This document shows positions 1 through 62,071 of a stretch of DNA of 62,071 nt, piece after piece; positions within the stretch are counted from its first letter, which is position 1, and every line of letters starts with the position of its first letter. The translations under genes were made by a program, and so were the position numbers. Origin of the DNA: a virus; the IMG/VR virus record IMGVR_UViG_3300025000_000102, positions 1-62,071 of that record; one strand, given 5' to 3'. The notes below the pieces were generated by a model that was not told the DNA's origin, did not search any database, and saw only the letters and a program-made list of their open reading frames with translations.

Positions 1-49
1 TAATTCGCACGGATAAACTCCCTTTATCAAATTTTAGGAGGTGTTGGTC

Positions 50-625
50 ATGGGCCGCAATGGCCAACCAATAGATATACTAACGGCAAATGGAAAAAAA
101 CATCTTAGCAAGGAAGAAATTCAGCAACGTAAAGATTCAGAAATAAAAATTGGAACAGCGACAAAAATAAAACCTTTAAGATGTCCGGACTATGTAAAAA
201 AAGATGTCAACGCATTTAAGCGCTGGAAAGAAATTATCCAGATTTACAAAGATGTGGATTTTGTTTCATCCGGAGACATTGGCATGCTGGCTAGGTACTG
301 CGTGACCTACTCGGAATACATTGAATTGCTCGAAAGAAAAAAAAGGATTAATCGCATAAGTGAAGATAGTAACGATGTTGAGGATTATATCTTAGGTAGC
401 GAGGCATTCAACGATAGGATTAAAAACCGGCTATTAGATATGATTTCAACTGATGCAATTTTAAGAATCGATACAGCGATTAACAAGAAAATGGATATGC
501 TCATAAAAATGGAAGATAGGTCATTCTTGAACCCTCTAGCTAAGGTAAAGAATGTTCCTCAAAAGCCGAAAGAGGACAAGGCTCCGAGTAAGTTTGGTCG
601 CTTTGGGGCTGGTAAAAATGCTTGA
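50..625 (+). CDS. terS: Small terminase subunit (probable, P27-like)
   Basis: The small terminase recognises phage DNA and directs the large subunit to start packaging. The call rests mainly on position and size: a basic and acidic, mostly helical 191-residue protein immediately before a clear large terminase. The ATG at 50 was chosen because AGGAGGTG lies 7-14 bases upstream; an in-frame GTG at 41 overlaps that ribosome binding site. The C-terminal tail is lysine/proline rich, as is common in this family. The stop overlaps the start of the large terminase, so the two are translationally coupled. Confidence 0.75.
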   Translation: MGRNGQPIDILTANGKKHLSKEEIQQRKDSEIKIGTATKIKPLRCPDYVKKDVNAFKRWKEIIQIYKDVDFVSSGDIGMLARYCVTYSEYIELLERKKRINRISEDSNDVEDYILGSEAFNDRIKNRLLDMISTDAILRIDTAINKKMDMLIKMEDRSFLNPLAKVKNVPQKPKEDKAPSKFGRFGAGKNA

Positions 626-2360
626 CCGTCCGACTAAATTCGCAGAATCAGTTGTTAATAAAACGATAGATCGAGCCGTTGGTAAGACGGAAATACTATG
701 CTGCAAAAGGCATTTGAGAGATTTGGAACGTCAAGGAACGTCAGACTTCCCATACGTCTGGAATGTTGATAGAGCGCAAACACTTATCGACTTTGCCGAA
801 TCGTTAACACTCGCCGAAGGAGAAGAACCATTACCGCTTTATTGTTATCCGTTCCAAGATTTTATTTTTGGAAGTTGGCACGGTTGGGTTATTAAAGACA
901 CCGAATACCGTCGCTTTAGGACATCTTACGAGCAGGTAGCTAGGCAAAACGGAAAATCAATCGGTAATGCCGTACCATCTCTTTATTATGGTAATTTTGA
1001 CGGTTATCAATACCCGCAGATATACGCCACAGCTACAAAGGAACTCCAAGCCAAGATTGTCCTGAAAGAGTGTATCAAATTTATTAACGCCGATGAAGAA
1101 TTGAGTGGAACGAAGACCAAGGACGGTCTGTTTACAGTCAAGGACTATAAGAGCGAGATACTATGCAACATCACAAACGGGCTTATAAAGGCACTTGGGC
1201 GTGACACGGATAGCATCGATGGATTCAGACCGTACTTTGGAAGTGTTGATGAGTATCACAAACATAAGAGCAACCAAATGTACAAACTTTTGACTGGTGG
1301 AACAAAGAAACTTAAGCAATGCCTAATATCTGTTATAACCACAGCCGGATTTAACATTAACGGACCTTGTCGCGAACTCTACACTTACTGTAAAAATGTT
1401 CTTCATGGATTAGTCGATGACGAGACGCAATTTATTTACATTGCTGAGCTAGATGAAGAGGATATCAAAAAAGAAGAAGGTATCTATGACGAATCAGTAT
1501 GGTCAAAGGCTAGTCCGCTATGGACGCCTGAAACTCTAACCAGTTTAAGAGCGGATGCAGTAAAAGCAAAAGAAATGCAGGGTGAAGAACTTCGAGACTT
1601 CATGACCAAAGGTTTGAATATCTGGGTACAGTTCGCCGAATCTCAGTACATGAATCATGAGCACTGGAAAGCTTGTGAAAGCGAAACAACCTTGGAGGAT
1701 ATGAGAGGAAAAGAAGTTTATGTAGGATTGGATCTTTCGTCCGGAGGTGACTTAACGTCGCTAGGATTTGATTTTCCATTAGACATTGACGGGGAGCGGA
1801 AATACTTTGTTGATTCCCACAGCTTCATCCCATCCAAAAGGGTTGCGGATCATATGAAAACAGATAACGCGTCTTACGACATGTGGATAAAAGCCAAACT
1901 CTTGACCGTAACAGAAACCCTTGGGGGGGTAAAAACAGATTACAAATACATCATAGCTTACATGAAAGAAACAATTAAGAAATACAACTTTAAACTCAAA
2001 GGCATTGCGTATGACCCTCATAACGCGGATGCCTTTCTTTCTGACCTTGAGGAATTCGGTGTAGATTGCGTTGAAATAGTGCAGAGCGCCAAGAGTCTAA
2101 ATGATGCAACTGATGACTTTAGGCTAGAGGCAGAGGCTAAAAACATTATCTACGACAAGCGGAACAGGTTACTAACATGGAGTATTGCGAATGCAAAAAC
2201 CGTAAGTAATAGCTTCAGGGAAATCAAGATTGACAAGAACACCGAAGGAGCAAGGATAGACCCTGTTGCCGCGGTGATTGACGCTCATAAGTTAACTATT
2301 TCTCAAAATAAGAAGACGAAAAATGTTTACGAAAAACGCGGAATGCGCTCTCTGATGTAA
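618..2360 (+). CDS. terL: Large terminase subunit (ATPase and nuclease)
   Basis: This is the packaging motor that pumps DNA into the prohead and cuts it. About 580 residues, normal for the HK97-type family. Around residues 109-114 there is a Walker A-like motif ARQNGKS, and around residue 210 a Walker B-like SVDEYH. A nuclease-type motif VGLDLSSGGD near residue 370 begins the RNase H-like C-terminal domain. ATG 618 is preferred over the upstream in-frame start because it overlaps the terS stop and starts the conserved N-terminus. Portal follows after a short gap. Confidence 0.93.
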   Translation: MLDRPTKFAESVVNKTIDRAVGKTEILCCKRHLRDLERQGTSDFPYVWNVDRAQTLIDFAESLTLAEGEEPLPLYCYPFQDFIFGSWHGWVIKDTEYRRFRTSYEQVARQNGKSIGNAVPSLYYGNFDGYQYPQIYATATKELQAKIVLKECIKFINADEELSGTKTKDGLFTVKDYKSEILCNITNGLIKALGRDTDSIDGFRPYFGSVDEYHKHKSNQMYKLLTGGTKKLKQCLISVITTAGFNINGPCRELYTYCKNVLHGLVDDETQFIYIAELDEEDIKKEEGIYDESVWSKASPLWTPETLTSLRADAVKAKEMQGEELRDFMTKGLNIWVQFAESQYMNHEHWKACESETTLEDMRGKEVYVGLDLSSGGDLTSLGFDFPLDIDGERKYFVDSHSFIPSKRVADHMKTDNASYDMWIKAKLLTVTETLGGVKTDYKYIIAYMKETIKKYNFKLKGIAYDPHNADAFLSDLEEFGVDCVEIVQSAKSLNDATDDFRLEAEAKNIIYDKRNRLLTWSIANAKTVSNSFREIKIDKNTEGARIDPVAAVIDAHKLTISQNKKTKNVYEKRGMRSLM

Positions 2361-2393
2361 TAACACACACGCTTTAAAGGAGGTGGTAATCTT

Positions 2394-3656
2394 GTGAATC
2401 TAATCCAAAGAGCAAAGCTCTTATTCAATAACGGCTACTTCGAAGAATACGTCCGCAGATTCCAAGCGGGCGAAGACATGCCGGAAAGCGGTCACTCAGG
2501 CGTAGGGTCTGACACCGCCATGAAATATTCGGCGGTTTTTGCATGCTGTCGAGTCCTCGGGGAGACGTTCGCAAGCATGCCGGCCATGGAATACCGCAAG
2601 AGTCCTAACGGAGATAGGGAAACAACAAGAGACACAGCCGCCTTCGACATCCTACACAATGCTCCAAATGCTGAAATGGCACCGTTTAGTTTTAAGGAAT
2701 CCTGCATGATGAACCTAAATCTTGGTGGTAATGCAGTATCAGAGAGGCTTGTTAACAGGTTTGGGGACCTAGTGGGCCTGTATCCCTACAAATGGCAAAT
2801 GGTAGACATCGGCAGAGATTTGGAGACCAAGCAGCTCGTCTACACGGTGACAGATGGAGCAACACAGAAGAAGCTAAGACGAGATCAAGTATTTCATGTC
2901 CCTGGACTAAGTTTTGACGGGATTATTGGTCTATCTCCCATAGAGTACGCAGCAAATGCGATTACGCTGGGTAAGAGTTATGAGCAGTTTGGTGTTAACT
3001 TTTACAAAAACGGTGCGAACTCTTCCGGCGCGTTCAGCTTCCCTGGTGAGCTTGGGGAAGAATCGTTTCAAAGACTAAAGAAGGACCTGAAGGATAACTA
3101 TGCAGGCCTGAAAAACACAGGTACACCGATGTTGCTCGAAGGTGGCGGAGAGTTTAAGCAGTTTGCCATGAAACCTGCTGACGCCCAACTAATCGAGAAC
3201 AAGCGGTTCCAGGTCGAAGATGTTGCTCGGATGTATCGCACTCCGTTGCACTTGATCGGAGACTTGACTAGGTCCACGAATAACAATATTGAGCATCAAA
3301 GCTTAGAGTTTGTGATGTATACCATGTTGCCTTGGTTTAAGCGCTGGGAAGAGAACATCAATATGCAGTTACTCGCTCCGTCAGAGCGTAGGGCGGGGTA
3401 TTATATCGAGTTTAACGTTGCTGGTTTATTGCGAGGTGATGCAAAAAGCAGGGCTGAAGCTTATGCGGCAGGTCGCCAATGGGGTTGGCTTAGTGTTAAT
3501 GATATCCGGAAGCTTGAAAATATGCCACACATAGCCAATGGAGACATTTACCTACAACCTAGCAATATGATTGAGGCTGGTAAAGAGGTACAGGAAGCTG
3601 ACAAAAACAAAGGATTAGCAGAGGAAGTTTACAAAATGATTACCGAGAGGGGGTGA
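2394..3656 (+). CDS. Portal protein (HK97 family)
   Basis: The portal forms the twelve-subunit ring at one capsid vertex through which DNA enters and leaves. The 420-residue length and motifs are typical of HK97-type portals: an N-terminal stretch with SAVFACCRVLGE, a central ENKRFQVEDVARMYRTPLHLIG region and a NNNIEHQSLEFVMYTMLPW helix. The start is GTG after an AAAGGAGGTGG ribosome binding site. It overlaps the protease gene by 4 bases (GTGA), so the two are co-translated. Confidence 0.95.
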   Translation: MNLIQRAKLLFNNGYFEEYVRRFQAGEDMPESGHSGVGSDTAMKYSAVFACCRVLGETFASMPAMEYRKSPNGDRETTRDTAAFDILHNAPNAEMAPFSFKESCMMNLNLGGNAVSERLVNRFGDLVGLYPYKWQMVDIGRDLETKQLVYTVTDGATQKKLRRDQVFHVPGLSFDGIIGLSPIEYAANAITLGKSYEQFGVNFYKNGANSSGAFSFPGELGEESFQRLKKDLKDNYAGLKNTGTPMLLEGGGEFKQFAMKPADAQLIENKRFQVEDVARMYRTPLHLIGDLTRSTNNNIEHQSLEFVMYTMLPWFKRWEENINMQLLAPSERRAGYYIEFNVAGLLRGDAKSRAEAYAAGRQWGWLSVNDIRKLENMPHIANGDIYLQPSNMIEAGKEVQEADKNKGLAEEVYKMITERG

Positions 3657-4465
3657 AAATATTGCCGTTTTGGAACTTTGTTGAGTCTGGCGAGAATGAA
3701 GTAGAACTTCGTATCGAAGGCGAGATTGTAAGTGATGATGATATTTGGATTTATGAGTGGTTCGACATAAAAGCAACTTCACCAAACGCATTCAGATATG
3801 AGCTTGCTAGTCATGCAGGAAAAACAGTTAACGTCTGGATTGATAGTTGGGGAGGGGACACGACTGCCGCCGCAGGAATCTATAACGCTCTAAAAGAACA
3901 TAAGGGCAAAGTAGTAGGAAAGATCGACGGTAAAGCCGTTTCCGCTGCCTCCATTATAGCTATGGCATGTACTGAGTTGAAGATGTCACCAGTTGGTATC
4001 CTTATGATCCATAACCCGTGGACAGGCGTAAGGGGTGAGTCTAAGGATATGCGCCACATGGCTGATGTTTTGGACGAAGTCAAAGAAACCCTTATGAATG
4101 CCTATCAAATGAAAACCAAGAAGTCCAGAAAGAGCATTGCAGAAATGATGGACAATGAGACTTGGATGAGTCCAAAAACAGCTTTAGCAGAGGGATTTAT
4201 TGACGAGATCCTATACGCTAGCCCCGGTGAAGGTGAACCCGTTGAGAACTCTTTTATGATTGGGCGATTGGCAATACAAAATAGCGCAAATGAGGCAACT
4301 AGGCGGTTTATTGAGCAGTATACGAAGATAAAGGCTAGTGAGCCGCCACCTGAGCCTACTCCTGAACCAGAACCCATCCCCGACCCACAACCGGACCTGC
4401 AAGCCCTAGCTACCTTATACCAAGCAAAATTAAAAAATCTGAGGAGGAAGCAAAATGAACTTTAA
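3653..4465 (+). CDS. Prohead protease, ClpP-type
   Basis: A serine protease of the ClpP/S14 fold that matures the capsid by cleaving scaffold parts. The serine lies in the AVSAASIIAMA stretch (near residue 100), and the histidine in LMIHNPW about 25 residues later, matching the S14 Ser-His order. GTG start overlaps the portal stop. The last 60 residues are a proline/glutamate-rich tail (repeats of PEP-like units) that is not part of the catalytic fold. It overlaps the capsid gene by 11 bases. Confidence 0.92.
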   Translation: MKILPFWNFVESGENEVELRIEGEIVSDDDIWIYEWFDIKATSPNAFRYELASHAGKTVNVWIDSWGGDTTAAAGIYNALKEHKGKVVGKIDGKAVSAASIIAMACTELKMSPVGILMIHNPWTGVRGESKDMRHMADVLDEVKETLMNAYQMKTKKSRKSIAEMMDNETWMSPKTALAEGFIDEILYASPGEGEPVENSFMIGRLAIQNSANEATRRFIEQYTKIKASEPPPEPTPEPEPIPDPQPDLQALATLYQAKLKNLRRKQNEL

Positions 4466-5771
4466 GGAAATGCTCAAAGCCAAACTAGCCGAACAAGAGG
4501 CTCTAATCAATAAGGCGATCACCGAAAACAGGGCCATGACGCCAGAGGAACAGGCCGCAAACGATGCATTGGAGATCGAAATCACGAACCTTGAGAAAAC
4601 AATCCTTGCACAGGCTGCAATGGAAGCAAGAATTGCCGCGAACAAGGAACCAGTCAACGAACCTCTCTACGCACAACCTAAGTCCGCATCCAGCGTAACC
4701 GATATCACCCGTGAAATCTTCGGTAGTGTAGGTGGGTACTTCCAAGCGGTCCATAAATCCAAGAATGAGTCTGAATATGGAGAGAAATTGGCTAAATTGA
4801 ACACCGAAGTGCTTAAGGTTTCTAATGCGGCAGGAATGAATGAGTCAACCCCTGCTGATGGCGGTGTGTTAGTAGGAACTGATGTCTCGACTGTTTTGCT
4901 AGAAAAAGCCTACGAAACAGGAAAGCTTGTCAGTAGGGCGTTTAAGTTGAAGATTAGTCAGGGATCTAATTCTACGTCCATCTTAGCCGCAGACGATAGT
5001 AGCCGGGTAAGTGGGAGTAGATATGGAGGAGTTACTGCGTATTGGCAGGGGGAAGCTGAAAAAATGCTTGCCTCAAAGCTAAAGCACAGCACCATAGATC
5101 TAAAACTAAAAAATCTTAATGCATTAATCTATGTCACAAATGACAATCTTGAAGACGCATCCCAGTTGGAGTCTATAATCATGAAAAGATTCCCGGAAGA
5201 ATTTGGGTTTAAGTTGGACGAATCAATAATAAATGGCACTGGAGCCGGTATGCCTCTTGGTATTAGTAAGTCTGGTTCGTTAGTTGAAGTACCAAAGGAA
5301 GTTGGTCAAGTGGCAAAAACTATTTTGGCGGAAAACATCATCAAAATGTACGCAAGATTTGACGGAAATCCATCAACCTCTGTATGGGTAGTCAATCGCG
5401 ATACCCTCCCTCAAATTGTCACCATGAGCATTGCAATCGGCACTGGCGGAGTGCTTGTCTATATGCCTCCAACGGGGATCGCGGGGAATATCTACGGAAC
5501 ACTATTCGGAATACCAGTTATACCCATTGAGCAGTGTGAAACTCTCGGAACATCCGGTGACATCATGCTGGTCGATATGAGTCAATATGCCATGGCGGAC
5601 AAAGGTTCCTTGAAAACGGCTGCTTCTATGCACGTACGTTTTGAGTACAACGAGATGGCCTTCCGATTCACTTATCGCGCAGATGGACAACCACTTAAAA
5701 CTAAGGCAACCACTCCGTTTCGAGGCGCCGACACCGTATCTCCCTTTGTAACTCTAGCAACACGCGGCTAG
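4455..5771 (+). CDS. Major capsid protein (HK97 fold)
   Basis: The shell protein of the head. 438 residues. The first ~60-70 residues are a charged, coiled-coil-like segment (many Lys, Glu, Ala), as in the HK97 delta/scaffold domain that the upstream protease removes. The rest shows the usual capsid features, such as NESTPADGGVLVGTDV (N-arm/E-loop region) and GRAIAIDESIINGTG-like motifs, here KLDESIINGTGAGMPLGI. The RBS GAGGAGG lies just upstream, inside the end of the protease gene. Confidence 0.95.
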   Translation: MNFKEMLKAKLAEQEALINKAITENRAMTPEEQAANDALEIEITNLEKTILAQAAMEARIAANKEPVNEPLYAQPKSASSVTDITREIFGSVGGYFQAVHKSKNESEYGEKLAKLNTEVLKVSNAAGMNESTPADGGVLVGTDVSTVLLEKAYETGKLVSRAFKLKISQGSNSTSILAADDSSRVSGSRYGGVTAYWQGEAEKMLASKLKHSTIDLKLKNLNALIYVTNDNLEDASQLESIIMKRFPEEFGFKLDESIINGTGAGMPLGISKSGSLVEVPKEVGQVAKTILAENIIKMYARFDGNPSTSVWVVNRDTLPQIVTMSIAIGTGGVLVYMPPTGIAGNIYGTLFGIPVIPIEQCETLGTSGDIMLVDMSQYAMADKGSLKTAASMHVRFEYNEMAFRFTYRADGQPLKTKATTPFRGADTVSPFVTLATRG

Positions 5772-5790
5772 GATAATTAGCGAACAGAAA

Positions 5791-5816
5791 GGAGCCAATC
5801 ACGGCTCCTTAATCTA
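5791..5816 (+). terminator. Hairpin after capsid gene (weak terminator)
   Basis: AGGAGCC and GGCTCCT form a 7-bp perfect stem with a 6-nt loop, followed by only a short T-containing tail (TTAATCT). It probably reduces read-through, or stabilises the abundant capsid mRNA, rather than fully ending transcription. Confidence 0.5.
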
Positions 5817-5836
5817 AAATTGGAGGGATAACCACA

Positions 5837-6298
5837 ATGAAACGATACAACCATGTAGTCAATGCCTTGGTACCCGTTGCTGATGCATTCACGGGCACAA
5901 AATACACCGATGTGATCAATATGAAGAACTGGAATCATATCCAATTCGTGATTCAGAAAGCCGCCGGAGCAGTAGGAACAGCAACAATCACAGTCGAAGC
6001 GTGCGACGATGTTGTACCTACAAATGTGAGTGCAGTGCCTTTTAAATACCAGAAATGCACGACAGGAGATACCTTTGGAGCATTAACAACCGTTGAAGCA
6101 ACAGGCTTTGCCACCACAGCCGGAGCCAATCAGATGTACAAGATCGAGGTTGATTCCGATGCCCTGGTAGTGTCTGGATACAGCTACATTCGCCTAAAGT
6201 CCGTAGAGGTCGTTGACGATCCGGTCCTTGGGGGAATCCTCGCTGTACTAACGGAGCCGCGATACAGCAACGAAGTAGCTGATACCACAATCGTCTAA
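5837..6298 (+). CDS. Structural protein of the head region, possible decoration protein
   Basis: 153 residues, not recognised by name. It is rich in Val, Thr and Ala with alternating beta-like patterns and lacks cysteine-based metal sites. It lies between the capsid gene and the head-tail connector genes, where decoration or head-stabilising proteins are usually encoded. Start ATG has a GGAGGGATAACC upstream. The function is inferred only from position and composition. Confidence 0.6.
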   Translation: MKRYNHVVNALVPVADAFTGTKYTDVINMKNWNHIQFVIQKAAGAVGTATITVEACDDVVPTNVSAVPFKYQKCTTGDTFGALTTVEATGFATTAGANQMYKIEVDSDALVVSGYSYIRLKSVEVVDDPVLGGILAVLTEPRYSNEVADTTIV

Positions 6299-6320
6299 AG
6301 AGAGTGGAAGGAGAAATAAT

Positions 6321-6815
6321 ATGCCAGCAGTAAATATAGGGTGCAAATGGGTCGCAGGAATTATGCACTTTTTCAATAAAGCAACCGGGGATACTGTACT
6401 TAGTGTTAACCCTGCAGGTGACGTCGAACTCGGAACATCCCAATTCCTTAAAAACTCAGTCTTCACGGTCACAATTCCTGAAGTCGCGGCAGCTGACATT
6501 GCGAAAACGTTTTTCGTCGCTCCTGCTGCCTGTGAAACTATAGCGGCAAGCGAGCGGCATGTAACTGTTGCGGGTCAGGCAGGGACGTTGCAAATTGAGA
6601 AACTAAATACAGGTGAAGCCCCTGGAGCCGGTGATGTAATCTTAGCTGCAGCCTTCGATCTTACTAGTGTTGCAAACACGACCGTTACTAAAGTAGCTGT
6701 AGCGGATGGCAAGGAGCAATTAGTAGCCGGCGATGCGCTCTGTCTTAAACTAGCAAGTGGGAATGCGGCGAGTTACGCATTGGGCACAATTACCGTCACA
6801 ATGAAATGGCTATAA
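6321..6815 (+). CDS. Structural protein, possible head decoration or fibre
   Basis: 164 residues, Ala/Thr/Val-rich and beta-strand-like throughout, e.g. FTVTIPEVAAADI and GDVILAAAFDL. It sits second after the capsid gene and has its own good RBS (GGAAGGAG). Proteins of this type commonly decorate the capsid surface. I do not recognise a named family. It is transcribed together with the connector genes that follow. Confidence 0.6.
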   Translation: MPAVNIGCKWVAGIMHFFNKATGDTVLSVNPAGDVELGTSQFLKNSVFTVTIPEVAAADIAKTFFVAPAACETIAASERHVTVAGQAGTLQIEKLNTGEAPGAGDVILAAAFDLTSVANTTVTKVAVADGKEQLVAGDALCLKLASGNAASYALGTITVTMKWL

Positions 6816-6831
6816 GCCTGGGGGTGATGGT

Positions 6832-7422
6832 ATGAATCTAGTCTTAAAAACCCCTCCATCCATTGAACCCCTTACGCTCGCGGAAATCAAAGAATACCTA
6901 CGACTCGACGCTGACGACACATCCGAAGATAGCGACCTGACGGCATATCTAACGGCAGCCCGGGAATATTGCGAAACGTTCCAGAACCGAGCTTATATTA
7001 CCCAGACATGGGGGTTAAGCTTTGATTCATGGCCCTGCAGTGTGATTGAGTTGCCGAAAGGTAGTTTACAAACGGTTGATGCTGTGAGTTATAAAGAATC
7101 GGACGGAGTCACAACGGAGTTAGCGGAGAATACGGACTACGTGTACAGTACGCGCGGCATACTCGGGAGACTTACCCCAGCTTATGGGAAATCATGGCCG
7201 TCGTTCACACCATTTCCCCTCGATGCTGTGGTAATTGAGTTTACTTGCGGCTATGGCGACGAGGCCGCGAGTATACCAGCAAAGGTTATACACGCAATCA
7301 AGCTACTTATTAGCCACTGGTACGAACACAGAACACCTCTTTCAGAGACAAATCAGGCCCCTGAAGAAATAGCGTTTACGGTATCCTCGTTATTGTGGCA
7401 AAATCGCATAATGAATGCGTAG
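6832..7422 (+). CDS. Head-tail connector protein (gp6/YqbG-like)
   Basis: Adaptor ring protein that binds beneath the portal. The N-terminal segment PPSIEPLTLAEIKEYLRLD followed by a second helix with YLTAAREYCETFQNRAYITQTW is the hallmark of the gp6-like connector family: short helices with an aromatic TW motif. 196 residues. Order after capsid and before head closure fits. Confidence 0.88.
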   Translation: MNLVLKTPPSIEPLTLAEIKEYLRLDADDTSEDSDLTAYLTAAREYCETFQNRAYITQTWGLSFDSWPCSVIELPKGSLQTVDAVSYKESDGVTTELAENTDYVYSTRGILGRLTPAYGKSWPSFTPFPLDAVVIEFTCGYGDEAASIPAKVIHAIKLLISHWYEHRTPLSETNQAPEEIAFTVSSLLWQNRIMNA

Positions 7423-7433
7423 GTGGTATTGAT

Positions 7434-7754
7434 ATGGATCCTGGGAAACTAAGGCATAAAGTTACTATTCAGCAACAAGGTGAGTCCACTAAGGACGGCT
7501 ATGGTGCTCTGGTAGAGAACTGGACAGACGTTAAAACTGTTCGCGCATCCGTCGAACCCCTATCCGGTCGAGAGTTATTCGCGGCCCAACAAGTCCATTC
7601 CGAAACAACAACGCGTATCGCAATAAGGTATCGCGCTGGAATAGCGTCGAAGATGCGCGTTGTGTATGGCACTCGGATATACGATATCTTAGCCCCAATC
7701 GACCCCGAAGAACGACACCGGGAACTCCGTCTGATGTGTAAGGAGTTGATTTAA
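7434..7754 (+). CDS. Head closure / head-tail adaptor protein
   Basis: 106 residues, with the family pattern: an N-terminal PGKLRHKVTIQQ strand, the ENWTDVKTVRASVEPLSGRE central segment, and a final ...ILAPIDPEERHRELRLMCKE. This matches SPP1 gp16-like head closure proteins that seal the filled head. ATG 7434 is preferred over an upstream in-frame start because the conserved N-terminus starts there. Its stop touches the next gene. Confidence 0.88.
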   Translation: MDPGKLRHKVTIQQQGESTKDGYGALVENWTDVKTVRASVEPLSGRELFAAQQVHSETTTRIAIRYRAGIASKMRVVYGTRIYDILAPIDPEERHRELRLMCKELI

Positions 7755-8261
7755 ATGCCTGTACTTGGAATGAGGTCGCTTCTGACAACTAACGGCAGAA
7801 ACTCAATACTAGGAGCGTCATCTAATGGCAGGAATGCAATCGTCGGAGTCAGAGAGGTCCAAAAACTCTTTGAACAAGTTGGTAAAGCTCCTGCTAAGGT
7901 GTTAAATAAAGCAGTTCGCAAGGGCGGCAACGTAGTTATGAAAGCCGCCAAAGACAATGCGAGTAAATTCGAAAACCCTACTGGATCTCTCCGGAACAAC
8001 ATCGTAATGAGAGCTGAGAGAAGTAAAAAAGGGAAAAAAGTATATCAAATTTTTGTAGCAAGCCATCCTCATTTTGTTAAGATTAGTAAGGCTGGAAAGC
8101 GGTCGTTTTATCCGGCCTCTATGGAATATGGATGGACGGATCAAAACGGAAAATACCATCCTGGCTATCGGTACATGAGGAAAGCGGCAGAAGAGAATGC
8201 TGGGATTGTGAAAGGCTTAATACTTGAAGTTATGGCTAGTGAACTAGACAGATTGAGGTGA
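7755..8261 (+). CDS. HK97 gp10-like tail/neck protein
   Basis: 168 residues with the basic N-terminal helical section (KVLNKAVRKGGNVVMKAAKDNA) and the C-terminal YRYMRKAAEENA motif that identify HK97-gp10-like neck proteins, which join head to tail. It follows head closure with no spacer. The first ~30 residues are a serine/arginine-rich extension, so a slightly later start is possible. Confidence 0.85.
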   Translation: MPVLGMRSLLTTNGRNSILGASSNGRNAIVGVREVQKLFEQVGKAPAKVLNKAVRKGGNVVMKAAKDNASKFENPTGSLRNNIVMRAERSKKGKKVYQIFVASHPHFVKISKAGKRSFYPASMEYGWTDQNGKYHPGYRYMRKAAEENAGIVKGLILEVMASELDRLR

Positions 8262-8265
8262 TATT

Positions 8266-8652
8266 GTGGATTTCGAACAAGGCCTAACGGTGGAATTATC
8301 CAGCATACTTGGCCTAACAGGGAAGGTATCCCCAATCATGGCAGCACAAGGGACTAAAGCGCCATACCTTATATACACCTTAACCAGCACAGATCGAGTT
8401 AAAACCCTCTCCGGTCATGACGGCCTTGTCGAGTCGCAATATCAACTCGATCTATACCACACCAGTTACGCAAGCCTTAAGGCCTTGAAAAAACTCGTAA
8501 TCGCGAACATTAAGACCTACGATCTGCGCAACATTGGAGGAACTGGACCGTTTATCCAGCAGGTAGGGGTCATTACCGACTTTGAGACGTATGAGGATGG
8601 TGTCGAGCTTTACAAGGGAATTATCGAATTTAACGTAAATTACACAGAATAG
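8266..8652 (+). CDS. Tail completion / terminator protein (DUF3168-like)
   Basis: 128 residues. The pattern of an N-terminal helix, a GTKAPYLIYTLTST strand, a YQLDLYHTSYASLKALKKLV segment and a final beta strand ending in INFNVNYTE-like residues fits tail completion proteins that cap the tail tube and set the tail-head interface. GTG start after GAGGTGATATT. Confidence 0.85.
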   Translation: MDFEQGLTVELSSILGLTGKVSPIMAAQGTKAPYLIYTLTSTDRVKTLSGHDGLVESQYQLDLYHTSYASLKALKKLVIANIKTYDLRNIGGTGPFIQQVGVITDFETYEDGVELYKGIIEFNVNYTE

Positions 8653-8663
8653 GAGGTCTGAAT

Positions 8664-9074
8664 ATGACAGTTAGCAAAGCACTCGGAACAACCCTAAAAC
8701 AAGGAACCACGACTATTGGAAAATTAACGAGCATCTCTTCGCCTGAAAAAACTGCAGACACCAAGGAAGTGACTACCCTTGACGTAACCGATGGTTATAA
8801 GAAGTATATCCAAGGCCTGAAGGATGGCGGAGAGGTTACAGTTACCGGATTCTTTGACATCACGGATACGGGACAATTAGCCCTAGATACCGTCTTTGAG
8901 GCTGGTACGATTGACACATACATCATAACATTCCCTGCAGCAATTGACGCAACGTTTACTTTCAGCGGGATTGTGACAAAGTACGCGGTTGGTGAAGCTA
9001 ATCTGGAAGATCCGCTGGACTTCGAGGCGACGATTAAGGTTAGCGGAAAACCTGTTTTGGCTGTAATAGTGTAA
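8664..9074 (+). CDS. Major tail tube protein
   Basis: 136 residues building the tail tube by hexamer stacking. The N-terminal ALGTTLKQGTTTIGKLTSI and the EVTVTGFFD beta-rich region resemble siphovirus tail tube proteins (phage_TTP families). It sits directly upstream of small tail genes and the tail chaperone pair, the usual place. Good RBS (AGGAGG). Confidence 0.88.
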   Translation: MTVSKALGTTLKQGTTTIGKLTSISSPEKTADTKEVTTLDVTDGYKKYIQGLKDGGEVTVTGFFDITDTGQLALDTVFEAGTIDTYIITFPAAIDATFTFSGIVTKYAVGEANLEDPLDFEATIKVSGKPVLAVIV

Positions 9075-9097
9075 GGTGAAGGAGGACGGGGCTGCCG

Positions 9098-9430
9098 TTG
9101 GTGGTAGCCCCTAAAATTGTTATGATTATAGGTGGAGATGAAGGCATAGAAATGGTTATTCCATTGGACAGGTTAACAACTTTAATAAAGACCCCCGACG
9201 TGAAGTTGAAAATTGAATCAGAAAGAAGGCCTAACGGAACAAAAGTTTTTATTAACGATACGAATGTGGGATCTATCTGTACCGGTATTTCAGTAAAATT
9301 TGATATTGGAGCGATACCCGAGGCTACAATATCGTTAATTCCTAAAGTTGTAGAAATAGAATCTGACGTGAACCTATTCGTAAAAATCGGTGAAAAGAAA
9401 TACAGACTTTTGGAGGAAAACGATGGCTAA
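9098..9430 (+). CDS. Hypothetical protein in tail region
   Basis: 110 residues, unrecognised. It is mainly beta-like with charged residues. TTG 9098 is one possible start after a GAAGGAGG; an in-frame ATG lies at 9122 with no RBS. The stretch around the start (9089-9112) forms a 6-bp GGGGCT/AGCCCC hairpin, so initiation could be structure-controlled. Overlaps the next gene. Confidence 0.55.
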   Translation: MVVAPKIVMIIGGDEGIEMVIPLDRLTTLIKTPDVKLKIESERRPNGTKVFINDTNVGSICTGISVKFDIGAIPEATISLIPKVVEIESDVNLFVKIGEKKYRLLEENDG

Positions 9431-9575
9431 GAGTAATGAAGAAAAACTCTTAGAAAAAATTGCCGACTCGCTCCATGATATTAAGTATGATCTACGAAAA
9501 ATACTCGAGCTTGGAAAACGAGTCAAGAGAATAGAGAACAAATTAAATAACGTGGAGGAAAACGAAAATGAATAA
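9423..9575 (+). CDS. Small coiled-coil protein
   Basis: 50 residues (MAKSNEEKLLEKIADSLHDI...), heptad-like spacing of Leu/Ile through the whole length, so probably a helical coiled coil. ATG 9423 has GGAGGAAAACG upstream. It overlaps both neighbours, so it is translated within the tail operon. No known function. Confidence 0.6.
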   Translation: MAKSNEEKLLEKIADSLHDIKYDLRKILELGKRVKRIENKLNNVEENENE

Positions 9576-9903
9576 CGACACAATCACAATTGATCTGGAC
9601 AAAACTCGGACGCTGAAATTTCGCCGCAAAGAACTCAAGCTGCTTGAAAAAGCACTCGGTAACAAAATATCAAAGTTCGACCCATCGGAGCTTGGCATCG
9701 ACGAACTAAGCAAGGTAATTCACATCGGCTTACTTCACGAAGATCCTGAGTTAACATTTGCCAAAGTAGAGGAAATGTGCGACGAATACCCGTATTACGG
9801 CGTATTAATACAAAAGGCTATGGAGGCATTTGCCCTTGCGATGGAGGGGCCTAAGCCTCCTGAAAACTCCGATAAGCAGAATGGCAACGAACAAAAAAAC
9901 TAA
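9568..9903 (+). CDS. Tail assembly chaperone (gpG-like)
   Basis: 111 residues. It folds with the tape measure protein and helps tube assembly. The segment TLKFRRKELKLLEKALG plus an acidic C-terminus fits gpG-type chaperones. Its last codons contain the slippery site A AAA AAC (9894-9900) that lets a fraction of ribosomes shift to the -1 frame and make a longer gpGT-like product ending at 10211. Confidence 0.85.
   Translation: MNNDTITIDLDKTRTLKFRRKELKLLEKALGNKISKFDPSELGIDELSKVIHIGLLHEDPELTFAKVEEMCDEYPYYGVLIQKAMEAFALAMEGPKPPENSDKQNGNEQKN
9894..9900 (+). other. Slippery heptamer A_AAA_AAC for -1 frameshift
   Basis: The bases AAAAAAC sit in exactly the right frame (X_XXY_YYZ) three bases before the stop codon of the chaperone gene. 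Tail chaperone genes in many tailed phages carry such a site. The -1 frame stays open from here to 10211. Confidence 0.85.
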
Positions 9904-10211
9904 AAGCGGATAGCGATTATGATTGGGACGAAGCCCTTAAGTCTGCTATCCGTATTGGACTCAAGCCCTACGAGGTTGAATTACTAACTATCTACGAGTT
10001 AAACCTCATGATTATTGATCACGAGCGAAAGATTAAAGACGACCGCAAGAGTGGCATTACATCGGCATTCTACTCTGCCTATTTTTACCGACTCAATAAG
10101 CTATCCGGATCAGACCTAGAAAAAGTTCTCAAAGCAATAGATAAAAAACCAAAGCGAGTAATGACAGACGAGGAAATGCTGGCAGTAGTTAAGCGCATGG
10201 CCGGGGTATAA
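9900..10211 (+). CDS. Tail chaperone -1 frameshift extension (gpGT C-terminal part)
   Basis: Reading on in the -1 frame gives about 103 more residues starting LKADSDYDWDEALKSAIRIG, continuing through SGITSAFYSAYFYRLNKL to MTDEEMLAVVKRMAGV. There is no ribosome binding site of its own until an internal ATG at 10008, which has no good RBS either. As in lambda G/GT, the fusion protein would bind the tape measure protein. Followed by a terminator and then the tape measure gene. Confidence 0.8.
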   Translation, partial: LKADSDYDWDEALKSAIRIGLKPYEVELLTIYELNLMIIDHERKIKDDRKSGITSAFYSAYFYRLNKLSGSDLEKVLKAIDKKPKRVMTDEEMLAVVKRMAGV

Positions 10212-10214
10212 GGG

Positions 10215-10240
10215 AAAGCGGTATTTATTGCCGCTTTTTT
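10215..10240 (+). terminator. Intrinsic terminator between tail chaperone and tape measure
   Basis: AAAGCGG and CCGCTTT form a 7-bp perfect stem followed by six T in all. It is placed inside the late operon, so it may partially lower expression of the long tape measure gene or require antitermination. Confidence 0.75.
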
Positions 10241-10267
10241 GTTTTGCCTACTTCTGAGGAAAGGAGG

Positions 10268-12670
10268 ATGAAAATCATTGCCATAATAAGGAATATTTTG
10301 GTAAGAGTCGGGGCCGATATAACCTCGTATCAACGCAATATGGCAACAGCCCAACGCACTACAACCGGATGGCAAACAGCTATGCGAACCGCTACCGCAA
10401 GCACTCACTCAAGCATGCAATCCATGGTAGCTTCATTAACAATGGGAAGGCTCGGACTCATCGCGCTCGGCGCGGCAGCCATAGCAACGTTTGGCATCGT
10501 GGGCAAGAAAGCTATAAGCTCGGCCATGGACGTTGTTGAGTCAGAAAGCTTATTCGCGGTTTCAATGGGCAGTATGGGAGCGGCCGCGCGTGCGTGGAGC
10601 GAACAATTACAGGCATCACTCGGGCTAAACGCCTACGAAGTTCGCCGTAATGTTGGTGTATTTTACAACATGACGACATCCATGGGATTAACTAGGAATG
10701 CAGCATACAAACTTTCTACCGACTTAACGAAACTTGCCTACGACATGTCATCATTTTACAATATGCCCGTCGAAGAAATGTTTACCAAGCTGCAATCCGG
10801 CATAACAGGGGAGACAGAACCACTAAAGCGGATTGGTATCCTGGTACTGGATAGCACGATCAAGCAGTACGCCTATGCCGAGGGAATAGCCAACGTTGGA
10901 GCAGAGCTGACGGAGCAACAGAAAGTTATGGCTCGGTATCTTGCGATCATGGGCCAAACAAAAAATGCCAACGGGGATTTAGCGCGCACTATCACCAGCC
11001 CCTCGAACCAATTACGCTTACTTCGTATGCAATTGCAACTCGCCAGCATTAACCTCGGTAACGCATTCATGCCTATCGTGACAATTGTTATGCCGATACT
11101 GACCAACTTCGCCAAAGGCCTAGTACGTGTTACGAATACATTCGCGCAGTTTATGTCAGCCCTATTTGGCACCAACAGCGCGCAAGCTCAGAACGCACAA
11201 TCTGCCGCCGATGCAGCCGCCGCCGAAGGTAAACTCGGGGATGCAGCTAAAAAGGCAGGAGACAAGGCCAAGAAGAGTGTCGCAGGGTTTGATCAGTTAA
11301 ATTTATTGCAGGAGAATCTTGCCGCTGGTGCTGGGGGAGCTGCTGATGCGTTGGACGGTGGGAGCACGATGCCCACGCCAGCTAAGGATGGCAGTGGTGG
11401 GGGGGTGATACCGCAGGGTGTGCTTGACGCGGCAAATAAAACAAGAGCTGTCCTTGGTAACTTAAAGCAAAAAGCCAACGAAGTATCCGAGTCATTACTC
11501 ACCGTCTTTGGCCCATTAATTCAGCAGTCCGTTTTAGTTTTTAGGAACGTAGTTAACGGCGTAAAGGAATCCCTCTCTATGATGTACAAGACAGTTAGTG
11601 CATCCCTAAAACCAATAATAGATTGGTTTGTTACTAACGGTCTCCCTTTGTTAGCATCTTTCGGATCAGGAGCAGCAACTATTTTCCAATCTATATTTAA
11701 TACAGCCAAGGCTATATTCGATACCCTATGGCAAGGTGTAGTTGATCCTGCAATGAAGCTTATCTCCAAGATAGTCCTTGATGCCCTTAATATGATCAAA
11801 GGATTCTGGGATAAGTACGGAGCAGATATCGTTGGTGGAATAGTAGGAGTATTCGAAAGCATTAAGACTTTATTTACTCAACTTTGGAACTCATTCCTTG
11901 GTCCAATCGTGAAGAATATGCTGACTGAATTAAGTTGGTTTTGGGATAAACACCTCAAGGGCGTTTTTGAAGAAGTAATGAGTTTTATAGGTAAACTAGT
12001 AACTGGAGCCCTGCAGATCTGGAATGAATTCATATCTCCTGTAATTAACTACCTTGTTAGAGACTTAGGCCCAGCTTTCTCCTTAGCGTTCAGCCTTGCT
12101 GCCGATGTGTTTGGTACATTTATTGCAGTTATCGCGGATTCGGTCAAGGCGATATTTAGGATACTCGGAGGCGTAATTGACTTTATTGTCGGAGTATTCA
12201 CGGGTGATTGGGCAAAGGCTTGGCAAGGGGTTAAGGATATATTTGGCGGCATATTTGATGGGATAGCAGCGATAGTAAAAGGAGTAATAAACACTATTAT
12301 TGACCTAGTAAACCTCATGATACGTGGATTGGATAAAATTAGCTTTGATATACCGGGGAAAGGTAAGTTTGGGGTAGATATACCAGAAATACCAAAACTC
12401 GCAAACGGCGGAGCTGCCTATTCCCCATCTCTCGCAGTGATCGGAGATAATAAACAAGCCTTCAATGACCCAGAGATCGTGAGTCCTCTATCTAAGATGC
12501 AAGAAGGCATATATCAAGCCGTATCCAATGCCATGGCATCCAACCGAGGAAACAACTCCGGAGACACCACAGTAATCCTCAAGCTCGGCGAATCTGAACT
12601 AGGCCGCGCAGTAATCAAGGCTGTAAACTCCGTCCAACGGCAAACCGGAAAAACATTATTATCGATCTAA
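10268..12670 (+). CDS. Tape measure protein
   Basis: About 800 residues, large for its position, which sets tail length. N-terminal region has IRNILVRVGADITSYQRNM, typical of these proteins, then a hydrophobic segment near residue 60-80 (LGLIALGAAAIATFGIVG), a long helical body, and several hydrophobic stretches toward the end. The AAAGGAGG directly abuts the ATG at 10268; ATT at 10277 has the ideal spacing and starts the conserved AIIRNILVRVGAD sequence, so ATT initiation is possible. Confidence 0.92.
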   Translation: MKIIAIIRNILVRVGADITSYQRNMATAQRTTTGWQTAMRTATASTHSSMQSMVASLTMGRLGLIALGAAAIATFGIVGKKAISSAMDVVESESLFAVSMGSMGAAARAWSEQLQASLGLNAYEVRRNVGVFYNMTTSMGLTRNAAYKLSTDLTKLAYDMSSFYNMPVEEMFTKLQSGITGETEPLKRIGILVLDSTIKQYAYAEGIANVGAELTEQQKVMARYLAIMGQTKNANGDLARTITSPSNQLRLLRMQLQLASINLGNAFMPIVTIVMPILTNFAKGLVRVTNTFAQFMSALFGTNSAQAQNAQSAADAAAAEGKLGDAAKKAGDKAKKSVAGFDQLNLLQENLAAGAGGAADALDGGSTMPTPAKDGSGGGVIPQGVLDAANKTRAVLGNLKQKANEVSESLLTVFGPLIQQSVLVFRNVVNGVKESLSMMYKTVSASLKPIIDWFVTNGLPLLASFGSGAATIFQSIFNTAKAIFDTLWQGVVDPAMKLISKIVLDALNMIKGFWDKYGADIVGGIVGVFESIKTLFTQLWNSFLGPIVKNMLTELSWFWDKHLKGVFEEVMSFIGKLVTGALQIWNEFISPVINYLVRDLGPAFSLAFSLAADVFGTFIAVIADSVKAIFRILGGVIDFIVGVFTGDWAKAWQGVKDIFGGIFDGIAAIVKGVINTIIDLVNLMIRGLDKISFDIPGKGKFGVDIPEIPKLANGGAAYSPSLAVIGDNKQAFNDPEIVSPLSKMQEGIYQAVSNAMASNRGNNSGDTTVILKLGESELGRAVIKAVNSVQRQTGKTLLSI

Positions 12671-12682
12671 GGAGGTGGCAGA

Positions 12683-13042
12683 ATGTTAATTAAAGTAAAC
12701 GGAACAGAAATCGCCGCATACCCAATGGAATTTTCTGTCACTCCCTTAGATTTAGATAACGCCGATTCAACAACTAGATCCATGGATGGGACACTAAACA
12801 GGGATAGAATTACAACGAAGAGGCAAATCGAAATGACGTGGGGAACACTGGATTGGTCAACAACATCCGCACTCCTACAATCGATGAGCGACGTGTTCTT
12901 CGAGTTCTACTATCCCGATCCAATGGACGGAACATACGCCACTCGAACATTTTACGTCGGAAATAGACCAACGCCATTCACCATGAACAAAGGCAGTACA
13001 ATCTTATGGGCTGGACTAAAAGTCACCCTAACCGAAAAATAA
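12683..13042 (+). CDS. Distal tail protein-like (Dit-like) protein
   Basis: 119 residues, placed immediately after the tape measure. This is the usual location of the distal tail hub. The MLIKVNGTEIAAYPMEFSVTP start and later beta strands fit a hub protein that joins the tube to the receptor-binding tip. Family assignment is by position; length is shorter than classical Dit. Confidence 0.6.
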   Translation: MLIKVNGTEIAAYPMEFSVTPLDLDNADSTTRSMDGTLNRDRITTKRQIEMTWGTLDWSTTSALLQSMSDVFFEFYYPDPMDGTYATRTFYVGNRPTPFTMNKGSTILWAGLKVTLTEK

Positions 13043-13054
13043 GGAGGGCTGGGC

Positions 13055-14290
13055 ATGTATCCCGTATCACCACTGTTTGAGAACTACATCACTCAGCATG
13101 GAAGGGAGTTTGAAACTAAAGCCATCGTAGGCGGGGTAACATACGACAAAACGGCAGTAATTGAATTTGACATCGAGGAAAGCCTTATCGCGTCTGAAGA
13201 GTTTTTGCTTGGCACAACCATTGCGTCAAGGCTAGATATAGCGATCAGGACAACCAACACGATTGTAGATGACGCTAAGGTTGAACCTTTTGTGAGATTA
13301 AACGGCTCAAGCGGATATACAGACTGGGTACCTCTTGGCTCTTACTATATCGACTCTAAGTCTTACCAAGACGGCATTTGGCATCTTACGTGTTTTGATA
13401 AGCTAGTAGAGTCTCAGAAGTTATATGTGTCATCATTGACCTATCCTGCAACTATGGCGGCTGTATTCGCGGATATATGCGACGAGCTAGACTATACGGT
13501 GGATTCTAGCGTGGACATTGACTCGCTGTACATGATACCTACGGCCCCTGTTGATACGAGCATGAGAGATATGCTAGGATACATCGCAGCAGCGCACGCA
13601 GCCTGTGTACGCATGAACAAGGATAATAAGATCGCTTTTGTTAAATTTAATACAGGCGCAGATCCAACAGCAATTACAGCATCAGACTATTACAAGTTAA
13701 CTCAGACGAACCCACTAAGAACCTACACCGGACTCATATTGACTACCGACAATACTCTGCCGACGATATCTTCTGGCTATGGTGCAGGCCCAATCCACGT
13801 CTTCAACCCCTACATGGACCAAGATAAGCTATACAACGTATTTACCGAGTTGGATGGACTAGCCTATACCCCATTCGAAATGGACTGGAAGGGCAGGCCA
13901 GACCTTGAAATTGGCGACCCAATAACGGTAGCCAAGCGAGACGGCACCACATTTCCTTCGATTGTTTTTTACAGCAAATCGTCGTACAAGGGCGGGCTCA
14001 AGTCAACGATTAAGGCCCCTGCATACACCACGCAGAAAAGCGATACAGCGTATGGTGGGAGCCTCAAGGATTATGCCATAAAGATTGATAAGAAGGTTGT
14101 TGCTGCTGGTGGAGGTGGGGTTGCAGTTCCTTTCACGACCCTAACTCTTGAATTTTTGGCTGCCGATGCAGGGCTTACAGTTACAAGGGATGGTACTACC
14201 GAGACTTGGACTTGGCTGAAAGATAGTCAAGGTAGGATAACGCACATGACGACACCTACGGGCAGAGAATATACGGCGGTATTCAATTAA
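13055..14290 (+). CDS. Tail tip protein (Tal-like, baseplate hub)
   Basis: 411 residues. N-terminal half has the baseplate-hub pattern: beta strands such as DSKSYQDGIWHLTCFDKL and a YPATMAAVFADICDEL segment. The gp27/gp44-like fold is common in such tail proteins. It follows the Dit-like protein and precedes fibre-like genes, so it likely lies at the tail tip. The C-terminal ~70 residues carry a glycine-rich linker (AAGGGGVAVP). Confidence 0.75.
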   Translation: MYPVSPLFENYITQHGREFETKAIVGGVTYDKTAVIEFDIEESLIASEEFLLGTTIASRLDIAIRTTNTIVDDAKVEPFVRLNGSSGYTDWVPLGSYYIDSKSYQDGIWHLTCFDKLVESQKLYVSSLTYPATMAAVFADICDELDYTVDSSVDIDSLYMIPTAPVDTSMRDMLGYIAAAHAACVRMNKDNKIAFVKFNTGADPTAITASDYYKLTQTNPLRTYTGLILTTDNTLPTISSGYGAGPIHVFNPYMDQDKLYNVFTELDGLAYTPFEMDWKGRPDLEIGDPITVAKRDGTTFPSIVFYSKSSYKGGLKSTIKAPAYTTQKSDTAYGGSLKDYAIKIDKKVVAAGGGGVAVPFTTLTLEFLAADAGLTVTRDGTTETWTWLKDSQGRITHMTTPTGREYTAVFN

Positions 14291-14333
14291 ATGTCGTATT
14301 GAATACACGGGACAGAGGTGGTGAAAAACCTAA

Positions 14334-14822
14334 ATGCCTGGAACGAGTTTTAGTGATGCCATAGCAATATTAAGTAGTGATCCCGTGAATTGCGTAATTT
14401 CCACTCCTGGACAAAAGGTATACTACAGCTTTATCCCTCCTATCAGTGCTATTGCCGTAATAAAAGGATTAAGCACCATAGATAATATAGCTCGGCTATA
14501 TAATTCAGTCTACACTCCGCTTGCTTTTAATGACGATGGTGGAGGTGACCTTCAATTTTTAATAACGTGGAGTGTTACAGCGGGGCAAACATATTATCTA
14601 AAATTAGAATTAAGTAATACCTTGATAACTGGTAATTTTAACTTTTCTGTATCTGGCATTTTTCCTGCCACTCACGACTGGGACGATTTTAATCAAGGCC
14701 TACTCATTGGCCTACAGATATCCGATAAAACTAGATTAGGCTATAACGTGGACGAAACGATTAAGGCTAAAGATATTGGGTATGGCCTAACAACTCCTGG
14801 ATACTGGACAGTGATCAGGTAA
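14334..14822 (+). CDS. Tail tip/fibre protein, hypothetical
   Basis: 162 residues with beta-like structure; I do not recognise a family. Its C-terminus (DWDDFNQGLLIGLQISDKT...) shares a short NGL/NQGLxIG..I pattern with the first residues of the following gene, which may be a duplicated docking segment. Its position suggests a fibre or receptor-binding accessory. Confidence 0.55.
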   Translation: MPGTSFSDAIAILSSDPVNCVISTPGQKVYYSFIPPISAIAVIKGLSTIDNIARLYNSVYTPLAFNDDGGGDLQFLITWSVTAGQTYYLKLELSNTLITGNFNFSVSGIFPATHDWDDFNQGLLIGLQISDKTRLGYNVDETIKAKDIGYGLTTPGYWTVIR

Positions 14823-14834
14823 GGAGGCGGTAAA

Positions 14835-16310
14835 GTGGGGGTTGATTATGATAACGGGTTAATTGTTGGCACTTTAATTGGAAAAGAAATATCACCTACA
14901 AGCGACAGATATATAGCAGGGGATATAATTAATCCTAGTTATCTAAAGTGGGATACAGCAGAAACGGTATGCCGGGAAAACCCCGATACATCCCTAGATT
15001 GCATCTTAATTGGTGTTGATCCTAATGGGAATCTCTATATGTTAGAACAAAGTATAACTGGTTCTGATTCTCCATACGATGTGCTTAAAAAGTACAATCT
15101 TGATGGTAATTTATTGTGGTCAGTTTCTATCGAAGGCGGAGCGCAAGCACTGCCAACCCAAAACTATGTTGACATAAGCGGAAACATCTACGTGATGAAG
15201 TACAATAATGTTGGATTAGTTATTGCTGACGGAGGAAACAACTCCGGGTACACAACGTCTATTATTAAAGTTAGCCCTGACGGTAATACGAATGTACTAC
15301 GTTCAGTAGGCGGTAAAGCGAGTGCTCTAGGCGTTGACAACCTGTTTGGATACTTTTACATAGGTTGGCGTTTCGCTGACTTGGTTAATTACACAACGTC
15401 TTATATGGTGATAAAATCTGACCCTGATGGCGTGGAAGTTTGGCAACGTGAAACCTATTATGTCAGCGGTTTAGTCGTGGATAACCTGCAAAACATTTAC
15501 GCCGAGTGTACGGGGCAGATTATTAAATTCGACAAGCTCGGTAGCACACTCCTCGTGATACCGGAAGACGGAGGAGGAACGCTGAGGGTTGATATATTAG
15601 GAAACCTTTATGCCGGAATTGTAGGCAGTGGTGGGTTAAAAAAGTTTACTCCTGCTGGCGCGAGCGTATGGGGCGGTGGGGGAACATATTTTATTGCGGT
15701 AGACAGAAACACTTATCCTATGTTAGTTACGTGTAGCGGCGGAGCTAACATAATTAACGCCAAAAACGGGGATGTGGTGTGGCATAAGGCGGGTACTTAT
15801 ACCGGATGCGCCGTTGATGCTCAGGGAAATTTTTATTTTGGAAGTAACTCTGCGGTTATACGATTAACTGCCAGTGATCACTTTTTGATTACAGGTCCAA
15901 GGGATGCTAATTTTGTCGCCACTCTTAACACTTATGATGACAATGCGTCAAAACAAATTTTAGGATGTGCTCAAGATACGGCAAATGATGTTACTAATAA
16001 TACTAACGCAAGGGTAACTGGTAGCTTGTCTGTTAATGGGACGTGGCCGCATATATCGTTTACTATACAGCTAGGCCTAACTTATACCAACAGCGACATA
16101 CAGTTATACATTAAGCAAGAGGGTAAGATATACTTGCAAGTATTAAGTATCCCGCGCAAAAATGCATTAGATTTGGTGGGACTAACGCTTGATGTCGAGA
16201 ACAATACCATTTACCCAATTGAAATTATTGTTATTAATGAGGATTCGGTAGATCCTAGGTTTGTCCTCGGGGCCGTAACGGGTAGCAATACGTCGGTCAC
16301 TGTAATCTAA
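14835..16310 (+). CDS. Tail fibre/tip protein with beta-propeller-like repeats
   Basis: 491 residues. The middle contains repeated segments that pair a short strand with aromatic, glycine-flanked motifs like GNLYAGI, GNIYVMK and GNFYFGS (roughly residues 60-350), as in six- or seven-bladed propellers. Such domains bind surface sugars or proteins. GTG start with RBS GGAGGCGG. Receptor binding is inferred. Confidence 0.6.
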   Translation: MGVDYDNGLIVGTLIGKEISPTSDRYIAGDIINPSYLKWDTAETVCRENPDTSLDCILIGVDPNGNLYMLEQSITGSDSPYDVLKKYNLDGNLLWSVSIEGGAQALPTQNYVDISGNIYVMKYNNVGLVIADGGNNSGYTTSIIKVSPDGNTNVLRSVGGKASALGVDNLFGYFYIGWRFADLVNYTTSYMVIKSDPDGVEVWQRETYYVSGLVVDNLQNIYAECTGQIIKFDKLGSTLLVIPEDGGGTLRVDILGNLYAGIVGSGGLKKFTPAGASVWGGGGTYFIAVDRNTYPMLVTCSGGANIINAKNGDVVWHKAGTYTGCAVDAQGNFYFGSNSAVIRLTASDHFLITGPRDANFVATLNTYDDNASKQILGCAQDTANDVTNNTNARVTGSLSVNGTWPHISFTIQLGLTYTNSDIQLYIKQEGKIYLQVLSIPRKNALDLVGLTLDVENNTIYPIEIIVINEDSVDPRFVLGAVTGSNTSVTVI

Positions 16311-16314
16311 GTAA

Positions 16315-16337
16315 GAGCCGTAAGGGCTTGTTTTTTA
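16315..16337 (+). terminator. Short hairpin with T tail
   Basis: AGCC/GGCT stem with a GTAAG loop followed by TGTTTTTTAT. A weak intrinsic terminator between fibre genes; it would lower expression of the downstream fibre genes. Confidence 0.6.
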
Positions 16338-16360
16338 TGCAAAGAAAGGGATGATCACAC

Positions 16361-16666
16361 ATGAATCTCGAAAAAGAAAGCAAACTCATGACCTCGCAGC
16401 CGCGGCAGCCAATTGGTAAATCCCAACTCTACGCCCTGCTCGTGGATGCGGCAGGTAATCCGGTGCTCGACGGAGATGGGAATCAGCAGGTCGTTGCGCT
16501 GCAGTCCGTGGATGGTAAACTGCAGGTTAGCTCTGGTATGGAAGATTATGGCGCAACCGTAGCGACTAGACCGCTCGCTACCGCCGTGCCAATAGGTTTT
16601 GTGTTTATGTCTGTTGCAACCCAGGAGATATGGCAATCAGACGGAACGAATTGGGTGGTGATGTAG
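16361..16666 (+). CDS. Tail-associated hypothetical protein
   Basis: 101 residues. Short, with a QPIGKSQLYALLVDAAGNPVLDGDGNQQVVALQSVDG stretch of beta-turn character. Ends right before the next fibre gene. No family recognised; tail region is inferred from position. Confidence 0.5.
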   Translation: MNLEKESKLMTSQPRQPIGKSQLYALLVDAAGNPVLDGDGNQQVVALQSVDGKLQVSSGMEDYGATVATRPLATAVPIGFVFMSVATQEIWQSDGTNWVVM

Positions 16667-16667
16667 G

Positions 16668-18086
16668 ATGGACCCAATATTATTAAGTAAGATCAAGAAA
16701 GTCGATGCCGATCGTCTGTCAGATAAGGAAGAAACTACGACAGAACTAGCATTGAAGGCGACAAGTGTTTACGTTGATATAAAATTTGGTTCTATGGGTA
16801 GCACAAAAACCTATAAAGGATCATGTTTATTTGCAAATTTGCCAGCAAGCGAAATGATGGTTGATGATTATTGGTATATAAGTGATCAAGCGACTAACCG
16901 TTGTTGGAATGGTTCGGTTTGGGGTGATATAGGCAACTCTTTGATTATTGGTGACAAGACCATAACACCTAAACAATCAAGTTTTGCTAAAGTAGGTAAA
17001 AACATGGTTGATACTTTAGACCCTATATTTGTTGGCAAACTTATTGTCACAGATGGGTCAATAGGTGTTTTTAATGTAAACACGCAAGTTAACACCTCCA
17101 AGCCTGTAAAACTAACAATCGGGAAAACGTATACGGTGTCTAACAACGCGCCAATTCATGTTTACCTAACCTTTGCCACTACAGATATAGTTACTCCAGG
17201 TGGCGGTATTACTGGTTTTGTAAGTCAATTTGTAACAAACATAACGAATACAGGCAACGCAGAAAGGACTTATACCTTTGTCGCGGATGCGGAGTATATG
17301 TATGTTTCTTACTTTAACGATACTTCAACAACTAATTCAATTTTAACAGTTCAAGTCGAATTTGGGGCATTAAAAACAGTTTGGGAAAAATATCAACTAG
17401 TCTTTAATGTTGCTAATTTTCCTATTAAAGAACTGGACGATATACCAGTTAAAGATTTTTCAATATTTGATCTTGCATATATTAAAAATAACGAACTAGT
17501 TTTAGAAAATAGTTATGTTGGCACTACAGGTTTAATCGCAAAGTATACAGGGATTGATCTTGGCGAAAATCCAACAAGTGTAATGTGCAAAGCTAAGATG
17601 CGTACAAATGCGAGTGTGACGTTAATAGCTACGCCTAACCACACAAACGCAATTGCTGACATTACCAATCGGGCTATCCATATCTCATATGCTTCATTTG
17701 GGTATTATCTAGGATTTGCTGAAAATGGTGTTATTACAAACGTAAAAACAGGTGGTTATGCCGTTGATGATACAGGTGTTACTGAGTATGAAATGGGGTG
17801 GTCTGTCGATGGAGACATAATTACCCTGTATTTACCAGACGGTACAACGACAACGTTTACAGACGCTAGAGTCAGCACTTGCAATGGGCGATTTATAATA
17901 TGGGAACATTATTTGTCCGAGTCGTCTGTAACAAATGACGATAGGCCATCATTTACTTATTTGTACGCTAAAGGGTTGACATTACCTGCTTTAGTGGATA
18001 GTTTTAAGAGATTTGATGGAGCTATCGGGATTGCACCTAGCGGGCATGTTTATTATCAATATCGTAATGTTGTTGCTGGCGACTAG
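16668..18086 (+). CDS. Tail fibre / receptor-binding protein candidate
   Basis: 472 residues. N-terminal ~90 residues look like a helical/ beta tail attachment piece; the rest is beta-rich with few cysteines and many asparagine/threonine residues, as in fibre-type domains. Last structural gene before lysis, the usual place for the receptor-binding protein. Family not recognised. Confidence 0.55.
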   Translation: MDPILLSKIKKVDADRLSDKEETTTELALKATSVYVDIKFGSMGSTKTYKGSCLFANLPASEMMVDDYWYISDQATNRCWNGSVWGDIGNSLIIGDKTITPKQSSFAKVGKNMVDTLDPIFVGKLIVTDGSIGVFNVNTQVNTSKPVKLTIGKTYTVSNNAPIHVYLTFATTDIVTPGGGITGFVSQFVTNITNTGNAERTYTFVADAEYMYVSYFNDTSTTNSILTVQVEFGALKTVWEKYQLVFNVANFPIKELDDIPVKDFSIFDLAYIKNNELVLENSYVGTTGLIAKYTGIDLGENPTSVMCKAKMRTNASVTLIATPNHTNAIADITNRAIHISYASFGYYLGFAENGVITNVKTGGYAVDDTGVTEYEMGWSVDGDIITLYLPDGTTTTFTDARVSTCNGRFIIWEHYLSESSVTNDDRPSFTYLYAKGLTLPALVDSFKRFDGAIGIAPSGHVYYQYRNVVAGD

Positions 18087-18170
18087 TGCGTAGTAGACGC
18101 ATTATCCGACAGACGTATGGGCAAAAAAGAAAGACCCTCAAAGGGGCCTATTGGACCAAGTATTGATGGT

Positions 18171-18238
18171 GTGATTGCTTCCGTTTCTCGTCGGTCATGG
18201 ACGCGTATCACTCCTCTTGTATAACCCGGAGCGATCAC
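18171..18238. repeat. Long inverted repeat in gap
   Basis: Arms GTGATTGCTTCC and GGAGCGATCAC pair with one G.U pair and one bulged base, enclosing 45 bases. Possibly a folded RNA or an untranslated control region of the lysis genes. Confidence 0.5.
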
Positions 18239-18378
18239 TTACAATGTAGGTAAGGCGCTGGTATAGTAAGGTGATTTGCGATTGTGGGCAAAAATTAAAT
18301 TGGGACGAATAATTCTAGTTAACACAAAAAGACGCTGAAGTTTAATCTCCGGCGTCTTTCGCATTTCGAGTTTATTTC

Positions 18379-18403
18379 AACCTCATCGCGAGGTTATTTT
18401 TTT
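18379..18403 (+). terminator. Intrinsic terminator before holin
   Basis: AACCTC and GAGGTT form a 6-bp stem with a 5-base loop, then ATTTTTTT. Just upstream (18331-18356) a GACGC/GCGTC hairpin is followed by only TTTC. Together these could end late structural transcription just before the lysis genes, yet no obvious lysis promoter follows, so it may be partial. Confidence 0.75.
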
Positions 18404-18430
18404 ATGGGCTTCATGAAAGGATGGTGACGC

Positions 18431-18829
18431 ATGAGTGATTATTGGGGTTGCTTAGTCGCTATAGGGGCATTCGTCTCATGGCTTATCGGAGGATTTGATA
18501 CCTTAGTCCAGACATTAGTTATCTTCATTGTTATCGATTATTCCACCGGCCTAGCAAAAGCCTGGATAAGCAAAGAGCTCAGTAGCCAAAAAGGTTTGCG
18601 CGGAATAGTCAAGAAGCTAGCCTTGATCTCACTTGTGGTAGTCGCCGAAAAGATAGATTTCCTTATTGGAGGAAATGATTTTATGCGCAATGCAATCATT
18701 TACAGTCTGATCACAAACGAGACGATATCCATCCTTGAAAATGCAGGACACATGGGAATACCTATACCAAAACAGTTTTTTCAAGCACTTGATAAGTTGA
18801 AGAGTAAGACGGAGGAGAAGGGAGACTAA
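18431..18829 (+). CDS. Holin (Phage_holin_4_1 / TcdE-like family)
   Basis: 132 residues. Membrane protein that forms holes in the host membrane and lets endolysin reach the cell wall. It has two to three hydrophobic segments (residues 5-25 and 33-45, plus a region around 65-80) and a conserved IDYSTGLAKAWISKELSSQKG segment typical of this holin family. ATG start; the endolysin follows within 3 bases, the classic lysis cassette. Confidence 0.9.
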   Translation: MSDYWGCLVAIGAFVSWLIGGFDTLVQTLVIFIVIDYSTGLAKAWISKELSSQKGLRGIVKKLALISLVVVAEKIDFLIGGNDFMRNAIIYSLITNETISILENAGHMGIPIPKQFFQALDKLKSKTEEKGD

Positions 18830-18831
18830 TT

Positions 18832-19584
18832 ATGTACATAGACTGGGAACCATCGCTAAACTTTAGCGCTGGCCGATCAGGTAGAAAAGTAATTGCCATA
18901 GTTGATCATATCACTTCCGGAGCCTATCCGGGATGCAGAGAATGGATGCAGAATCCAGCATCTAAAGCCAGCGCTCACTATGTTGTTTCAAGGTCTGGGG
19001 GGATAGACCAACTCGTTAGAGACAGCGATACAGCATGGCATGCCGGGATAGTAAATAGGCCTAATTGGAGCCTCTATGACGGTTCTAATCCTAACAGGTA
19101 TACAATTGGTATAGAACATGAAGGTCAGCCCGGGGAAGCGCTTACAGAGGATCAATACCAAGCAACGATTTGGCTACACAGGGATCTGATCAAAAAATAC
19201 GGAATACCGATAGACACCGATCACATTATCGGGCACTACCGGATTGACAGTATTAACCGACCAGACTGTCCTGGTGCAGGATTTCCGTGGGAACGGTTAT
19301 TTAAGGATTTGAAGGGGGAGAGTGACGTGTTAGAGGTAGCTGTTTTATTGTATACCAAAGAAGACTATTGGGCCGGGGCCGATGTGGCCGAAAAGAATGG
19401 TAACTGTGCGGTGTTTGTGCGGGGCACGGATCGATCGGCACCAAAGGATGCCACGAGTGCGAAGAAGTTGATCGTGGTGGGCGGAGCAACTACGGGGCAC
19501 GCGGGGGAAGTGCTGTTGTCCGGGGAGACGAAGTTTGATACGGCCGCGGCGGTTGGGAAGTATTTGGGACAGGAAGACAGGTAA
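18832..19584 (+). CDS. Endolysin, N-acetylmuramoyl-L-alanine amidase
   Basis: 250 residues. The N-terminal 165 residues form an Amidase_2 domain that cuts the amide bond between muramic acid and peptide stem; zinc-binding residues include the histidine in VDHITSG, the IGIEHEG segment and HIIGHYRID...DCPG. The C-terminal 85 residues (LYTKEDYWAGADVAEKNG...) look like a cell-wall-binding repeat domain of the CWB2 type. No signal peptide, so it depends on the holin. Confidence 0.92.
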   Translation: MYIDWEPSLNFSAGRSGRKVIAIVDHITSGAYPGCREWMQNPASKASAHYVVSRSGGIDQLVRDSDTAWHAGIVNRPNWSLYDGSNPNRYTIGIEHEGQPGEALTEDQYQATIWLHRDLIKKYGIPIDTDHIIGHYRIDSINRPDCPGAGFPWERLFKDLKGESDVLEVAVLLYTKEDYWAGADVAEKNGNCAVFVRGTDRSAPKDATSAKKLIVVGGATTGHAGEVLLSGETKFDTAAAVGKYLGQEDR

Positions 19585-19618
19585 ACCTTAGACCCGCATT
19601 ATAGGCTGTGTAAACTCA

Positions 19619-19634
19619 AGTAAACTAGTTTACT
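19619..19634. promoter_or_regulatory. 16-bp perfect palindrome (possible operator)
   Basis: AGTAAACTAGTTTACT is self-complementary and lies in the 80-base gap before the next gene. It could be a binding site for an unknown regulator. No clear promoter boxes beside it. Confidence 0.5.
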
Positions 19635-19664
19635 AACGGTATACTAAGCGAGAGGATTGATAGC

Positions 19665-20009
19665 ATGAAAAGTTTGACTTGGTTTTGGACCGGATTTATA
19701 TCCCTTACATGGTGGCAAATGATACTATGGTTTGCTTATGCAATATACTTTGTGGTAACGGCGTACGCCTTTTGGGATTACACGAGTGATAGTTACGGCC
19801 TGAGAAAAGGATACAGGCGCATGATCTTTGGACGCGATAAGTATTTTCGGCTTTATCACATTGCAAAAATTGTGTTCACCATTCCTCCTGCTACATTGGG
19901 CTTGACGTTCCCTTTCTTAAGGAAGGTATTGGCTTACAGAATATATCAGTTTAAAGATGAAAAGAAGATTACGGATACTATTGAAAAACTTTGTAAAGCA
20001 GATTCCTAA
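19665..20009 (+). CDS. Hypothetical membrane protein
   Basis: 114 residues with two likely membrane spans (about residues 5-38, WFWTGFISLTWWQMILWFAYAI..., and 60-85). It follows the endolysin and comes before small membrane proteins, so a lysis accessory or superinfection function is possible but unproved. Confidence 0.6.
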   Translation: MKSLTWFWTGFISLTWWQMILWFAYAIYFVVTAYAFWDYTSDSYGLRKGYRRMIFGRDKYFRLYHIAKIVFTIPPATLGLTFPFLRKVLAYRIYQFKDEKKITDTIEKLCKADS

Positions 20010-20074
20010 AAAAGGGCAGGAGTGTCAAGTGTTTAAAATCGGCAAGCGATTGCCAAAGTGAAAGGAGAGGAGGT

Positions 20075-20218
20075 ATGGGCATTATGCTTGCCTTACTAAT
20101 AATCGTGGCGTGTGTGCTTCTCTTGGCAGCATCAAGTCAACCACATGTGCGGAGTCCGAAACATCCTAAGATTAGACATCCCATGGAAGAGAAAAGCAGG
20201 AAAACAACCTGCTTTTAA
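20075..20218 (+). CDS. Small membrane protein
   Basis: 47 residues starting MGIMLALLIIVACVLLLAA, one membrane span, then a basic, cytoplasmic-type tail. Strong RBS (GGAGAGGAGG) directly upstream. Its last codons form a terminator hairpin (20192-20216). A lysis accessory or spanin-like role is possible, but not shown. Confidence 0.55.
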   Translation: MGIMLALLIIVACVLLLAASSQPHVRSPKHPKIRHPMEEKSRKTTCF

Positions 20219-20222
20219 TTTT
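20192..20222 (+). terminator. Intrinsic terminator overlapping small gene end
   Basis: AAAAGCAGG and CCTGCTTTT form a 9-bp perfect stem with a 7-base loop, followed by T-rich sequence. It overlaps the stop of the small membrane protein. Confidence 0.8.
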
Positions 20223-20249
20223 GTTCAAAAATGGAAGGTGGAAAAAAAC

Positions 20250-20450
20250 ATGCAAAAGAAATGGTGGGAATCTAAAGCTGTAGTAGGCGGCCTCATAACG
20301 GTATGCGCGGCAATAGCCGGGGGCTTTGGCATCGTGATCGACACGGATACGCAGGATCAGATATCAGAGTGCGTTGTGGTGGCCGCTACGGCTATAGGTG
20401 GCCTGTTGGCGATCTATGGCAGGGTGAAGGCGGAGCAGCAGATTAAATAG
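20250..20450 (+). CDS. Small membrane protein, possible second holin
   Basis: 66 residues. Two likely membrane spans (about residues 11-30 and 40-58) separated by an acidic turn, with short charged ends, a holin-like shape. Start ATG 20250 has GGAAGGTGG upstream. Located close to the lysis genes and before a strong terminator. Family not recognised. Confidence 0.6.
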   Translation: MQKKWWESKAVVGGLITVCAAIAGGFGIVIDTDTQDQISECVVVAATAIGGLLAIYGRVKAEQQIK

Positions 20451-20463
20451 GACATGACTAGAG

Positions 20464-20492
20464 CCCCGGGCCGTAATGGTTCGGGGTTTTTT
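20464..20492 (+). terminator. Intrinsic terminator ending late region
   Basis: CCCCG and CGGGG stem, then six T. It ends the plus-strand late genes and faces the converging minus-strand cluster. Confidence 0.85.
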
Positions 20493-20522
20493 GTGTTTGA
20501 CCATGGAGATTACTTAATTCCC

Positions 20523-20735
20523 TTATTCATCCCTCAGGCTTTTGACAAAGCCCTTCACTTTGTCAAACTCCTCCTCGTTGAGCCATATGGATCTTTGTTT
20601 ACGTCCCGTAGTCTTGCGTCCTGATCCTTCGCGCTTGCCTCCGTGCAGGGAGTTGCTTTGGCAATCTCTGCCGTAATTAACGAGGGAGCAAGTGGCGCAA
20701 TCTCCCTCGTTTTGCGTGCAGTAGTCTTTTACCAT
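20523..20735 (-). CDS. Cys-rich protein with ribbon-helix-helix-like tail
   Basis: 70 residues. The N-terminal half has cysteine clusters (CTQNEGDCATC...RDC) that could bind a metal. The C-terminal half (GRKQRSIWLNEEEFDKVKGFVKSL) has the shape of a short ribbon-helix-helix DNA-binding segment. Its start overlaps the stop of the upstream gene. Confidence 0.55.
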   Translation of the reverse strand: MVKDYCTQNEGDCATCSLVNYGRDCQSNSLHGGKREGSGRKTTGRKQRSIWLNEEEFDKVKGFVKSLRDE

Positions 20736-20941
20736 ACTACTGCCTCCATTGCTTCCTTAAAGATTGGATCCACCGCTAGGATAACCTCATCAAATGTCTC
20801 GTGGTGCATGGTTACCTCGTATACTGTGACATCATGCCCGGCACGACCTGTTGACTCAAGACGTTCGCGCCAGTCAGCTCCGCAGACAATTTTATCCTCC
20901 TTGGTAATAGTCATGTTTTTGTGAGTCCTAATTTCTTTCAT
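20729..20941 (-). CDS. Hypothetical small protein behind leader hairpin
   Basis: 70 residues, no known motif. Its RBS (GAAAGGAAG) sits right after the conserved hairpin motif at 20961-20991 that also occurs twice in the ISL3-element passenger genes. It is part of a three-gene cluster read on the minus strand. Confidence 0.5.
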   Translation of the reverse strand: MKEIRTHKNMTITKEDKIVCGADWRERLESTGRAGHDVTVYEVTMHHETFDEVILAVDPIFKEAMEAVVW

Positions 20942-20960
20942 TCCAAAACTTCCTTTCGTT

Positions 20961-20991
20961 TGCCGAGTATCGGCTCCCGGCTGGCCTTTGG
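20961..20991 (-). promoter_or_regulatory. Conserved intergenic hairpin, copy A
   Basis: On the minus strand: CCAAAGGCCAGCCGGGAGCC then GATACTCGGCA. The GCCGGG/CTCGGC arms pair over 6 bp (one G.U pair). The motif lies between the stop of one small gene and the RBS of the next, like the two copies at 57459 and 57713. Confidence 0.8.
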
Positions 20992-20995
20992 ATAA

Positions 20996-21436
20996 TTAGT
21001 ATGACATTGCTTCCTTAACTGAGTCGTAGTGCCTTTGATATCTCTGCTCCGCTTTTACTGATTTAGCAAACATTTCGTCCTTAACAGCCATAATCTCGGA
21101 GTACATATTTTCGGGTACTGGTACCAATGCTTGTTTGCTATTTAAAGTTAATTGTAGGTAGTGAACACCTTTGTGAGTCGTAAACATACTATTGTGCTCC
21201 GTTCCGTTTATGATCAGTTTCTCAATTTTAGCGTCTGCGGATACTGTTAATTCAACGTCCGCCCCTTTGGCGGTTGACCAAGCGTATGTCTTCATTGTCT
21301 TCGCTCCCTTTTTAGCGATTGCCCACAATGTCCGAAGCGCGAGAGCCAATCGAGCCACATAATCACCAACCATCTTACGTGCCATCTTGTGGGCCTCAAC
21401 CATCATTTCTCTCTTGTTCATTTTAATCTTCGTCAT
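20996..21436 (-). CDS. Hypothetical accessory protein
   Basis: 146 residues. The N-terminal part is helical and positively charged, followed by a hydrophobic helix (ARLALALRTLWAIAK), then a beta-rich C-terminus. ATG 21436 has AAAGGGG at good spacing; an in-frame GTG lies at 21445. It is the first gene of the cluster and follows the promoter at 21468-21496. Confidence 0.55.
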   Translation of the reverse strand: MTKIKMNKREMMVEAHKMARKMVGDYVARLALALRTLWAIAKKGAKTMKTYAWSTAKGADVELTVSADAKIEKLIINGTEHNSMFTTHKGVHYLQLTLNSKQALVPVPENMYSEIMAVKDEMFAKSVKAEQRYQRHYDSVKEAMSY

Positions 21437-21467
21437 TGTGCGCAACCCCTTTCTTTATCTTGATATA

Positions 21468-21512
21468 ATTATACTGCTTTTCAAGATGAAAGTCAATACT
21501 GCTTTTCAAGAT
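21468..21512 (-). promoter_or_regulatory. Promoter with two direct repeats
   Basis: Minus strand: TTGACT, 17 bases, TATAAT. Two exact 17-base direct repeats ATCTTGAAAAGCAGTAT, 25 bases apart, overlap the spacer/-10 and the region upstream of -35. Such repeats are typical operator sites. Confidence 0.8.
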
Positions 21513-21530
21513 TTTCATAATTATCTACAT

Positions 21531-21558
21531 AAAAAAATCCCCGACTTTCGCCAGGGGA
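21531..21558 (-). terminator. Terminator after lipoprotein gene (minus strand)
   Basis: On the minus strand, TCCCC and GGGGA stem with an 11-base loop, then seven T. It separates the lipoprotein gene from the small-gene promoter downstream. Confidence 0.75.
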
Positions 21559-21579
21559 CCTTTAGTACTCGCACTATAT

Positions 21580-21966
21580 CTATTTCAGCCCCATTTGAGC
21601 CTTGTTCATAAGCTTGTTGCCCTGGAACATCACGTTCGCGTTAGCTCCCAAGCTACCCTCGCCCTTATACGTATACATTACTGTGTGAGCATCTTCACCG
21701 GGAGACCCTGATTCAGACATAACTTCGCCTGGTCCTCCGATAATCTTAGTTGCCTCCTCGTATGTCATGCCGGATTTAAGTTGATCAAATTCAGCTTTTG
21801 TCATGGTTTGCTTGTTGGTTACTGGCGCAGGTTTAGGAGCAGGGGCAGACGCAGGGGTAGTCGTCGATGAGGTTGGCGATGGTGTCTCCTTTTTCGGTTC
21901 GGTAGATCCGCATCCTACCAGTGTGAATATAAGTCCAATGGATAATAGGTAAGCTAGTTTTTTCAT
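21580..21966 (-). CDS. Lipoprotein with DUF3862/SmpA-like domain
   Basis: 128 residues. N-terminal signal peptide with a lipobox ending LVGCGS (Cys about residue 19), so it would be lipid-anchored outside the membrane. A threonine/proline/serine-rich linker (residues 25-55) is followed by a short C-terminal domain with MTKAEFDQLKSGMTYEEATKIIGG, as in DUF3862 / BamE-like modules. Possible superinfection exclusion or cell surface role. Confidence 0.75.
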   Translation of the reverse strand: MKKLAYLLSIGLIFTLVGCGSTEPKKETPSPTSSTTTPASAPAPKPAPVTNKQTMTKAEFDQLKSGMTYEEATKIIGGPGEVMSESGSPGEDAHTVMYTYKGEGSLGANANVMFQGNKLMNKAQMGLK

Positions 21967-21984
21967 TGAGTTAACCTTCTTCCT

Positions 21985-22293
21985 TTAATTTGTTAACGCT
22001 TTTACTTTTGCGGCTATCGAATGGGACAGCTGCTCGTTATACCTATCGACGCGTCCCGTAATCAAGAAAAGCTCAATAAATGCGACTATTGAAGGGATAA
22101 AAGTCCAAACGAAAACAGTGTATAAAATTCCTAGTCCAATCCTACCCATGTAATAGTGATGTGCCCCTAGCCCTCCTAGGAATAGAGTGAGTAATAGGGC
22201 AGTGGTTCTGTTCTTCCTTACTTTGGCTGTCTCAGACTGGAACATCATGCGTTGGGAGTTGGTCATGTCGCTCTGAAGCATCAAATCATCCAA
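21985..22293 (-). CDS. TM2-domain membrane protein
   Basis: 102 residues. Has the TM2 motif: a first hydrophobic helix, then LFLGGLGAHHYYMGRIGLGILYTV (short turn with a conserved GxHxxY), followed by a second span. TTG start behind AAGGAAGGG. Function of phage TM2 proteins is unknown; likely affects host envelope. Confidence 0.75.
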   Translation of the reverse strand: MDDLMLQSDMTNSQRMMFQSETAKVRKNRTTALLLTLFLGGLGAHHYYMGRIGLGILYTVFVWTFIPSIVAFIELFLITGRVDRYNEQLSHSIAAKVKALTN

Positions 22294-22389
22294 TATCGAT
22301 CCCTTCCTTTCAAATATAATAATTTCAGCTTAGTATGGGATTTTCCTGCAACTCGACAGGATTAATGGTTTTGCGATAAGTTTTGCAAT

Positions 22390-22437
22390 GATCGTTAACT
22401 TGGTCGTTGACTTGATCGTTACCTTAGTCGCTCAAAC
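22390..22437. repeat. 12-bp iterons (3 + 1 partial)
   Basis: Consecutive units GATCGTTAACTT, GGTCGTTGACTT, GATCGTTACCTT then AGTCGCTCAAAC. Conserved core is nTCGTTnnCTT. Located in a 259-bp gap between TM2 gene and M23 peptidase gene. Could bind a protein of this minus-strand module. Confidence 0.65.
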
Positions 22438-22552
22438 GACCACTGTACAAGCTAAAAACCGCATAAATCAAGCAAATATTTTCGGAAAGAGAGGGTAAGG
22501 GGGAGAGGATTAAAGGATTCCAAAGGGACAAGGAGTGGGGATGGGGGAGATT

Positions 22553-23134
22553 TTAAAAATAATTCGCGGGATCGACGCTTGTGCCGTTTTTCCTTATCTC
22601 AAAATGGAGGTGCGGTCCAGTTGAGTTACCAGTATTTCCACATGCCCCAATCTTAGTCCCCGCAATCACCTGGTAGCCAATCTTTACATACAATCCGCTT
22701 AGATGACCATAAAGGGATTCCATTCCCCCTCCGTGATCAACGACGATCATGTTTCCGTAGACATCACTCCATCCTACATTAACAACTTCCCCCTTCCTCG
22801 CAGCTCCCACAGGTGTTCCCTCGGGTGCTGCTATATCCATGCCGTGATGATCGTTTCTCTTAAATTCCTGAGACACAGTCCCTTTCATCGGCATCGTCCA
22901 TCCGCCTTGGCCAATACCTGCCACCCTGTTCGCTGTGTCCTGCAGGGAATCAACTCGCGCAGACCATCTCTCGATCACCGGGGTCAAATTCTGCATGGTA
23001 GTTAATAATACCAACATAGCAGCAACCATAATAACTAAGTTGGCGATCTGCTTGCGCTCAACCCCAATAAGAATAGAATACCCAACGAACGAAACAACGG
23101 CAATAAGTAGGAGATCGGCAATCCACTTTGCCAT
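22553..23134 (-). CDS. M23 family peptidase with membrane anchor
   Basis: 193 residues. One or two N-terminal hydrophobic spans (about residues 5-22 and 30-50), then an M23 domain with HHGMDIAAPEGTP, GGGMESLYGHLS and GPHLHFEI, the zinc-binding His/Asp set of these endopeptidases, which cut peptidoglycan cross-links. It lies in the same operon as FtsK-like and membrane proteins, so it may open the cell wall for a transfer channel. Confidence 0.85.
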   Translation of the reverse strand: MAKWIADLLLIAVVSFVGYSILIGVERKQIANLVIMVAAMLVLLTTMQNLTPVIERWSARVDSLQDTANRVAGIGQGGWTMPMKGTVSQEFKRNDHHGMDIAAPEGTPVGAARKGEVVNVGWSDVYGNMIVVDHGGGMESLYGHLSGLYVKIGYQVIAGTKIGACGNTGNSTGPHLHFEIRKNGTSVDPANYF

Positions 23135-23137
23135 AAT

Positions 23138-23374
23138 TCACATCTTCCCAACGGTGAAGTCGAAAAACTTCGTAAGTAATTGCCAAGCTACCGATATAAC
23201 ACACAGGATAGCTGCAATCGTTGTCGCCGTTTTGATCATGGCTGAAATATGGCCCTTACCAATTGCGCCAGTGATCATCTCTGCAAGCCAAGATCCAACT
23301 CCCAGCATGACGAGGATTAAAATAACGAATCCTGGGGAACTAGGCCCGAATGCTGCGCCGGCTGCTGTTACCAT
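23138..23374 (-). CDS. Small two-span membrane protein (pilin/channel-like)
   Basis: 78 residues. Two hydrophobic segments (residues 15-35 and 48-65), no charge between except a short GKGH turn, small residues throughout. This size and topology resemble VirB2/TrbC-like pilin or channel subunits. Its start overlaps the previous gene end by 35 bases. Confidence 0.6.
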   Translation of the reverse strand: MVTAAGAAFGPSSPGFVILILVMLGVGSWLAEMITGAIGKGHISAMIKTATTIAAILCVISVAWQLLTKFFDFTVGKM

Positions 23375-24017
23375 TTAGACATTCCTCCTTTATTCGTTGC
23401 AGGCTAAACACTTGAAACTCAAGGTTGTTGACGTTTTCCTTGGCGATCTTCTTCTGGATGGCATCGATTCTCCCTGTAGTCACAACACGGATCACAGGGA
23501 ATCGCTTAGTCAGTGGAACCCACCACATTTTCAGATACTCTCCAGATGCGTAGAACTCGTTGTAACGCCTGACCTTTTCGCCGAAATCGTGACCTGATTC
23601 CGCTATGTCAAACTCGGCGTAGAAAAACGAGAATGAGCTAGACCAAGTATTCTTGACACATATGAGGGCATCAGGCCTAAGGGTTTTATAAACCACTTCA
23701 CGCTCAAAACTGTGTAGGACCATTGCCGTAGAGAGCGAGGAGTTTACCCACGTATAAATCCACGAGACTCCCAAAACGTGCTCCAATTGACCTGGTTTCT
23801 TGTTGGCATAGTAATAGTATGGTTCGTCGATTGAGAGCCTTGAACGCTTTATTCTGCCTGTCTCTGTGAGTTTTTTTAATCTGCGCTGAACGATGCGAAG
23901 ACAAGTATCGTGGAATAACAGGAGTTTAATTTGATCGGTATTTAACGCGCTTTGAGTCTCCAATAGCCTGAATAACTCCTTATCGCGGTGGGAGCATTTT
24001 GCGTGATTGCTCAACAA
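23340..24017 (-). CDS. Replication-relaxation family protein
   Basis: 225 residues. Begins with an HTH-like region (DKELFRLLETQSALNTDQIKLLLF... RRLKKLTETGRIKR) then a mixed domain with FFYAEFDIAESG. This pattern fits the replication-relaxation family (Replic_Relax), found with conjugative and mobilisable elements and Firmicute phages. TTG start with GAGGTG upstream. It overlaps FtsK by 38 bases. Likely binds DNA and works with the ATPase. Confidence 0.78.
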   Translation of the reverse strand: MLSNHAKCSHRDKELFRLLETQSALNTDQIKLLLFHDTCLRIVQRRLKKLTETGRIKRSRLSIDEPYYYYANKKPGQLEHVLGVSWIYTWVNSSLSTAMVLHSFEREVVYKTLRPDALICVKNTWSSSFSFFYAEFDIAESGHDFGEKVRRYNEFYASGEYLKMWWVPLTKRFPVIRVVTTGRIDAIQKKIAKENVNNLEFQVFSLQRIKEECLNGNSSRRSIRA

Positions 24018-25107
24018 GGTTCATCACCTCGACTCGGTCAATATCTCTGAGTAATTTCCTAGCCTGTTTAATAGGTAGGTACATACCCTGCGTCTCAAGT
24101 TCGTTATCCCATTGATAGATTCCCCTGCCCGGGATAGAAGGGATGAGCGCGGCGTTTTCGTTATCTAGGAGCATCCTAGAGTTGATACCATCTCGGACGT
24201 GAAAACACATAGTGCCCGCGAACATCGCCTTACTGTCTCCGAACGCCTTCATCATGGTGCTGGAAGGCCTTTGAGTAGCGCATACTACACAGATTCCAGC
24301 GGCTCTACCGAGGCGTAGGATGCGATTTAAGGACGTTTGGCATTCCTCGTCGTGCATTTCTGCCAACTCATCAATTACGATCACTAGGAAGGGCATTTCG
24401 TGCCCCTGTTCGATATAATCTTGGATCTTAACGCATCCCTTAGATTCTAAGATATTTAGTCTTTTGTCGAGGTCTTTATTGATCGCATCGAATACGATGG
24501 GGGCTTTATCCTGATCTGTTACGAGCAGTACATGGTCCTTGAGGTATGAGTATTCTAGACGTTTAAAGTCGAAAACAACAGTACGAATCTCAGTTTTCTT
24601 ATTCAGTAATAACCCCATGATTAATCCGTGGATAAAATTACTCTTCCCGGCTCCCGGATGTCCGGCAATGATAAGATTCGGCATATCCGCAAGATCCTTG
24701 ACGACTTCCCCAATAGCTGAATGACCGAAGTGGATCGGGAGATATCCCTTGTGCTGAGATGGATCGAAAGAGTATGGGTATTCGCGCTTAATCTCCGTTG
24801 TTGACGCTTGCATAGTGATCACCTTACCTCTCTTCTCGACTTGCACTGTGCCACCCATGGCATCGGCAAAGAGTTGTTCCTTAGCCTTAAACTCCTTATA
24901 TCCGAGTCCTGGACCGAGGGATAGGATGAATCGGTAGGCTTCGCCTGTGAGTTTGATTTTCTTCAGGATCTTTGGCTTGGGATCTTTCGGCCATATCGCG
25001 TCGATAACGTCTTGTACTGCTGCATGGGCATCATTTCCTTTGCGATGCAGGAATAGGTATTTTAGTTGGTCGCGGACTTCTTCGATGACGTTTTGCTTTG
25101 CGGGCAT
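23980..25107 (-). CDS. FtsK/SpoIIIE-type DNA translocase ATPase
   Basis: 375 residues, no membrane span. Walker A is GHPGAGKSNFIHG (residues ~150-165), Walker B LVIVIDELAEM (~245-255), then CVVCATQRPSSTMMKA. This is the FtsK/HerA coupling-type ATPase that moves double-stranded DNA. Its partners (replication-relaxation, small membrane protein, M23) lie downstream. RBS GGAGG at good spacing. Confidence 0.88.
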   Translation of the reverse strand: MPAKQNVIEEVRDQLKYLFLHRKGNDAHAAVQDVIDAIWPKDPKPKILKKIKLTGEAYRFILSLGPGLGYKEFKAKEQLFADAMGGTVQVEKRGKVITMQASTTEIKREYPYSFDPSQHKGYLPIHFGHSAIGEVVKDLADMPNLIIAGHPGAGKSNFIHGLIMGLLLNKKTEIRTVVFDFKRLEYSYLKDHVLLVTDQDKAPIVFDAINKDLDKRLNILESKGCVKIQDYIEQGHEMPFLVIVIDELAEMHDEECQTSLNRILRLGRAAGICVVCATQRPSSTMMKAFGDSKAMFAGTMCFHVRDGINSRMLLDNENAALIPSIPGRGIYQWDNELETQGMYLPIKQARKLLRDIDRVEVMNLVEQSRKMLPPR

Positions 25108-25111
25108 TGGT

Positions 25112-25357
25112 TCATCCTCCTTTCATGTCCTGCATCAACTCTCGAGCTATGAGTCGCGCATCGGCTGGGGTGATGGTCTGTGGCCTGCTGATGATGCCAT
25201 TGGTTCCCAACGCACCCATCTCAACCAACTTCAGCCGAACCCCATCCCGGACCATATCAGCCATTTCTCCTTCCTCAAGTTTTAAGTCGCGTACGGCTTG
25301 CTTAATGTCTTTGTCTCGCTTACGTAGTCTTGCCTTAAGGATTGTTATGTCGCTCAT
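25112..25357 (-). CDS. Small helical protein of FtsK operon
   Basis: 81 residues, highly charged and helical (MSDITILKARLRKRDKDIKQAVRDLKLEEGEMADMV...). First gene of the FtsK operon with RBS GGAGGT. Possibly a regulatory or accessory protein. Not recognised. Confidence 0.55.
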   Translation of the reverse strand: MSDITILKARLRKRDKDIKQAVRDLKLEEGEMADMVRDGVRLKLVEMGALGTNGIISRPQTITPADARLIARELMQDMKGG

Positions 25358-25381
25358 GTGTGTACCTCCTGTGCTACATGT

Positions 25382-25427
25382 GTAATCTGTTGTGACTCAA
25401 GAGGGTTCTGCCTGTGTCACAAATTAC
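25382..25427 (-). promoter_or_regulatory. Inverted repeat upstream of FtsK operon
   Basis: TTGTGAC at 25390 and GTCACAA at 25416 are perfect arms, with outer GTAAT/ATTAC extending them. Located 25-70 bases before the start codon of the first gene. Probably an operator; no clear -35/-10 was found around it. Confidence 0.6.
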
Positions 25428-25483
25428 CTGTTGTATATATATTTGCGATTACGGATAATATTCGTAAACACAGATCAAAATAA

Positions 25484-25512
25484 CAAAAAAAGTTCCCCCT
25501 TAGTAGGGGAAC
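25484..25512 (-). terminator. Terminator after XRE gene pair
   Basis: Minus strand: GTTCCCC and GGGGAAC arms, then seven T. It overlaps the final codons of the XRE gene starting at 25688 and separates the regulators from the FtsK operon. Confidence 0.85.
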
Positions 25513-25688
25513 AAATAGTCCATTGTTTTTCCAAGGGCTTTGGCTAATCGTTGTGCTACAGGAATCGAAAGATTAGGTTTGAGATCATTTTCTATCAGAC
25601 TAATTTCAGCCTGTCTTACCTTTGTTATTTTTGAGAGTTCACGCTGGGTAAGGCCTCTTTGTAGTCTAACTTCTCGAACTCTATTCAT
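25500..25688 (-). CDS. XRE-family regulator (small)
   Basis: 62 residues: a nearly pure HTH_3 domain (NRVREVRLQRGLTQRELSKITKVRQAEISLIEN...). Ends MDYLFPY, like its neighbour's MDFLWPY, so the two are paralogs. Both probably act as DNA-binding regulators without a separate oligomerisation domain. Confidence 0.85.
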   Translation of the reverse strand: MNRVREVRLQRGLTQRELSKITKVRQAEISLIENDLKPNLSIPVAQRLAKALGKTMDYLFPY

Positions 25689-25749
25689 ATTATCACCACA
25701 GGTAAATTATTCCACATCGGTGTTTAGTTTTCCTTCATGGATTCAACTT

Positions 25750-25950
25750 TTAATACGGCCAAAGGAAATCCATACTTTTGCCCAAGGCTTTAGCAATTTT
25801 CTGAGCGGTTGTAATCTGGACGTTCCTTTGGCCGCTTATGATTTCACTAAGATATGATTGCTTAATGCCAGTAAGTTTATGTAGATCATCTTGCGTAATG
25901 CGCTTTAGCCACATAACTTCTTGAATCCTATTTTTTAACAACTTCATCAC
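25750..25950 (-). CDS. XRE-family regulator (small, paralog)
   Basis: 66 residues, HTH_3 domain ending KALGKSMDFLWPY. GTG 25950 or ATG 25947 is the start; RBS is weak, and an inverted repeat (25952-25970) sits against the start. It may be leaderless or autoregulated. Confidence 0.83.
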   Translation of the reverse strand: MMKLLKNRIQEVMWLKRITQDDLHKLTGIKQSYLSEIISGQRNVQITTAQKIAKALGKSMDFLWPY

Positions 25951-25951
25951 C

Positions 25952-25970
25952 GAAGAGAACTATTCTCTTC
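25952..25970. promoter_or_regulatory. Operator-like inverted repeat GAAGAGAA/TTCTCTTC
   Basis: Perfect 8-bp arms with three bases between, immediately upstream of the regulator start on the minus strand. Fits autoregulation by one of the XRE proteins. Confidence 0.65.
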
Positions 25971-26014
25971 TAAAGGGGCGTTTCCTTCGGAATGCGAATA
26001 ATATAAGACATATC

Positions 26015-26038
26015 TGATATAATCGACACATGTTGTCG
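26015..26038 (+). promoter_or_regulatory. Extended -10 promoter with inverted repeat
   Basis: TGATATAAT (26015-26023) gives an extended -10 element. CGACA and TGTCG (26024-26038) form an inverted repeat directly over the start region of transcription. Would drive the XRE gene at 26139 and be under repressor control. Confidence 0.6.
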
Positions 26039-26138
26039 TATGAAGTCGCAGAACAGCGAGAGGCGTTACATTTTTTCTTGTTAAAGTAAACAAGTTCGAC
26101 TCACGAAAAGTTATATACTTAAGGAGCCTAAGTCTTAA

Positions 26139-26354
26139 ATGTATGACAGCATGGAAATGGGCAGAAATATAGCGAACTATCGTAAAATGAAAAGATTGAC
26201 GCAGTTAGAATTAGCCAAGGCTATCGGGATGAGCAGGGGGCACATAGTTGCAATTGAGAGAGGAAGAAGGATACCTAGAATTAAGACATTAGCTAGGATA
26301 GCGGAATGCCTTGAAGTGGAATTGGAAGTACTTTTAAGAGAGGGGTTGAAATAA
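26139..26354 (+). CDS. XRE-family regulator (divergent)
   Basis: 71 residues, HTH_3 domain (GRNIANYRKMKRLTQLELAKAIGMSRGHIVAIERG). Divergent from the two minus-strand regulators, a common switch layout. ATG at 26139; a later ATG at 26151 is possible since the RBS is spaced long. Confidence 0.83.
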   Translation: MYDSMEMGRNIANYRKMKRLTQLELAKAIGMSRGHIVAIERGRRIPRIKTLARIAECLEVELEVLLREGLK

Positions 26355-26379
26355 TTAATTGCCTTCGACAAAATACCCC

Positions 26380-26403
26380 TTGATGAACACATGTTCCATG
26401 CGT
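26380..26403 (+). promoter_or_regulatory. Promoter with LexA-like box
   Basis: TTGATG then TTCTAAT-like -10 at about 17-18 bases. GAACACATGTTC (26385-26396) lies in the spacer and matches the core of the Firmicute LexA (DinR) SOS box. It could control the two downstream genes. Confidence 0.45.
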
Positions 26404-26444
26404 TCTAATAAAAAGAGATTAAACGTTCTTGAGGGGGATGTATT

Positions 26445-26723
26445 TTGGGAGCAAAAACGAAGACTAGCGAGGATCAGTTCGAGAATGAATTTTTAGATGA
26501 GGCTAACATTTTGGTCGAGGTTAAGGTCAGCGATGATGAAGGTGAGACTTGGCATAGGCGTAAAATCAGTATGATCCTAGGATTGGATGAGTCAGGCCTT
26601 AATGCGGGAGAATTGTTTCAGTTCAACGGCGAGAGATATAGGGTATTGGTCGGGGAAGATGGATTGATAGCCGAGCCACTAAAAACTCCGACTGAGAAAA
26701 AATCGAAACAAAGTAGGAAATAA
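26445..26723 (+). CDS. Hypothetical acidic protein
   Basis: 92 residues, acidic N-terminus and a short Lys-rich tail. TTG start after GAGGGGG. Located between the regulators and a small gene; possibly SOS-controlled through the box at 26385. Family not recognised. Confidence 0.55.
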   Translation: MGAKTKTSEDQFENEFLDEANILVEVKVSDDEGETWHRRKISMILGLDESGLNAGELFQFNGERYRVLVGEDGLIAEPLKTPTEKKSKQSRK

Positions 26724-26861
26724 ACAAGGAAGCCCGATCTAACCCCAGCAAGAGTTCTCGGACTTCCTTACTAAAAACACACTTCCGAAGAAGGGTTCTT
26801 ACGCTTTGATTATATCCATTATTAACCTTCTTTGACAAGTGGAATTTAAGGAGGAAAATTG
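26724..26861. other. Intergenic region with two hairpins
   Basis: An 11-bp imperfect pair (AAGGAAG-CCGA with TCGG-CTTCCTT) and a second weaker pair around 26779-26837. No T run on the plus strand. May affect mRNA between the two small genes. Confidence 0.4.
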
Positions 26862-27101
26862 ATGGCAAAAATTGAAGAACATATTTTAGTGCATATTCAT
26901 GAAGATGCTTTAAATAATGAAGGGCTTAGGATAAAGTTTTCCACGGATATAACTAATTTATGGCGGGTCAAGGGATGGGACGATAACCAACTTTTAAACT
27001 ATATTTTTCAACGATTTGAGAGACCTTTAGAGTTGTTAAGCTTAGCTGAACTCAATGTAACAAAAGACGAAATAGTATTATTAATCAAATCAAACTATTA
27101 A
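26862..27101 (+). CDS. Hypothetical protein beside integrase
   Basis: 79 residues, unrecognised. Possibly HTH-like helices. It ends 28 bases from the convergent integrase gene. Start ATG 26862 follows GGAGG at 7 bases. Confidence 0.5.
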   Translation: MAKIEEHILVHIHEDALNNEGLRIKFSTDITNLWRVKGWDDNQLLNYIFQRFERPLELLSLAELNVTKDEIVLLIKSNY

Positions 27102-27128
27102 CCCGTAATCATCGTCAATGCTTTCCTT

Positions 27129-28847
27129 CTATATAATAGGGTCTGTATCAGTAGTGCTTAATCTCGGCAATCTCCACGCTGGAAGCGCTTCCTTCTTAAT
27201 ATAAACCATTCCTAAGTTATAAACTGCACGCTTGTCCGTGTGGATCACAACTTGGGAGAAAGTATACTCGATTGAAACAGTTGCGGATGGGCCTGTACCA
27301 ACGGACGACGTGTTTACGACAACCCTTCGAACGAGCATCTTGACAATGTCTCGCTTTTCTTCCCAAGGTATATCATCGTGGATTCTCAAGCGCAACTGAT
27401 TAAGCAACTCCGTGATCCCAATAAACTTATCTTCCATAACTTCTTCTGTTTGTATATTTTGGCTCAATTCCGTAAAACGATTTGCCAACTGCATCGCTTC
27501 GTCGGCGATCTTTTTTAATTGTTGCTCTACGTCGACAGAGTTAATAAGGTTTTTCCTAAAGAGATCGAGAATGGAATGTTTCTCGGTCTCTTTTTGTTTC
27601 AGAGCCTTGCTTATAATTTCTTTCTCATCGGAAAATTGATCAAGATTAGACTTGCTTTTCACGGAATCCTTTTTTAAGGTTTCCAATACTTCCTCTGGAT
27701 CATTCACGAAACGAATGATATCGGACCAAACAAGATTCTCAACCCAATCCTGTGGAATATTCTTAGATTTACACTTACCCATATCTGGGCCATTGTAGGC
27801 GAGTTTTCCGTTGCAAACATAATACCCTTTGAGCACTCCTCCAGGTCCATTGTAAAATGTTCCGCAGTAATTTAGTCCACAGGAGCCACATTTAACTAGA
27901 CTACGAAGCAGGTATTTACGTTTGGCATTCCTCATTGCTCCAATCTGGTTTTCGTGGAGAACTTCTTGGGCCCGTTCCCAAACGTCGACGTCGACAATCG
28001 AAGGAAACTTACGAGAAATAATTTCGCGTTGTTTCTTGGACCTTCTACCGTATTCGTGGATTCCTTTATAAGTCGTGTTGACGATCATCCCACGAACTCG
28101 TCCAGGCCTCCAAATTCCGGCGGTATTTTCTTTACGCTTACCCTTATCTATCTGACGGCCATCCTTGGTGTAAGAAGGCGGTACACCCAAAGAATTAAGA
28201 TAGTCTGCAATCTTCTTCGTGCTCATATGTTCTTCAACTGTGAGCCGATAAACCATGCTAACAACTTCTACCTCAGACATATAAAATCCCCTCATGGGTT
28301 CGATTGAGGGAATAAGATATGCATCTTCTTTTAGGTACCCAAACGGAACAATTCCGCCTAGCCATTTTCCTTCACGCGCAGCGCGGTTTGCTCCGTTCCA
28401 TAAGCGATCAAGGGTCGAAGAACGGTCTAGGTCAGCCACCCCAGCTAGGATAGTGACAAGGAACCTACCGCTCGGATCGCCGGTATCGAAAGGCTCTGTC
28501 AAACTACGCAACTTAACTCCGCACTCCTCTAGCTCATGAATCGCGTTTAGGATAACCCTTGCAGTTCTCCCTAATCGATCGAGTCGATAAATGAGAACAA
28601 GATTAAACTTACCCATTTTTGCATCTTCAATGAGCCTAAGTCCACTTTCACGATCTTCGAGGGGGATTGTACCTGTTACGCCATCATCAAGATACCATTC
28701 ATTAATTGTTAATTCGTGTAAGTCACAATACTTAGTACCGAATTCGATTTGATTTTGTATTGTGCCCCTTTCGGCTTGATCCTCGGAAGACACCCGGCCA
28801 TAGCCGACTGCTTTTGATTCAAGTTTTTGATCATTAAAATTAAACAT
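27129..28847 (-). CDS. int: Large serine recombinase (integrase)
   Basis: 572 residues. N-terminal resolvase domain with the catalytic serine in GRVSSEDQ (residue ~20), RLDRLGR, then the recombinase domain, a zinc ribbon (CGSCGLNYCGTF ... CNGK...CKSK) and a coiled-coil region near residue 400. This is the phage integrase that inserts and excises the genome at attP/attB without a host factor requirement. attP is probably in the adjacent short gap 27102-27128 or upstream of the start; I could not identify its core. An SOS box lies upstream. Confidence 0.95.
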   Translation of the reverse strand: MFNFNDQKLESKAVGYGRVSSEDQAERGTIQNQIEFGTKYCDLHELTINEWYLDDGVTGTIPLEDRESGLRLIEDAKMGKFNLVLIYRLDRLGRTARVILNAIHELEECGVKLRSLTEPFDTGDPSGRFLVTILAGVADLDRSSTLDRLWNGANRAAREGKWLGGIVPFGYLKEDAYLIPSIEPMRGFYMSEVEVVSMVYRLTVEEHMSTKKIADYLNSLGVPPSYTKDGRQIDKGKRKENTAGIWRPGRVRGMIVNTTYKGIHEYGRRSKKQREIISRKFPSIVDVDVWERAQEVLHENQIGAMRNAKRKYLLRSLVKCGSCGLNYCGTFYNGPGGVLKGYYVCNGKLAYNGPDMGKCKSKNIPQDWVENLVWSDIIRFVNDPEEVLETLKKDSVKSKSNLDQFSDEKEIISKALKQKETEKHSILDLFRKNLINSVDVEQQLKKIADEAMQLANRFTELSQNIQTEEVMEDKFIGITELLNQLRLRIHDDIPWEEKRDIVKMLVRRVVVNTSSVGTGPSATVSIEYTFSQVVIHTDKRAVYNLGMVYIKKEALPAWRLPRLSTTDTDPII

Positions 28848-28864
28848 ACTATCCCCTCCTAAAA

Positions 28865-28879
28865 AACAGAAAGTCTGTT
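28865..28879 (-). terminator. Hairpin AACAGA/TCTGTT with T tail
   Basis: On the minus strand the arms are followed by T-rich sequence. It lies between the ImmA gene and integrase. Possible weak terminator that separates integrase from lysogenic transcription. Confidence 0.45.
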
Positions 28880-28895
28880 CTTATTAATCACAAAC

Positions 28896-28908
28896 CGAAC
28901 ATATGTTC
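28896..28908 (-). promoter_or_regulatory. SOS (LexA/DinR) box upstream of integrase
   Basis: CGAACATATGTTC is a near-perfect match to the Gram-positive LexA box core. It lies about 50-60 bases before the integrase ATG, overlapping the end of the ImmA gene. Suggests DNA damage raises integrase expression for prophage excision. Confidence 0.75.
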
Positions 28909-29389
28909 AGCAAAAAGGGTAAAAAAAATTACAGTTCGTATCTTTAATTCTTTTTAAATTGGCTAACTTTTGAGGGACACCGCACGCTGTAGCTATTTCT
29001 TGAATAGTACGAGCTCTGTTTTCGCCTGCGCAGACAATGCAATCAGGCATGAGTAATTCGACTGCAAATTGATTGGCTTCTCGTTCAATTCTGCCCACAG
29101 AGAAGAGTGTGTTTGCTCTTAAAAATGGGGTATTAGCTTTTGGATGCAAAATATTATGACCTAGCTCATGGGCACAAACAAAGCGTTGCCAAACGTTGCT
29201 AAGTTCATAGTTGATGTGTATGAAGGATATACGTTTATAGGTGCTATGGTAACCGAGCGTACTCCCTAGTGGTTCCCTTATGATGAGAATGCCTTTACAA
29301 TCAGCAATTTCATAAGGGTCATCGGTACGATATTTCTTAATTAGCCTTGATACTATCTCTGAAATCCTGTCCAAATGCAAGACCTCCAT
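28907..29389 (-). CDS. ImmA/IrrE-type metalloprotease
   Basis: 160 residues. The HELGH motif (VCAHELGHNILHP) is the zinc-binding site of this protease family, which cleaves the cognate XRE repressor on induction. It is the downstream partner of the repressor gene in one operon, as in ICEBs1 and many Firmicute prophages. Confidence 0.9.
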   Translation of the reverse strand: MEVLHLDRISEIVSRLIKKYRTDDPYEIADCKGILIIREPLGSTLGYHSTYKRISFIHINYELSNVWQRFVCAHELGHNILHPKANTPFLRANTLFSVGRIEREANQFAVELLMPDCIVCAGENRARTIQEIATACGVPQKLANLKRIKDTNCNFFYPFC

Positions 29390-29397
29390 AAAAAGCG

Positions 29398-30087
29398 TTA
29401 TTTATACTTTTCAGGGGTGAACTTTTTCTTGGCGAGTTGTTTAGCAAGACGCATTGAATTTTCGAGGGAGATGCGCATAAGTTCTTTAGTTTCATCATCT
29501 AAAGGTTCTCCGTCAAATGCGAGGGCCTCGTTACTTTCAAGACTAGAGAGCATTTTCTCTAAGTCTCTGGCGATATCGCGTTCTTCTTTTGGCGCGAGGT
29601 TGTTGGGGATGATTTTTTTTTCTTCAAAGGAGGTGTCTTTGAAATCCTCTCCCATATCGGCAATGGTACGATATCCTGCAATCCTTAATAGTATGCCGCG
29701 GTCTAATTCCCTTTGAGGTATGAAATCTATGGTATTGCTTGCTATTCTTTCAAGTGTCTCTAATGATGGGCGCTCAAGAATTAGCCCTAAGCAAATTTTA
29801 TCTAACTCGTTAACATCCACGCCGGTATCCATGGAGAATTTTTCAATTGATCTTTCGCCCCTAATTGAGTTGATAAAAGATACAAGAAAAGTTCGCTCAA
29901 AACCTAAGAGTAAATACTCCGTTGATACTTTAAAATAGTCCGCAACTTTTTGGAGTTTATCAATAGAAGGTGAATTTTTGTCCCATTTATAAATGGCGCC
30001 TTTGCCGAATTCCAAGTCCTTTTCAAGCTTAGGCACGGTAGTATTATGATCCCTACATAGGAACTGTATATTTAACACTATCGACAT
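29398..30087 (-). CDS. Phage repressor (XRE, CI-like)
   Basis: 229 residues. N-terminal HTH (about residues 1-60) with an unusual start, then a long, helical C-terminal domain. Pairs with the ImmA/IrrE protease downstream and divergently faces the early promoter. Three copies of a TTAACA-type operator lie between or just inside its start. Holds the lytic genes off during lysogeny. Confidence 0.88.
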   Translation of the reverse strand: MSIVLNIQFLCRDHNTTVPKLEKDLEFGKGAIYKWDKNSPSIDKLQKVADYFKVSTEYLLLGFERTFLVSFINSIRGERSIEKFSMDTGVDVNELDKICLGLILERPSLETLERIASNTIDFIPQRELDRGILLRIAGYRTIADMGEDFKDTSFEEKKIIPNNLAPKEERDIARDLEKMLSSLESNEALAFDGEPLDDETKELMRISLENSMRLAKQLAKKKFTPEKYK

Positions 30088-30169
30088 ATAGATCCTCCTT
30101 AACCCGAGAAGTTATCGTTGTTAAATTTAACAATACCCTATTGACTAACTGAAAATTTAACACTATAAT
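30068..30169. promoter_or_regulatory. Repressor operators and early promoter PR
   Basis: PR on the plus strand: TTGACT (30141-30146), 17 bases, TATAAT (30164-30169). TTGTTAAATTTAACAA (30118-30133) is a 16-bp perfect palindrome. TTTAACACTAT occurs in PR spacer (30156-30166) and again in the start of the repressor gene (30071-30081). Three sites with related sequence fit a CI/Cro switch. Confidence 0.85.
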
Positions 30170-30197
30170 AACTTTGATAGCTAAAATATTGGCAAAC

Positions 30198-30229
30198 GAG
30201 CAACAAAAAACCAAGAGTCTTATAGACTC
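30198..30229 (-). terminator. Hairpin with T run on minus strand
   Basis: GAGTCT/AGACTC 6-bp stem with a 3-base loop, followed on the minus strand by TTGGTTTTTTG. Located in the 274-bp gap between repressor and Cro-like genes. It would stop any minus-strand transcript coming from the early region. Confidence 0.6.
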
Positions 30230-30361
30230 GCTTAAAAAAATCGTTGAGGGACGACTTTTATTTGGCTTGCTTTGTTGTTTAATAATACTCGAATATTTTC
30301 TGTTTGTCAATATATTAGCTGACGTTTCTTAGTAATATATGTCAAAGAAAGGAGGATAAGT

Positions 30362-30577
30362 ATGCTGGAATACACGGATTTTGGCTTAGAGGTGAGAGGG
30401 ATACTACTTAAAAAGAGAAAATCGATGACCAAATTTGCAAAGGAACTTGGGATATCTTGTTCTTATCTCTCTGAAATCCTCAAGGGCACGAGAGATGGTA
30501 AAGCCTACAAGGATAAAATCGCGCTGTCTTTAGGCATAGAAGAAAAGTTGACCCGTGAAGAGGAAGCGATCAGATAG
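30362..30577 (+). CDS. Cro-like HTH regulator
   Basis: 71 residues, HTH with KRKSMTKFAKELGISCSYLSEILKG. First gene downstream of PR and divergent from the repressor, so it would act like Cro. Good RBS (AAAGGAGG). Confidence 0.82.
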   Translation: MLEYTDFGLEVRGILLKKRKSMTKFAKELGISCSYLSEILKGTRDGKAYKDKIALSLGIEEKLTREEEAIR

Positions 30578-30614
30578 TCAACTTAATCTTTTAAGAAATA
30601 GAGGTGTGATCGTT

Positions 30615-30791
30615 GTGGGTAGTCCCGCCATAATTCAACCAACCAAAGAACCTGTAATACTAATCACCGAACCCACTTTGAAAAGTAAGCGATTCGAGGA
30701 CCAAGTCAGGGTAATTCGTATTTTTAATCCAGATGAAGAAAGAATGGTTTCTGCATTGCGATATATTTTGAGCCTACCAGCAAGATTGTGA
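30615..30791 (+). CDS. Hypothetical early protein
   Basis: 58 residues when started at GTG 30615 (RBS GAGGTG); an upstream in-frame GTG at 30555 overlaps the Cro-like gene. No family recognised. Follows Cro in the early operon. Confidence 0.5.
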   Translation: MGSPAIIQPTKEPVILITEPTLKSKRFEDQVRVIRIFNPDEERMVSALRYILSLPARL

Positions 30792-30832
30792 AGAAACGGG
30801 TTATATAAAAAAGGTGAGCTAATAAGCAACTC

Positions 30833-30871
30833 TTTTTTTAATCATCGTTGGACAAGTTGGCAATCTTTACA
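30833..30871 (+). promoter_or_regulatory. Shared early element, copy 1
   Basis: Seven T, then ATCGTTGGACAAGTT, two variable bases, CAATCTTTACA. A nearly identical block occurs at 40805-40843. It lies 72 bases upstream of the ParB-like gene. No consistent -10 at both copies, so a phage-specific regulator is possible. Confidence 0.7.
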
Positions 30872-30942
30872 AGTTATGCGAGTGGGTAAGCCATAATGAC
30901 AAGTTCGTAAAAAAGCTGTGTAAGTAAGCAAAGGAGGGAATC

Positions 30943-31893
30943 ATGCTCCTAAAAATCGACACCGTAAAAATGGGCAAACGAATCAGAGTGGAATACGGCG
31001 AAATGCAAGAACTAGCCGACAGCATCATGGAACACGGCTTACTTCACCCCATAGTGGTAGACAGTCAGTATAATCTCATAGCTGGCGGCAGAAGGCTACT
31101 AGCTTGCTCAAGGATCGGTATGAAGGAAATCGAAGTTAAGGTACTTGGTGATCTAACGGCCCATGAGCTTAGAGTCTTGGAGCTTGAGGAGAACATTAAG
31201 CGAAAAGATTTAACCGAGCTTGAGAAGTCTAAGACACTGTTTGAGCTGGCTAATCTGAAGAGAAAGGAACTGGAAGAGAAAGAGCGGCAAGAGATTGAAC
31301 GATTAGAACGTGAGGATCAAGAAAGACACGCTCAAGAGAAGGACAAGCCAGATAACAACGAAACGGACAAAGATGATCCACCCCCTGAAATCCCGACTGA
31401 GGTTTTTGTCGGAGTCCGACAAAAAGGTGGCAGACCTGAAAAGGGAGTTACTGTCGAGAAGATAGCTCAAGAGTTAAACATCCCAAGGACTACACTTATA
31501 TACGCTCAAAAGCACGTCGAAGCCGTCACTCAATTTCCAGAACTGGAAACCCTGCCGAAGTACGCAGCCATCGAACAGGCGAAGCAAAACAACGATCCAC
31601 GTGTTCTCGACCTAGCCCAGCAACGCAAGAGGCGCGAGGAAGAGGCACCACAGCCGGAGGAACCTGGGACACCAGGTTACAACGAATACATTGATTTCTG
31701 CGCGAAGGTTGCTAAGAACTTCAACAAAGTAATCTACAGCGCGGCAATGTTGGAAACCAACGACCAACACCTTAACGCACTGAAAGAACTCATTGACCGT
31801 CCAGACATGATTCAAGAATACATTGCCATGATAAGCGAAGCAGTTCCAAGGCTTCTAAAGGTTCAGAAGTTTCTAAGGGAGATGAAAGTGTGA
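30943..31893 (+). CDS. ParB-like protein
   Basis: 316 residues. N-terminal ParB/Srx nuclease-like fold (MQELADSIMEHGLLHPIVVD ... LIAGGRRLLACSRIG), then an HTH and a long, charged C-terminus. ParB binds parS-like sites; phage versions often act as regulators or in replication. No ParA nearby. First gene of an operon behind the shared element. Confidence 0.85.
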   Translation: MLLKIDTVKMGKRIRVEYGEMQELADSIMEHGLLHPIVVDSQYNLIAGGRRLLACSRIGMKEIEVKVLGDLTAHELRVLELEENIKRKDLTELEKSKTLFELANLKRKELEEKERQEIERLEREDQERHAQEKDKPDNNETDKDDPPPEIPTEVFVGVRQKGGRPEKGVTVEKIAQELNIPRTTLIYAQKHVEAVTQFPELETLPKYAAIEQAKQNNDPRVLDLAQQRKRREEEAPQPEEPGTPGYNEYIDFCAKVAKNFNKVIYSAAMLETNDQHLNALKELIDRPDMIQEYIAMISEAVPRLLKVQKFLREMKV

Positions 31894-32288
31894 GTAGGCT
31901 AGACAAACGAGCCATCGAAGCCATTTTAAGACTTATGGAAGAACTCGATGAAGTGACAACCGAAGCGGTAATGGATGTAATAAGGCCGCATTATGTGTTT
32001 GATCCGCATGTTGCGAAGGAACGCGAAATACGTAGAAAAGCAAACAGGTTGATGGCTCGGTTTAGGGATGACAAGGGGATTCGGACTTGCTTTAGCTATA
32101 AGGACGTTACTGGTCAATCAAAGTACGTCAATGTGGATAAAACCAACGACATTGAGGCAGTGAAAGCCGTAAACGAGCAGATCAATGATAAGTATTTCGG
32201 GTTAGGTAAGGCGAAGAAAAAGCTTAACGCAAGGCTCTTGGAACTTGCAGGGCAGACGAAGTTGTTCGAAGAGGGTGAAGACCAATGA
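31890..32288 (+). CDS. Hypothetical helical protein
   Basis: 132 residues, GTG start overlapping the ParB stop. Helical, basic, resembles an accessory DNA-binding protein; no known family. Translationally coupled to ParB. Confidence 0.55.
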   Translation: MSRLDKRAIEAILRLMEELDEVTTEAVMDVIRPHYVFDPHVAKEREIRRKANRLMARFRDDKGIRTCFSYKDVTGQSKYVNVDKTNDIEAVKAVNEQINDKYFGLGKAKKKLNARLLELAGQTKLFEEGEDQ

Positions 32289-32596
32289 AATACACTGGCC
32301 CCCTAAGCGGAAAGGTCCACTGCGAATACTGCCAATGCCCCATAGAGGTATGGAATGACGATGAACCTCTTTTTAAAACCTACAGCGGTGACGGATGCAA
32401 GCTTTACGACTCGTTCTCTTCACTAATCGAATGGAGTATGTCAGCCGACGAACTTACCGAAATTGCAAAGAGGGAACTGCCTAAAGAGTTTGACGACATA
32501 ACCGACCTGGACGCAACGGTCAAGGAGTTGATGGACATCATCCTTGAGGTTGGAATGCTTGATAATCCATATCCTGTTGGAGGAAGTAATGGCTAA
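32285..32596 (+). CDS. Hypothetical protein with zinc pair
   Basis: 103 residues. A CEYCQC pair near the N-terminus suggests metal binding, but only one full pair is seen. Overlaps the neighbours by 4-8 bases. Unrecognised. Confidence 0.55.
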   Translation: MKYTGPLSGKVHCEYCQCPIEVWNDDEPLFKTYSGDGCKLYDSFSSLIEWSMSADELTEIAKRELPKEFDDITDLDATVKELMDIILEVGMLDNPYPVGGSNG

Positions 32597-32987
32597 AAAA
32601 CCATTCGACACAACCATGACCCTAGGTCAAAGAATCAAACAACTTCGCGTCCAACAAGGATTAAATCAGTTTCATATCTCCGACAAACTCAGCATGAACC
32701 GTGCAAACTTCTCTCATTACGAGCGGGACACAGCAATGCCTCCGGGCGACACATTGGGAGAGATTGCAGATATTTTGGGTACGACTACGGATTATTTGCT
32801 GGGAAGAGACATCGCGGAGCAGCCAGAACCAACGCCTCCCCAATCCCTCGAATCCAGAATAACCTACCTCGAACAAGAACTAGCAGAACTGAGGGCGAGA
32901 ACAACTCCAGTGGATATATCCGAGCTAAGTGAAAAGGTTATACGGGAGATCGTTAAGCGGTTGCGGTTAAGTGAGCAGAGCGCGTAA
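32589..32987 (+). CDS. XRE-family regulator with coiled-coil tail
   Basis: 132 residues. HTH_3 domain (GQRIKQLRVQQGLNQFHISDKL ...) followed by a proline-rich linker and a charged helical tail (residues 90-132). Start ATG 32589 has GGAGG upstream. Probably an early regulator. Confidence 0.85.
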   Translation: MAKKPFDTTMTLGQRIKQLRVQQGLNQFHISDKLSMNRANFSHYERDTAMPPGDTLGEIADILGTTTDYLLGRDIAEQPEPTPPQSLESRITYLEQELAELRARTTPVDISELSEKVIREIVKRLRLSEQSA

Positions 32988-33023
32988 TTGTGAAAACGTT
33001 GGCATTGGAGGGAGGTGAAAACG

Positions 33024-33191
33024 ATGATAGCAGACTTCTTGGTAGAACTTGAAAAACGAATTGAGGTCCTTGAAAAAGAAATAGCCGAACTGAAAGTACA
33101 AGTTTCAGTTCGGCCAGAGGTTGATGGCAAAGAGATCATTAAGGCGATCAACGAGGTTCACAGGGCTAATCCTACCCTACTTAAGCTTTAG
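33024..33191 (+). CDS. Small acidic helical protein
   Basis: 55 residues (MIADFLVELEKRIEVLEKEI...), coiled-coil heptads. RBS GGAGGTG. Unrecognised. Converges with the minus-strand gene at 33177. Confidence 0.6.
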   Translation: MIADFLVELEKRIEVLEKEIAELKVQVSVRPEVDGKEIIKAINEVHRANPTLLKL

Positions 33192-33347
33192 AAATTCATA
33201 TTCCTTTAAGATCGAAACGCAAACCATTGCTGCTATTTCAGCAGTATACCTATCTTTTTCGATAGTTGGTTCATTTTCAGAGTCTGGGTTATTCTTTTTA
33301 AGTTTTTCCAAGAAATCACTCAACAGCTTATCGAAATCAATTTCCAA
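33177..33347 (-). CDS. Small minus-strand protein inside early operon
   Basis: 56 residues from TTG 33347, with GGAGGAGG at good spacing; an ATG at 33368 is an alternative but overlaps the RBS. Acidic, helical. It is one of only two genes on the minus strand between 30 and 57 kb. Tail-to-tail overlap of 15 bases with the previous gene. Confidence 0.5.
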   Translation of the reverse strand: MEIDFDKLLSDFLEKLKKNNPDSENEPTIEKDRYTAEIAAMVCVSILKEYEFLKLK

Positions 33348-33452
33348 ATTTTCACCTCCTCCCTCCATGAAATCGGTAGTCTGAACAACTTACCAATTCG
33401 ACACGAAAGAGGATAAACCTGTAAATATTTTTGGTAAAGCGAGGTGAAAACC

Positions 33453-33728
33453 ATGACTAAATCAACCCTCACAACATGGATCAAGGGCCTCAAGTTAAGC
33501 CCAACCTTCGAACCCATGCCAGAACCTAAATCAACCCCAATCCCCCAAGGAGACCTAAAAACTCTGACCACACCAAAATGTAAAACATGTTACTGGCTCC
33601 TGCATTCTGGACGAAAGAGTTTTTGTAATCATCCGAAGGCTCCGGAGTCGGCGAAGAAGTGTGCGACTCGTATTCCGTCGGTTAATACGAGGACAAGCCC
33701 TGAGTGGTGCAGTATGAGAATTGTGTAG
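33453..33728 (+). CDS. Cys-rich small protein
   Basis: 91 residues. C-terminal half has CKTCYWLL, CNHPKAPESAKKC and a final Cys, consistent with a zinc-bound fold. ATG 33453 follows GAGGTG. Unrecognised. Confidence 0.6.
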   Translation: MTKSTLTTWIKGLKLSPTFEPMPEPKSTPIPQGDLKTLTTPKCKTCYWLLHSGRKSFCNHPKAPESAKKCATRIPSVNTRTSPEWCSMRIV

Positions 33729-33739
33729 GGGGGATCACG

Positions 33740-33922
33740 ATGCACCATATGAAGGGGTGGAAGATTTTGCGTAAAGACACAGCTCGCCGCCTACGCTATC
33801 AGGAAACTCAGAGGTTGAAGCAACAGGCGGTTAAGGACTTCAATAAAGACCCGAAGGTATGGGGTAATTATAAGCCGTCAGATGGACCGATTAAGACGTT
33901 TTTGGCAAGGTTGGTTAAGTAG
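33740..33922 (+). CDS. Small basic protein
   Basis: 60 residues, very basic, helical (ILRKDTARRLRYQETQRLKQQAVKDF). Possibly nucleic-acid binding. ATG 33740 with GGGGGGAT upstream. Unrecognised. Confidence 0.5.
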   Translation: MHHMKGWKILRKDTARRLRYQETQRLKQQAVKDFNKDPKVWGNYKPSDGPIKTFLARLVK

Positions 33923-33937
33923 GGAGGAGAATGAAGC

Positions 33938-34354
33938 GTGAATTTACCTACTATCCCAGTGTTAATCGAAAAGGTTGAATTTAAGGGCTATGAAAATGCA
34001 GGTCTGTACCTAACTAGGTTTGTCGATAAAAATCTTCCTGTCTTATTTATTGGTAACGCAGATGAAGAAGTTGTGTATTTGATTTGCAACATTAATCCTG
34101 ATGATAATTATGAATTGAAAGAGTTTGAATTTGCCATAAAGGATTATAGCGAGAACGAAGGCACAGAGGATTGGCTAGTAAAAAACGAGTTCCTGCACCC
34201 TCACTATTATAGTTATTTGAGCGGATGGGTAGAAATTCCAATTTGCGTGGCAACGGATAAACTTAAAGGTTTAATTATTGAACGATGCCAAACCACAGAA
34301 TCTCTTTCTATGCCTCGGCACGGCGAAGACCCAATGACCGGAGAATGTTGGTAG
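33938..34354 (+). CDS. Hypothetical protein
   Basis: 138 residues, GTG start behind GGGAGGAG. Mixed alpha/beta with acidic middle. No motif. Part of the early operon with short gaps. Confidence 0.55.
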   Translation: MNLPTIPVLIEKVEFKGYENAGLYLTRFVDKNLPVLFIGNADEEVVYLICNINPDDNYELKEFEFAIKDYSENEGTEDWLVKNEFLHPHYYSYLSGWVEIPICVATDKLKGLIIERCQTTESLSMPRHGEDPMTGECW

Positions 34355-34368
34355 AAAGGAGGAAAACA

Positions 34369-34716
34369 ATGCTAAACAGCATCCGTAAATCCAAGTTCGC
34401 GGTAAACATTCGCCAGCAACTACTTAGATTCCCTCACATCAACCGCAGAGTAGAGGCCTATCAAAACGAGCAAGCGAAACTCAGGGCCGAGCGCGAAGCC
34501 CAACGCATCGAGCGCCAACTCGAACGTCATCACCTGCACTGGTCTCTGATTATGTCAGGCCAGACGATGCGCGGCGTGCAGGAAGATCACAGGACCCTCG
34601 CTGACGTTACCGATGCTGGCATAACGGTGAGTTACATGAACGGTAGGGCAGTGGGCCAAGAACATGCAGGACCAACGTTCCATCGTTTTGATGTAGTGAA
34701 TTGGGGAGGTGTGTAG
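34369..34716 (+). CDS. Hypothetical basic protein
   Basis: 115 residues. N-terminal Arg/Lys-rich helix (QAKLRAEREAQRIERQLERHHLHW) and a short C-terminal tail. Possibly binds nucleic acid. RBS GGAGG. Confidence 0.55.
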   Translation: MLNSIRKSKFAVNIRQQLLRFPHINRRVEAYQNEQAKLRAEREAQRIERQLERHHLHWSLIMSGQTMRGVQEDHRTLADVTDAGITVSYMNGRAVGQEHAGPTFHRFDVVNWGGV

Positions 34717-34718
34717 GT

Positions 34719-35084
34719 GTGGATGTAAAGGGATTAATAATTAATCATGCTAAGTCAGTCGGGCGTAATGATCTTCATTCTTACACAGTTGGGGCAATAA
34801 CCGGGGTTATAAAATGTTGCTTCCCCTCGGATGAAACAGTGGAATTGATCAAGGGAATCATCGAAACGATGCATGAGGTAATGGATGATAAGTCGTTGCC
34901 TTGGGACGTGGAGCCTCCGGAGGACACAGAAAAGGCCCCCACTGCAATGGGAGCCGATGCGGAAGGCCACGAGGAAATATCACAACCTAAGTGTACCATA
35001 GATAATTCAAAAGTTGAACCACTGGTGGACCGCGTTTGGGCGGAGGAAATTTTAGCAAATGAGGAGGTCGTGGCAAATGCATGA
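34719..35084 (+). CDS. Hypothetical protein
   Basis: 121 residues from GTG 34719 (RBS GGGGAGGTG). Helical, acidic, no known motif. Overlaps the next gene by 8 bases. Confidence 0.5.
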   Translation: MDVKGLIINHAKSVGRNDLHSYTVGAITGVIKCCFPSDETVELIKGIIETMHEVMDDKSLPWDVEPPEDTEKAPTAMGADAEGHEEISQPKCTIDNSKVEPLVDRVWAEEILANEEVVANA

Positions 35085-35403
35085 AAATCTAATCGCCGAC
35101 TTAAAGGCCCTGAAAATCTCAATACCAGCTGCTAACGAGCAAGTATATATGGCAGCACGTGATCTCGTAGCCGCTAAGGATGAACTTCGCATTCAGGAAG
35201 GAAGACTTATCGCAGACAAAATTATTGATGGGAAGAATGCTGAGATCAGAGCTGCTCAAATGTATGGATGTACGGTTGTTGAGCGGCAGAATGTAGCTGA
35301 GGCAGAGGATTTCTTGGAGCATTCAAAACTTATTCTTAGTAACCTGCAGACCGAGTTGCGGATTAATATAGCTCTCGTGGAGCTGGTTAAGGGGGTGGCG
35401 TAG
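35077..35403 (+). CDS. Hypothetical helical protein
   Basis: 108 residues, predominantly helical, charged. RBS GGAGG lies within the previous gene. Upstream of the annealing-like and SbcDC genes, so may be part of recombination. Unrecognised. Confidence 0.55.
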   Translation: MHENLIADLKALKISIPAANEQVYMAARDLVAAKDELRIQEGRLIADKIIDGKNAEIRAAQMYGCTVVERQNVAEAEDFLEHSKLILSNLQTELRINIALVELVKGVA

Positions 35404-35405
35404 GG

Positions 35406-36323
35406 ATGGATAACGCTCTAACAGTCGCATCGATCAACGATTACCCAGTTCAGAAATTTAACCGCCTATTCCCTGCAACACTGACGGAGATTTCCCCTCT
35501 CCACAAGGTCATGGTTAATATCGTGACAATAGACACGGACCCAATCGCTAAGGAGGTCTATGAGCAGAAACAGGGCAATGGCCTCAGTCTCACTAAAACA
35601 GCTTGCCTCAAACTGATGACGGCCGCGAACGTGGTTATGAAGGAATCAAAACCTATCCTACCGCAAGGTTGTCAAAGATGTATCGAGATAGCACAGCGAA
35701 CGCGACTTGCTCCGCAGTGCAACGGATGCCCAACGAAGCTAGATAAGGCTTATCAGGTGTCGATATTAGTTCCCGAGCCGAGCGGAGGACATAGGGAGTA
35801 CATCGCAACGAAGGAACTCGCGAAGGCTGATTATAAAGGGTTGCCTGAGCATATGGCGGCACAGTGTGAGACGAAGGCGTTGCTGAGGGCGTTACGTGCA
35901 GGATTAGACATTAAAGGCGCGTATGCACCCTCTGAGTTGACTAAGCCGTTTGCGGTGGCATTGGTGGTACTTAATACTCAGGACCCAGACTTAAAGGCGG
36001 CGATGATTAAGCGATTCGCGGCCGGACAGGACGCATTATTTGGAGGAGCTGCGGCGTTACCGGCAGGGACAACATTGCAGTTACCGGAGGCTAATGTTAG
36101 CGGGAGAGTTGTAGTCGTGGAGGATGAACCGGAGGGGGATCAGGGAGTTGGAGACATTCCTCCGTGGGAGTTGCCGCCGGTGGGTACGGAAGCGTGCTGT
36201 GAGGTTTGTCGCAAGCAGATTCAAGCGGCGAATGGATGGACGGTGGAGCAGATTGTGACGTATCTGAAGGAGAAGCGTGGCAGGGTTGTTTGTAATGAGT
36301 GTTATGCAGGGGGGGGGCAGTAA
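35406..36323 (+). CDS. Possible single-strand annealing/recombination protein
   Basis: 305 residues. The middle has CETKALLRALRAG, reminiscent of the ETKAxxRAL motif in phage single-strand annealing proteins. Cys pairs at about residue 95 (CQRC, CNGC) and at the C-terminus (CCEVCRK ... CNEC) suggest zinc-binding. Located directly before SbcDC, a common recombination pairing. Specific family uncertain. Confidence 0.55.
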   Translation: MDNALTVASINDYPVQKFNRLFPATLTEISPLHKVMVNIVTIDTDPIAKEVYEQKQGNGLSLTKTACLKLMTAANVVMKESKPILPQGCQRCIEIAQRTRLAPQCNGCPTKLDKAYQVSILVPEPSGGHREYIATKELAKADYKGLPEHMAAQCETKALLRALRAGLDIKGAYAPSELTKPFAVALVVLNTQDPDLKAAMIKRFAAGQDALFGGAAALPAGTTLQLPEANVSGRVVVVEDEPEGDQGVGDIPPWELPPVGTEACCEVCRKQIQAANGWTVEQIVTYLKEKRGRVVCNECYAGGGQ

Positions 36324-39300
36324 TGCGCGTCTTACACAGTGGAGATTGGCATGTTGGGGAATTGACTGGACCTGTCGTAAATGGACAGAACGCTCGCTTA
36401 CTCGACACCCTGCGCTGCCTAGATTTTATGGTCGAGTACGCGCAGAGAGAGCGACCTGATGCTGTGTTGGTTCCAGGTGACGTTTTCGATAAATCGAAGC
36501 TTTGGGGAGATAACATACTCTCGTTAATCGGAGAGGTTGAGAAGAGACTAAGGTTACTAGCTAAGATTTGTCCTACGGTTGTGTCATTTGGGACAGATAA
36601 CCACGACAGTATGAAGGCGTTTTTTAACCTAGCGTCGATGCGGATACCAAACTTATTTATAGAAACTCAGCCTAAATTATTCCAAGTCATGACAGCATCA
36701 GGTCTCCTGCAAGTCGGTGTTATACCAGGCTTCGACAAAGGATACTTCCGCGCACTGCACCCAGGCATGGAACCTGCAGAAGAGTCCATGATGTGCAGTA
36801 AGTTACTCGGAGACATGGTCAACGGCTTAAGCGCACAACTTGACCCGACGATCCCCTCGGTATTGATGGCTCACTACACGGTCGTAGGGTGCGAGTTAGA
36901 TAATGGACAGCACGTATTTTCTCAGTCCGAAGTCGTTCTACCCAAGGAAGCACTCGCAGGGAGCGCGTTCGATCTCGTAGCGTTGGGACATATCCACAGG
37001 GCGCAGCAGGTTGAGTGTGCAGGAAAGCCAGTGTTTTACTCTGGGCCTCCGAATGGGATTACGTTTAACGAGGAAGGGCAGGATAAGGGGTTTTGGGTGC
37101 ATGAGATCAGCGAAACAGGGAGTATGTATTATCAGAATCACGATTTTACTGCCAAAAGCTATTCGGTGGGATCGGAGTTCGTTATTACTCCTTACCGAAA
37201 ATTCCTCACCATTGAAGTTGATTTCATGCCTGCCAGTGATCCAATGAAAAAGCTTGCCTTAGTTGCCGAGATGAATCCTATCAAGGATAAAATAGTCAAG
37301 CTCGAATACGAATGCACTGAAGAACAACGTGTTCTACTTAATCACAAGGAAATGGAATCACTACTCAAGGTCGGCGGAGCCTTCCATGTTTCAGAGATTA
37401 AAACTAAGCGCATTGTCGAAGTACTGACGAAGCAGGAACTTACCGAAACCTCTGGACCACTAGAGAATTTATACACATGGCTCGTGGCTGAGGGATTCAA
37501 GAATGATGAGATTACGTCTATCATCGACCTCGCTCGCCCACTCATCGCCACAATCTCAGCCAAGATGCCCACAGGTACGCTATCGGGAATATTCGTTCCT
37601 AAATCGCTAAGAGTCAAAAACTATCGCTCGTATCTCTCGGAATACCTTGATTTCCAAGCCATCTACTTTGCCATAGTTAACGGAGAAAACGGAATCGGTA
37701 AATCATCGTTGTTTATGGATGCTCCCAGAGATTGTATCTACGAGGAGACGCGAACTGGCGTAACTGGCGAGTGGATTACGAACGGACAGACGGACGGGAT
37801 GATTGATTTTATATTCGGCATGGGAGTAACCGATTGGAGAATAATCAGGAATCGGAGCATCAAGGGAAGCGGAAAAATCACCTTGGCTTTACAGGAGTAC
37901 GTCAATGATAAGTGGGAAGACCGTTCCGGGACGACTACGAGACAGACTCAGGAGAAGATAGAGGCATTAATAGGGATGGATTGCGCTACGTTCTCCTGCA
38001 CTGCATTGATCATGCAGGATGCTTACGGCTCATTTATGGAGGCCAGTAAAGAAGACCGGATGAGTGTGCTGGCAAATATCTTAGGGCTTGGAGTTTATGA
38101 GCAGTTGACCGATTTAGCAAAGGCTAAGGTCTCTGAGTTAAATAAGTCGTTGGCGATTTCGAGGGTTAAGATGGCGGAGTTGGATGAGAAATTGAAGGCG
38201 AAGCCGGGGTTGGACGTTGAGTTACAGGAGATAGAGCATGATCTCAAGTATACAGTCGAGGACATATTAGCCAAGGAAATAGAGATCAAGGATGCCGAGG
38301 AACTCGTTAGGACGCTGAAGTCGAAGGCGGAGAAGGCTGAAGATATTAAGTTACAAATCAAGGCTCTTAATGATGACGTATTCGCCAAGCAACTTGAGAT
38401 CAGTACGAAGCGACAAGCGGCGGAACGAGCGCAGAAGATGCTTGCTATGGAAGCTGCTATTTTAACAAAGTCTGAAGAGTATGAGAAGGTCAGGGATCTG
38501 ATCACGGTATTAGGGGCGAAAAAGCCAAGATATCAGGAGTTAATGATTGTCCAAGAAGAAACCGAGTTCGACATATCGGCGGCAGATGCTACGCTAACGA
38601 AACTTGCCCCCCAGATAACCGACCTTGAGAAAATTCTAGCGAGCAAGCCGGAGTTGGACGCAATTGTGGAGCAGTACGACCGCGAGAACGCAAGGCTTGG
38701 CGAGATGGATAATCTGGCGGCAAAGGCAAATGACAAAAATCAGGAAATCCTCGAAGCCGAGAAGGACACGGATAGAACCGGCGATGAGATATATGATAAG
38801 CGCTTAGTACTTAAGGATACTGAATTAAGGCTTGAAGAGTTAGTCAAAAAATCAGCGATGCTTGCGAATGCAAATTGCGTTGACCCGGAAAATGCGAAGT
38901 GTGCTTTCCTTGCAGATGCGCAGAAAGCAAAAGCGCAGATACCCATTATTGAGGCAGAGATCAAGGCTATCGAAAAGGAAATCTTAGATATGACAGAGGC
39001 TAGAAAGCCATTCGTGAAAATAGTTATGGATTTAGAGGCTGAGTATAAGGCTATAGGTTACGACATCCATAACAACAAGGAGCACCGAGACTTAAGGGAA
39101 TTAGTTAAGTCATTGTTACCGAGCGTGGTTCTTGCAGGACAACTCGATTCGAAGGCGGAGTTACTCGCGGGACTCCTAGCGCAAGCAGAAGATGCCACGA
39201 GGCGCAAGGATGAACTGCAGGCTAAGCTTGCGGACGTTACCGAGGCATATAATGCGCTGAATATTGAACTCTCCGAACTTCCAGAACTCCAACAACGCCT

Positions 39301-40174
39301 CCCTAAACTTCTGCAGTGGGTAAGTGCTAAGGACGAACTACCGGCGGCGAAGCAGATAGTTTTATCGACAGCAGATGTTATCAAGGGTATCGAGGCCGAT
39401 ATTGCGGTCAAAGAGCAGACGGTTAAGGAGTTGGAAGAGGAACAACTAGTAATCACGTACGAAACAATTGGATTACCAACTGCCGAGCTTAATGTTAGAA
39501 ACTACCGCGATGACCTTAAGCTACTCCAAGTTCAACAGAACGATATACATGCAAGGATTGGAGCATTAACAGCCCAACTCGAAGCACTCACCAAAGACGA
39601 CACAGAGCGCCAGCAACTCACCGCGGATATGGTGCCAACAGCTAAGTCTCTGACGCATTATCAAACCCTCACACGCGCCTTCGGCCTGGATGGAATCCCG
39701 TTTGCGATCATCAGAGCCGTAGTGCCGGAGCTATCGAATATGGCAAACGATATACTCGGTCAAATGACAGGTGGTCAAATGTCGCTGAAGATCGAGACCG
39801 AACGGGTGCAGAGGAATAAGAAGGAAGTTAATGCAATCGAGGTTTGGATTATCGACTATAGAGGGAATATCTCGTATGGCAATAGGTCTGGTGGGCAGAA
39901 GGTCAAGGCTGCGTTGGCTAATGCGTTTGCGCTGGCTGATCTGAAGGCGAGGAGAGCAGGGATACAACTGGGGATGATGCATGTTGATGAGCCTCCGTTC
40001 TTGGACGCGGCGGGGATAGAAGCTTATTGCGATGCGCTTGAGGGGTTAAATCATCGGTATCCAAATATGCGCGTGATAGCAATATCGCATGATCCAGCAA
40101 TGAAGGCGAGGTTTCCCCAACAGATCGAGGTAGTGGATATGGGGAATGAGGGTAGTAAGGTGAGAATCGCGTAA
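36323..40174 (+). CDS. Fused SbcD-SbcC (Mre11-Rad50-like) nuclease/ATPase
   Basis: 1283 residues in one chain. N-terminal half is SbcD: HSGDWHVGE, DAVLVPGDVFD, FGTDNHD and VALGHIH carry the metal-binding Asp/His/Asn residues of the phosphoesterase. About residues 435-1280 are SbcC: Walker A NGENGIGKSS (~residue 455), long coiled-coil, hook-like CVDPENAKC near 850, signature SGGQK and Walker B MMHVDEPP. SbcCD cuts hairpins and DNA ends. Usually two separate proteins, so the fusion is unusual. The hook has seven residues between cysteines rather than two. Confidence 0.88.
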   Translation: MRVLHSGDWHVGELTGPVVNGQNARLLDTLRCLDFMVEYAQRERPDAVLVPGDVFDKSKLWGDNILSLIGEVEKRLRLLAKICPTVVSFGTDNHDSMKAFFNLASMRIPNLFIETQPKLFQVMTASGLLQVGVIPGFDKGYFRALHPGMEPAEESMMCSKLLGDMVNGLSAQLDPTIPSVLMAHYTVVGCELDNGQHVFSQSEVVLPKEALAGSAFDLVALGHIHRAQQVECAGKPVFYSGPPNGITFNEEGQDKGFWVHEISETGSMYYQNHDFTAKSYSVGSEFVITPYRKFLTIEVDFMPASDPMKKLALVAEMNPIKDKIVKLEYECTEEQRVLLNHKEMESLLKVGGAFHVSEIKTKRIVEVLTKQELTETSGPLENLYTWLVAEGFKNDEITSIIDLARPLIATISAKMPTGTLSGIFVPKSLRVKNYRSYLSEYLDFQAIYFAIVNGENGIGKSSLFMDAPRDCIYEETRTGVTGEWITNGQTDGMIDFIFGMGVTDWRIIRNRSIKGSGKITLALQEYVNDKWEDRSGTTTRQTQEKIEALIGMDCATFSCTALIMQDAYGSFMEASKEDRMSVLANILGLGVYEQLTDLAKAKVSELNKSLAISRVKMAELDEKLKAKPGLDVELQEIEHDLKYTVEDILAKEIEIKDAEELVRTLKSKAEKAEDIKLQIKALNDDVFAKQLEISTKRQAAERAQKMLAMEAAILTKSEEYEKVRDLITVLGAKKPRYQELMIVQEETEFDISAADATLTKLAPQITDLEKILASKPELDAIVEQYDRENARLGEMDNLAAKANDKNQEILEAEKDTDRTGDEIYDKRLVLKDTELRLEELVKKSAMLANANCVDPENAKCAFLADAQKAKAQIPIIEAEIKAIEKEILDMTEARKPFVKIVMDLEAEYKAIGYDIHNNKEHRDLRELVKSLLPSVVLAGQLDSKAELLAGLLAQAEDATRRKDELQAKLADVTEAYNALNIELSELPELQQRLPKLLQWVSAKDELPAAKQIVLSTADVIKGIEADIAVKEQTVKELEEEQLVITYETIGLPTAELNVRNYRDDLKLLQVQQNDIHARIGALTAQLEALTKDDTERQQLTADMVPTAKSLTHYQTLTRAFGLDGIPFAIIRAVVPELSNMANDILGQMTGGQMSLKIETERVQRNKKEVNAIEVWIIDYRGNISYGNRSGGQKVKAALANAFALADLKARRAGIQLGMMHVDEPPFLDAAGIEAYCDALEGLNHRYPNMRVIAISHDPAMKARFPQQIEVVDMGNEGSKVRIA

Positions 40175-40222
40175 GTGCGGTTCTCGCTGATCAGATAAAA
40201 ACGAAAGAGGAGCGTGTTAACT

Positions 40223-40786
40223 ATGGAAATCGGAGATTTTGTAAAAGGAAAGCCTGAAGCAAACGAACGATATGGCATTACCACCGAAAAAATGACCAGA
40301 GGTGTTGTTGCTAAGATAGATGGCGAACAAATCACAGTAAAAATACTAGAGCATACAGAGGGCAGTACTGGGGTATATGGTGTCGATCCGAAATATTTCG
40401 AGGTAACTGGACACCAAAAGAAGTTTGACCGGGCAGAGGTTTTGGAACTCCTGCAAAAGGAGTGCAAAAAGGCGATTCTAGATTACGACCTCAGGAGTGC
40501 TGACCTCAGTGGTGCTGACCTCAGTGGTGCTGACCTCAGTGGTGCTGACCTCAGTGGTGCTGACCTCAGTGGTGCTGACCTCAGTGGTGCTGACCTCAGT
40601 GGTGCTGACCTCAGTGGTGCTGACCTCGATTTCTCCTGCAAAATAGATAAGCGTTTGGCTTGCCAATTGGCGTACCATCTTTGCTCAATGCAATGCGACG
40701 ATGAGGAATATATGAAGATGCGGGATTCTATCTTGGGTTTTGCGAATCAGTTTCACAGGGTTGGTGAGTGTGGGATGCTAGAGTAG
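40223..40786 (+). CDS. Pentapeptide-repeat protein with SGADL repeats
   Basis: 187 residues. N-terminal ~80 residues have beta strands (a MEIGDFVKGKPEAN... KKFDRAE...), then eight exact SGADL pentapeptides, then a short tail. Pentapeptide repeats form a right-handed helix that can mimic DNA and bind gyrase. ATG 40223 has GAGGAG at 10 bases. The eight repeats are identical at DNA level, so length could change by slippage. Confidence 0.8.
   Translation: MEIGDFVKGKPEANERYGITTEKMTRGVVAKIDGEQITVKILEHTEGSTGVYGVDPKYFEVTGHQKKFDRAEVLELLQKECKKAILDYDLRSADLSGADLSGADLSGADLSGADLSGADLSGADLSGADLSGADLDFSCKIDKRLACQLAYHLCSMQCDDEEYMKMRDSILGFANQFHRVGECGMLE
40508..40627 (+). repeat. Perfect 15-bp tandem repeat, 8 copies
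   Basis: Unit AGTGGTGCTGACCTC, eight identical copies in frame, each encoding SGADL. Exact identity is unlikely for old repeats, suggesting recent expansion or frequent copy change. Confidence 0.97.
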
Positions 40787-40804
40787 TCTTCGTCGATTCA
40801 CTTA

Positions 40805-40843
40805 TTTTTTTAACCAATCGTTGGACAAGTTACCAATCTTTAC
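40805..40843 (+). promoter_or_regulatory. Shared early element, copy 2
   Basis: Seven T, then CAATCGTTGGACAAGTT, two variable bases, CAATCTTTACA, matching 30833-30871. Located 64 bases upstream of a small gene and the AbrB gene. May bind a phage regulator. Confidence 0.7.
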
Positions 40844-40906
40844 ATCGTATGCAGGATATAACGGATTAGAACGAGTTATGAGAATTAAGGGGAAGGAGGG
40901 AGCGAG

Positions 40907-41059
40907 ATGAAACACGGAGTATCACCAAGTCGGAAACAGAAGGAACGGTTGAAGGCTGAGGGACTTAATCCTGATGAATGGTTCGTTGCAAGGAACTGTT
41001 CGGACTTCTTTGAGGTTGTGAATAAGGAGACTCGGGAGATAAGGAAGTTTGGGGTTTAG
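40907..41059 (+). CDS. DUF6906-like small protein
   Basis: 50 residues (MKHGVSPSRKQKERLKAEGLNPDEWFV...). The pattern of a short basic helix with a GLNPxxW motif fits this small phage protein family of unknown role. RBS GGAGG. Confidence 0.75.
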   Translation: MKHGVSPSRKQKERLKAEGLNPDEWFVARNCSDFFEVVNKETREIRKFGV

Positions 41060-41078
41060 CGATAAGGAGGTAGTTATT

Positions 41079-41321
41079 TTGAGAAAATCCACAGGAGTAG
41101 TCCGCAAACTAGATGAACTCGGACGCGTTGTGTTACCAATTGAACTCCGTAGAACTCTATCCCTCAGCGAGGGAGATGGTCTTGAGATATTCGTTAATGG
41201 AGAGGAGATCATACTCAGAAAATACCAACCCGGATGCGTGTTATGCGGTGGCATGGAGGATGTTGTCAGGCACAAAAAAGGTAAGATGGTTTGTTGTAAA
41301 TGTCTTGGTGTTGAGGCGTGA
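41079..41321 (+). CDS. AbrB-family transition regulator with zinc ribbon
   Basis: 80 residues. SpoVT/AbrB domain (STGVVRKLDELGRVVLPIELRRTL) then CVLCGG ... CCKC. TTG start behind AAGGAGG. Phage AbrB-like proteins typically regulate early genes. Confidence 0.9.
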   Translation: MRKSTGVVRKLDELGRVVLPIELRRTLSLSEGDGLEIFVNGEEIILRKYQPGCVLCGGMEDVVRHKKGKMVCCKCLGVEA

Positions 41322-42094
41322 AGCGAGACGAGTTCGTATTAAGGACCTCGGATGTTGCGCAGAATGTGATCGGTGTTAATCCACAGGAGCGAACTTGTGA
41401 GGAATGTGGGCGACAGTTTTCTATCAGCAATACTCGTTTATGGGCGTACAGGATTATCGCCAAAGGCTGTACATCTTGGTTTTGTCGGTATAACTGTATG
41501 CGAGCTGGGGAGAAGAGGCTTGAGGGTACGAAGGCGGGGAGGAAAAAAGAGTTGAGAACGAAGGAAAACAAACCGAGCAAGGCAGTATTGGAGAAGGATT
41601 TACGGACTGACATGACGTTGGCATTAATTGCCGAGAAATATACGTGTTCGATTGCGACGATAAGTAACTGGGTGAAGTCGTATGGGCTACAGGGCATTAG
41701 GGGGATCAGGAAGGTTAGCAGTGAGTCAGGGGTAGACCCAATGGTAGAGGAGACAGATGGTGCCACGGATGACCAAATGCAGGCAGACATTGATCCGTCC
41801 AAAGTTGCTAATTTATGCACATGCCCATCGGATGGTCATGAGTCAGACCCTAATGAGGCAGAACCGGACGATAGGGAGCCGCTACTTACGCAGGATGAGA
41901 TTGAGGAGTTAGAGGGTCGTCTTCCTGAACCGATCGATCCTGAGCCGGAACCAGAACCCCAGCGCGAACCCTACGAGGAGGTATGGGGTGATATCCGAGA
42001 CGACATCACAACACTCAGGAGAATGTACGCACAGGATGCGGATAAGTCGTTCTTTGATCGCCTACACGGGTTATTTCTCGAAGTGAGGGGCTGA
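41318..42094 (+). CDS. Zinc-finger/HTH protein
   Basis: 258 residues. N-terminal CEECGRQF ... CRYNCM suggests a zinc finger; middle helix-turn-helix (DMTLALIAEKYTCSIATISNWVKSYGL). C-terminal half is acidic and proline/glutamate-rich. GTG start overlaps the AbrB stop. Likely a regulator. Confidence 0.7.
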   Translation: MKRDEFVLRTSDVAQNVIGVNPQERTCEECGRQFSISNTRLWAYRIIAKGCTSWFCRYNCMRAGEKRLEGTKAGRKKELRTKENKPSKAVLEKDLRTDMTLALIAEKYTCSIATISNWVKSYGLQGIRGIRKVSSESGVDPMVEETDGATDDQMQADIDPSKVANLCTCPSDGHESDPNEAEPDDREPLLTQDEIEELEGRLPEPIDPEPEPEPQREPYEEVWGDIRDDITTLRRMYAQDADKSFFDRLHGLFLEVRG

Positions 42095-42345
42095 TGGGTA
42101 CGGCGCACGTTAAACTCATAGGGATGCCAAATCGGAAGGGCAAGAACTCCAAATCGAAGGCGAAGGGACCGTGTAAGTGCCTAATGTGTGCGAATACAAC
42201 TCGGGAGATATTTTTCGGTAAGAAGTTGTTGATCTGTAGGGATGAGGCGTGTGATATGCGGTGCGATGTTTGCACTGAGAGACCGAATACAACGTGTGGG
42301 TTCATCGAAGTTAAGGAGGATGAAGCAATATGTACTGCGATTTAA
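42094..42345 (+). CDS. Cys-rich small protein
   Basis: 83 residues with CKCLMC, CRDEACDMRCDVC and a final Cys; zinc-binding likely. ATG overlaps the previous TGA. Unrecognised. Confidence 0.6.
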   Translation: MGTAHVKLIGMPNRKGKNSKSKAKGPCKCLMCANTTREIFFGKKLLICRDEACDMRCDVCTERPNTTCGFIEVKEDEAICTAI

Positions 42346-42584
42346 TATTCCCATTCAAAGTCAAAGAAGGTTGCAAGATGGGAATTCAGGAAGATGGCGA
42401 AAAATTAGCAATCTATACCCAATTAACGATAGAGAAGGCTAAGAACCAGATAGACGAACAAGGGTATTCTGAGATGCACGAAAGATTGCGCCAGCAAATT
42501 GCCGACCTGCTTCATGAGGATATTGAAATGGTGGTCTGCATATCTGGCGAAGAGTACGAGGCTAATGTTGACGATGACGAGTAA
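42330..42584 (+). CDS. Hypothetical small protein
   Basis: 84 residues, acidic C-terminus, helical. ATG 42330 follows AAGGAGGATGAAGC. Unrecognised. Confidence 0.55.
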   Translation: MYCDLIFPFKVKEGCKMGIQEDGEKLAIYTQLTIEKAKNQIDEQGYSEMHERLRQQIADLLHEDIEMVVCISGEEYEANVDDDE

Positions 42585-42596
42585 GGAGGTGCTGGC

Positions 42597-43145
42597 GTGA
42601 CCATAGCGACAAAACTATCCGAAATAATGAAACTAATTACAAACGAGCAGGATCTCGTCAAACTCAGGGAATCGCTTATTGCGAATAATCTCATCACTAG
42701 AACGGAATACGAAATCGCTAATTCGAGCGAGAGAGTGGGTGTCAAGGGAGTTGTTTGGCAGGTAGTAACCGTGTTATGTCGCCTGAAGGTTATCGATATT
42801 GAGTCAGGCGAGGGCATCGAGAACACGGCACTTGGGACAGGGATTGATGCAGGAGTTATGGCAGTGATTAAGGCGCAGGATATGGCACTGAGTAGGGTGT
42901 GGATAGGCGCATTGGGTATTACCGAGGCAGTGAGCGTGCAGGACGTTACGTCAGTGCCAGAGATCGTCGTCGAGACTCCGGAGTCTAGGCTTAGGGCTGA
43001 GATTAACGCGTTGTACAAGTGGGATAGAGCGTTGTTTGCTGAATGGATTGCCAAGCGGATTGGCGGGGAGTTTGAGAGTGCTGATATCGTAAGGTTAACA
43101 GCCGTTAGAGATGAGTTAAAGGGGTATAGGAAGGAGCATGGTTGA
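42597..43145 (+). CDS. Hypothetical protein
   Basis: 182 residues, helical, acidic. GTG start behind AAGGAGG. No known motif. Early region context only. Confidence 0.55.
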   Translation: MTIATKLSEIMKLITNEQDLVKLRESLIANNLITRTEYEIANSSERVGVKGVVWQVVTVLCRLKVIDIESGEGIENTALGTGIDAGVMAVIKAQDMALSRVWIGALGITEAVSVQDVTSVPEIVVETPESRLRAEINALYKWDRALFAEWIAKRIGGEFESADIVRLTAVRDELKGYRKEHG

Positions 43146-43427
43146 GTGTTCGAGGATGTCTTGAATAAAGCCCGCGATAGAGGGTACACCCTGCACAACT
43201 CTTCCAGTGACCATAAATCATGTAACTTAATTCGTGGAGATGGAATTGGTTTAATGATTTATCCTGAAACAGAAGAATTCAAGCTTTATTACAATGTAGA
43301 TTTAGCCTTTGTTCTTGATGGTGGCAAATGTGGATCATTTATGAATGATAAGCACTTTAAACTATTTGAGGACAAAATCGTGAAGTACGCTTACATTCTC
43401 AGGAATTACAAAAATGTGATGATTTAG
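43146..43427 (+). CDS. Hypothetical protein
   Basis: 93 residues, GTG start directly after the previous stop. Mixed fold, ends with an aromatic tail. Unrecognised. Precedes SSB. Confidence 0.5.
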   Translation: MFEDVLNKARDRGYTLHNSSSDHKSCNLIRGDGIGLMIYPETEEFKLYYNVDLAFVLDGGKCGSFMNDKHFKLFEDKIVKYAYILRNYKNVMI

Positions 43428-43439
43428 GGGGTAGGAAAA

Positions 43440-43961
43440 ATGTCGTTAAACCGAGTCATATTAATTGGTCGCCTAACTAAAGACCCCGAATTGCGTTACT
43501 CACCATCAGGCGTTGCCGTAACGAACTTTACACTCGCAGTTGACCGTAAATTTAAGAACGCTCAAGGCGAGAAGGAGACTGACTTTATTCCTTGTGTATC
43601 GTTTAAACAACTTGCTGAACTCATAGCCGAATACCAGTCGAAGGGAAAATTAGTATCGGTAGAGGGACGAATACAGGTCAGGACCTACGACGATAAGGAA
43701 GGTCAGAAGCGATGGGTCACAGAGATCATGGTGGAAGATTGCCATTTCTTGAGTCCGAAGGATGGCGGTACGGGGTCAGGGCAGGCACAGACACAACAAC
43801 CTCCTGCACAGCAACAGCGTCAGTCACAGCAGGGATCGATGCCGCCTCCTCCGGGGTATCAGGGAGCGCCGCGAGCAGATGGTCCACCTAACGGGCAAGG
43901 AAAACCGCCGGGGTATTCGTTCGGACACGAAGTAAATCTAGATGATGATATCCCATTTTAA
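43440..43961 (+). CDS. ssb: Single-stranded DNA-binding protein
   Basis: 173 residues. OB fold start SLNRVILIGRLTKDPELRYSP, then a Gln/Pro/Gly-rich linker and acidic tip DLDDDIPF, the usual tail that binds partner proteins. Protects ssDNA in replication and recombination. Length and tip are typical. Confidence 0.97.
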   Translation: MSLNRVILIGRLTKDPELRYSPSGVAVTNFTLAVDRKFKNAQGEKETDFIPCVSFKQLAELIAEYQSKGKLVSVEGRIQVRTYDDKEGQKRWVTEIMVEDCHFLSPKDGGTGSGQAQTQQPPAQQQRQSQQGSMPPPPGYQGAPRADGPPNGQGKPPGYSFGHEVNLDDDIPF

Positions 43962-43992
43962 AATTATTCTAAATAAGTCAGCGGTGATATAA

Positions 43993-45366
43993 ATGCAACT
44001 ACGAGACTACCAGACAGAACTAATCGAGGAGATCCGGTATTCAATTCTCTCCGGACTCCTCCGGATATGCGCAGTGGCTCCGTGTGGTGCGGGCAAGACG
44101 GTGTTATTCTCTTGGATTGTGGCACAGGCCCGGGCTAAGGGTCAAAAGATACTTATCGTGGTACATCGTCAGGAATTAATTGAGCAAACATCGAAGACGC
44201 TGGATGAGTTTTATATACCTTACGAGGTCCTGAATTCAAAGAACATAAATTCGTGTGACATGCATATTGCGAGTGTTTACACGTTAGCGAGAAATCTTGA
44301 TAAGTTCGAGAAACCTCCTGATTTAATCATATTTGATGAGGGTCACCATGGGGTAGCAAACACGTGGAGAAAGGTTATAGACCACTTCCCCAAGGCGTTG
44401 ATCATCGGTTTCACGGCAACCCCCGCAAGGCTATCAGGCGATGGACTGGGCGTAATATTCCAAGCACTAGCGTTAGGACCGACAGTTAAGGAATTGATCG
44501 AAATGAAGAGATTGTCACCCTTCGACTACTACAGCCCTCCTGTCGTTGCGGATTTCGCAGACCTAAAGGTTAAGTACGGAGATTATCAGTCCTCGGATGT
44601 GGCGCTAAAGATGGATAAGTCGGAGATCATCGGGGATGTCATAGCAACCTATCGTAAGTTGGCAGATGGGAAACGAGCGATTTACTACTGTGCAACTTGT
44701 GAGCACGCCGAACATGTAGCGAGGGAGTTTAATCTTGCGGGGATCAGTGCGGCGTATATCGACGGTAAAACACCTACGGCGATACGCAAATTAGCTATCG
44801 AGCAGTTTCGAACAGGTGCTGTTAAGATCCTGACAAATGTTGACCTTGTGAGCGAAGGTTTTGATGTTCCGAATATGGAGTGCGTTGGATTACTCAGACC
44901 GACTCAGTCCGTGGCGTTGTTTATTCAGCAAGCCATGAGGGCCATGAGGGAGGATCCTGAGAATCCTGAAAAGGTCGCTGTGATAATTGACCACGTCGGC
45001 AACGTTTATCGGCATGGTTTACCGGATGAGGACCGCGAATGGAGCCTCGAAGGCAAGGTCAAGAAGCGCGAACCGTCTGAGATATCAGTTAGGCAGTGTC
45101 CAGAGTGTTATTACGCGCATCTACCTTCTCCTAAGTGCCCGAAGTGTGGGTTTGTGTATGCGGTGAAGGCTCAGGCTGAGATCGTGCAGACGAAGGGTGA
45201 GTTACTGCAGATTAAGGCGTTGGAGCGCAAGGAGGATAAGCGAGAGGTTGCAAGGGCTAAGACGCGGGAAGAGTTGGAGTTTATCGCGATTAAGCGAGGG
45301 TACTCGTTGCGGTGGGTTAACGTGCAGTTGGAGTTGAGAGAGAAGTGGAGAGGGGGGAGACGATGA
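43993..45366 (+). CDS. SF2 DEAD/DEAH-box helicase
   Basis: 457 residues. Walker A APCGAGKTVL, motif II DEGHHG, later motif with TATPAR, and a QAMRAMRE motif VI-like segment. C-terminal zinc ribbon (CPECYYAH...CPKC). Likely unwinds DNA at replication or recombination. Confidence 0.93.
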   Translation: MQLRDYQTELIEEIRYSILSGLLRICAVAPCGAGKTVLFSWIVAQARAKGQKILIVVHRQELIEQTSKTLDEFYIPYEVLNSKNINSCDMHIASVYTLARNLDKFEKPPDLIIFDEGHHGVANTWRKVIDHFPKALIIGFTATPARLSGDGLGVIFQALALGPTVKELIEMKRLSPFDYYSPPVVADFADLKVKYGDYQSSDVALKMDKSEIIGDVIATYRKLADGKRAIYYCATCEHAEHVAREFNLAGISAAYIDGKTPTAIRKLAIEQFRTGAVKILTNVDLVSEGFDVPNMECVGLLRPTQSVALFIQQAMRAMREDPENPEKVAVIIDHVGNVYRHGLPDEDREWSLEGKVKKREPSEISVRQCPECYYAHLPSPKCPKCGFVYAVKAQAEIVQTKGELLQIKALERKEDKREVARAKTREELEFIAIKRGYSLRWVNVQLELREKWRGGRR

Positions 45367-45662
45367 GGAAGGAGCTCAGGATGACGAACGAATCCGTAAC
45401 CCTAAAGCAAATCAACGACATGAAACACGCCATCGGTTTCGACGGTAAAAGGGTAAGGCGCAGGAAATACGTTGCGTATCGGAATTACTACACGACTTCG
45501 GATAATAGTTCGAGTTGGGACGCGTTAGTTGAATTAGGGCTAGCAGTAAAAAGACCGTTCGAGAATGGAATTGGCGGTAATCCTCAGTGTTATTTTGTTA
45601 CTAAGAAGGGCATGGAGTTTTTGGAGAGGTTACTGGAATGCAAGATTATGGAGGAGGAGTGA
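45363..45662 (+). CDS. Hypothetical protein
   Basis: 99 residues, basic N-terminus and aromatic region (YVAYRNYYTTSD). ATG overlaps helicase stop. A winged-helix-like shape is possible. Unrecognised. Confidence 0.55.
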   Translation: MRKELRMTNESVTLKQINDMKHAIGFDGKRVRRRKYVAYRNYYTTSDNSSSWDALVELGLAVKRPFENGIGGNPQCYFVTKKGMEFLERLLECKIMEEE

Positions 45663-45667
45663 GAGGT

Positions 45668-46123
45668 ATGGCGAGAGATGAGATTATGGCAATGGTGCCG
45701 GGTCAAGAGTTGGACGCACTAATCGGTAAATTAGTTAAAGCTACACCACGAGTTGAGTGGTGGGCAACGATGGATGAGGTTACCTGCTACGCGGATTTTA
45801 ACAGTGAACAATTGGCTAATGAGTGGCACGAGGAATTTAAGACCGAATGGCCTAACGGGGAGTACGCAAGGAGCGGTCGAATTATCCGCAAGGAGTTCTA
45901 TAAGCACTACTCAACAGACATATCGGCGGCCTTTGAAGTTATCGAGAAGATGCAACAAAAAGGTTGGTACATCACCATTGAGCACTATCTACTCAACACG
46001 AAGACCATTTGCTATCGTAAGTTGCTCGATAAATCACAGGACGTAGGTATTTTTATCAAGAAGATGGGCGATGCCGAGGGGATATGCAAGGCTGCGCTTC
46101 TGGCGTTGGAGGAAAAACCATGA
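45668..46123 (+). CDS. Hypothetical protein
   Basis: 151 residues. Mixed helices and strands, no known motif. RBS GGAGG. Coupled to the next gene by a 4-base overlap. Confidence 0.55.
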   Translation: MARDEIMAMVPGQELDALIGKLVKATPRVEWWATMDEVTCYADFNSEQLANEWHEEFKTEWPNGEYARSGRIIRKEFYKHYSTDISAAFEVIEKMQQKGWYITIEHYLLNTKTICYRKLLDKSQDVGIFIKKMGDAEGICKAALLALEEKP

Positions 46124-46479
46124 GTTATTACCTCAAAACAGCCAGCGAGCTACTACCTGAATCAAACTGCCTAAAACTTAAATACGCGGCAGTAATCGTA
46201 GGTAAACACGGTCGCATCATCTCAGTGGGCTACAACCATTCCGCGATCCCCTGCACTACCTGCGCACGTCAGGATATCCCGCATAACTCAGGAAACTACG
46301 ACACATGCCATTCGATACATGCGGAAATGATGGCACTGCTCGGGGTTGATATGAGGGAGTTACGAGGTTCGACGTTGTATCTCGTTTGTGATCGGGATAT
46401 AGGTCCTGAGCCGTGTCCGATATGCAAGAGGTTGATGGAGTGGTGCGGGGTGACGTTGGCAGAAGGAGGGGGTAAATAA
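46120..46479 (+). CDS. dCMP/cytidine deaminase-like protein
   Basis: 119 residues. HAEMM and PCPIC motifs give the zinc site of deaminases; C-terminal short. Would convert dCMP to dUMP for thymidine supply. Shorter than typical dCMP deaminases, so substrate is uncertain. Confidence 0.85.
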   Translation: MSYYLKTASELLPESNCLKLKYAAVIVGKHGRIISVGYNHSAIPCTTCARQDIPHNSGNYDTCHSIHAEMMALLGVDMRELRGSTLYLVCDRDIGPEPCPICKRLMEWCGVTLAEGGGK

Positions 46480-46797
46480 ATGAAAAAATTAATTTCCCTA
46501 TCCATTCTCGCGGCTCTCCTGCTCACTGGTTGTGGGACCAATCAGGCCCAAACCGTACCACAACCAACTGAGCAACAAGATGATAATGATGAAATGGGCT
46601 GGTTCGAAGATGAAGTTTTGGATATGGATGACTGGGGAGAGAAAAAGAAGTCCAAGGTTAAATCTGGAGTTTTACAACCTCAACCCAAAGCTGATATTAA
46701 GCCTCAACCAAAAGCTGAGGTTAAGCCTAAGTCTAAAGTAGATGCCAAAATGCCGAGCACTAAGCAAAAGGCGAGTGTGAGCAAAAAGAATCTATAA
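46480..46797 (+). CDS. Lipoprotein, Lys/Pro-rich
   Basis: 105 residues. Signal peptide MKKLISLSILAALLLTGC with a lipobox LTGC. The rest is charged and repetitive (short PQPKAE/VKPKSK-like units). Surface-exposed phage lipoproteins often block superinfection. Confidence 0.8.
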   Translation: MKKLISLSILAALLLTGCGTNQAQTVPQPTEQQDDNDEMGWFEDEVLDMDDWGEKKKSKVKSGVLQPQPKADIKPQPKAEVKPKSKVDAKMPSTKQKASVSKKNL

Positions 46798-46812
46798 GGA
46801 GGTCAAACTGGC

Positions 46813-46944
46813 ATGCAATTCGGACTAGGATTAATACTCGGTGGCGTGATTGGCATGATCGCAACGGCGATAATGGTAGCCGCTAGGGATGCGGATGATT
46901 CCATGAGGAGATTAGAGAAGGAGTGGGAGAAGGATGAGTGGTAG
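46813..46944 (+). CDS. Small membrane protein (DUF3789-like)
   Basis: 43 residues, one span (GLGLILGGVIGMIATAIMVA) then charged tail. DUF3789 proteins have this shape. RBS AAGGAGG. Confidence 0.65.
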   Translation: MQFGLGLILGGVIGMIATAIMVAARDADDSMRRLEKEWEKDEW

Positions 46945-47323
46945 GGAGCGTATGAACGTAGAGACTAATTGTTTACAATGTGGAGAAATGTTCATCAGGA
47001 TGGCAAGAAACGATAGAGAGCCTAAGTTCTGCTCAAGAAAATGTCTTTATGATTATAGGCGGGAAAATGGTTTTAGTGAGGATTCAATACTCAAGTTATC
47101 CCAGAATGTTTCAAAAAGTTTAATTGGCAATTCACGCAGATGGAAAGGTGATAATGCTTCGTATGTAGCTAAACACATGTGGGTTTACAAGCACAGGGGC
47201 AAGGCTCGTATATGTGAACCACATCCAGAACATAACGCATTAAGATTTGAGTGGGCAAATATTAGCGGAAAATATCTTAGAGACGTTAACGATTACATTC
47301 AACTTTGTCCATCATGTCACTGA
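46934..47323 (+). pseudogene. HNH endonuclease with premature TGA
   Basis: 129 residues. CLQCG ... CSRKC zinc-binding start, then RWKGDNASYVAKHMWVYKH, LRFEWANISGKYLRDVNDYIQLCPSCH, typical HNH-type end. The frame stops at TGA (47321-47323) right where other members continue as CHxKYD: after the stop the same frame reads KYDLGLIKLNN... to a TAA at 47369. Suggests one nonsense change or readthrough. ATG 46952 is an alternative start. Confidence 0.75.
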
Positions 47324-47371
47324 AAATACGATTTAGGGCTTATTAAACTTAATAATATAGAGGTGGTATAA

Positions 47372-47773
47372 GTGAGAATTCTTAAATTTAGGGCATGGGA
47401 CAAGGAAAAAATGATTGATGGTGATTCGTTAGCCTTTGAGGATTATGCTCCGATTAAAGATTTACTAAGCGGTGAAGGGATAATGCAATTTACTGGCCTC
47501 AAGGATAAAAACGGTGTGGATATTTACGAGGGAGATATCATTAATCTCATTAACGCTGAAGGTGATTCGATAAACGTGGTTTGTGAGTTCGGTACTGCAA
47601 GGAGAAGGGTAATTGACTGCACGGTTGATATAACCGGATTCTATTTTAAACTAGACAATGGCAAAAAGTCTTTCCCTGTCGTTGATAATTATTTAGGGAA
47701 ACACGATTTGGAACTATTCGAGGTCATTGGAAATATCTACGAACACCCCGAGCTAATGGAGGTGCAGGGATGA
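47372..47773 (+). CDS. YopX-family protein
   Basis: 133 residues. Starts RILKFRAWDKEKM and has TGLKDKNGVDIYEGDII, the YopX signature. Small phage protein of unknown role, possibly beta-barrel nucleic-acid binding. GTG start behind GAGGTGG. Confidence 0.93.
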   Translation: MRILKFRAWDKEKMIDGDSLAFEDYAPIKDLLSGEGIMQFTGLKDKNGVDIYEGDIINLINAEGDSINVVCEFGTARRRVIDCTVDITGFYFKLDNGKKSFPVVDNYLGKHDLELFEVIGNIYEHPELMEVQG

Positions 47774-48177
47774 GAGAGATTAAATTACGGGGAAAGGTCA
47801 TTGATACTAGTAGCGTTATCGACAAGAAAAAGGAATTCTCAGAAATGTTGTCAATCGGAGAATGGGCTACTGGACAGATATATTACAAGGATGGCGACTC
47901 CTTCGTTGGGTGCTATGGGGAGTGGTATAAGGTTAACTGTGAAACGGTGGGACAATTTACGGGTCGTCGTGACAAAAACGGAAACGAGTTATGCGATGGA
48001 GATATTTGTAAATACGGAAGCAAGGTTCTGGAGGTTTTCTGGACATCAATAGGAACTGGAAGTTGGTGGTTTAGGAACGGACTTGGTGAGAATGTTAAGA
48101 GAATTGATCTCGATGATCTGATAATTATTGGGAACAAGTGGGATAATCCTGGGCTTCTCAGTGGTACTCCATCATGA
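47770..48177 (+). CDS. YopX-family protein (paralog)
   Basis: 135 residues. TGRRDKNGNELCDGDICK and REIKLRGKVI start match YopX. Overlaps upstream by 4 bases. Tandem duplicates of YopX are common in Firmicute phages. Confidence 0.9.
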   Translation: MREIKLRGKVIDTSSVIDKKKEFSEMLSIGEWATGQIYYKDGDSFVGCYGEWYKVNCETVGQFTGRRDKNGNELCDGDICKYGSKVLEVFWTSIGTGSWWFRNGLGENVKRIDLDDLIIIGNKWDNPGLLSGTPS

Positions 48178-48545
48178 GTAACGAGCACGACATCCAATCC
48201 CGCATCCGCATCGACTTCTCCCGAGAAATCCCCCAAGGTCTCCTCTTCCGTACCAACGTAGGCCAATCGTGGACAGGCTCGCGCACTCGCAAAAACCCTG
48301 ACGGCTCACTAACAATCTTTGATCCGCGTCCATTCTCGACAGGCTTACCGAACGGGTTTTCTGATCTGTTCGGGGTACTTCCTGGGGGACGCGCTGTGTT
48401 CATCGAGGTTAAGTCGGCGAAGGGGAAACCATCCGAGGCGCAGACTAGGTTTTTAGATGTGGTGGTTGGTGCGGGGGCATTGGCAGGGGTGGCGAGGTCG
48501 TTTGAGGATGTTGTGAGGATTATTAAGGGACAGAAAGAGAGTTGA
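48174..48545 (+). CDS. VRR-NUC domain nuclease
   Basis: 123 residues. GFSDLFGVLPGGRAVFIEVKSAKGKPSEAQTRFL matches the PD-(D/E)xK-type VRR-NUC motif. Cuts DNA structures in recombination or repair. ATG overlaps previous stop. Confidence 0.93.
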   Translation: MSNEHDIQSRIRIDFSREIPQGLLFRTNVGQSWTGSRTRKNPDGSLTIFDPRPFSTGLPNGFSDLFGVLPGGRAVFIEVKSAKGKPSEAQTRFLDVVVGAGALAGVARSFEDVVRIIKGQKES

Positions 48546-48551
48546 TGGAAA

Positions 48552-48857
48552 ATGCACCTTGATTTTGCGGTAAACAAAGATTGTTTAAATCTAATGGATA
48601 GTTATGGTGAGATATGCGTTAAATGCAACTGTTGTGGCAGATTTGACGAGAGCACAAAGCTAGAGGCGCAACTAAGAACATTAAAAAAACACTTGCAAGA
48701 GAATCGCGATTTTAACGATTGGTTTGAGGAATGCGAAGAGATTCAAAGGGCTAACGTTGCGGCTAATATTTCGTATTTAGAAGAGGAGATTCGCAAGGTT
48801 GAGGAACAAATAAAGATGAGCCCCAACCCAGAAGACCATGAGGCATCTATTAATTAA
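48552..48857 (+). CDS. Hypothetical coiled-coil protein
   Basis: 101 residues, CVKCNCCGR cluster then a charged helix. Start ATG; RBS is weak. Unrecognised. Confidence 0.6.
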   Translation: MHLDFAVNKDCLNLMDSYGEICVKCNCCGRFDESTKLEAQLRTLKKHLQENRDFNDWFEECEEIQRANVAANISYLEEEIRKVEEQIKMSPNPEDHEASIN

Positions 48858-48888
48858 CGGTGGCTAAGGCTGAGAAGAGGGATTATTC

Positions 48889-51861
48889 GTGTCCGATACT
48901 AACATAACGACTGAACAGTTCCTAAACGCACTATACGGCAATCTCGACGAAGGGCACGTCTATCTCTGGACTCTGCCCGATCACAGGACATGGCCCTTCG
49001 CGGTCGATGAGCTACGGACTATGGCAAGCGCTGCCCATGCTATTCAGGATGATAAGGACGTGTACTTTGGGCTTGGGGGGGCACTGCAGGAGATTAGAGA
49101 TAACAAGCGTCTCCTAGCTAACAATGTGTCGTTTATCACATGCCTTTGGATGGACATCGACATTGCTACGCAAGGAGCACACGCTCACGATCAACTACCT
49201 AAAACGATTGAGGAGGCACTAGGTATCCTTCCTGACTTCTTAGGCCCCTCCATCGTCGTTTGGTCAGGCAACGGTCTGCATGTCTATTGGCTCCTCAAGG
49301 AGGCGTGGATATTCGATTCTCAGGAAGAAAATCTCCGCGCGTCGAACCTCATGATCAGACTACAGGCGTTCGTGAGATCCCTTGCGCAAGAGAGAGGTTG
49401 GAAACTCGACAGCACGCCAGACCTCTCCCGCGTTCTGAGGGTGCCTGGGACATTGAATCATAAGATGGGCCAGAGTAAACCGGTTGTGATCACGCAGTTT
49501 GACGAGTCTGTACGGTATGACCCTTCCGAGTTAGAGGACCTTATCCCAGACATCGACTTCCGCGCAGAGATCACGAATCACGGGAAGTTCGAACGTCGAC
49601 CAACGGATGTGAGCTCTGACCTGATGATCGGAAATTGCGCATTCCTGCAATACTGTTTGATTAACGCCTCGTCCATAACCTACGGCGAATGGCTGTCAAT
49701 GCTCACCAACGTAGTGAGGGGCACAGACGGGATTGATAAGTGCCATGAGTTATCACGACCAGACACGGGACGTTACACACCGAAGGGGACGGACTTTAGG
49801 ATATCCGAGGCGCTGAATATGAATGGGCCACAGACTTGCGAATATATTCGTACCTCTCATGGGTTTCCGTGCCCTGCCGGGGGATGTGGGGTGAAGTCTC
49901 CCTCTTCGTTCTCGCTCGGTCGCGTCGACCAGGCGAGGGCAAGGATTAATATGCTGGGGATACCAACGACTGAGAAGGTTTTTCAACCCGAGATATTAAC
50001 CGCGCTGTCAATCGTTAAACGGTCCGATCCGGCGCTGTATGCTCGCGTTAAGGACAAGCTCAAGGGCTCAGGGATTAACCTTAATGATCTTAATGCGTCA
50101 ATCAAACATCTGGCACAGGAAACTATCATGGAGGCGCTAGATGCTCCATCAAGCTCAGGAACAGTCGTCGATATTCCTTGTGGAGAGTTATCTGGTATAC
50201 CCAAGGACTATATCTTTCCTCCGGCCTTTAGAATTAACAACGATGGAATTAGTTATGTTAAAACGACTAACGAGGGACCGATACTCCTTAGGGCATGCGG
50301 TTGCCCTGTATATATTAAGGCGAGACTGTACAACGAGGACACGGATTCCGAATCGCTGAAAATAGCGTATAGACATATGGGCCATTGGCGGGACTTAGTT
50401 GTTCCTCGTTCCGTAGCAATAAACTCGCGGCTCGTTATTAACCTAGCCGATCGAGGTCTTGCCGTTGCCTCAGATAGTGCCCGTTATGCCGCTAAATACT
50501 TCGATGATTGCCTATGTTGTAATCCTGATATTCCTGTTCAGAAAGCCGTCTCCCATTTTGGTTGGAGAGGTAAAGCGTTTATATTCCCTGGATTATGCCC
50601 TGATATTGAGATCGATGTTGACGACATTGAGAGCAAACACGCGTTGAAAGGGTTTTTATCAATGGGAATATTAAACGATTGGGTAAACGTTGCCAACGAC
50701 GTTAGGAATACTTCTTCAAATGCGCGATTTATGCTTTCGGCTGGGTTTTCCTCGCCACTACTCAAGCTATTGAGTCAAAGAAATTTTATCATCCATAATC
50801 ACGGCGGGTCAGGCGGGGGGAAGACGGCAGCGCTGTGGCTGGCAATATCAATATGGGCTGATCCTGATCCGGTTATTGCAAGTTTTAACAATTCACCGAC
50901 GTCTCTGGAACGGAGAGCGAGTTTATTCTCGGATCTGCCATTCGGAATCAATGAGCGCGAGGTGTTGGGGCAGCAGCAAAAACAAGATATTTCTCCCATT
51001 ATCTACATGTTGGCGGAGGGCAAAGGAAAGGGTCGTGGTAGCAAGTCGGGACTGCAAAAACTGAATACATGGAGGACGGTTGTTCTTGCGACTGGAGAGG
51101 GTCCCCTGACATCTGCTGCGAGTATGGATGGATTCATGAATCGTTTAATTGAAATTGACGGCGGGCCACTTGCTGATAACGTACCTCTTGCGAGGTATCT
51201 TTATGAATTTTTACCTAATTGCCATGGACAAGCAGGGATAGTATTTTTACAACATCTCATGGAGGCGCAACTTAGCGATATTGTGGAATTATATCGTGAG
51301 GCACAAGCTCGGCTAAAGTACAATTTTCCAGATAGACTAGATAGCCACTTAGACGCACTAGCGTGTGTTACGGTAGCAGATTACCTATCAGGAGTTTGGG
51401 TATTCAATAAAGAACCAACGATAGCAAAATCGGAGTCTTACCATATGATTGCGGAAATAGCTAGTAAACTTATCAGGCAATGCGAGGCTAGTGAGTCGGA
51501 ACGCGCTTGGTTGGCATTCATGGATTGGGTAGGGGAAAATTCGGACAAACTCAGTAATTCGTATTCGTCGAGAATTGGCACGAAAGACGGAGTGAATATT
51601 TACTTAATCAGGAGTGTTGTGGATAAATTCCTTAGTCAGTATTCAAGCGCTCAGAAAATAATTAAAGATTGGGCAGGACAAGGGAAAATTCGAACGTGGA
51701 GGGATGGAGAAAAAAATAGGTTTGATTACAAGAGAAGTATTGGAGGAGCAAGGGTTAGGTGTATTGTATTCGCCGAAGATCTTGAAAATACGGACAGCGG
51801 TGGGGCATGTGGGCAGCAGTGGGGCAGTAGTGGGGCAGGCAGTGGGGCAGGTAAATATTAA
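48889..51861 (+). CDS. Primase-helicase (N-terminal prim-pol-like, C-terminal DUF927)
   Basis: 990 residues. N-terminal 300 residues resemble a prim-pol with WMDIDIA and SGNGLHVYW; C-terminal DUF927 helicase with Walker A-like HGGSGGGKTAALW (~residue 645). The final residues (GSSGAGSGAGKY) come from the GTGGGGC repeat array that starts inside the gene. Replicates phage DNA. Confidence 0.9.
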   Translation: MSDTNITTEQFLNALYGNLDEGHVYLWTLPDHRTWPFAVDELRTMASAAHAIQDDKDVYFGLGGALQEIRDNKRLLANNVSFITCLWMDIDIATQGAHAHDQLPKTIEEALGILPDFLGPSIVVWSGNGLHVYWLLKEAWIFDSQEENLRASNLMIRLQAFVRSLAQERGWKLDSTPDLSRVLRVPGTLNHKMGQSKPVVITQFDESVRYDPSELEDLIPDIDFRAEITNHGKFERRPTDVSSDLMIGNCAFLQYCLINASSITYGEWLSMLTNVVRGTDGIDKCHELSRPDTGRYTPKGTDFRISEALNMNGPQTCEYIRTSHGFPCPAGGCGVKSPSSFSLGRVDQARARINMLGIPTTEKVFQPEILTALSIVKRSDPALYARVKDKLKGSGINLNDLNASIKHLAQETIMEALDAPSSSGTVVDIPCGELSGIPKDYIFPPAFRINNDGISYVKTTNEGPILLRACGCPVYIKARLYNEDTDSESLKIAYRHMGHWRDLVVPRSVAINSRLVINLADRGLAVASDSARYAAKYFDDCLCCNPDIPVQKAVSHFGWRGKAFIFPGLCPDIEIDVDDIESKHALKGFLSMGILNDWVNVANDVRNTSSNARFMLSAGFSSPLLKLLSQRNFIIHNHGGSGGGKTAALWLAISIWADPDPVIASFNNSPTSLERRASLFSDLPFGINEREVLGQQQKQDISPIIYMLAEGKGKGRGSKSGLQKLNTWRTVVLATGEGPLTSAASMDGFMNRLIEIDGGPLADNVPLARYLYEFLPNCHGQAGIVFLQHLMEAQLSDIVELYREAQARLKYNFPDRLDSHLDALACVTVADYLSGVWVFNKEPTIAKSESYHMIAEIASKLIRQCEASESERAWLAFMDWVGENSDKLSNSYSSRIGTKDGVNIYLIRSVVDKFLSQYSSAQKIIKDWAGQGKIRTWRDGEKNRFDYKRSIGGARVRCIVFAEDLENTDSGGACGQQWGSSGAGSGAGKY

Positions 51862-52115
51862 TATATCTCTTGAATACTCTTAATATCTCTATTATTCATA
51901 TACCTGCCCCACTGCCCCACTTGTCCCACCACATTTACCTATAGAAAACATATATACCTTGTAGCACGGTAAGGGTATAGGTCCTTTTCTATATAGACTA
52001 TATTCCTAAAATGGTGGGGCAGTGGGGCGCAAGGTCATGAAACCGTTGCGGCAGTAGGGCTAAGGGGTGCCCCACCACAAAAAATGTGGTGGGGCATGGT
52101 GGGGCGGGGTGGGGC
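51800..52115. repeat. GTGGGGC iteron array (possible replication origin)
   Basis: Twelve exact copies of GTGGGGC (nine forward, three reverse) within 316 bases: forward at 51800, 51819, 51830, 51842, 52014, 52022, 52089, 52099 and 52109, reverse at 51906, 51914 and 52069. A variant GTCCCAC lies at 51923. A 12-bp inverted pair GTGGGGCAGGTA/TACCTGCCCCAC (51842 and 51901) encloses AT-rich DNA, and an 11-bp perfect hairpin lies at 52069-52095. The 52089-52115 part has four GGGG runs, fitting a G-quadruplex. Confidence 0.85.
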
Positions 52116-52142
52116 AGGTAAGTTAATAAGGAGGTAACAGTC

Positions 52143-52346
52143 ATGAAAGGTAAAATAATCCAGATAATACCAGCGCCAAGTAATTTAGTCATCGTGAGCA
52201 CGGTAGATGGAGAAGTATGCGAAGAACCTCCGTTATGCCTAGCCCTAACGAATCAAGGAGAAATCCTTATCATGCACATAGATGGAGTTGGATTAATTGA
52301 TGAAGTCCACGAAGCAATAGACATGGATTATTTCAAGTGGAAGTAG
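52143..52346 (+). CDS. Hypothetical protein
   Basis: 67 residues, mixed. RBS AAGGAGG. First gene after the iteron region. Unrecognised. Confidence 0.55.
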   Translation: MKGKIIQIIPAPSNLVIVSTVDGEVCEEPPLCLALTNQGEILIMHIDGVGLIDEVHEAIDMDYFKWK

Positions 52347-52705
52347 ATGGGCTTGCCACGGATCAGGTGATCCCACCCAAAATCCAAACCCTACTCACTC
52401 GTAAACAGACCGCCGACGCCCTCTCGCCAGAGATCCGGCAAAAGTACGCCAAGGAATACCAACTACTCATTTCTCAGATCGCAAACTACGGACTAAATCA
52501 CTCACTACCGGCATGGGACACGGAAGTTAACATGGAGATACTGTCCCAAATATTGCAGGAGATCGACAGAAAGCACGGTCAGGACGGCGTAGAGAGGATT
52601 TGCCTAGCGATGGTGCCAGAAATTGATTTGAGCTTTCGGGAGAGGGATCAGGTGAGGATTGAAGCGTGGGTTAGTGTGACCAGAGAACGGATGAGGAATG
52701 CGTAG
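52337..52705 (+). CDS. Hypothetical protein
   Basis: 122 residues, GTG start overlapping previous gene. Helical, acidic/basic mix. No known motif. Confidence 0.5.
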   Translation: MEVDGLATDQVIPPKIQTLLTRKQTADALSPEIRQKYAKEYQLLISQIANYGLNHSLPAWDTEVNMEILSQILQEIDRKHGQDGVERICLAMVPEIDLSFRERDQVRIEAWVSVTRERMRNA

Positions 52706-52717
52706 AGGTGAACACCG

Positions 52718-52876
52718 TTGAGATTCCCAACCTGTATGACCTGCATATGCAGGAAATGCAAGAACGAAATAACTTGCCCACTAAATACGGAGAAGATCAA
52801 GGAGAGGCCTTGTGATAAGTGTCACGGGAGAGAGTTGGATTGGTGTAATAAATTCAGGGAGGAAAACCATGATTAA
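52718..52876 (+). CDS. Small Cys-rich zinc-finger-like protein
   Basis: 52 residues from TTG 52718 (RBS GAGGTG). Cys pairs CMTCICRKC and CDKCH suggest zinc binding. Too short for many ORF searches. Overlaps the next gene by 8 bases. Confidence 0.6.
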   Translation: MRFPTCMTCICRKCKNEITCPLNTEKIKERPCDKCHGRELDWCNKFREENHD

Positions 52877-53231
52877 CGAATTCGAGGAAAAGATTAAATC
52901 CTATTGGACACACACTCCGGCTGTCGTAGTGGTCAAGGAGATCAAACGTAGGACAGAGTTGCCGAAGTGGGAGGATTGCCCTAAGGATCACTTGTATGTT
53001 GGGGTTTCGAGGAGAAAGAACGGAGACAAATTGACGGTGGTTAAACACAAGATGGAAATGATACTTGAGTTAAGGGGAACGGTAGAGGAATTTCCCGCAA
53101 TAGACCATCGTCAGCTTGGAGTCCTGCCTTATTACATTACGATGATCTGTTCGCGGTGTGGAGAGTTTAGCACTCGGATGAACGTTGGGTGTATCTGTCA
53201 GGACTGCACCGAGGAGGCGAAGAAACGATGA
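52869..53231 (+). CDS. Hypothetical protein with zinc pair
   Basis: 120 residues. C-terminal CSRCGE ... CICQDC suggests zinc. ATG 52869 with GGGAGG upstream is chosen over an upstream start. Unrecognised. Confidence 0.6.
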   Translation: MINEFEEKIKSYWTHTPAVVVVKEIKRRTELPKWEDCPKDHLYVGVSRRKNGDKLTVVKHKMEMILELRGTVEEFPAIDHRQLGVLPYYITMICSRCGEFSTRMNVGCICQDCTEEAKKR

Positions 53232-53386
53232 TCGGAAGGAATTGGACTATCAGCTTTAAAAACAAGCAGTTGACCACAACCCAAAACGTCCCCAACTGTA
53301 AATTATGTCCAAACCGTTACAACCATGTGTCCGAATCGCCTTGTGCGAAGTGTAAACCGTTAGGAAAGAGAGTGTGTGTGAAGTGA
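53228..53386 (+). CDS. Small Cys-rich protein
   Basis: 52 residues. CKLCPNRY...CAKCK, zinc-binding likely. ATG overlaps previous stop. RBS GGAGG. Confidence 0.6.
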   Translation: MIGRNWTISFKNKQLTTTQNVPNCKLCPNRYNHVSESPCAKCKPLGKRVCVK

Positions 53387-53988
53387 GTAAGCAAATGAAT
53401 TGCCCGGGATGTAATGAGGTCGTAGATAGGGATAAGCTGTTTATCTCAGCAATGAGTGTGATAACCAAGAATCTATTTTCCGTAACAGACTATCTAAAGA
53501 TCAATGGATTTTTCACCGCACCAGCATCGACTAAATACCACGGTAACTACGCAGGAGGGTTGTTTGATCATTCTTTGGAAACGATGAATCAATTAGTCGA
53601 TCTATCTCTTAGGAATAATCTAAAACGGACTCGACCAGAATCACCATACATCGTTGGAATGTTCCATGATCTGTGTAAGATCGACGCTTATGAGTATGTT
53701 CAATCTCCTGCTCGAGAAGTGACAAGTGGTATTACGATCCAGAAAGATGACGGTCATTGGGATTACAACAACGAATGCTTGATTAAGGGTCACGGTGACA
53801 AGTCGGTTATGATTCTGTCCACGCTCATGCAATTGACCGAGGAGGAAGTGTTGTGTATTCGCTATCACATGGGGGCGTTCGTGGATAAGGATGAGTGGAA
53901 TTACTATACTCGGGCTATCGAAAAGTATCCTAATGTTCTTTGGACGCATCACGCAGACATGATAGCCTCTAGGATTGTTGGAATTTAA
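53383..53988 (+). CDS. HD-domain hydrolase
   Basis: 201 residues. Starts with CPGC; HD motif in MFHDLCKID, plus H at LFDHSLE and a later CIRYHMG, the metal site of HD phosphohydrolases. Likely acts on nucleotides. GTG 53383 overlaps the previous stop. Confidence 0.85.
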   Translation: MSKQMNCPGCNEVVDRDKLFISAMSVITKNLFSVTDYLKINGFFTAPASTKYHGNYAGGLFDHSLETMNQLVDLSLRNNLKRTRPESPYIVGMFHDLCKIDAYEYVQSPAREVTSGITIQKDDGHWDYNNECLIKGHGDKSVMILSTLMQLTEEEVLCIRYHMGAFVDKDEWNYYTRAIEKYPNVLWTHHADMIASRIVGI

Positions 53989-54004
53989 CAGAGGGGGAAT
54001 TAGT

Positions 54005-54457
54005 GTGAGTAAATTACTAAACCGTGTCGATGCAGAACTTAAAATAGCCAAAGAGCTTAATCCGATCATAGCAATGGGGATGTTGGCAGTCAGGAAAATG
54101 ATCATTGAGGAAGGTAATTCCCTCGACGGATATCAACGCGACGCAATGCGAACCGTCAATAAAGACACTGGCACACTGATACGCCTTGGCAACTTCGCGC
54201 TCGGTATCTCGGGTGAAGCAGGAGAGGTTGCCGACTATATTAAGAAGATCCTCTATCACGGCCATCCAATGGACAAGGATAAGCTCTGCAAGGAGTTGGG
54301 AGACGTACTCTGGTACGTTGCAACCTTGGCAGATACGGCTGGGTTGACGCTTGAGGAAGTTGCGAGAGGAAACATTGTGAAGCTGAGGAAGCGCTATCCG
54401 GATGGGTTTAGTCAGGAACGTAGTATTAATCGGGACGATAGCGAGGTGAGCCTATGA
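54005..54457 (+). CDS. MazG-like nucleotide pyrophosphohydrolase
   Basis: 150 residues. EAGEVADYIKK and KELGDVLWYVA give the metal-binding pattern of MazG. Hydrolyses NTPs, may lower ppGpp effects or clean the nucleotide pool. GTG start. Confidence 0.9.
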   Translation: MSKLLNRVDAELKIAKELNPIIAMGMLAVRKMIIEEGNSLDGYQRDAMRTVNKDTGTLIRLGNFALGISGEAGEVADYIKKILYHGHPMDKDKLCKELGDVLWYVATLADTAGLTLEEVARGNIVKLRKRYPDGFSQERSINRDDSEVSL

Positions 54458-54663
54458 GTAAAATCCTAGCCATAAACGGCAAATACTGCACAGCTCAAAG
54501 CGTAGGTATAACACTCGGCAAGCGCAACGACGCGGTAACGGTGGATAAGTCGGGATTAGTGGCAACTCTACGGTTGCTGGCTGACTTGGTAGAGAATGAT
54601 GAGTTCGAGCTTCGTAGAGTTGAGGTTATTAATCAGGAGGTTCTACCCGATGCCACTCTGTAA
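54454..54663 (+). CDS. Hypothetical small protein
   Basis: 69 residues, compact alpha/beta. ATG overlaps MazG stop. Unrecognised. Confidence 0.55.
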   Translation: MSKILAINGKYCTAQSVGITLGKRNDAVTVDKSGLVATLRLLADLVENDEFELRRVEVINQEVLPDATL

Positions 54664-54817
54664 CTGTCGTTCCTGCAAGGGTAAGTCATGTATCTGTAAA
54701 ACTTGCGAGCTCCGTGATAAGTGCCTGTATTACTACACATTGGACTGTCGGTGGGAAGAGACGAGAGGGGGTAGTTGTGATGTTCAGACCGATATACGAG
54801 CCAAGAACGCGGGCTAA
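54650..54817 (+). CDS. Small Cys-rich protein
   Basis: 55 residues. CNCRSCKGKSCICKTC is dense in cysteines, so metal binding. ATG 54650 with AGGAGG upstream. Overlaps both neighbours. Confidence 0.6.
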   Translation: MPLCNCRSCKGKSCICKTCELRDKCLYYYTLDCRWEETRGGSCDVQTDIRAKNAG

Positions 54818-55523
54818 GGAATATGCGGATTTGGCGATTAATATTTACAATTCTTGTAATCATGGTTGTTGGTATTGTTATGCTAAAAAGAACTTCGAAC
54901 GTTGGCATCCGAACGAAACCTTCGGAGAAGACATAAGGCCACGCGAAGGAATTGTCGAAGCAACCAAAAAGCAATTATCCAAAGGCAAATACGCAGGCAA
55001 AACCATTATGCTCTGTTTTACCTGTGATCCTTATCCCCATACGGTCGACACGACAGCCACAAGGGAGGTCATCATGGCTATCAAGGAAGCAGGGGCACAC
55101 GTTCAGATATTAACCAAAGGTGGGGATCGGGCAAGAAGAGATTTTGACTTGCTTGATTCGGGAGATAGTTTTGGGATTACATTCTCTGGTGAGGACGAAC
55201 CATTGGCTGCGCCTCAGATGGAAAGAATACAAACTCTGGCAGATATATCCGAGATTGGCGTAAAAACTTGGGTTAGTTTCGAACCAGTTATAGGAACGGT
55301 AGCGGTAATGGGTGCTATCATGTCTATCCCGGCGGTAGTAAAGCGAGATACTCTTCTTAAAATCGGAAAGCTTAATCACTACAAAAATGAAACTGATTGG
55401 AAGTGGTTCGGGACTGAAGCAGAGCGAATCTGCAAGGAAAAGGGCTGGAATTATTACATCAAAGAGGATTTACGTGCAGAGATGAACTCCCCCTGCCTCA
55501 CTGACGGTGATCCCCATGCCTAA
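54780..55523 (+). CDS. Radical SAM protein
   Basis: 247 residues. CNHGCWYC is the CxxxCxxC iron-sulfur motif. Similar phage proteins resemble spore photoproduct lyase-like DNA repair. Role unknown. ATG 54780 with GAGGGGG upstream. Confidence 0.88.
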   Translation: MFRPIYEPRTRAKEYADLAINIYNSCNHGCWYCYAKKNFERWHPNETFGEDIRPREGIVEATKKQLSKGKYAGKTIMLCFTCDPYPHTVDTTATREVIMAIKEAGAHVQILTKGGDRARRDFDLLDSGDSFGITFSGEDEPLAAPQMERIQTLADISEIGVKTWVSFEPVIGTVAVMGAIMSIPAVVKRDTLLKIGKLNHYKNETDWKWFGTEAERICKEKGWNYYIKEDLRAEMNSPCLTDGDPHA

Positions 55524-55740
55524 GCAACCACCAACCCTCTTTCAACGCATTCGACTCTCCTACTGGTATATCACCGCTAAACAAGGCTTTGGCCTCATCG
55601 AATCCTGTGGAGTTTGTGGTAGCACGAAGATAGCTGAGCGAAACACAAGGAAACGTAATCACACATATCACTCTCGATTTAGGTGTCTGTCATGCGGATC
55701 TACTGCGAGTACTAAGGAGAAATGGAGATCACCACGTTAA
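55516..55740 (+). CDS. Zinc-ribbon protein
   Basis: 74 residues. CGVCGS ... CLSCGS zinc ribbon. ATG 55516, overlaps radical SAM gene. Nucleic-acid binding possible. Confidence 0.65.
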   Translation: MPKQPPTLFQRIRLSYWYITAKQGFGLIESCGVCGSTKIAERNTRKRNHTYHSRFRCLSCGSTASTKEKWRSPR

Positions 55741-55765
55741 ATTATGTCGGGAGGTGAGATAAACT

Positions 55766-56275
55766 ATGTCCTACGAGTATTACATCACACCTCAGGAATA
55801 CGCCACGGCCCAGCAAAACGGCATTAGTTACTCCAGTGTATCTAACCGAGTACGTAACTTAGGGTGGACCGTAGAAAGAGCAATTACTGAACCATATCGG
55901 AAGACCAGGAGTCTTCTGGAGTGGAGAAAGATTGCCGATGCCAACGGGATAGGATACGAGGCATTTAGATCACGACTGCACAGAGGATGGAGTGTGGAGG
56001 ACGCAGCAACGAAGCCCGTATTTGACGTTGCAGTGCAGTGCAGGGAGCTATCTCAAAACCAGAGGAAGTATCAGGGGAAGCACATCGACGAAGCTCTAGA
56101 AAAGATCGGGATAACGTACGCGGTCTTCTCTCGAAGAATGAGAGATGGGTGGAATATGGAATTGGCTCTTAGTACCAAGAGAATGACCAAGTCCGAGGCG
56201 GCAAAGAAGGGACGCAGGGGATCGTATTGGACTCGCGGTCCGAGATTGTTAGGGAAGGAAGGGGTAAGGGTATGA
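55766..56275 (+). CDS. Protein with three NUMOD/HTH-like modules
   Basis: 169 residues built from three repeats: NGISYSSVSNRV..GWTVERA, NGIGYEAFRSRL..GWSVEDA and IGITYAVFSRRM..GWNMELA. Each looks like a DNA-binding NUMOD-type helix module. The same module occurs in the split HNH endonuclease downstream. Probably binds DNA. Confidence 0.75.
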   Translation: MSYEYYITPQEYATAQQNGISYSSVSNRVRNLGWTVERAITEPYRKTRSLLEWRKIADANGIGYEAFRSRLHRGWSVEDAATKPVFDVAVQCRELSQNQRKYQGKHIDEALEKIGITYAVFSRRMRDGWNMELALSTKRMTKSEAAKKGRRGSYWTRGPRLLGKEGVRV

Positions 56276-56373
56276 TGGATATGGAAGTCTGTCCAGAGTG
56301 CGGCAATCAACTACGACATGAGGGCGGCTGCGAGTGGTGCCCGGCGTGTGGGTATTCAGGATGTGACATATAG
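56272..56373 (+). CDS. Tiny zinc-finger peptide
   Basis: 33 residues with CPECG and CPACG pairs. Typical small phage zinc-binding peptide. ATG overlaps previous stop. RBS GGAAGG is present. Confidence 0.75.
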   Translation: MMDMEVCPECGNQLRHEGGCEWCPACGYSGCDI

Positions 56374-56384
56374 ACGTAATTTAA

Positions 56385-56421
56385 AGTTAAAAGGAAGCCC
56401 GCTATTTATTCGTGGGCTTCC
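56385..56421 (-). terminator. Terminator for minus-strand RHH gene
   Basis: GGAAGCCC and GGGCTTCC form an 8-bp perfect stem, followed on the minus strand by TTTT. It also faces the plus-strand operon and may act in both directions. Confidence 0.75.
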
Positions 56422-56566
56422 CATACTTATTCAATATTAATTCAATTGCCTCGTCTAGTAGTTTCGATTGTGGTATCCTAGTTTCTTTTGATAATTTTTT
56501 AAACCTTTCTACCAGTTCGTTATCCACCGAGTTTGTATACCTTTGCCTTTTCTTTAAATCTCCCAT
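56402..56566 (-). CDS. Ribbon-helix-helix regulator (small)
   Basis: 54 residues (MGDLKKRQRYTNSVDNELVERFKKL...). RHH/CopG-type DNA-binding. RBS GAGGTG. Divergent from the HNH gene that was split by the IS element. Probably represses a promoter in the gap. Confidence 0.8.
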   Translation of the reverse strand: MGDLKKRQRYTNSVDNELVERFKKLSKETRIPQSKLLDEAIELILNKYGKPTNK

Positions 56567-56589
56567 GTTATCACCTCAATTTTAGATTA

Positions 56590-56640
56590 TATATTATACT
56601 TAATCTTAGTGCAACTTACGCAAGCTTATGGTATAATATA
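56590..56640. promoter_or_regulatory. Divergent promoters
   Basis: Plus strand: TGGTATAAT extended -10 (56629-56637). Minus strand: TTGCAC, 17 bases, TATAAT. They face in opposite directions and would drive the HNH gene and the RHH gene. The RHH protein may bind here. Confidence 0.7.
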
Positions 56641-56661
56641 CATAAAAGGAGATGTTTGTTT

Positions 56662-56790
56662 GTGGTGGAAGATTTGGTAGGAAAAAGATTTGCGAGACTT
56701 ATAGTTACAAGTAAATCTAGCCGAAAAAAAGGACCGTATTGGAACTGCATTTGTGACTGTGGAAAAGAGAAAGAAGTACTTAATTATTTT
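56662..56790 (+). pseudogene. HNH/NUMOD endonuclease, 5' part (split by ISL3)
   Basis: N-terminal fragment VVEDLVGKRFARLIVTSKSS... CDCGKEKEVLNYF, typical start of AP2/HNH-type phage endonucleases. The reading frame runs into the IS element and stops at 56805. It joins exactly to the fragment at 59738. Confidence 0.9.
56783..56790. repeat. Target duplication ATTATTTT, left copy
   Basis: Eight bases, identical to 59738-59745. ISL3-family elements make 8-bp duplications. The element begins at 56791. Confidence 0.95.
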
Positions 56791-56798
56791 GGCTATTC

Positions 56799-56927
56799 GG
56801 ATTAACGTGTTTAACTGATTAATACTCATAAATGTATACCATAGTTGTAGAACGGATTATCGTGTTGAAACCTTATCAAGTACATCACCCCTTTCATGTG
56901 TTTATAATTCGGATTAGTGTGTTGATG
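56799..56927 (+). repeat. Left-end repeats of the ISL3 element
   Basis: Three spaced copies of GGATTAnCGTGTTnAA at 56799, 56854 and 56911, 55-57 bases apart. Probably transposase-binding sites. Confidence 0.8.
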
Positions 56928-56989
56928 CACCACTTTCATTAGTGGTGTTTTTAATTGAAAAATAAACTTGAAATATCCCCTTTTACCCC

Positions 56990-57018
56990 TTTACATGTAA
57001 TGCAATTTGCAGTACAAT
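56990..57018 (+). promoter_or_regulatory. Promoter of IS passenger operon
   Basis: TTTACA, 17 bases, TACAAT. The spacer contains GTAATGCAATTTGC, which recurs as GTAATGCAATATGC at 58055, near the RHH-like passenger gene. Suggests shared regulation. Confidence 0.75.
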
Positions 57019-57052
57019 AGTATTAGGAGATGAAGTTGAGGGGGAAAACAAA

Positions 57053-57457
57053 ATGAAAAAGCAAACCACGAGAAAATTAGAAGATACGAGTTGGTTAGCC
57101 CAAATCATTCGAGATAAAATGGACGTTGAATTTGAGAAAAACCTTGGGTCTCCTCGTTATCACGCTTTACAAACCTTACACATTATTGTCAACGAAGCAG
57201 ACGATCAAGATAATCCAAACATCTACTACGACACCTACAACCGTAAACGGTCAATTACAATTTGCGAAATACCATCACTTATGAAGCATGGTTATGACTT
57301 TGACACAAACGGAATGCAATGCAAGCTCAGAGGACTTGCGGAGCGTTACACGGACGATGACGGAATGTACATTGTATCAGTACTAACAACCAACGACTTA
57401 AACAGTGCCATGATAAAGGATTTAGAAGAACTGATGTACCAACTCGGAACTCACTAA
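57053..57457 (+). CDS. IS passenger gene 1, hypothetical
   Basis: 134 residues, acidic/basic mix, helical. Not recognised. First of four genes carried by the ISL3 element, under the TTTACA/TACAAT promoter. RBS GAGGGGG. Confidence 0.6.
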   Translation: MKKQTTRKLEDTSWLAQIIRDKMDVEFEKNLGSPRYHALQTLHIIVNEADDQDNPNIYYDTYNRKRSITICEIPSLMKHGYDFDTNGMQCKLRGLAERYTDDDGMYIVSVLTTNDLNSAMIKDLEELMYQLGTH

Positions 57458-57458
57458 G

Positions 57459-57492
57459 CCCAAAAGGCCAGCCGGGAGCCAATACCCGGCAA
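57459..57492 (+). promoter_or_regulatory. Conserved intergenic hairpin, copy B
   Basis: CCAAAAGGCCAGCCGGGAGCC then AATACCCGGCAA. GCCGGG and CCCGGC form a 6-bp perfect stem. One base after the stop of passenger gene 1 and 5-6 bases before an AGGAGG RBS. Confidence 0.85.
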
Positions 57493-57508
57493 TGAGGAGG
57501 GAACGAAG

Positions 57509-57712
57509 ATGGATGAGTTAGATGTTTGCGAGTGTGATATTTGTGGAAGGGTTTGGGATGTACAATTTCTAACCACCTATAGTCAAAAAGATTGGTTCAC
57601 TAATCCCAGGAAACATGGTTCACTTCGAGTGTGTGAGGAATGTGATACCGCCAGTGTAGCAACTGAGGGTGGTTATGAGATCGAGTATGACGGGACTATT
57701 TGGAACCAATAA
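57509..57712 (+). CDS. IS passenger gene 2, Cys-rich
   Basis: 67 residues with CECDICG and a later CEEC, zinc-binding likely. Translated behind hairpin copy B. Unrecognised. Confidence 0.65.
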   Translation: MDELDVCECDICGRVWDVQFLTTYSQKDWFTNPRKHGSLRVCEECDTASVATEGGYEIEYDGTIWNQ

Positions 57713-57747
57713 CCCAAAGGCTAGCCGGGAGCCTCATACCCGGCAAA
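57713..57747 (+). promoter_or_regulatory. Conserved intergenic hairpin, copy C
   Basis: CCCAAAGGCTAGCCGGGAGCC then TCATACCCGGCAAA. Same stem as copies A and B. Follows the stop of passenger gene 2 and precedes AAAGGAG. Confidence 0.85.
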
Positions 57748-57764
57748 TGAAAGGAGTTTTCAAA

Positions 57765-58016
57765 GTGTTTGAAGTATACATAGGTTCACACGACACTATG
57801 GGAAAAATCGCCCAACGTGGGGCTACTGGGCTAAATCGCAAAACCATGAGATACCAAGTCATTGACAAGACCGCGAAATACAGCATCGTTGATACTTGCC
57901 ACAAGGACTGTGTAAGTTACAGTGATTGTCAGGCTAAGGGTCACTCTCCTTGTGCCACCCTTTACAGCGACAAGGACTTAAGGGCAATTGCCAAGGAGAA
58001 GGGGTTAATAATGTAA
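57765..58016 (+). CDS. IS passenger gene 3, hypothetical
   Basis: 83 residues from GTG 57765 (AAAGGAG 9 bases upstream). Has four Cys (CHKDCVSYSDCQAKGHSPC), metal binding possible. Unrecognised. Confidence 0.6.
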   Translation: MFEVYIGSHDTMGKIAQRGATGLNRKTMRYQVIDKTAKYSIVDTCHKDCVSYSDCQAKGHSPCATLYSDKDLRAIAKEKGLIM

Positions 58017-58102
58017 GGCATCCCTAAGGGCTAGTCCCTATTGCCTATTAAGTTGTAATGCAATATGCTATAGAAAAGGCTGGCGCAGGGGAGAGGAACT
58101 AA

Positions 58103-58285
58103 ATGTCATCACCTAACGAAGGTAAGTCCACCATCAATATCCGTTGCACACCAGAGGAGCATGAGACTATCACTAAGAAGGCTAAATCGTACGGCATGAG
58201 TATCAGTGAGTATGTGAGGTTCGTCAGCTTATACGCTAAAATATCAGTAACCGCACACAAGAAGGCATCAGGAGAAACAAGTTAA
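58103..58285 (+). CDS. IS passenger gene 4, MobC/RHH-like
   Basis: 60 residues. INIRCTPEEHETITKKAKSYGMSISEYVR resembles RHH proteins of the MobC/DUF1778 type that bind DNA of mobile elements. Could regulate the passenger operon through the GTAATGCAAT sites. Confidence 0.75.
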   Translation: MSSPNEGKSTINIRCTPEEHETITKKAKSYGMSISEYVRFVSLYAKISVTAHKKASGETS

Positions 58286-58293
58286 TAACAATA

Positions 58294-58310
58294 GGATTAT
58301 CGTGTTGAAG
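58294..58310 (+). repeat. Internal left-end-like repeat before transposase
   Basis: GGATTATCGTGTTGAAG, same core as the IS left end, but lacking the outer GG-TTC part. Located 51 bases before the transposase ATG, so transposase could bind here and autoregulate. Confidence 0.75.
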
Positions 58311-58361
58311 TCCCCTTCTTTTCCGTGGTACAATTAGTCACGTTAGAGGAGGGGCTTTTAC

Positions 58362-59723
58362 ATGAACATACTAAACATCGAAGAATTAACTGTACTAGAG
58401 ATCAAGGAAGATCGTGACTATTTCATAGTGGCGGAGATGGCTTCTCCGCCTTCTTACTGTCCTCACTGTGGCTGTGTGCCCAATCTACAGGGGTTCGGTG
58501 GTAAGACACAACTAATCATGGATACGCCTTCTCATGGTAAGCGTGTAGGTATTTCCTTGCGTCGCAAGCGTTATCGTTGTAAGGAGTGTACTAGGACTTT
58601 CATGGAGCCGTTAAAGTTTGTTGATGAAAGCCGTTCAATGACTAAACGGTTGGTGGAATATATCGAGAAGCAATCCTTAAAGCGTACCTTCACTAGCCTT
58701 AGCGAAGAAATAGGACTTGACGAGAAGACTATCCGCAACGTATTTAAGGACTATGCCAAAGAGCTTGAGAAGCACCTTCACTTCGCCACACCTGTCTGGC
58801 TGGGCATTGACGAAGCCCATCTACTACACAACTTCCGCTGCGTCATATCTAACGTCAAGGATAAGACAATCCTTGAGATGCTAAAGGAACGCAGTAAGCC
58901 AACAGTGATTAGTTACCTTAGCCGTTTGCCGGATAAGGACAGGGTCGAGATAGTGTGTATGGATATGTGGCAACCATACCGGGATGCTGCTAACGCAACA
59001 CTTCCTCATGCCAAGGTAGTGATAGACAAGTTTCATGTGGTTAAAGGAGCCAGCATAGCCCTAGAGGGTATTCGTAAGTCGATACGGCAAGGGCTGACCG
59101 ATAAGCAGCGTAAGACCTTAATGCATGATCGGTTCACTCTCCTTAAACGCAAGTCATCATTAAAACCATTCGAACAAATGAAGTTGGAGTCATGGACAGC
59201 TAACTATCCCGAATTGGGATTGGCATATAAGCTCAAGGAAGACTTCTATGAGATCTTTGACGATAGCAAAGACAGGTATGAAGCGTATGATCGTTACCAG
59301 GCGTGGAAAGGTGAAATGCCATCGTCTATGGTGCCTCATTTTGAGCCTCTAATGACTTCAATGAGGAATTGGGAGCCTGAGATACTTAACTACTTCGAAC
59401 TGCCAAGCAAGCGTGCCACGAACGCTTACACTGAGGCATTAAACGGATTGATCAAGATTGTTAACAGAAATGGTCGTGGGTACTCATTCGATGTCCTTAG
59501 GGCCAAAATACTGTTTACGGAAGGAGTTCAAAAGGTGAAGAGGAATAACTATAAGCACAAGGATACTGATGTTGTTGCTGAGGTTGGCGCCAACATTGCT
59601 GATGGCGACCTAGAGAGTATAGTTCAATACATGTTGGAAAACTTTGATCGGAACCCTGGTGAGACCTTTTCAACACTCACCCAAGATATGACGGATGAAG
59701 AGAAGGAACTGTTTTCAACATGA
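58362..59723 (+). CDS. tnp: ISL3-family transposase
   Basis: 453 residues. N-terminal zinc-finger (CPHCGC...CKECTRTF), then the DDE motif: WLGIDEA (about residue 147), CMDMWQPY (~200) and EALNG (~358). Moves the element by cut and paste. The stop codon lies in the right end repeat. RBS GAGGAGG. Confidence 0.96.
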   Translation: MNILNIEELTVLEIKEDRDYFIVAEMASPPSYCPHCGCVPNLQGFGGKTQLIMDTPSHGKRVGISLRRKRYRCKECTRTFMEPLKFVDESRSMTKRLVEYIEKQSLKRTFTSLSEEIGLDEKTIRNVFKDYAKELEKHLHFATPVWLGIDEAHLLHNFRCVISNVKDKTILEMLKERSKPTVISYLSRLPDKDRVEIVCMDMWQPYRDAANATLPHAKVVIDKFHVVKGASIALEGIRKSIRQGLTDKQRKTLMHDRFTLLKRKSSLKPFEQMKLESWTANYPELGLAYKLKEDFYEIFDDSKDRYEAYDRYQAWKGEMPSSMVPHFEPLMTSMRNWEPEILNYFELPSKRATNAYTEALNGLIKIVNRNGRGYSFDVLRAKILFTEGVQKVKRNNYKHKDTDVVAEVGANIADGDLESIVQYMLENFDRNPGETFSTLTQDMTDEEKELFST

Positions 59724-59737
59724 TAATCCGATTACCC

Positions 59738-59745
59738 ATTATTTT
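59738..59745. repeat. Target duplication ATTATTTT, right copy
   Basis: Exact match to 56783-56790. Marks the right end of the IS insertion. Confidence 0.95.
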
Positions 59746-60363
59746 TTGCATAGCGGAAGAACTAAGAGTTGCGGTTGCTATAATATCGAGCGATTGAAGT
59801 CATACGGGCATTCATGTAAGCAAGATAATCCAAAATCTCATACTAGAATGTATAGCATATGGAATGGCATGAAGGATAGGTGTCTGAATCCTAATAATGA
59901 TAGATACTATGATTATGGGGGTAGAGGGATAACTTTATGCGACAAATGGTTATCATTTGACGGTTTTTACGAGGATATGAAGGAAGGTTACGATGATCTC
60001 CTTACTATCGACAGGATAGAAAACGACAAAGGTTATTCCTTGGATAATTGTAAATGGTCCACGAACGAAGAACAGTCAAACAATAAACGCACTAATCTGA
60101 AATTGACCTTTAACGGAGAAACTAAAACAGCGAAAGAATTTTGCCAAATATTCAATATCAACGAGGATACATTAAGGTCTAGATTAAAGAGAGGGTGGAG
60201 CCTAGAGAGGGCATTAACTTGTAACTCAAAAGTATGTAAATCTCCTCGTGATTTAAGCGAAAAAATTCAATGTGCTTGTGGTTGTGGAGAGGTAATTGGT
60301 AGATTTGATAGGTATGGTAGGGAAAGAAGGTTTATATCTGGTCATAACGGAAGGAAAATGTAG
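59738..60363 (+). pseudogene. HNH/NUMOD endonuclease, 3' part
   Basis: Continues the frame of 56662-56790 as LNYFLHSGRTKSCGC..., then an HNH-type core (GGRGITLCDKWLSFDGFYEDM, LTIDRIENDKGYSLDNCKW), and NUMOD-type helix INEDTLRSRLKRGWSLERA. Without the IS this would be a complete endonuclease of about 250 residues. Confidence 0.88.
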
Positions 60364-60404
60364 ATCAATAATATTCGCCGTGTAAGTGAGGAGGAGGGGT
60401 TAGT

Positions 60405-60773
60405 TTGGATACATCAGAACGAATTTGTGTAGTCGGATCAGGTCAATCATTATCAGATGTGATCAAATATTTAGGCTGCGAACACAACGCGGAGCTAACG
60501 CTTGCCATCGCTAACATCTTGGATCGATCAATATTCAAAGAGATGGCCGATGAATTCATGAAGATGGCCGAGAAGTTTAACTCTTTTCTCGCAGATATGT
60601 TACGAGCTGGATATCCTACTCCCACCAAATGGTACAACCCAATAAACCTACACAACTACCGCAAGATGCACCGCATTACGCCGAGGAGAATTGTTAAGCG
60701 AAGGGATAGGCAGAGTCGAGGGAGTATTTCGTTGTTGAGGGTTGAGCGTGATGACGAGGAGGAGATAGTATGA
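60405..60773 (+). CDS. Hypothetical protein
   Basis: 122 residues, TTG start behind AGGAGGAGGGG. Helical N-terminus and basic C-terminus. Unrecognised. Overlaps the next gene by 4 bases. Confidence 0.6.
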   Translation: MDTSERICVVGSGQSLSDVIKYLGCEHNAELTLAIANILDRSIFKEMADEFMKMAEKFNSFLADMLRAGYPTPTKWYNPINLHNYRKMHRITPRRIVKRRDRQSRGSISLLRVERDDEEEIV

Positions 60774-61174
60774 AATCCCCAAACGAACTCCGTGAATGCC
60801 CACATGGGTGGACGGGGTGCGAACTGTGCGTAAATCTAACGGCCTGTCAAGATGGAACGTATATCCCGGAGTCTGAGCCTGTCGAGCATGAACTGATACC
60901 GGAGCTCACGCCATCCGTCGAAGAACTCACAACCGACTTAGGTGTCGTTATTCCCCATGAGAGAGGGACGTGGTTCGATAAGTTTAGTAAACTTAGCCAT
61001 AACGACAGGCTTAAGGAGATTGCAAGGTATCCGATTCCAAACTTACATTCTGTCGCAGATCCCTATAAGGCTGAACAGGGTGCGATTGTTCCAGGCGGGG
61101 GTAAATCCGGAAGGATCAAGAAAAGCAACAAGGGAACAAAGATACCTCTTGAGCCGTGGACATCCCAAGTATAA
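60770..61174 (+). CDS. Hypothetical protein
   Basis: 134 residues. N-terminal CPHGWTGCELCVNLTAC suggests metal binding. Last early-region gene before the late promoter. Unrecognised. Confidence 0.6.
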   Translation: MKSPNELRECPHGWTGCELCVNLTACQDGTYIPESEPVEHELIPELTPSVEELTTDLGVVIPHERGTWFDKFSKLSHNDRLKEIARYPIPNLHSVADPYKAEQGAIVPGGGKSGRIKKSNKGTKIPLEPWTSQV

Positions 61175-61196
61175 TCCTTCAGGATAACATAGATTG

Positions 61197-61225
61197 TTGA
61201 CAATGGATAGGCTATGAGGTATCAT
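61197..61225 (+). promoter_or_regulatory. Late operon promoter
   Basis: TTGACA, 17 bases, TATCAT: close to the sigma-A consensus. Transcription would begin near 61232 and cover the leader RNA and then HNH, terminase and structural genes across the window edge. Confidence 0.85.
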
Positions 61226-61231
61226 TAGTGG

Positions 61232-61422
61232 TGAGGTTCGGACCCAAAAAGGTGTCTGGGCCTCTTCTTATGCAAGGTAGCACTAATATGCAATGTCGCG
61301 TTGGTACTCAGGATACGAGACCTGATAACTTTTCGGTGGTTTGTTACACACACAACGGACAAAACCGAACCTTGCTAATAATTAAAACCTAAGACACCTC
61401 CAACTCGGAGGTGTCTTTTCTT
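61232..61422 (+). ncRNA. Structured leader RNA with terminator (antitermination candidate)
   Basis: About 190 nt. 5' hairpin GAGG..CCCA/TGGG..CCTC (61233-61264) with loop AGGTGTCT. Then a closing stem GCAAGGT/ACCTTGC (61272-61278, 61369-61375) around hairpin TCAGG/CCTGA (61308-61325) and an 11-bp stem TTCGGT-gg-TTTGT/ACAAA-ACCGAA (61332-61369). Ends in terminator GACACCTCC/GGAGGTGTC plus TTTT. Loop bases 61250-61257 are the exact complement of terminator arm 61392-61399. Confidence 0.75.
61391..61422 (+). terminator. Strong intrinsic terminator before late genes
   Basis: GACACCTCC and GGAGGTGTC, 9-bp perfect stem, 5-base loop, then TTTTCTTATT. Lies between promoter and the late operon, so read-through must be controlled. 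Confidence 0.93.
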
Positions 61423-61455
61423 ATTGCCCCATCTCACTCGAAGGAGGTGACCACC

Positions 61456-61659
61456 ATGTCAAACCCAAAGTGCTGGCATTATAGCGAGAAGGACTCTGAA
61501 TCCCAACCTACATGTCTTAACTGCCATCACTGGGGCTGGACACGGTGCAAGGATGAGGCTCTGCTGATGCATAGGATCGGGGAGACGGAGAGTTTAATGA
61601 GGCATGACTCGTTCACGAGGGGTAGAGGTGGGATTAGGCAGATGAGGAGAGGGTCGTGA
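61456..61659 (+). CDS. Small Cys/His-rich protein
   Basis: 67 residues. CWHYSEKD...CLNCHHWGWTRC suggests zinc. RBS GAAGGAGGTGACC. First gene after the leader. Unrecognised. Confidence 0.65.
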   Translation: MSNPKCWHYSEKDSESQPTCLNCHHWGWTRCKDEALLMHRIGETESLMRHDSFTRGRGGIRQMRRGS

Positions 61660-61663
61660 CGTA

Positions 61664-62026
61664 ATGGCGCTAAAAAAGTTCTGCCCTCATCGAGGATGTA
61701 CGGCGCTAGTCGAGTCTGGTCGATGCGAACTACATACAAAAGATAAGCAAGCAGCACGTAAGCAGTACGACAACAACCGTCCGGAGTGGCACGTTTTATA
61801 TAACTCAGACCGATACCGCAAGGCAAGGCTGAGATTCCTTCGAAACAATCCTTTGTGTGTTGACTGCGAGAAGCGTGGACAACTAACACCAGCGACAAGG
61901 CTCGACCATATCAAGGACCACAAGGGCGATCTTATTTTGTTTTGGGATGAGAGTAATTGGCAGGGGTTATGCGAGCGAGACCATAACCGTAAGACGGCGA
62001 GGACTAACCCGAGAGGGAAAACGTAA
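61664..62026 (+). CDS. HNH endonuclease (packaging-associated)
   Basis: 120 residues. CPHRGC start, then DCEKRGQLTPATRLDHIKDHKGDL and CERDHNRKT, the HNH motif. In HK97-type phages an HNH gene lies just before the small terminase and takes part in cos cleavage. ATG; short spacing to the previous gene. Confidence 0.92.
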   Translation: MALKKFCPHRGCTALVESGRCELHTKDKQAARKQYDNNRPEWHVLYNSDRYRKARLRFLRNNPLCVDCEKRGQLTPATRLDHIKDHKGDLILFWDESNWQGLCERDHNRKTARTNPRGKT

Positions 62027-62071
62027 GGGGTAGGTGGGGGTGTAATTCCTTCACACCTTTTGCTTTTAAAC
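62027..62071. other. Region near likely cos site
   Basis: 45 bases after the HNH gene, starting with a G-rich stretch (GGGGTAGGTGGGGGTGT). In cos phages the packaging cut lies between HNH and terS, so the window edge may be at or near cos. The exact cut cannot be seen. Confidence 0.45.

What the first reader, a model, noticed from the sequence alone, without database searches (positions are those of the whole stretch)
61197..61455. Structured leader with a possible antitermination switch before the late operon
A near-consensus promoter (TTGACA-17-TATCAT) is followed by ~190 nt that fold into several well-supported stems: closing stem GCAAGGT/ACCTTGC, an 11-bp inner stem, and an intrinsic terminator. 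The 5' hairpin loop AGGTGTCT (61250-61257) is exactly complementary over 8 nt to AGACACCT (61392-61399), the 5' arm of the terminator. Pairing of the loop would break the terminator. This suggests an RNA-only or protein-assisted antiterminator (like put-type RNA) that switches on packaging and structural genes.
Basis: partly seen in the sequence, partly recalled or inferred. Interest (0 to 1): 0.87.

Follow-up and report, generated by a model that had tools for sequence, protein, structure and literature searches.

The report
Terminator-gated late promoter leader in phage
Just before its DNA-packaging genes this phage has a strong promoter followed at once by stop signals for transcription, so the late genes can be reached only if something lets RNA polymerase run through the stops; this is the logic of phage lambda's late switch, here with an unrelated neighbouring gene as the likely regulator and a swappable folded RNA, tRNA-like in relatives, in between.

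Summary
The structured leader is real: near-consensus promoter (61197-61225), 5' hairpin (61233-61264), three-armed cassette with a 7-bp closing stem (61272-61375) and intrinsic terminator (61391-61417); fold z = -6.4, no Rfam match. The proposed loop-to-terminator switch is not supported. AGGTGTCT is mostly stem, not loop; forcing the pairing costs 18.5 kcal/mol; no relative keeps it, including one with an identical terminator arm.

Relatives show a different, consistent design. In 17 of 17 leaders found through the upstream gene (ORF134), a promoter is followed by one or more intrinsic terminators (33 against 3.6 in shuffles; 10 with a U-tract at +28 to +38). In 13 leaders the last one lies 30-42 nt before the first late start codon. 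Best reading: a lambda pR'-tR'-like late promoter gated by tandem terminators. ORF134, in the position that Q or RinA/Ltr regulators occupy but without detectable similarity to the known families tested, is the likely regulator. Whether it antiterminates or activates is inferred.

In 7 related leaders the middle cassette is a tRNA-like RNA belonging to a large Bacillota-phage family (59 distinct acceptor stems, 95.6% paired) missed by ARAGORN and Rfam. The window's cassette sits in that slot and shares the acceptor, but lacks the family's D- and T-arm motifs.

The parts
60770..61174 (+). ORF134: 134-aa protein, Cys4 N-terminus (C10, C17, C20, C26) and a lysine-rich C-terminal tail; candidate late regulator encoded directly upstream of the promoter
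   Evidence: Homologues upstream of the same kind of promoter/leader in all 18 loci; L252 was found by the promoter pattern alone and carries it too; no Pfam, PHROG or PDB match
61184..61190 (+). ATAACAT element just upstream of the -35 box, shared by most relatives; possible regulator site
   Evidence: Aligned promoters; promoter pattern scan
61197..61225 (+). Near-consensus sigma-70/sigma-A promoter TTGACA-17-TATCAT; start expected near 61232
   Evidence: 11 of 12; conserved in L003, L006, L008, L103, L252
61233..61264 (+). Promoter-proximal 5' hairpin (13 bp, loop AAAAA), followed by a U-rich tail (61263-61269); terminator-like
   Evidence: -20.2 kcal/mol, z -4.9; 3 of 13 pairs with both-side changes in 6 relatives; in 10 of 17 leaders a terminator U-tract lies at +28 to +38
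61272..61375 (+). Three-armed, cloverleaf-like cassette closed by GCAAGGT/ACCTTGC; occupies the slot of a tRNA-like RNA in relatives
   Evidence: -31 kcal/mol, z -3.1; closing stem shared with L006, L108, L120, L122; interior unrelated to L006 and lacking D-/T-arm motifs
61391..61417 (+). Intrinsic terminator (11-bp stem) followed by TTTTCTTAT
   Evidence: -18.8 kcal/mol, z -6.2; conserved in L006; U-tract 42 nt before the ORF67 start codon
61456..61659 (+). ORF67, first late gene (C-terminal motif LMRHDSxxRGRGGIRQxRRG), RBS AGGAGG at 61442-61447
   Evidence: PHROG 3928; homologues in L007, L008, L100, L124, L125, L252
61664..62026 (+). HNH endonuclease; followed across the contig ends by terS (41-625) and terL (552-2360)
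   Evidence: contiguous order HNH-terS-terL in L009, L010, L011

Best explanation
The region is a terminator-gated late promoter. A strong promoter starts transcription near 61232. Polymerase first meets a promoter-proximal terminator-like hairpin (61233-61269) and then a strong intrinsic terminator (61391-61423), so the late genes stay off. When the phage regulator is made, polymerase starting here becomes terminator-resistant and reads through both into ORF67-HNH-terS-terL, the logic of lambda pR'-tR' with Q. The most likely regulator is ORF134, encoded directly upstream. The three-armed cassette between the terminators is a replaceable module, a tRNA-like RNA in several relatives; its inferred role is RNA processing or 5'-end stability of the leader, not a switch. 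Shown by sequence and comparison: promoter, both hairpins, terminator enrichment, absence of room for a promoter after the last terminator, conserved position of ORF134, replaceable cassette. Inferred: actual termination and read-through, the identity of the antiterminator, the role of the cassette.
For: Strong promoter in window and relatives. 17/17 leaders hold at least one intrinsic terminator, 33 in all against a shuffle mean of 3.6 (max 9); 10 have the U-tract at +28..+38 against 0.22. In 13 leaders the last U-tract starts 30-42 nt before the first start codon, with no -35-like box in between, so transcription entering from upstream must pass it. The arrangement persists where nothing lies between promoter and terminator (L007, L008, L109, L110, L125), which argues against a mere ncRNA gene. 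ORF134 precedes the promoter in every locus, including L252 found by promoter pattern only, and its tail family recurs in L011, found through HNH. ORF134 phages G000, G004 and G093 lack the known Bacillota late activators phrog_36, 248 and 2198, which sit in that slot in other phages. 5' hairpin conserved with some covariation.
Against: No termination or read-through has been measured. ORF134 has no detectable similarity to any antiterminator, and its AlphaFold model is poor (mean pLDDT 58.8). The window lacks an obvious QBE-like repeat in the spacer or a -10-like pause element after the start. Known regulators at this position in Staphylococcus phages (RinA/Ltr) are described as promoter activators (PMC13123087). 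In L006, L120, L122 and L123 the 5' hairpin is kept without a U-tract, so it may do something other than terminate. The 17 leaders are not independent (several near-identical pairs).
Confidence: 0.55

Rival explanations
1. ORF134 is a RinA/Ltr/ArpU-like DNA-binding activator of the promoter. The terminators only trim basal transcription and block read-through from the early genes, and a fully activated promoter simply overruns them.
For: Size, position and basic tail match the Ltr description (about 130 aa, end of early cluster, directly upstream of the promoter; PMC13123087); conserved ATAACA element just upstream of -35; true activators occupy this slot in other Bacillota phages whose leaders also end in terminators.
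Against: The promoter is already near-consensus in the window and most relatives, unlike a promoter that needs an activator; it is followed by up to three terminators, which activation of initiation alone would not overcome; no sequence similarity to activator families.
Confidence: 0.23
2. The promoter drives a stand-alone small RNA (a tRNA-like RNA in relatives, a cloverleaf-like RNA here) ended by the terminator, and the late genes are expressed by another route.
For: The cassette is structured and replaceable; 7 related leaders carry a tRNA-like RNA, and real tRNAs follow in L006 and, by sequence, L122.
Against: Five relatives have no cassette but keep promoter and terminators; no room for a full promoter between the last terminator and the first late gene in 13 leaders.
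Confidence: 0.13
3. An RNA-only switch: the 5' hairpin region pairs with the terminator 5' arm, or acts as a put-like antiterminator RNA.
For: Exact 8-nt complementarity; hairpin at the 5' end, conserved sequence GGAC and some covariation; hairpin kept without U-tract in several relatives.
Against: The segment is stem, the switch costs 18.5 kcal/mol with pairing probability 0, and the complementarity is unique to the window; put has two adjacent stem-loops (PMC9378689).
Confidence: 0.07

Closest known systems
Lambdoid late regulation, pR'-qut-tR' with Q protein (lambda, phage 21)
   Same: Strong sigma-70 promoter at the head of the late operon, terminator between promoter and late genes, regulator gene immediately upstream; about the same leader length as lambda 6S RNA (194 nt, from general knowledge)
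   Different: No Q homologue; no QBE direct repeat or -10-like pause element recognised in the window; two terminators; replaceable structured cassette; Bacillota-type late cluster
RinA / Ltr / ArpU / Alt late regulators of Bacillota phages
   Different: ORF134 shows no similarity to phrog_36, 248 or 2198; strong promoter followed at once by terminators
HK022 put RNA
   Same: Structured RNA at the 5' end of a transcript followed by terminators
   Different: put is about 70 nt with two adjacent stem-loops in an early transcript; here one terminator-like hairpin, poorly conserved outside close relatives
conAn processive antitermination of pLS20-type plasmids
   Same: Gram-positive host; antitermination expected at the start of a long operon holding terminators
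   Different: conAn is a protein plus RNA pair inside a conjugation operon; no homology tested here
tRNA-Leu
   Same: Relatives' cassette keeps acceptor stem, D-arm and T-arm positions of tRNA-Leu
   Different: Anticodon region replaced by a hypervariable stretch of 28-155 nt, T-loop UGCAAAU; not called by ARAGORN or Rfam; the window's cassette keeps only the closing stem and a cloverleaf-like fold

Membership tests
Lambda-type Q / pR'-tR' antitermination | Strong promoter with intrinsic terminator between it and the late genes | tested here: met
Lambda-type Q / pR'-tR' antitermination | Regulator gene directly upstream of the late promoter | tested here: met
   ORF134 in 18 of 18 loci; most were found through ORF134 itself, so the independent cases are L252 (promoter pattern), L100 and L007 (also found through ORF67) and partly L011 (HNH). 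That ORF134 is a regulator is inferred
Lambda-type Q / pR'-tR' antitermination | Homologue of a Q protein | tested here: not met
   No Pfam, PHROG or PDB match for ORF134; poor fold model
Lambda-type Q / pR'-tR' antitermination | QBE direct repeat between -35 and -10 | tested here: inconclusive
   Absent in the window; 8 of 12 of the other promoter class have a second TTGAC in the spacer (QBE definition from PMC6606751)
Lambda-type Q / pR'-tR' antitermination | -10-like pause element in the initial transcribed region | tested here: not met
   No NANNAT-like sequence in the first transcribed bases of the window, by inspection
Lambda-type Q / pR'-tR' antitermination | Factor-dependent terminator read-through | not testable with these tools
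   Needs in vitro transcription
RinA/Ltr/ArpU/Alt late regulators | Sequence similarity to the known families | tested here: not met
   phrog_36, 248, 2198 absent from the window and two other ORF134 records
RinA/Ltr/ArpU/Alt late regulators | About 130 aa, end of early region, directly upstream of late promoter | tested here: met
   description from PMC13123087
HK022 put RNA | About 70 nt with two adjacent stem-loops | tested here: not met
   definition from PMC9378689
HK022 put RNA | Antitermination through beta' zinc-binding domain without protein factor | not testable with these tools
   Needs biochemistry
Transcription attenuator with mutually exclusive antiterminator | Conserved alternative pairing that disrupts the terminator | tested here: not met
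Phage tRNA-like RNA family (defined here) | Acceptor stem closing the element | tested here: met
   GCAAGGT/ACCTTGC, same GCAAGG/CCTTGC as L006, L108, L120
Phage tRNA-like RNA family (defined here) | D-arm TGGCGGAATAGGTAGACG and T-arm TGTAAGGTGCAAATCCTTACC | tested here: not met
   No match in the window with up to 3 mismatches
Rfam families | Match at gathering score | tested here: not met
conAn system of pLS20 | ConAn1 protein and conAn2 RNA homologues | not tested
   Only the description was read (PMC8955417)

The most novel reading that the evidence does not exclude
The leader belongs to a so far undescribed class of late-operon leaders in Bacillota phages, in which a promoter-proximal hairpin and a swappable tRNA-like RNA cassette work with a new regulator family (ORF134) to make polymerase resistant to tandem terminators, so that a tRNA mimic takes part in the late switch.
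Probability: 0.12. Interest if true: 0.85.

Novelty: new variant of a known kind. Interest (0 to 1): 0.55.

Why it matters
Late-gene control is well understood for lambda but much less so for phages of Bacillota outside the staphylococcal and lactococcal models. A recurrent promoter, terminator(s), late-genes layout with a new upstream protein family gives a short, testable read-through unit. The side discovery, a large family of tRNA-like RNAs with strongly covarying acceptor stems and a hypervariable middle that is missed by tRNA finders and Rfam, is a concrete new target in well-known Leuconostoc, Listeria, Enterococcus and Lactobacillus phages.

Tried and rejected
Loop/terminator-arm switch: rejected. 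First hairpin DNA pattern was mis-spelt and found nothing; the corrected one found only the known relatives plus L089, a chance match that lies away from any late leader. BLAST of the leader in GenBank phages: no match. Rfam at E up to 10: only sub-threshold csRNA and Phe_leader hits overlapping the terminator. Window cassette as a true member of the tRNA-like family: rejected on D- and T-arm motifs. Iterating a sigma-70-region-4-like regulator found in L009 over the HNH loci gave no further members. Exact leader pattern over 74 host-order genomes: none; it was too strict, since even the genome holding L103 fails it. Eight paper searches found nothing on a phage tRNA-like leader RNA, but most subscription papers are not held.

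Full report
OBSERVATION. The leader 61232-61422 folds far better than shuffles (-70 against -43.9 +/- 4.1 kcal/mol; z = -6.4). Its parts are each significant: 5' hairpin z = -4.9, three-armed cassette z = -3.1, terminator z = -6.2. The downstream genes are ORF67, HNH and, across the contig ends, terS and terL. The same HNH-terS-terL order is contiguous in L009, L010 and L011. There is no Rfam match.

THE PROPOSED SWITCH. The 8-nt complementarity is exact, but the segment is the 3' strand of the 5' hairpin rather than a loop. Forcing the alternative pairing costs 18.5 kcal/mol, and the ensemble probability is zero. The same octamer is simply a copy of the terminator's own 3' arm (61409-61416). 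In 13 relatives the longest exact complement is 0-6 nt. L006, which has the identical terminator arm, has 5. The switch is therefore best seen as a coincidence.

RELATIVES. Searches with the upstream protein (ORF134), the first late protein, the HNH protein and the promoter gave 18 comparable loci (window, L003 with near-identical copies L004 and L005, L006, L007, L008, L100 with copy L101, L103, L107-L110, L114, L120, L122-L125, L252). L103 is a prophage in Desulfosporosinus sp. PR, which suggests a Desulfosporosinus-like (Bacillota) host range. All show ORF134, then a near-consensus promoter, then a leader. L252 was found by the promoter pattern alone and still carries ORF134, which is an independent check.

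TERMINATORS. A scan of 17 leaders found 33 intrinsic terminators; dinucleotide shuffles gave a mean of 3.6 and a maximum of 9. Every leader has at least one. Ten have the U-tract at +28 to +38, against 0.22 expected. In 13 leaders that end at a clear start codon the last U-tract begins 30-42 nt before it, and none has a -35-like box in between. Anything transcribing into the late genes from upstream must therefore pass a terminator. The layout holds even where no cassette lies between promoter and terminator (L007, L008, L109, L110, L125).

THE 5' HAIRPIN. Among six close relatives the hairpin is kept, with 3 of 13 pairs changed on both sides. Followed by a U-rich tract it is terminator-like in most; in L006, L120, L122 and L123 a hairpin is kept without the tract. 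It may thus also serve as a pause or loading site; this is open.

THE REGULATOR. ORF134 is a 134-aa protein with four conserved cysteines and a lysine-rich tail and no known relatives. Its fold could not be predicted. The known Bacillota late activators phrog_36, 248 and 2198 are absent from three ORF134 phage records. Such activators do occupy the same slot in other phages. Position and size fit the description of Ltr regulators (PMC13123087) and equally the position of Q. In 8 of 12 promoters of the second class a second TTGAC lies inside the spacer, reminiscent of a Q-binding repeat (PMC6606751), but the window lacks it.

THE CASSETTE. In L006, L100, L108, L120, L122, L123 and L124 the slot holds a tRNA-like RNA: acceptor stem, tRNA-Leu-type D-arm, T-arm abutting the acceptor, and a hypervariable stretch instead of the anticodon arm. 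Among 59 distinct acceptors 95.6% of cells pair, against 56% when partners are exchanged between members and 34-43% when slid. Neither ARAGORN nor Rfam recognises the examples tested. In a hand-picked sample, 9 of 10 sit just downstream of a late activator, and several sit just before HNH, terS or other packaging and head genes. It is not confined to late leaders: Enterococcus phage EFDG1 and Lactobacillus phage ATCC 8014-B2 carry it among tRNA genes. The window's own cassette shares the closing stem and 3' flank with L006. Its interior is unrelated and lacks both motifs. It is a cloverleaf-like replacement in the same slot, not a shown member.

MECHANISM. The best-supported account is a lambda-like late switch in which a strong promoter is silenced by tandem terminators until a phage factor, probably ORF134, makes polymerase read through. 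Anatomy and enrichment are shown; termination, read-through and the factor are inferred. A RinA/Ltr-type activator model is the main rival.

LIMITS. The relatives are few and partly near-identical. Most of the 18 loci were found through ORF134, so its constant presence is partly by construction. Some leader ends (L103, L114, L123) were set by hand, and the terminator scan is my own script, not a published predictor. The literature library lacks most subscription papers, so the tRNA-like family may already be described elsewhere.

Noticed in passing
L128-L207, also L006, L100, L108, L120, L122, L123, L124: Large family of phage tRNA-like RNAs: conserved D-arm TGGCGGAATAGGTAGACG and T-arm TGTAAGGTGCAAATCCTTACC, fully covarying acceptor stems, hypervariable 28-155 nt instead of the anticodon arm; not found by ARAGORN or Rfam 15.
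   Followed up: partly
GenBank phages, e.g. L248 (Leuconostoc Ln-9), L249 (Enterococcus EFDG1), L250 (Lactobacillus ATCC 8014-B2), L251 (Lactiplantibacillus H1-Guo): The same T-arm occurs in 93 phage records, mostly of Enterococcus, Listeria, Lactobacillus and Leuconostoc; nearly all listed hits carry no annotation there. Some copies lie inside tRNA clusters.
   Followed up: partly
L166 and L169: Identical variable middle with different acceptor stems (TGACAGG and GATTTGG), as if acceptor and middle evolve separately.
   Followed up: no
L006:5710-5784: A real tRNA-Ile(TAT) gene follows the leader terminator directly; by sequence L122 has a similar one.
   Followed up: no
window 58362-60363: ISL3-family transposase gene followed by an HNH endonuclease, inserted in the region just before ORF134.
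   Followed up: no
window 47372-48177: Two adjacent genes both matching phrog_98 (function unknown), apparently a tandem duplication.
   Followed up: no
promoters of L007, L107, L108, L110, L120, L122, L123, L125: A second TTGAC inside the promoter spacer, about one helical turn after the -35 box; possible regulator-binding repeat.
   Followed up: partly
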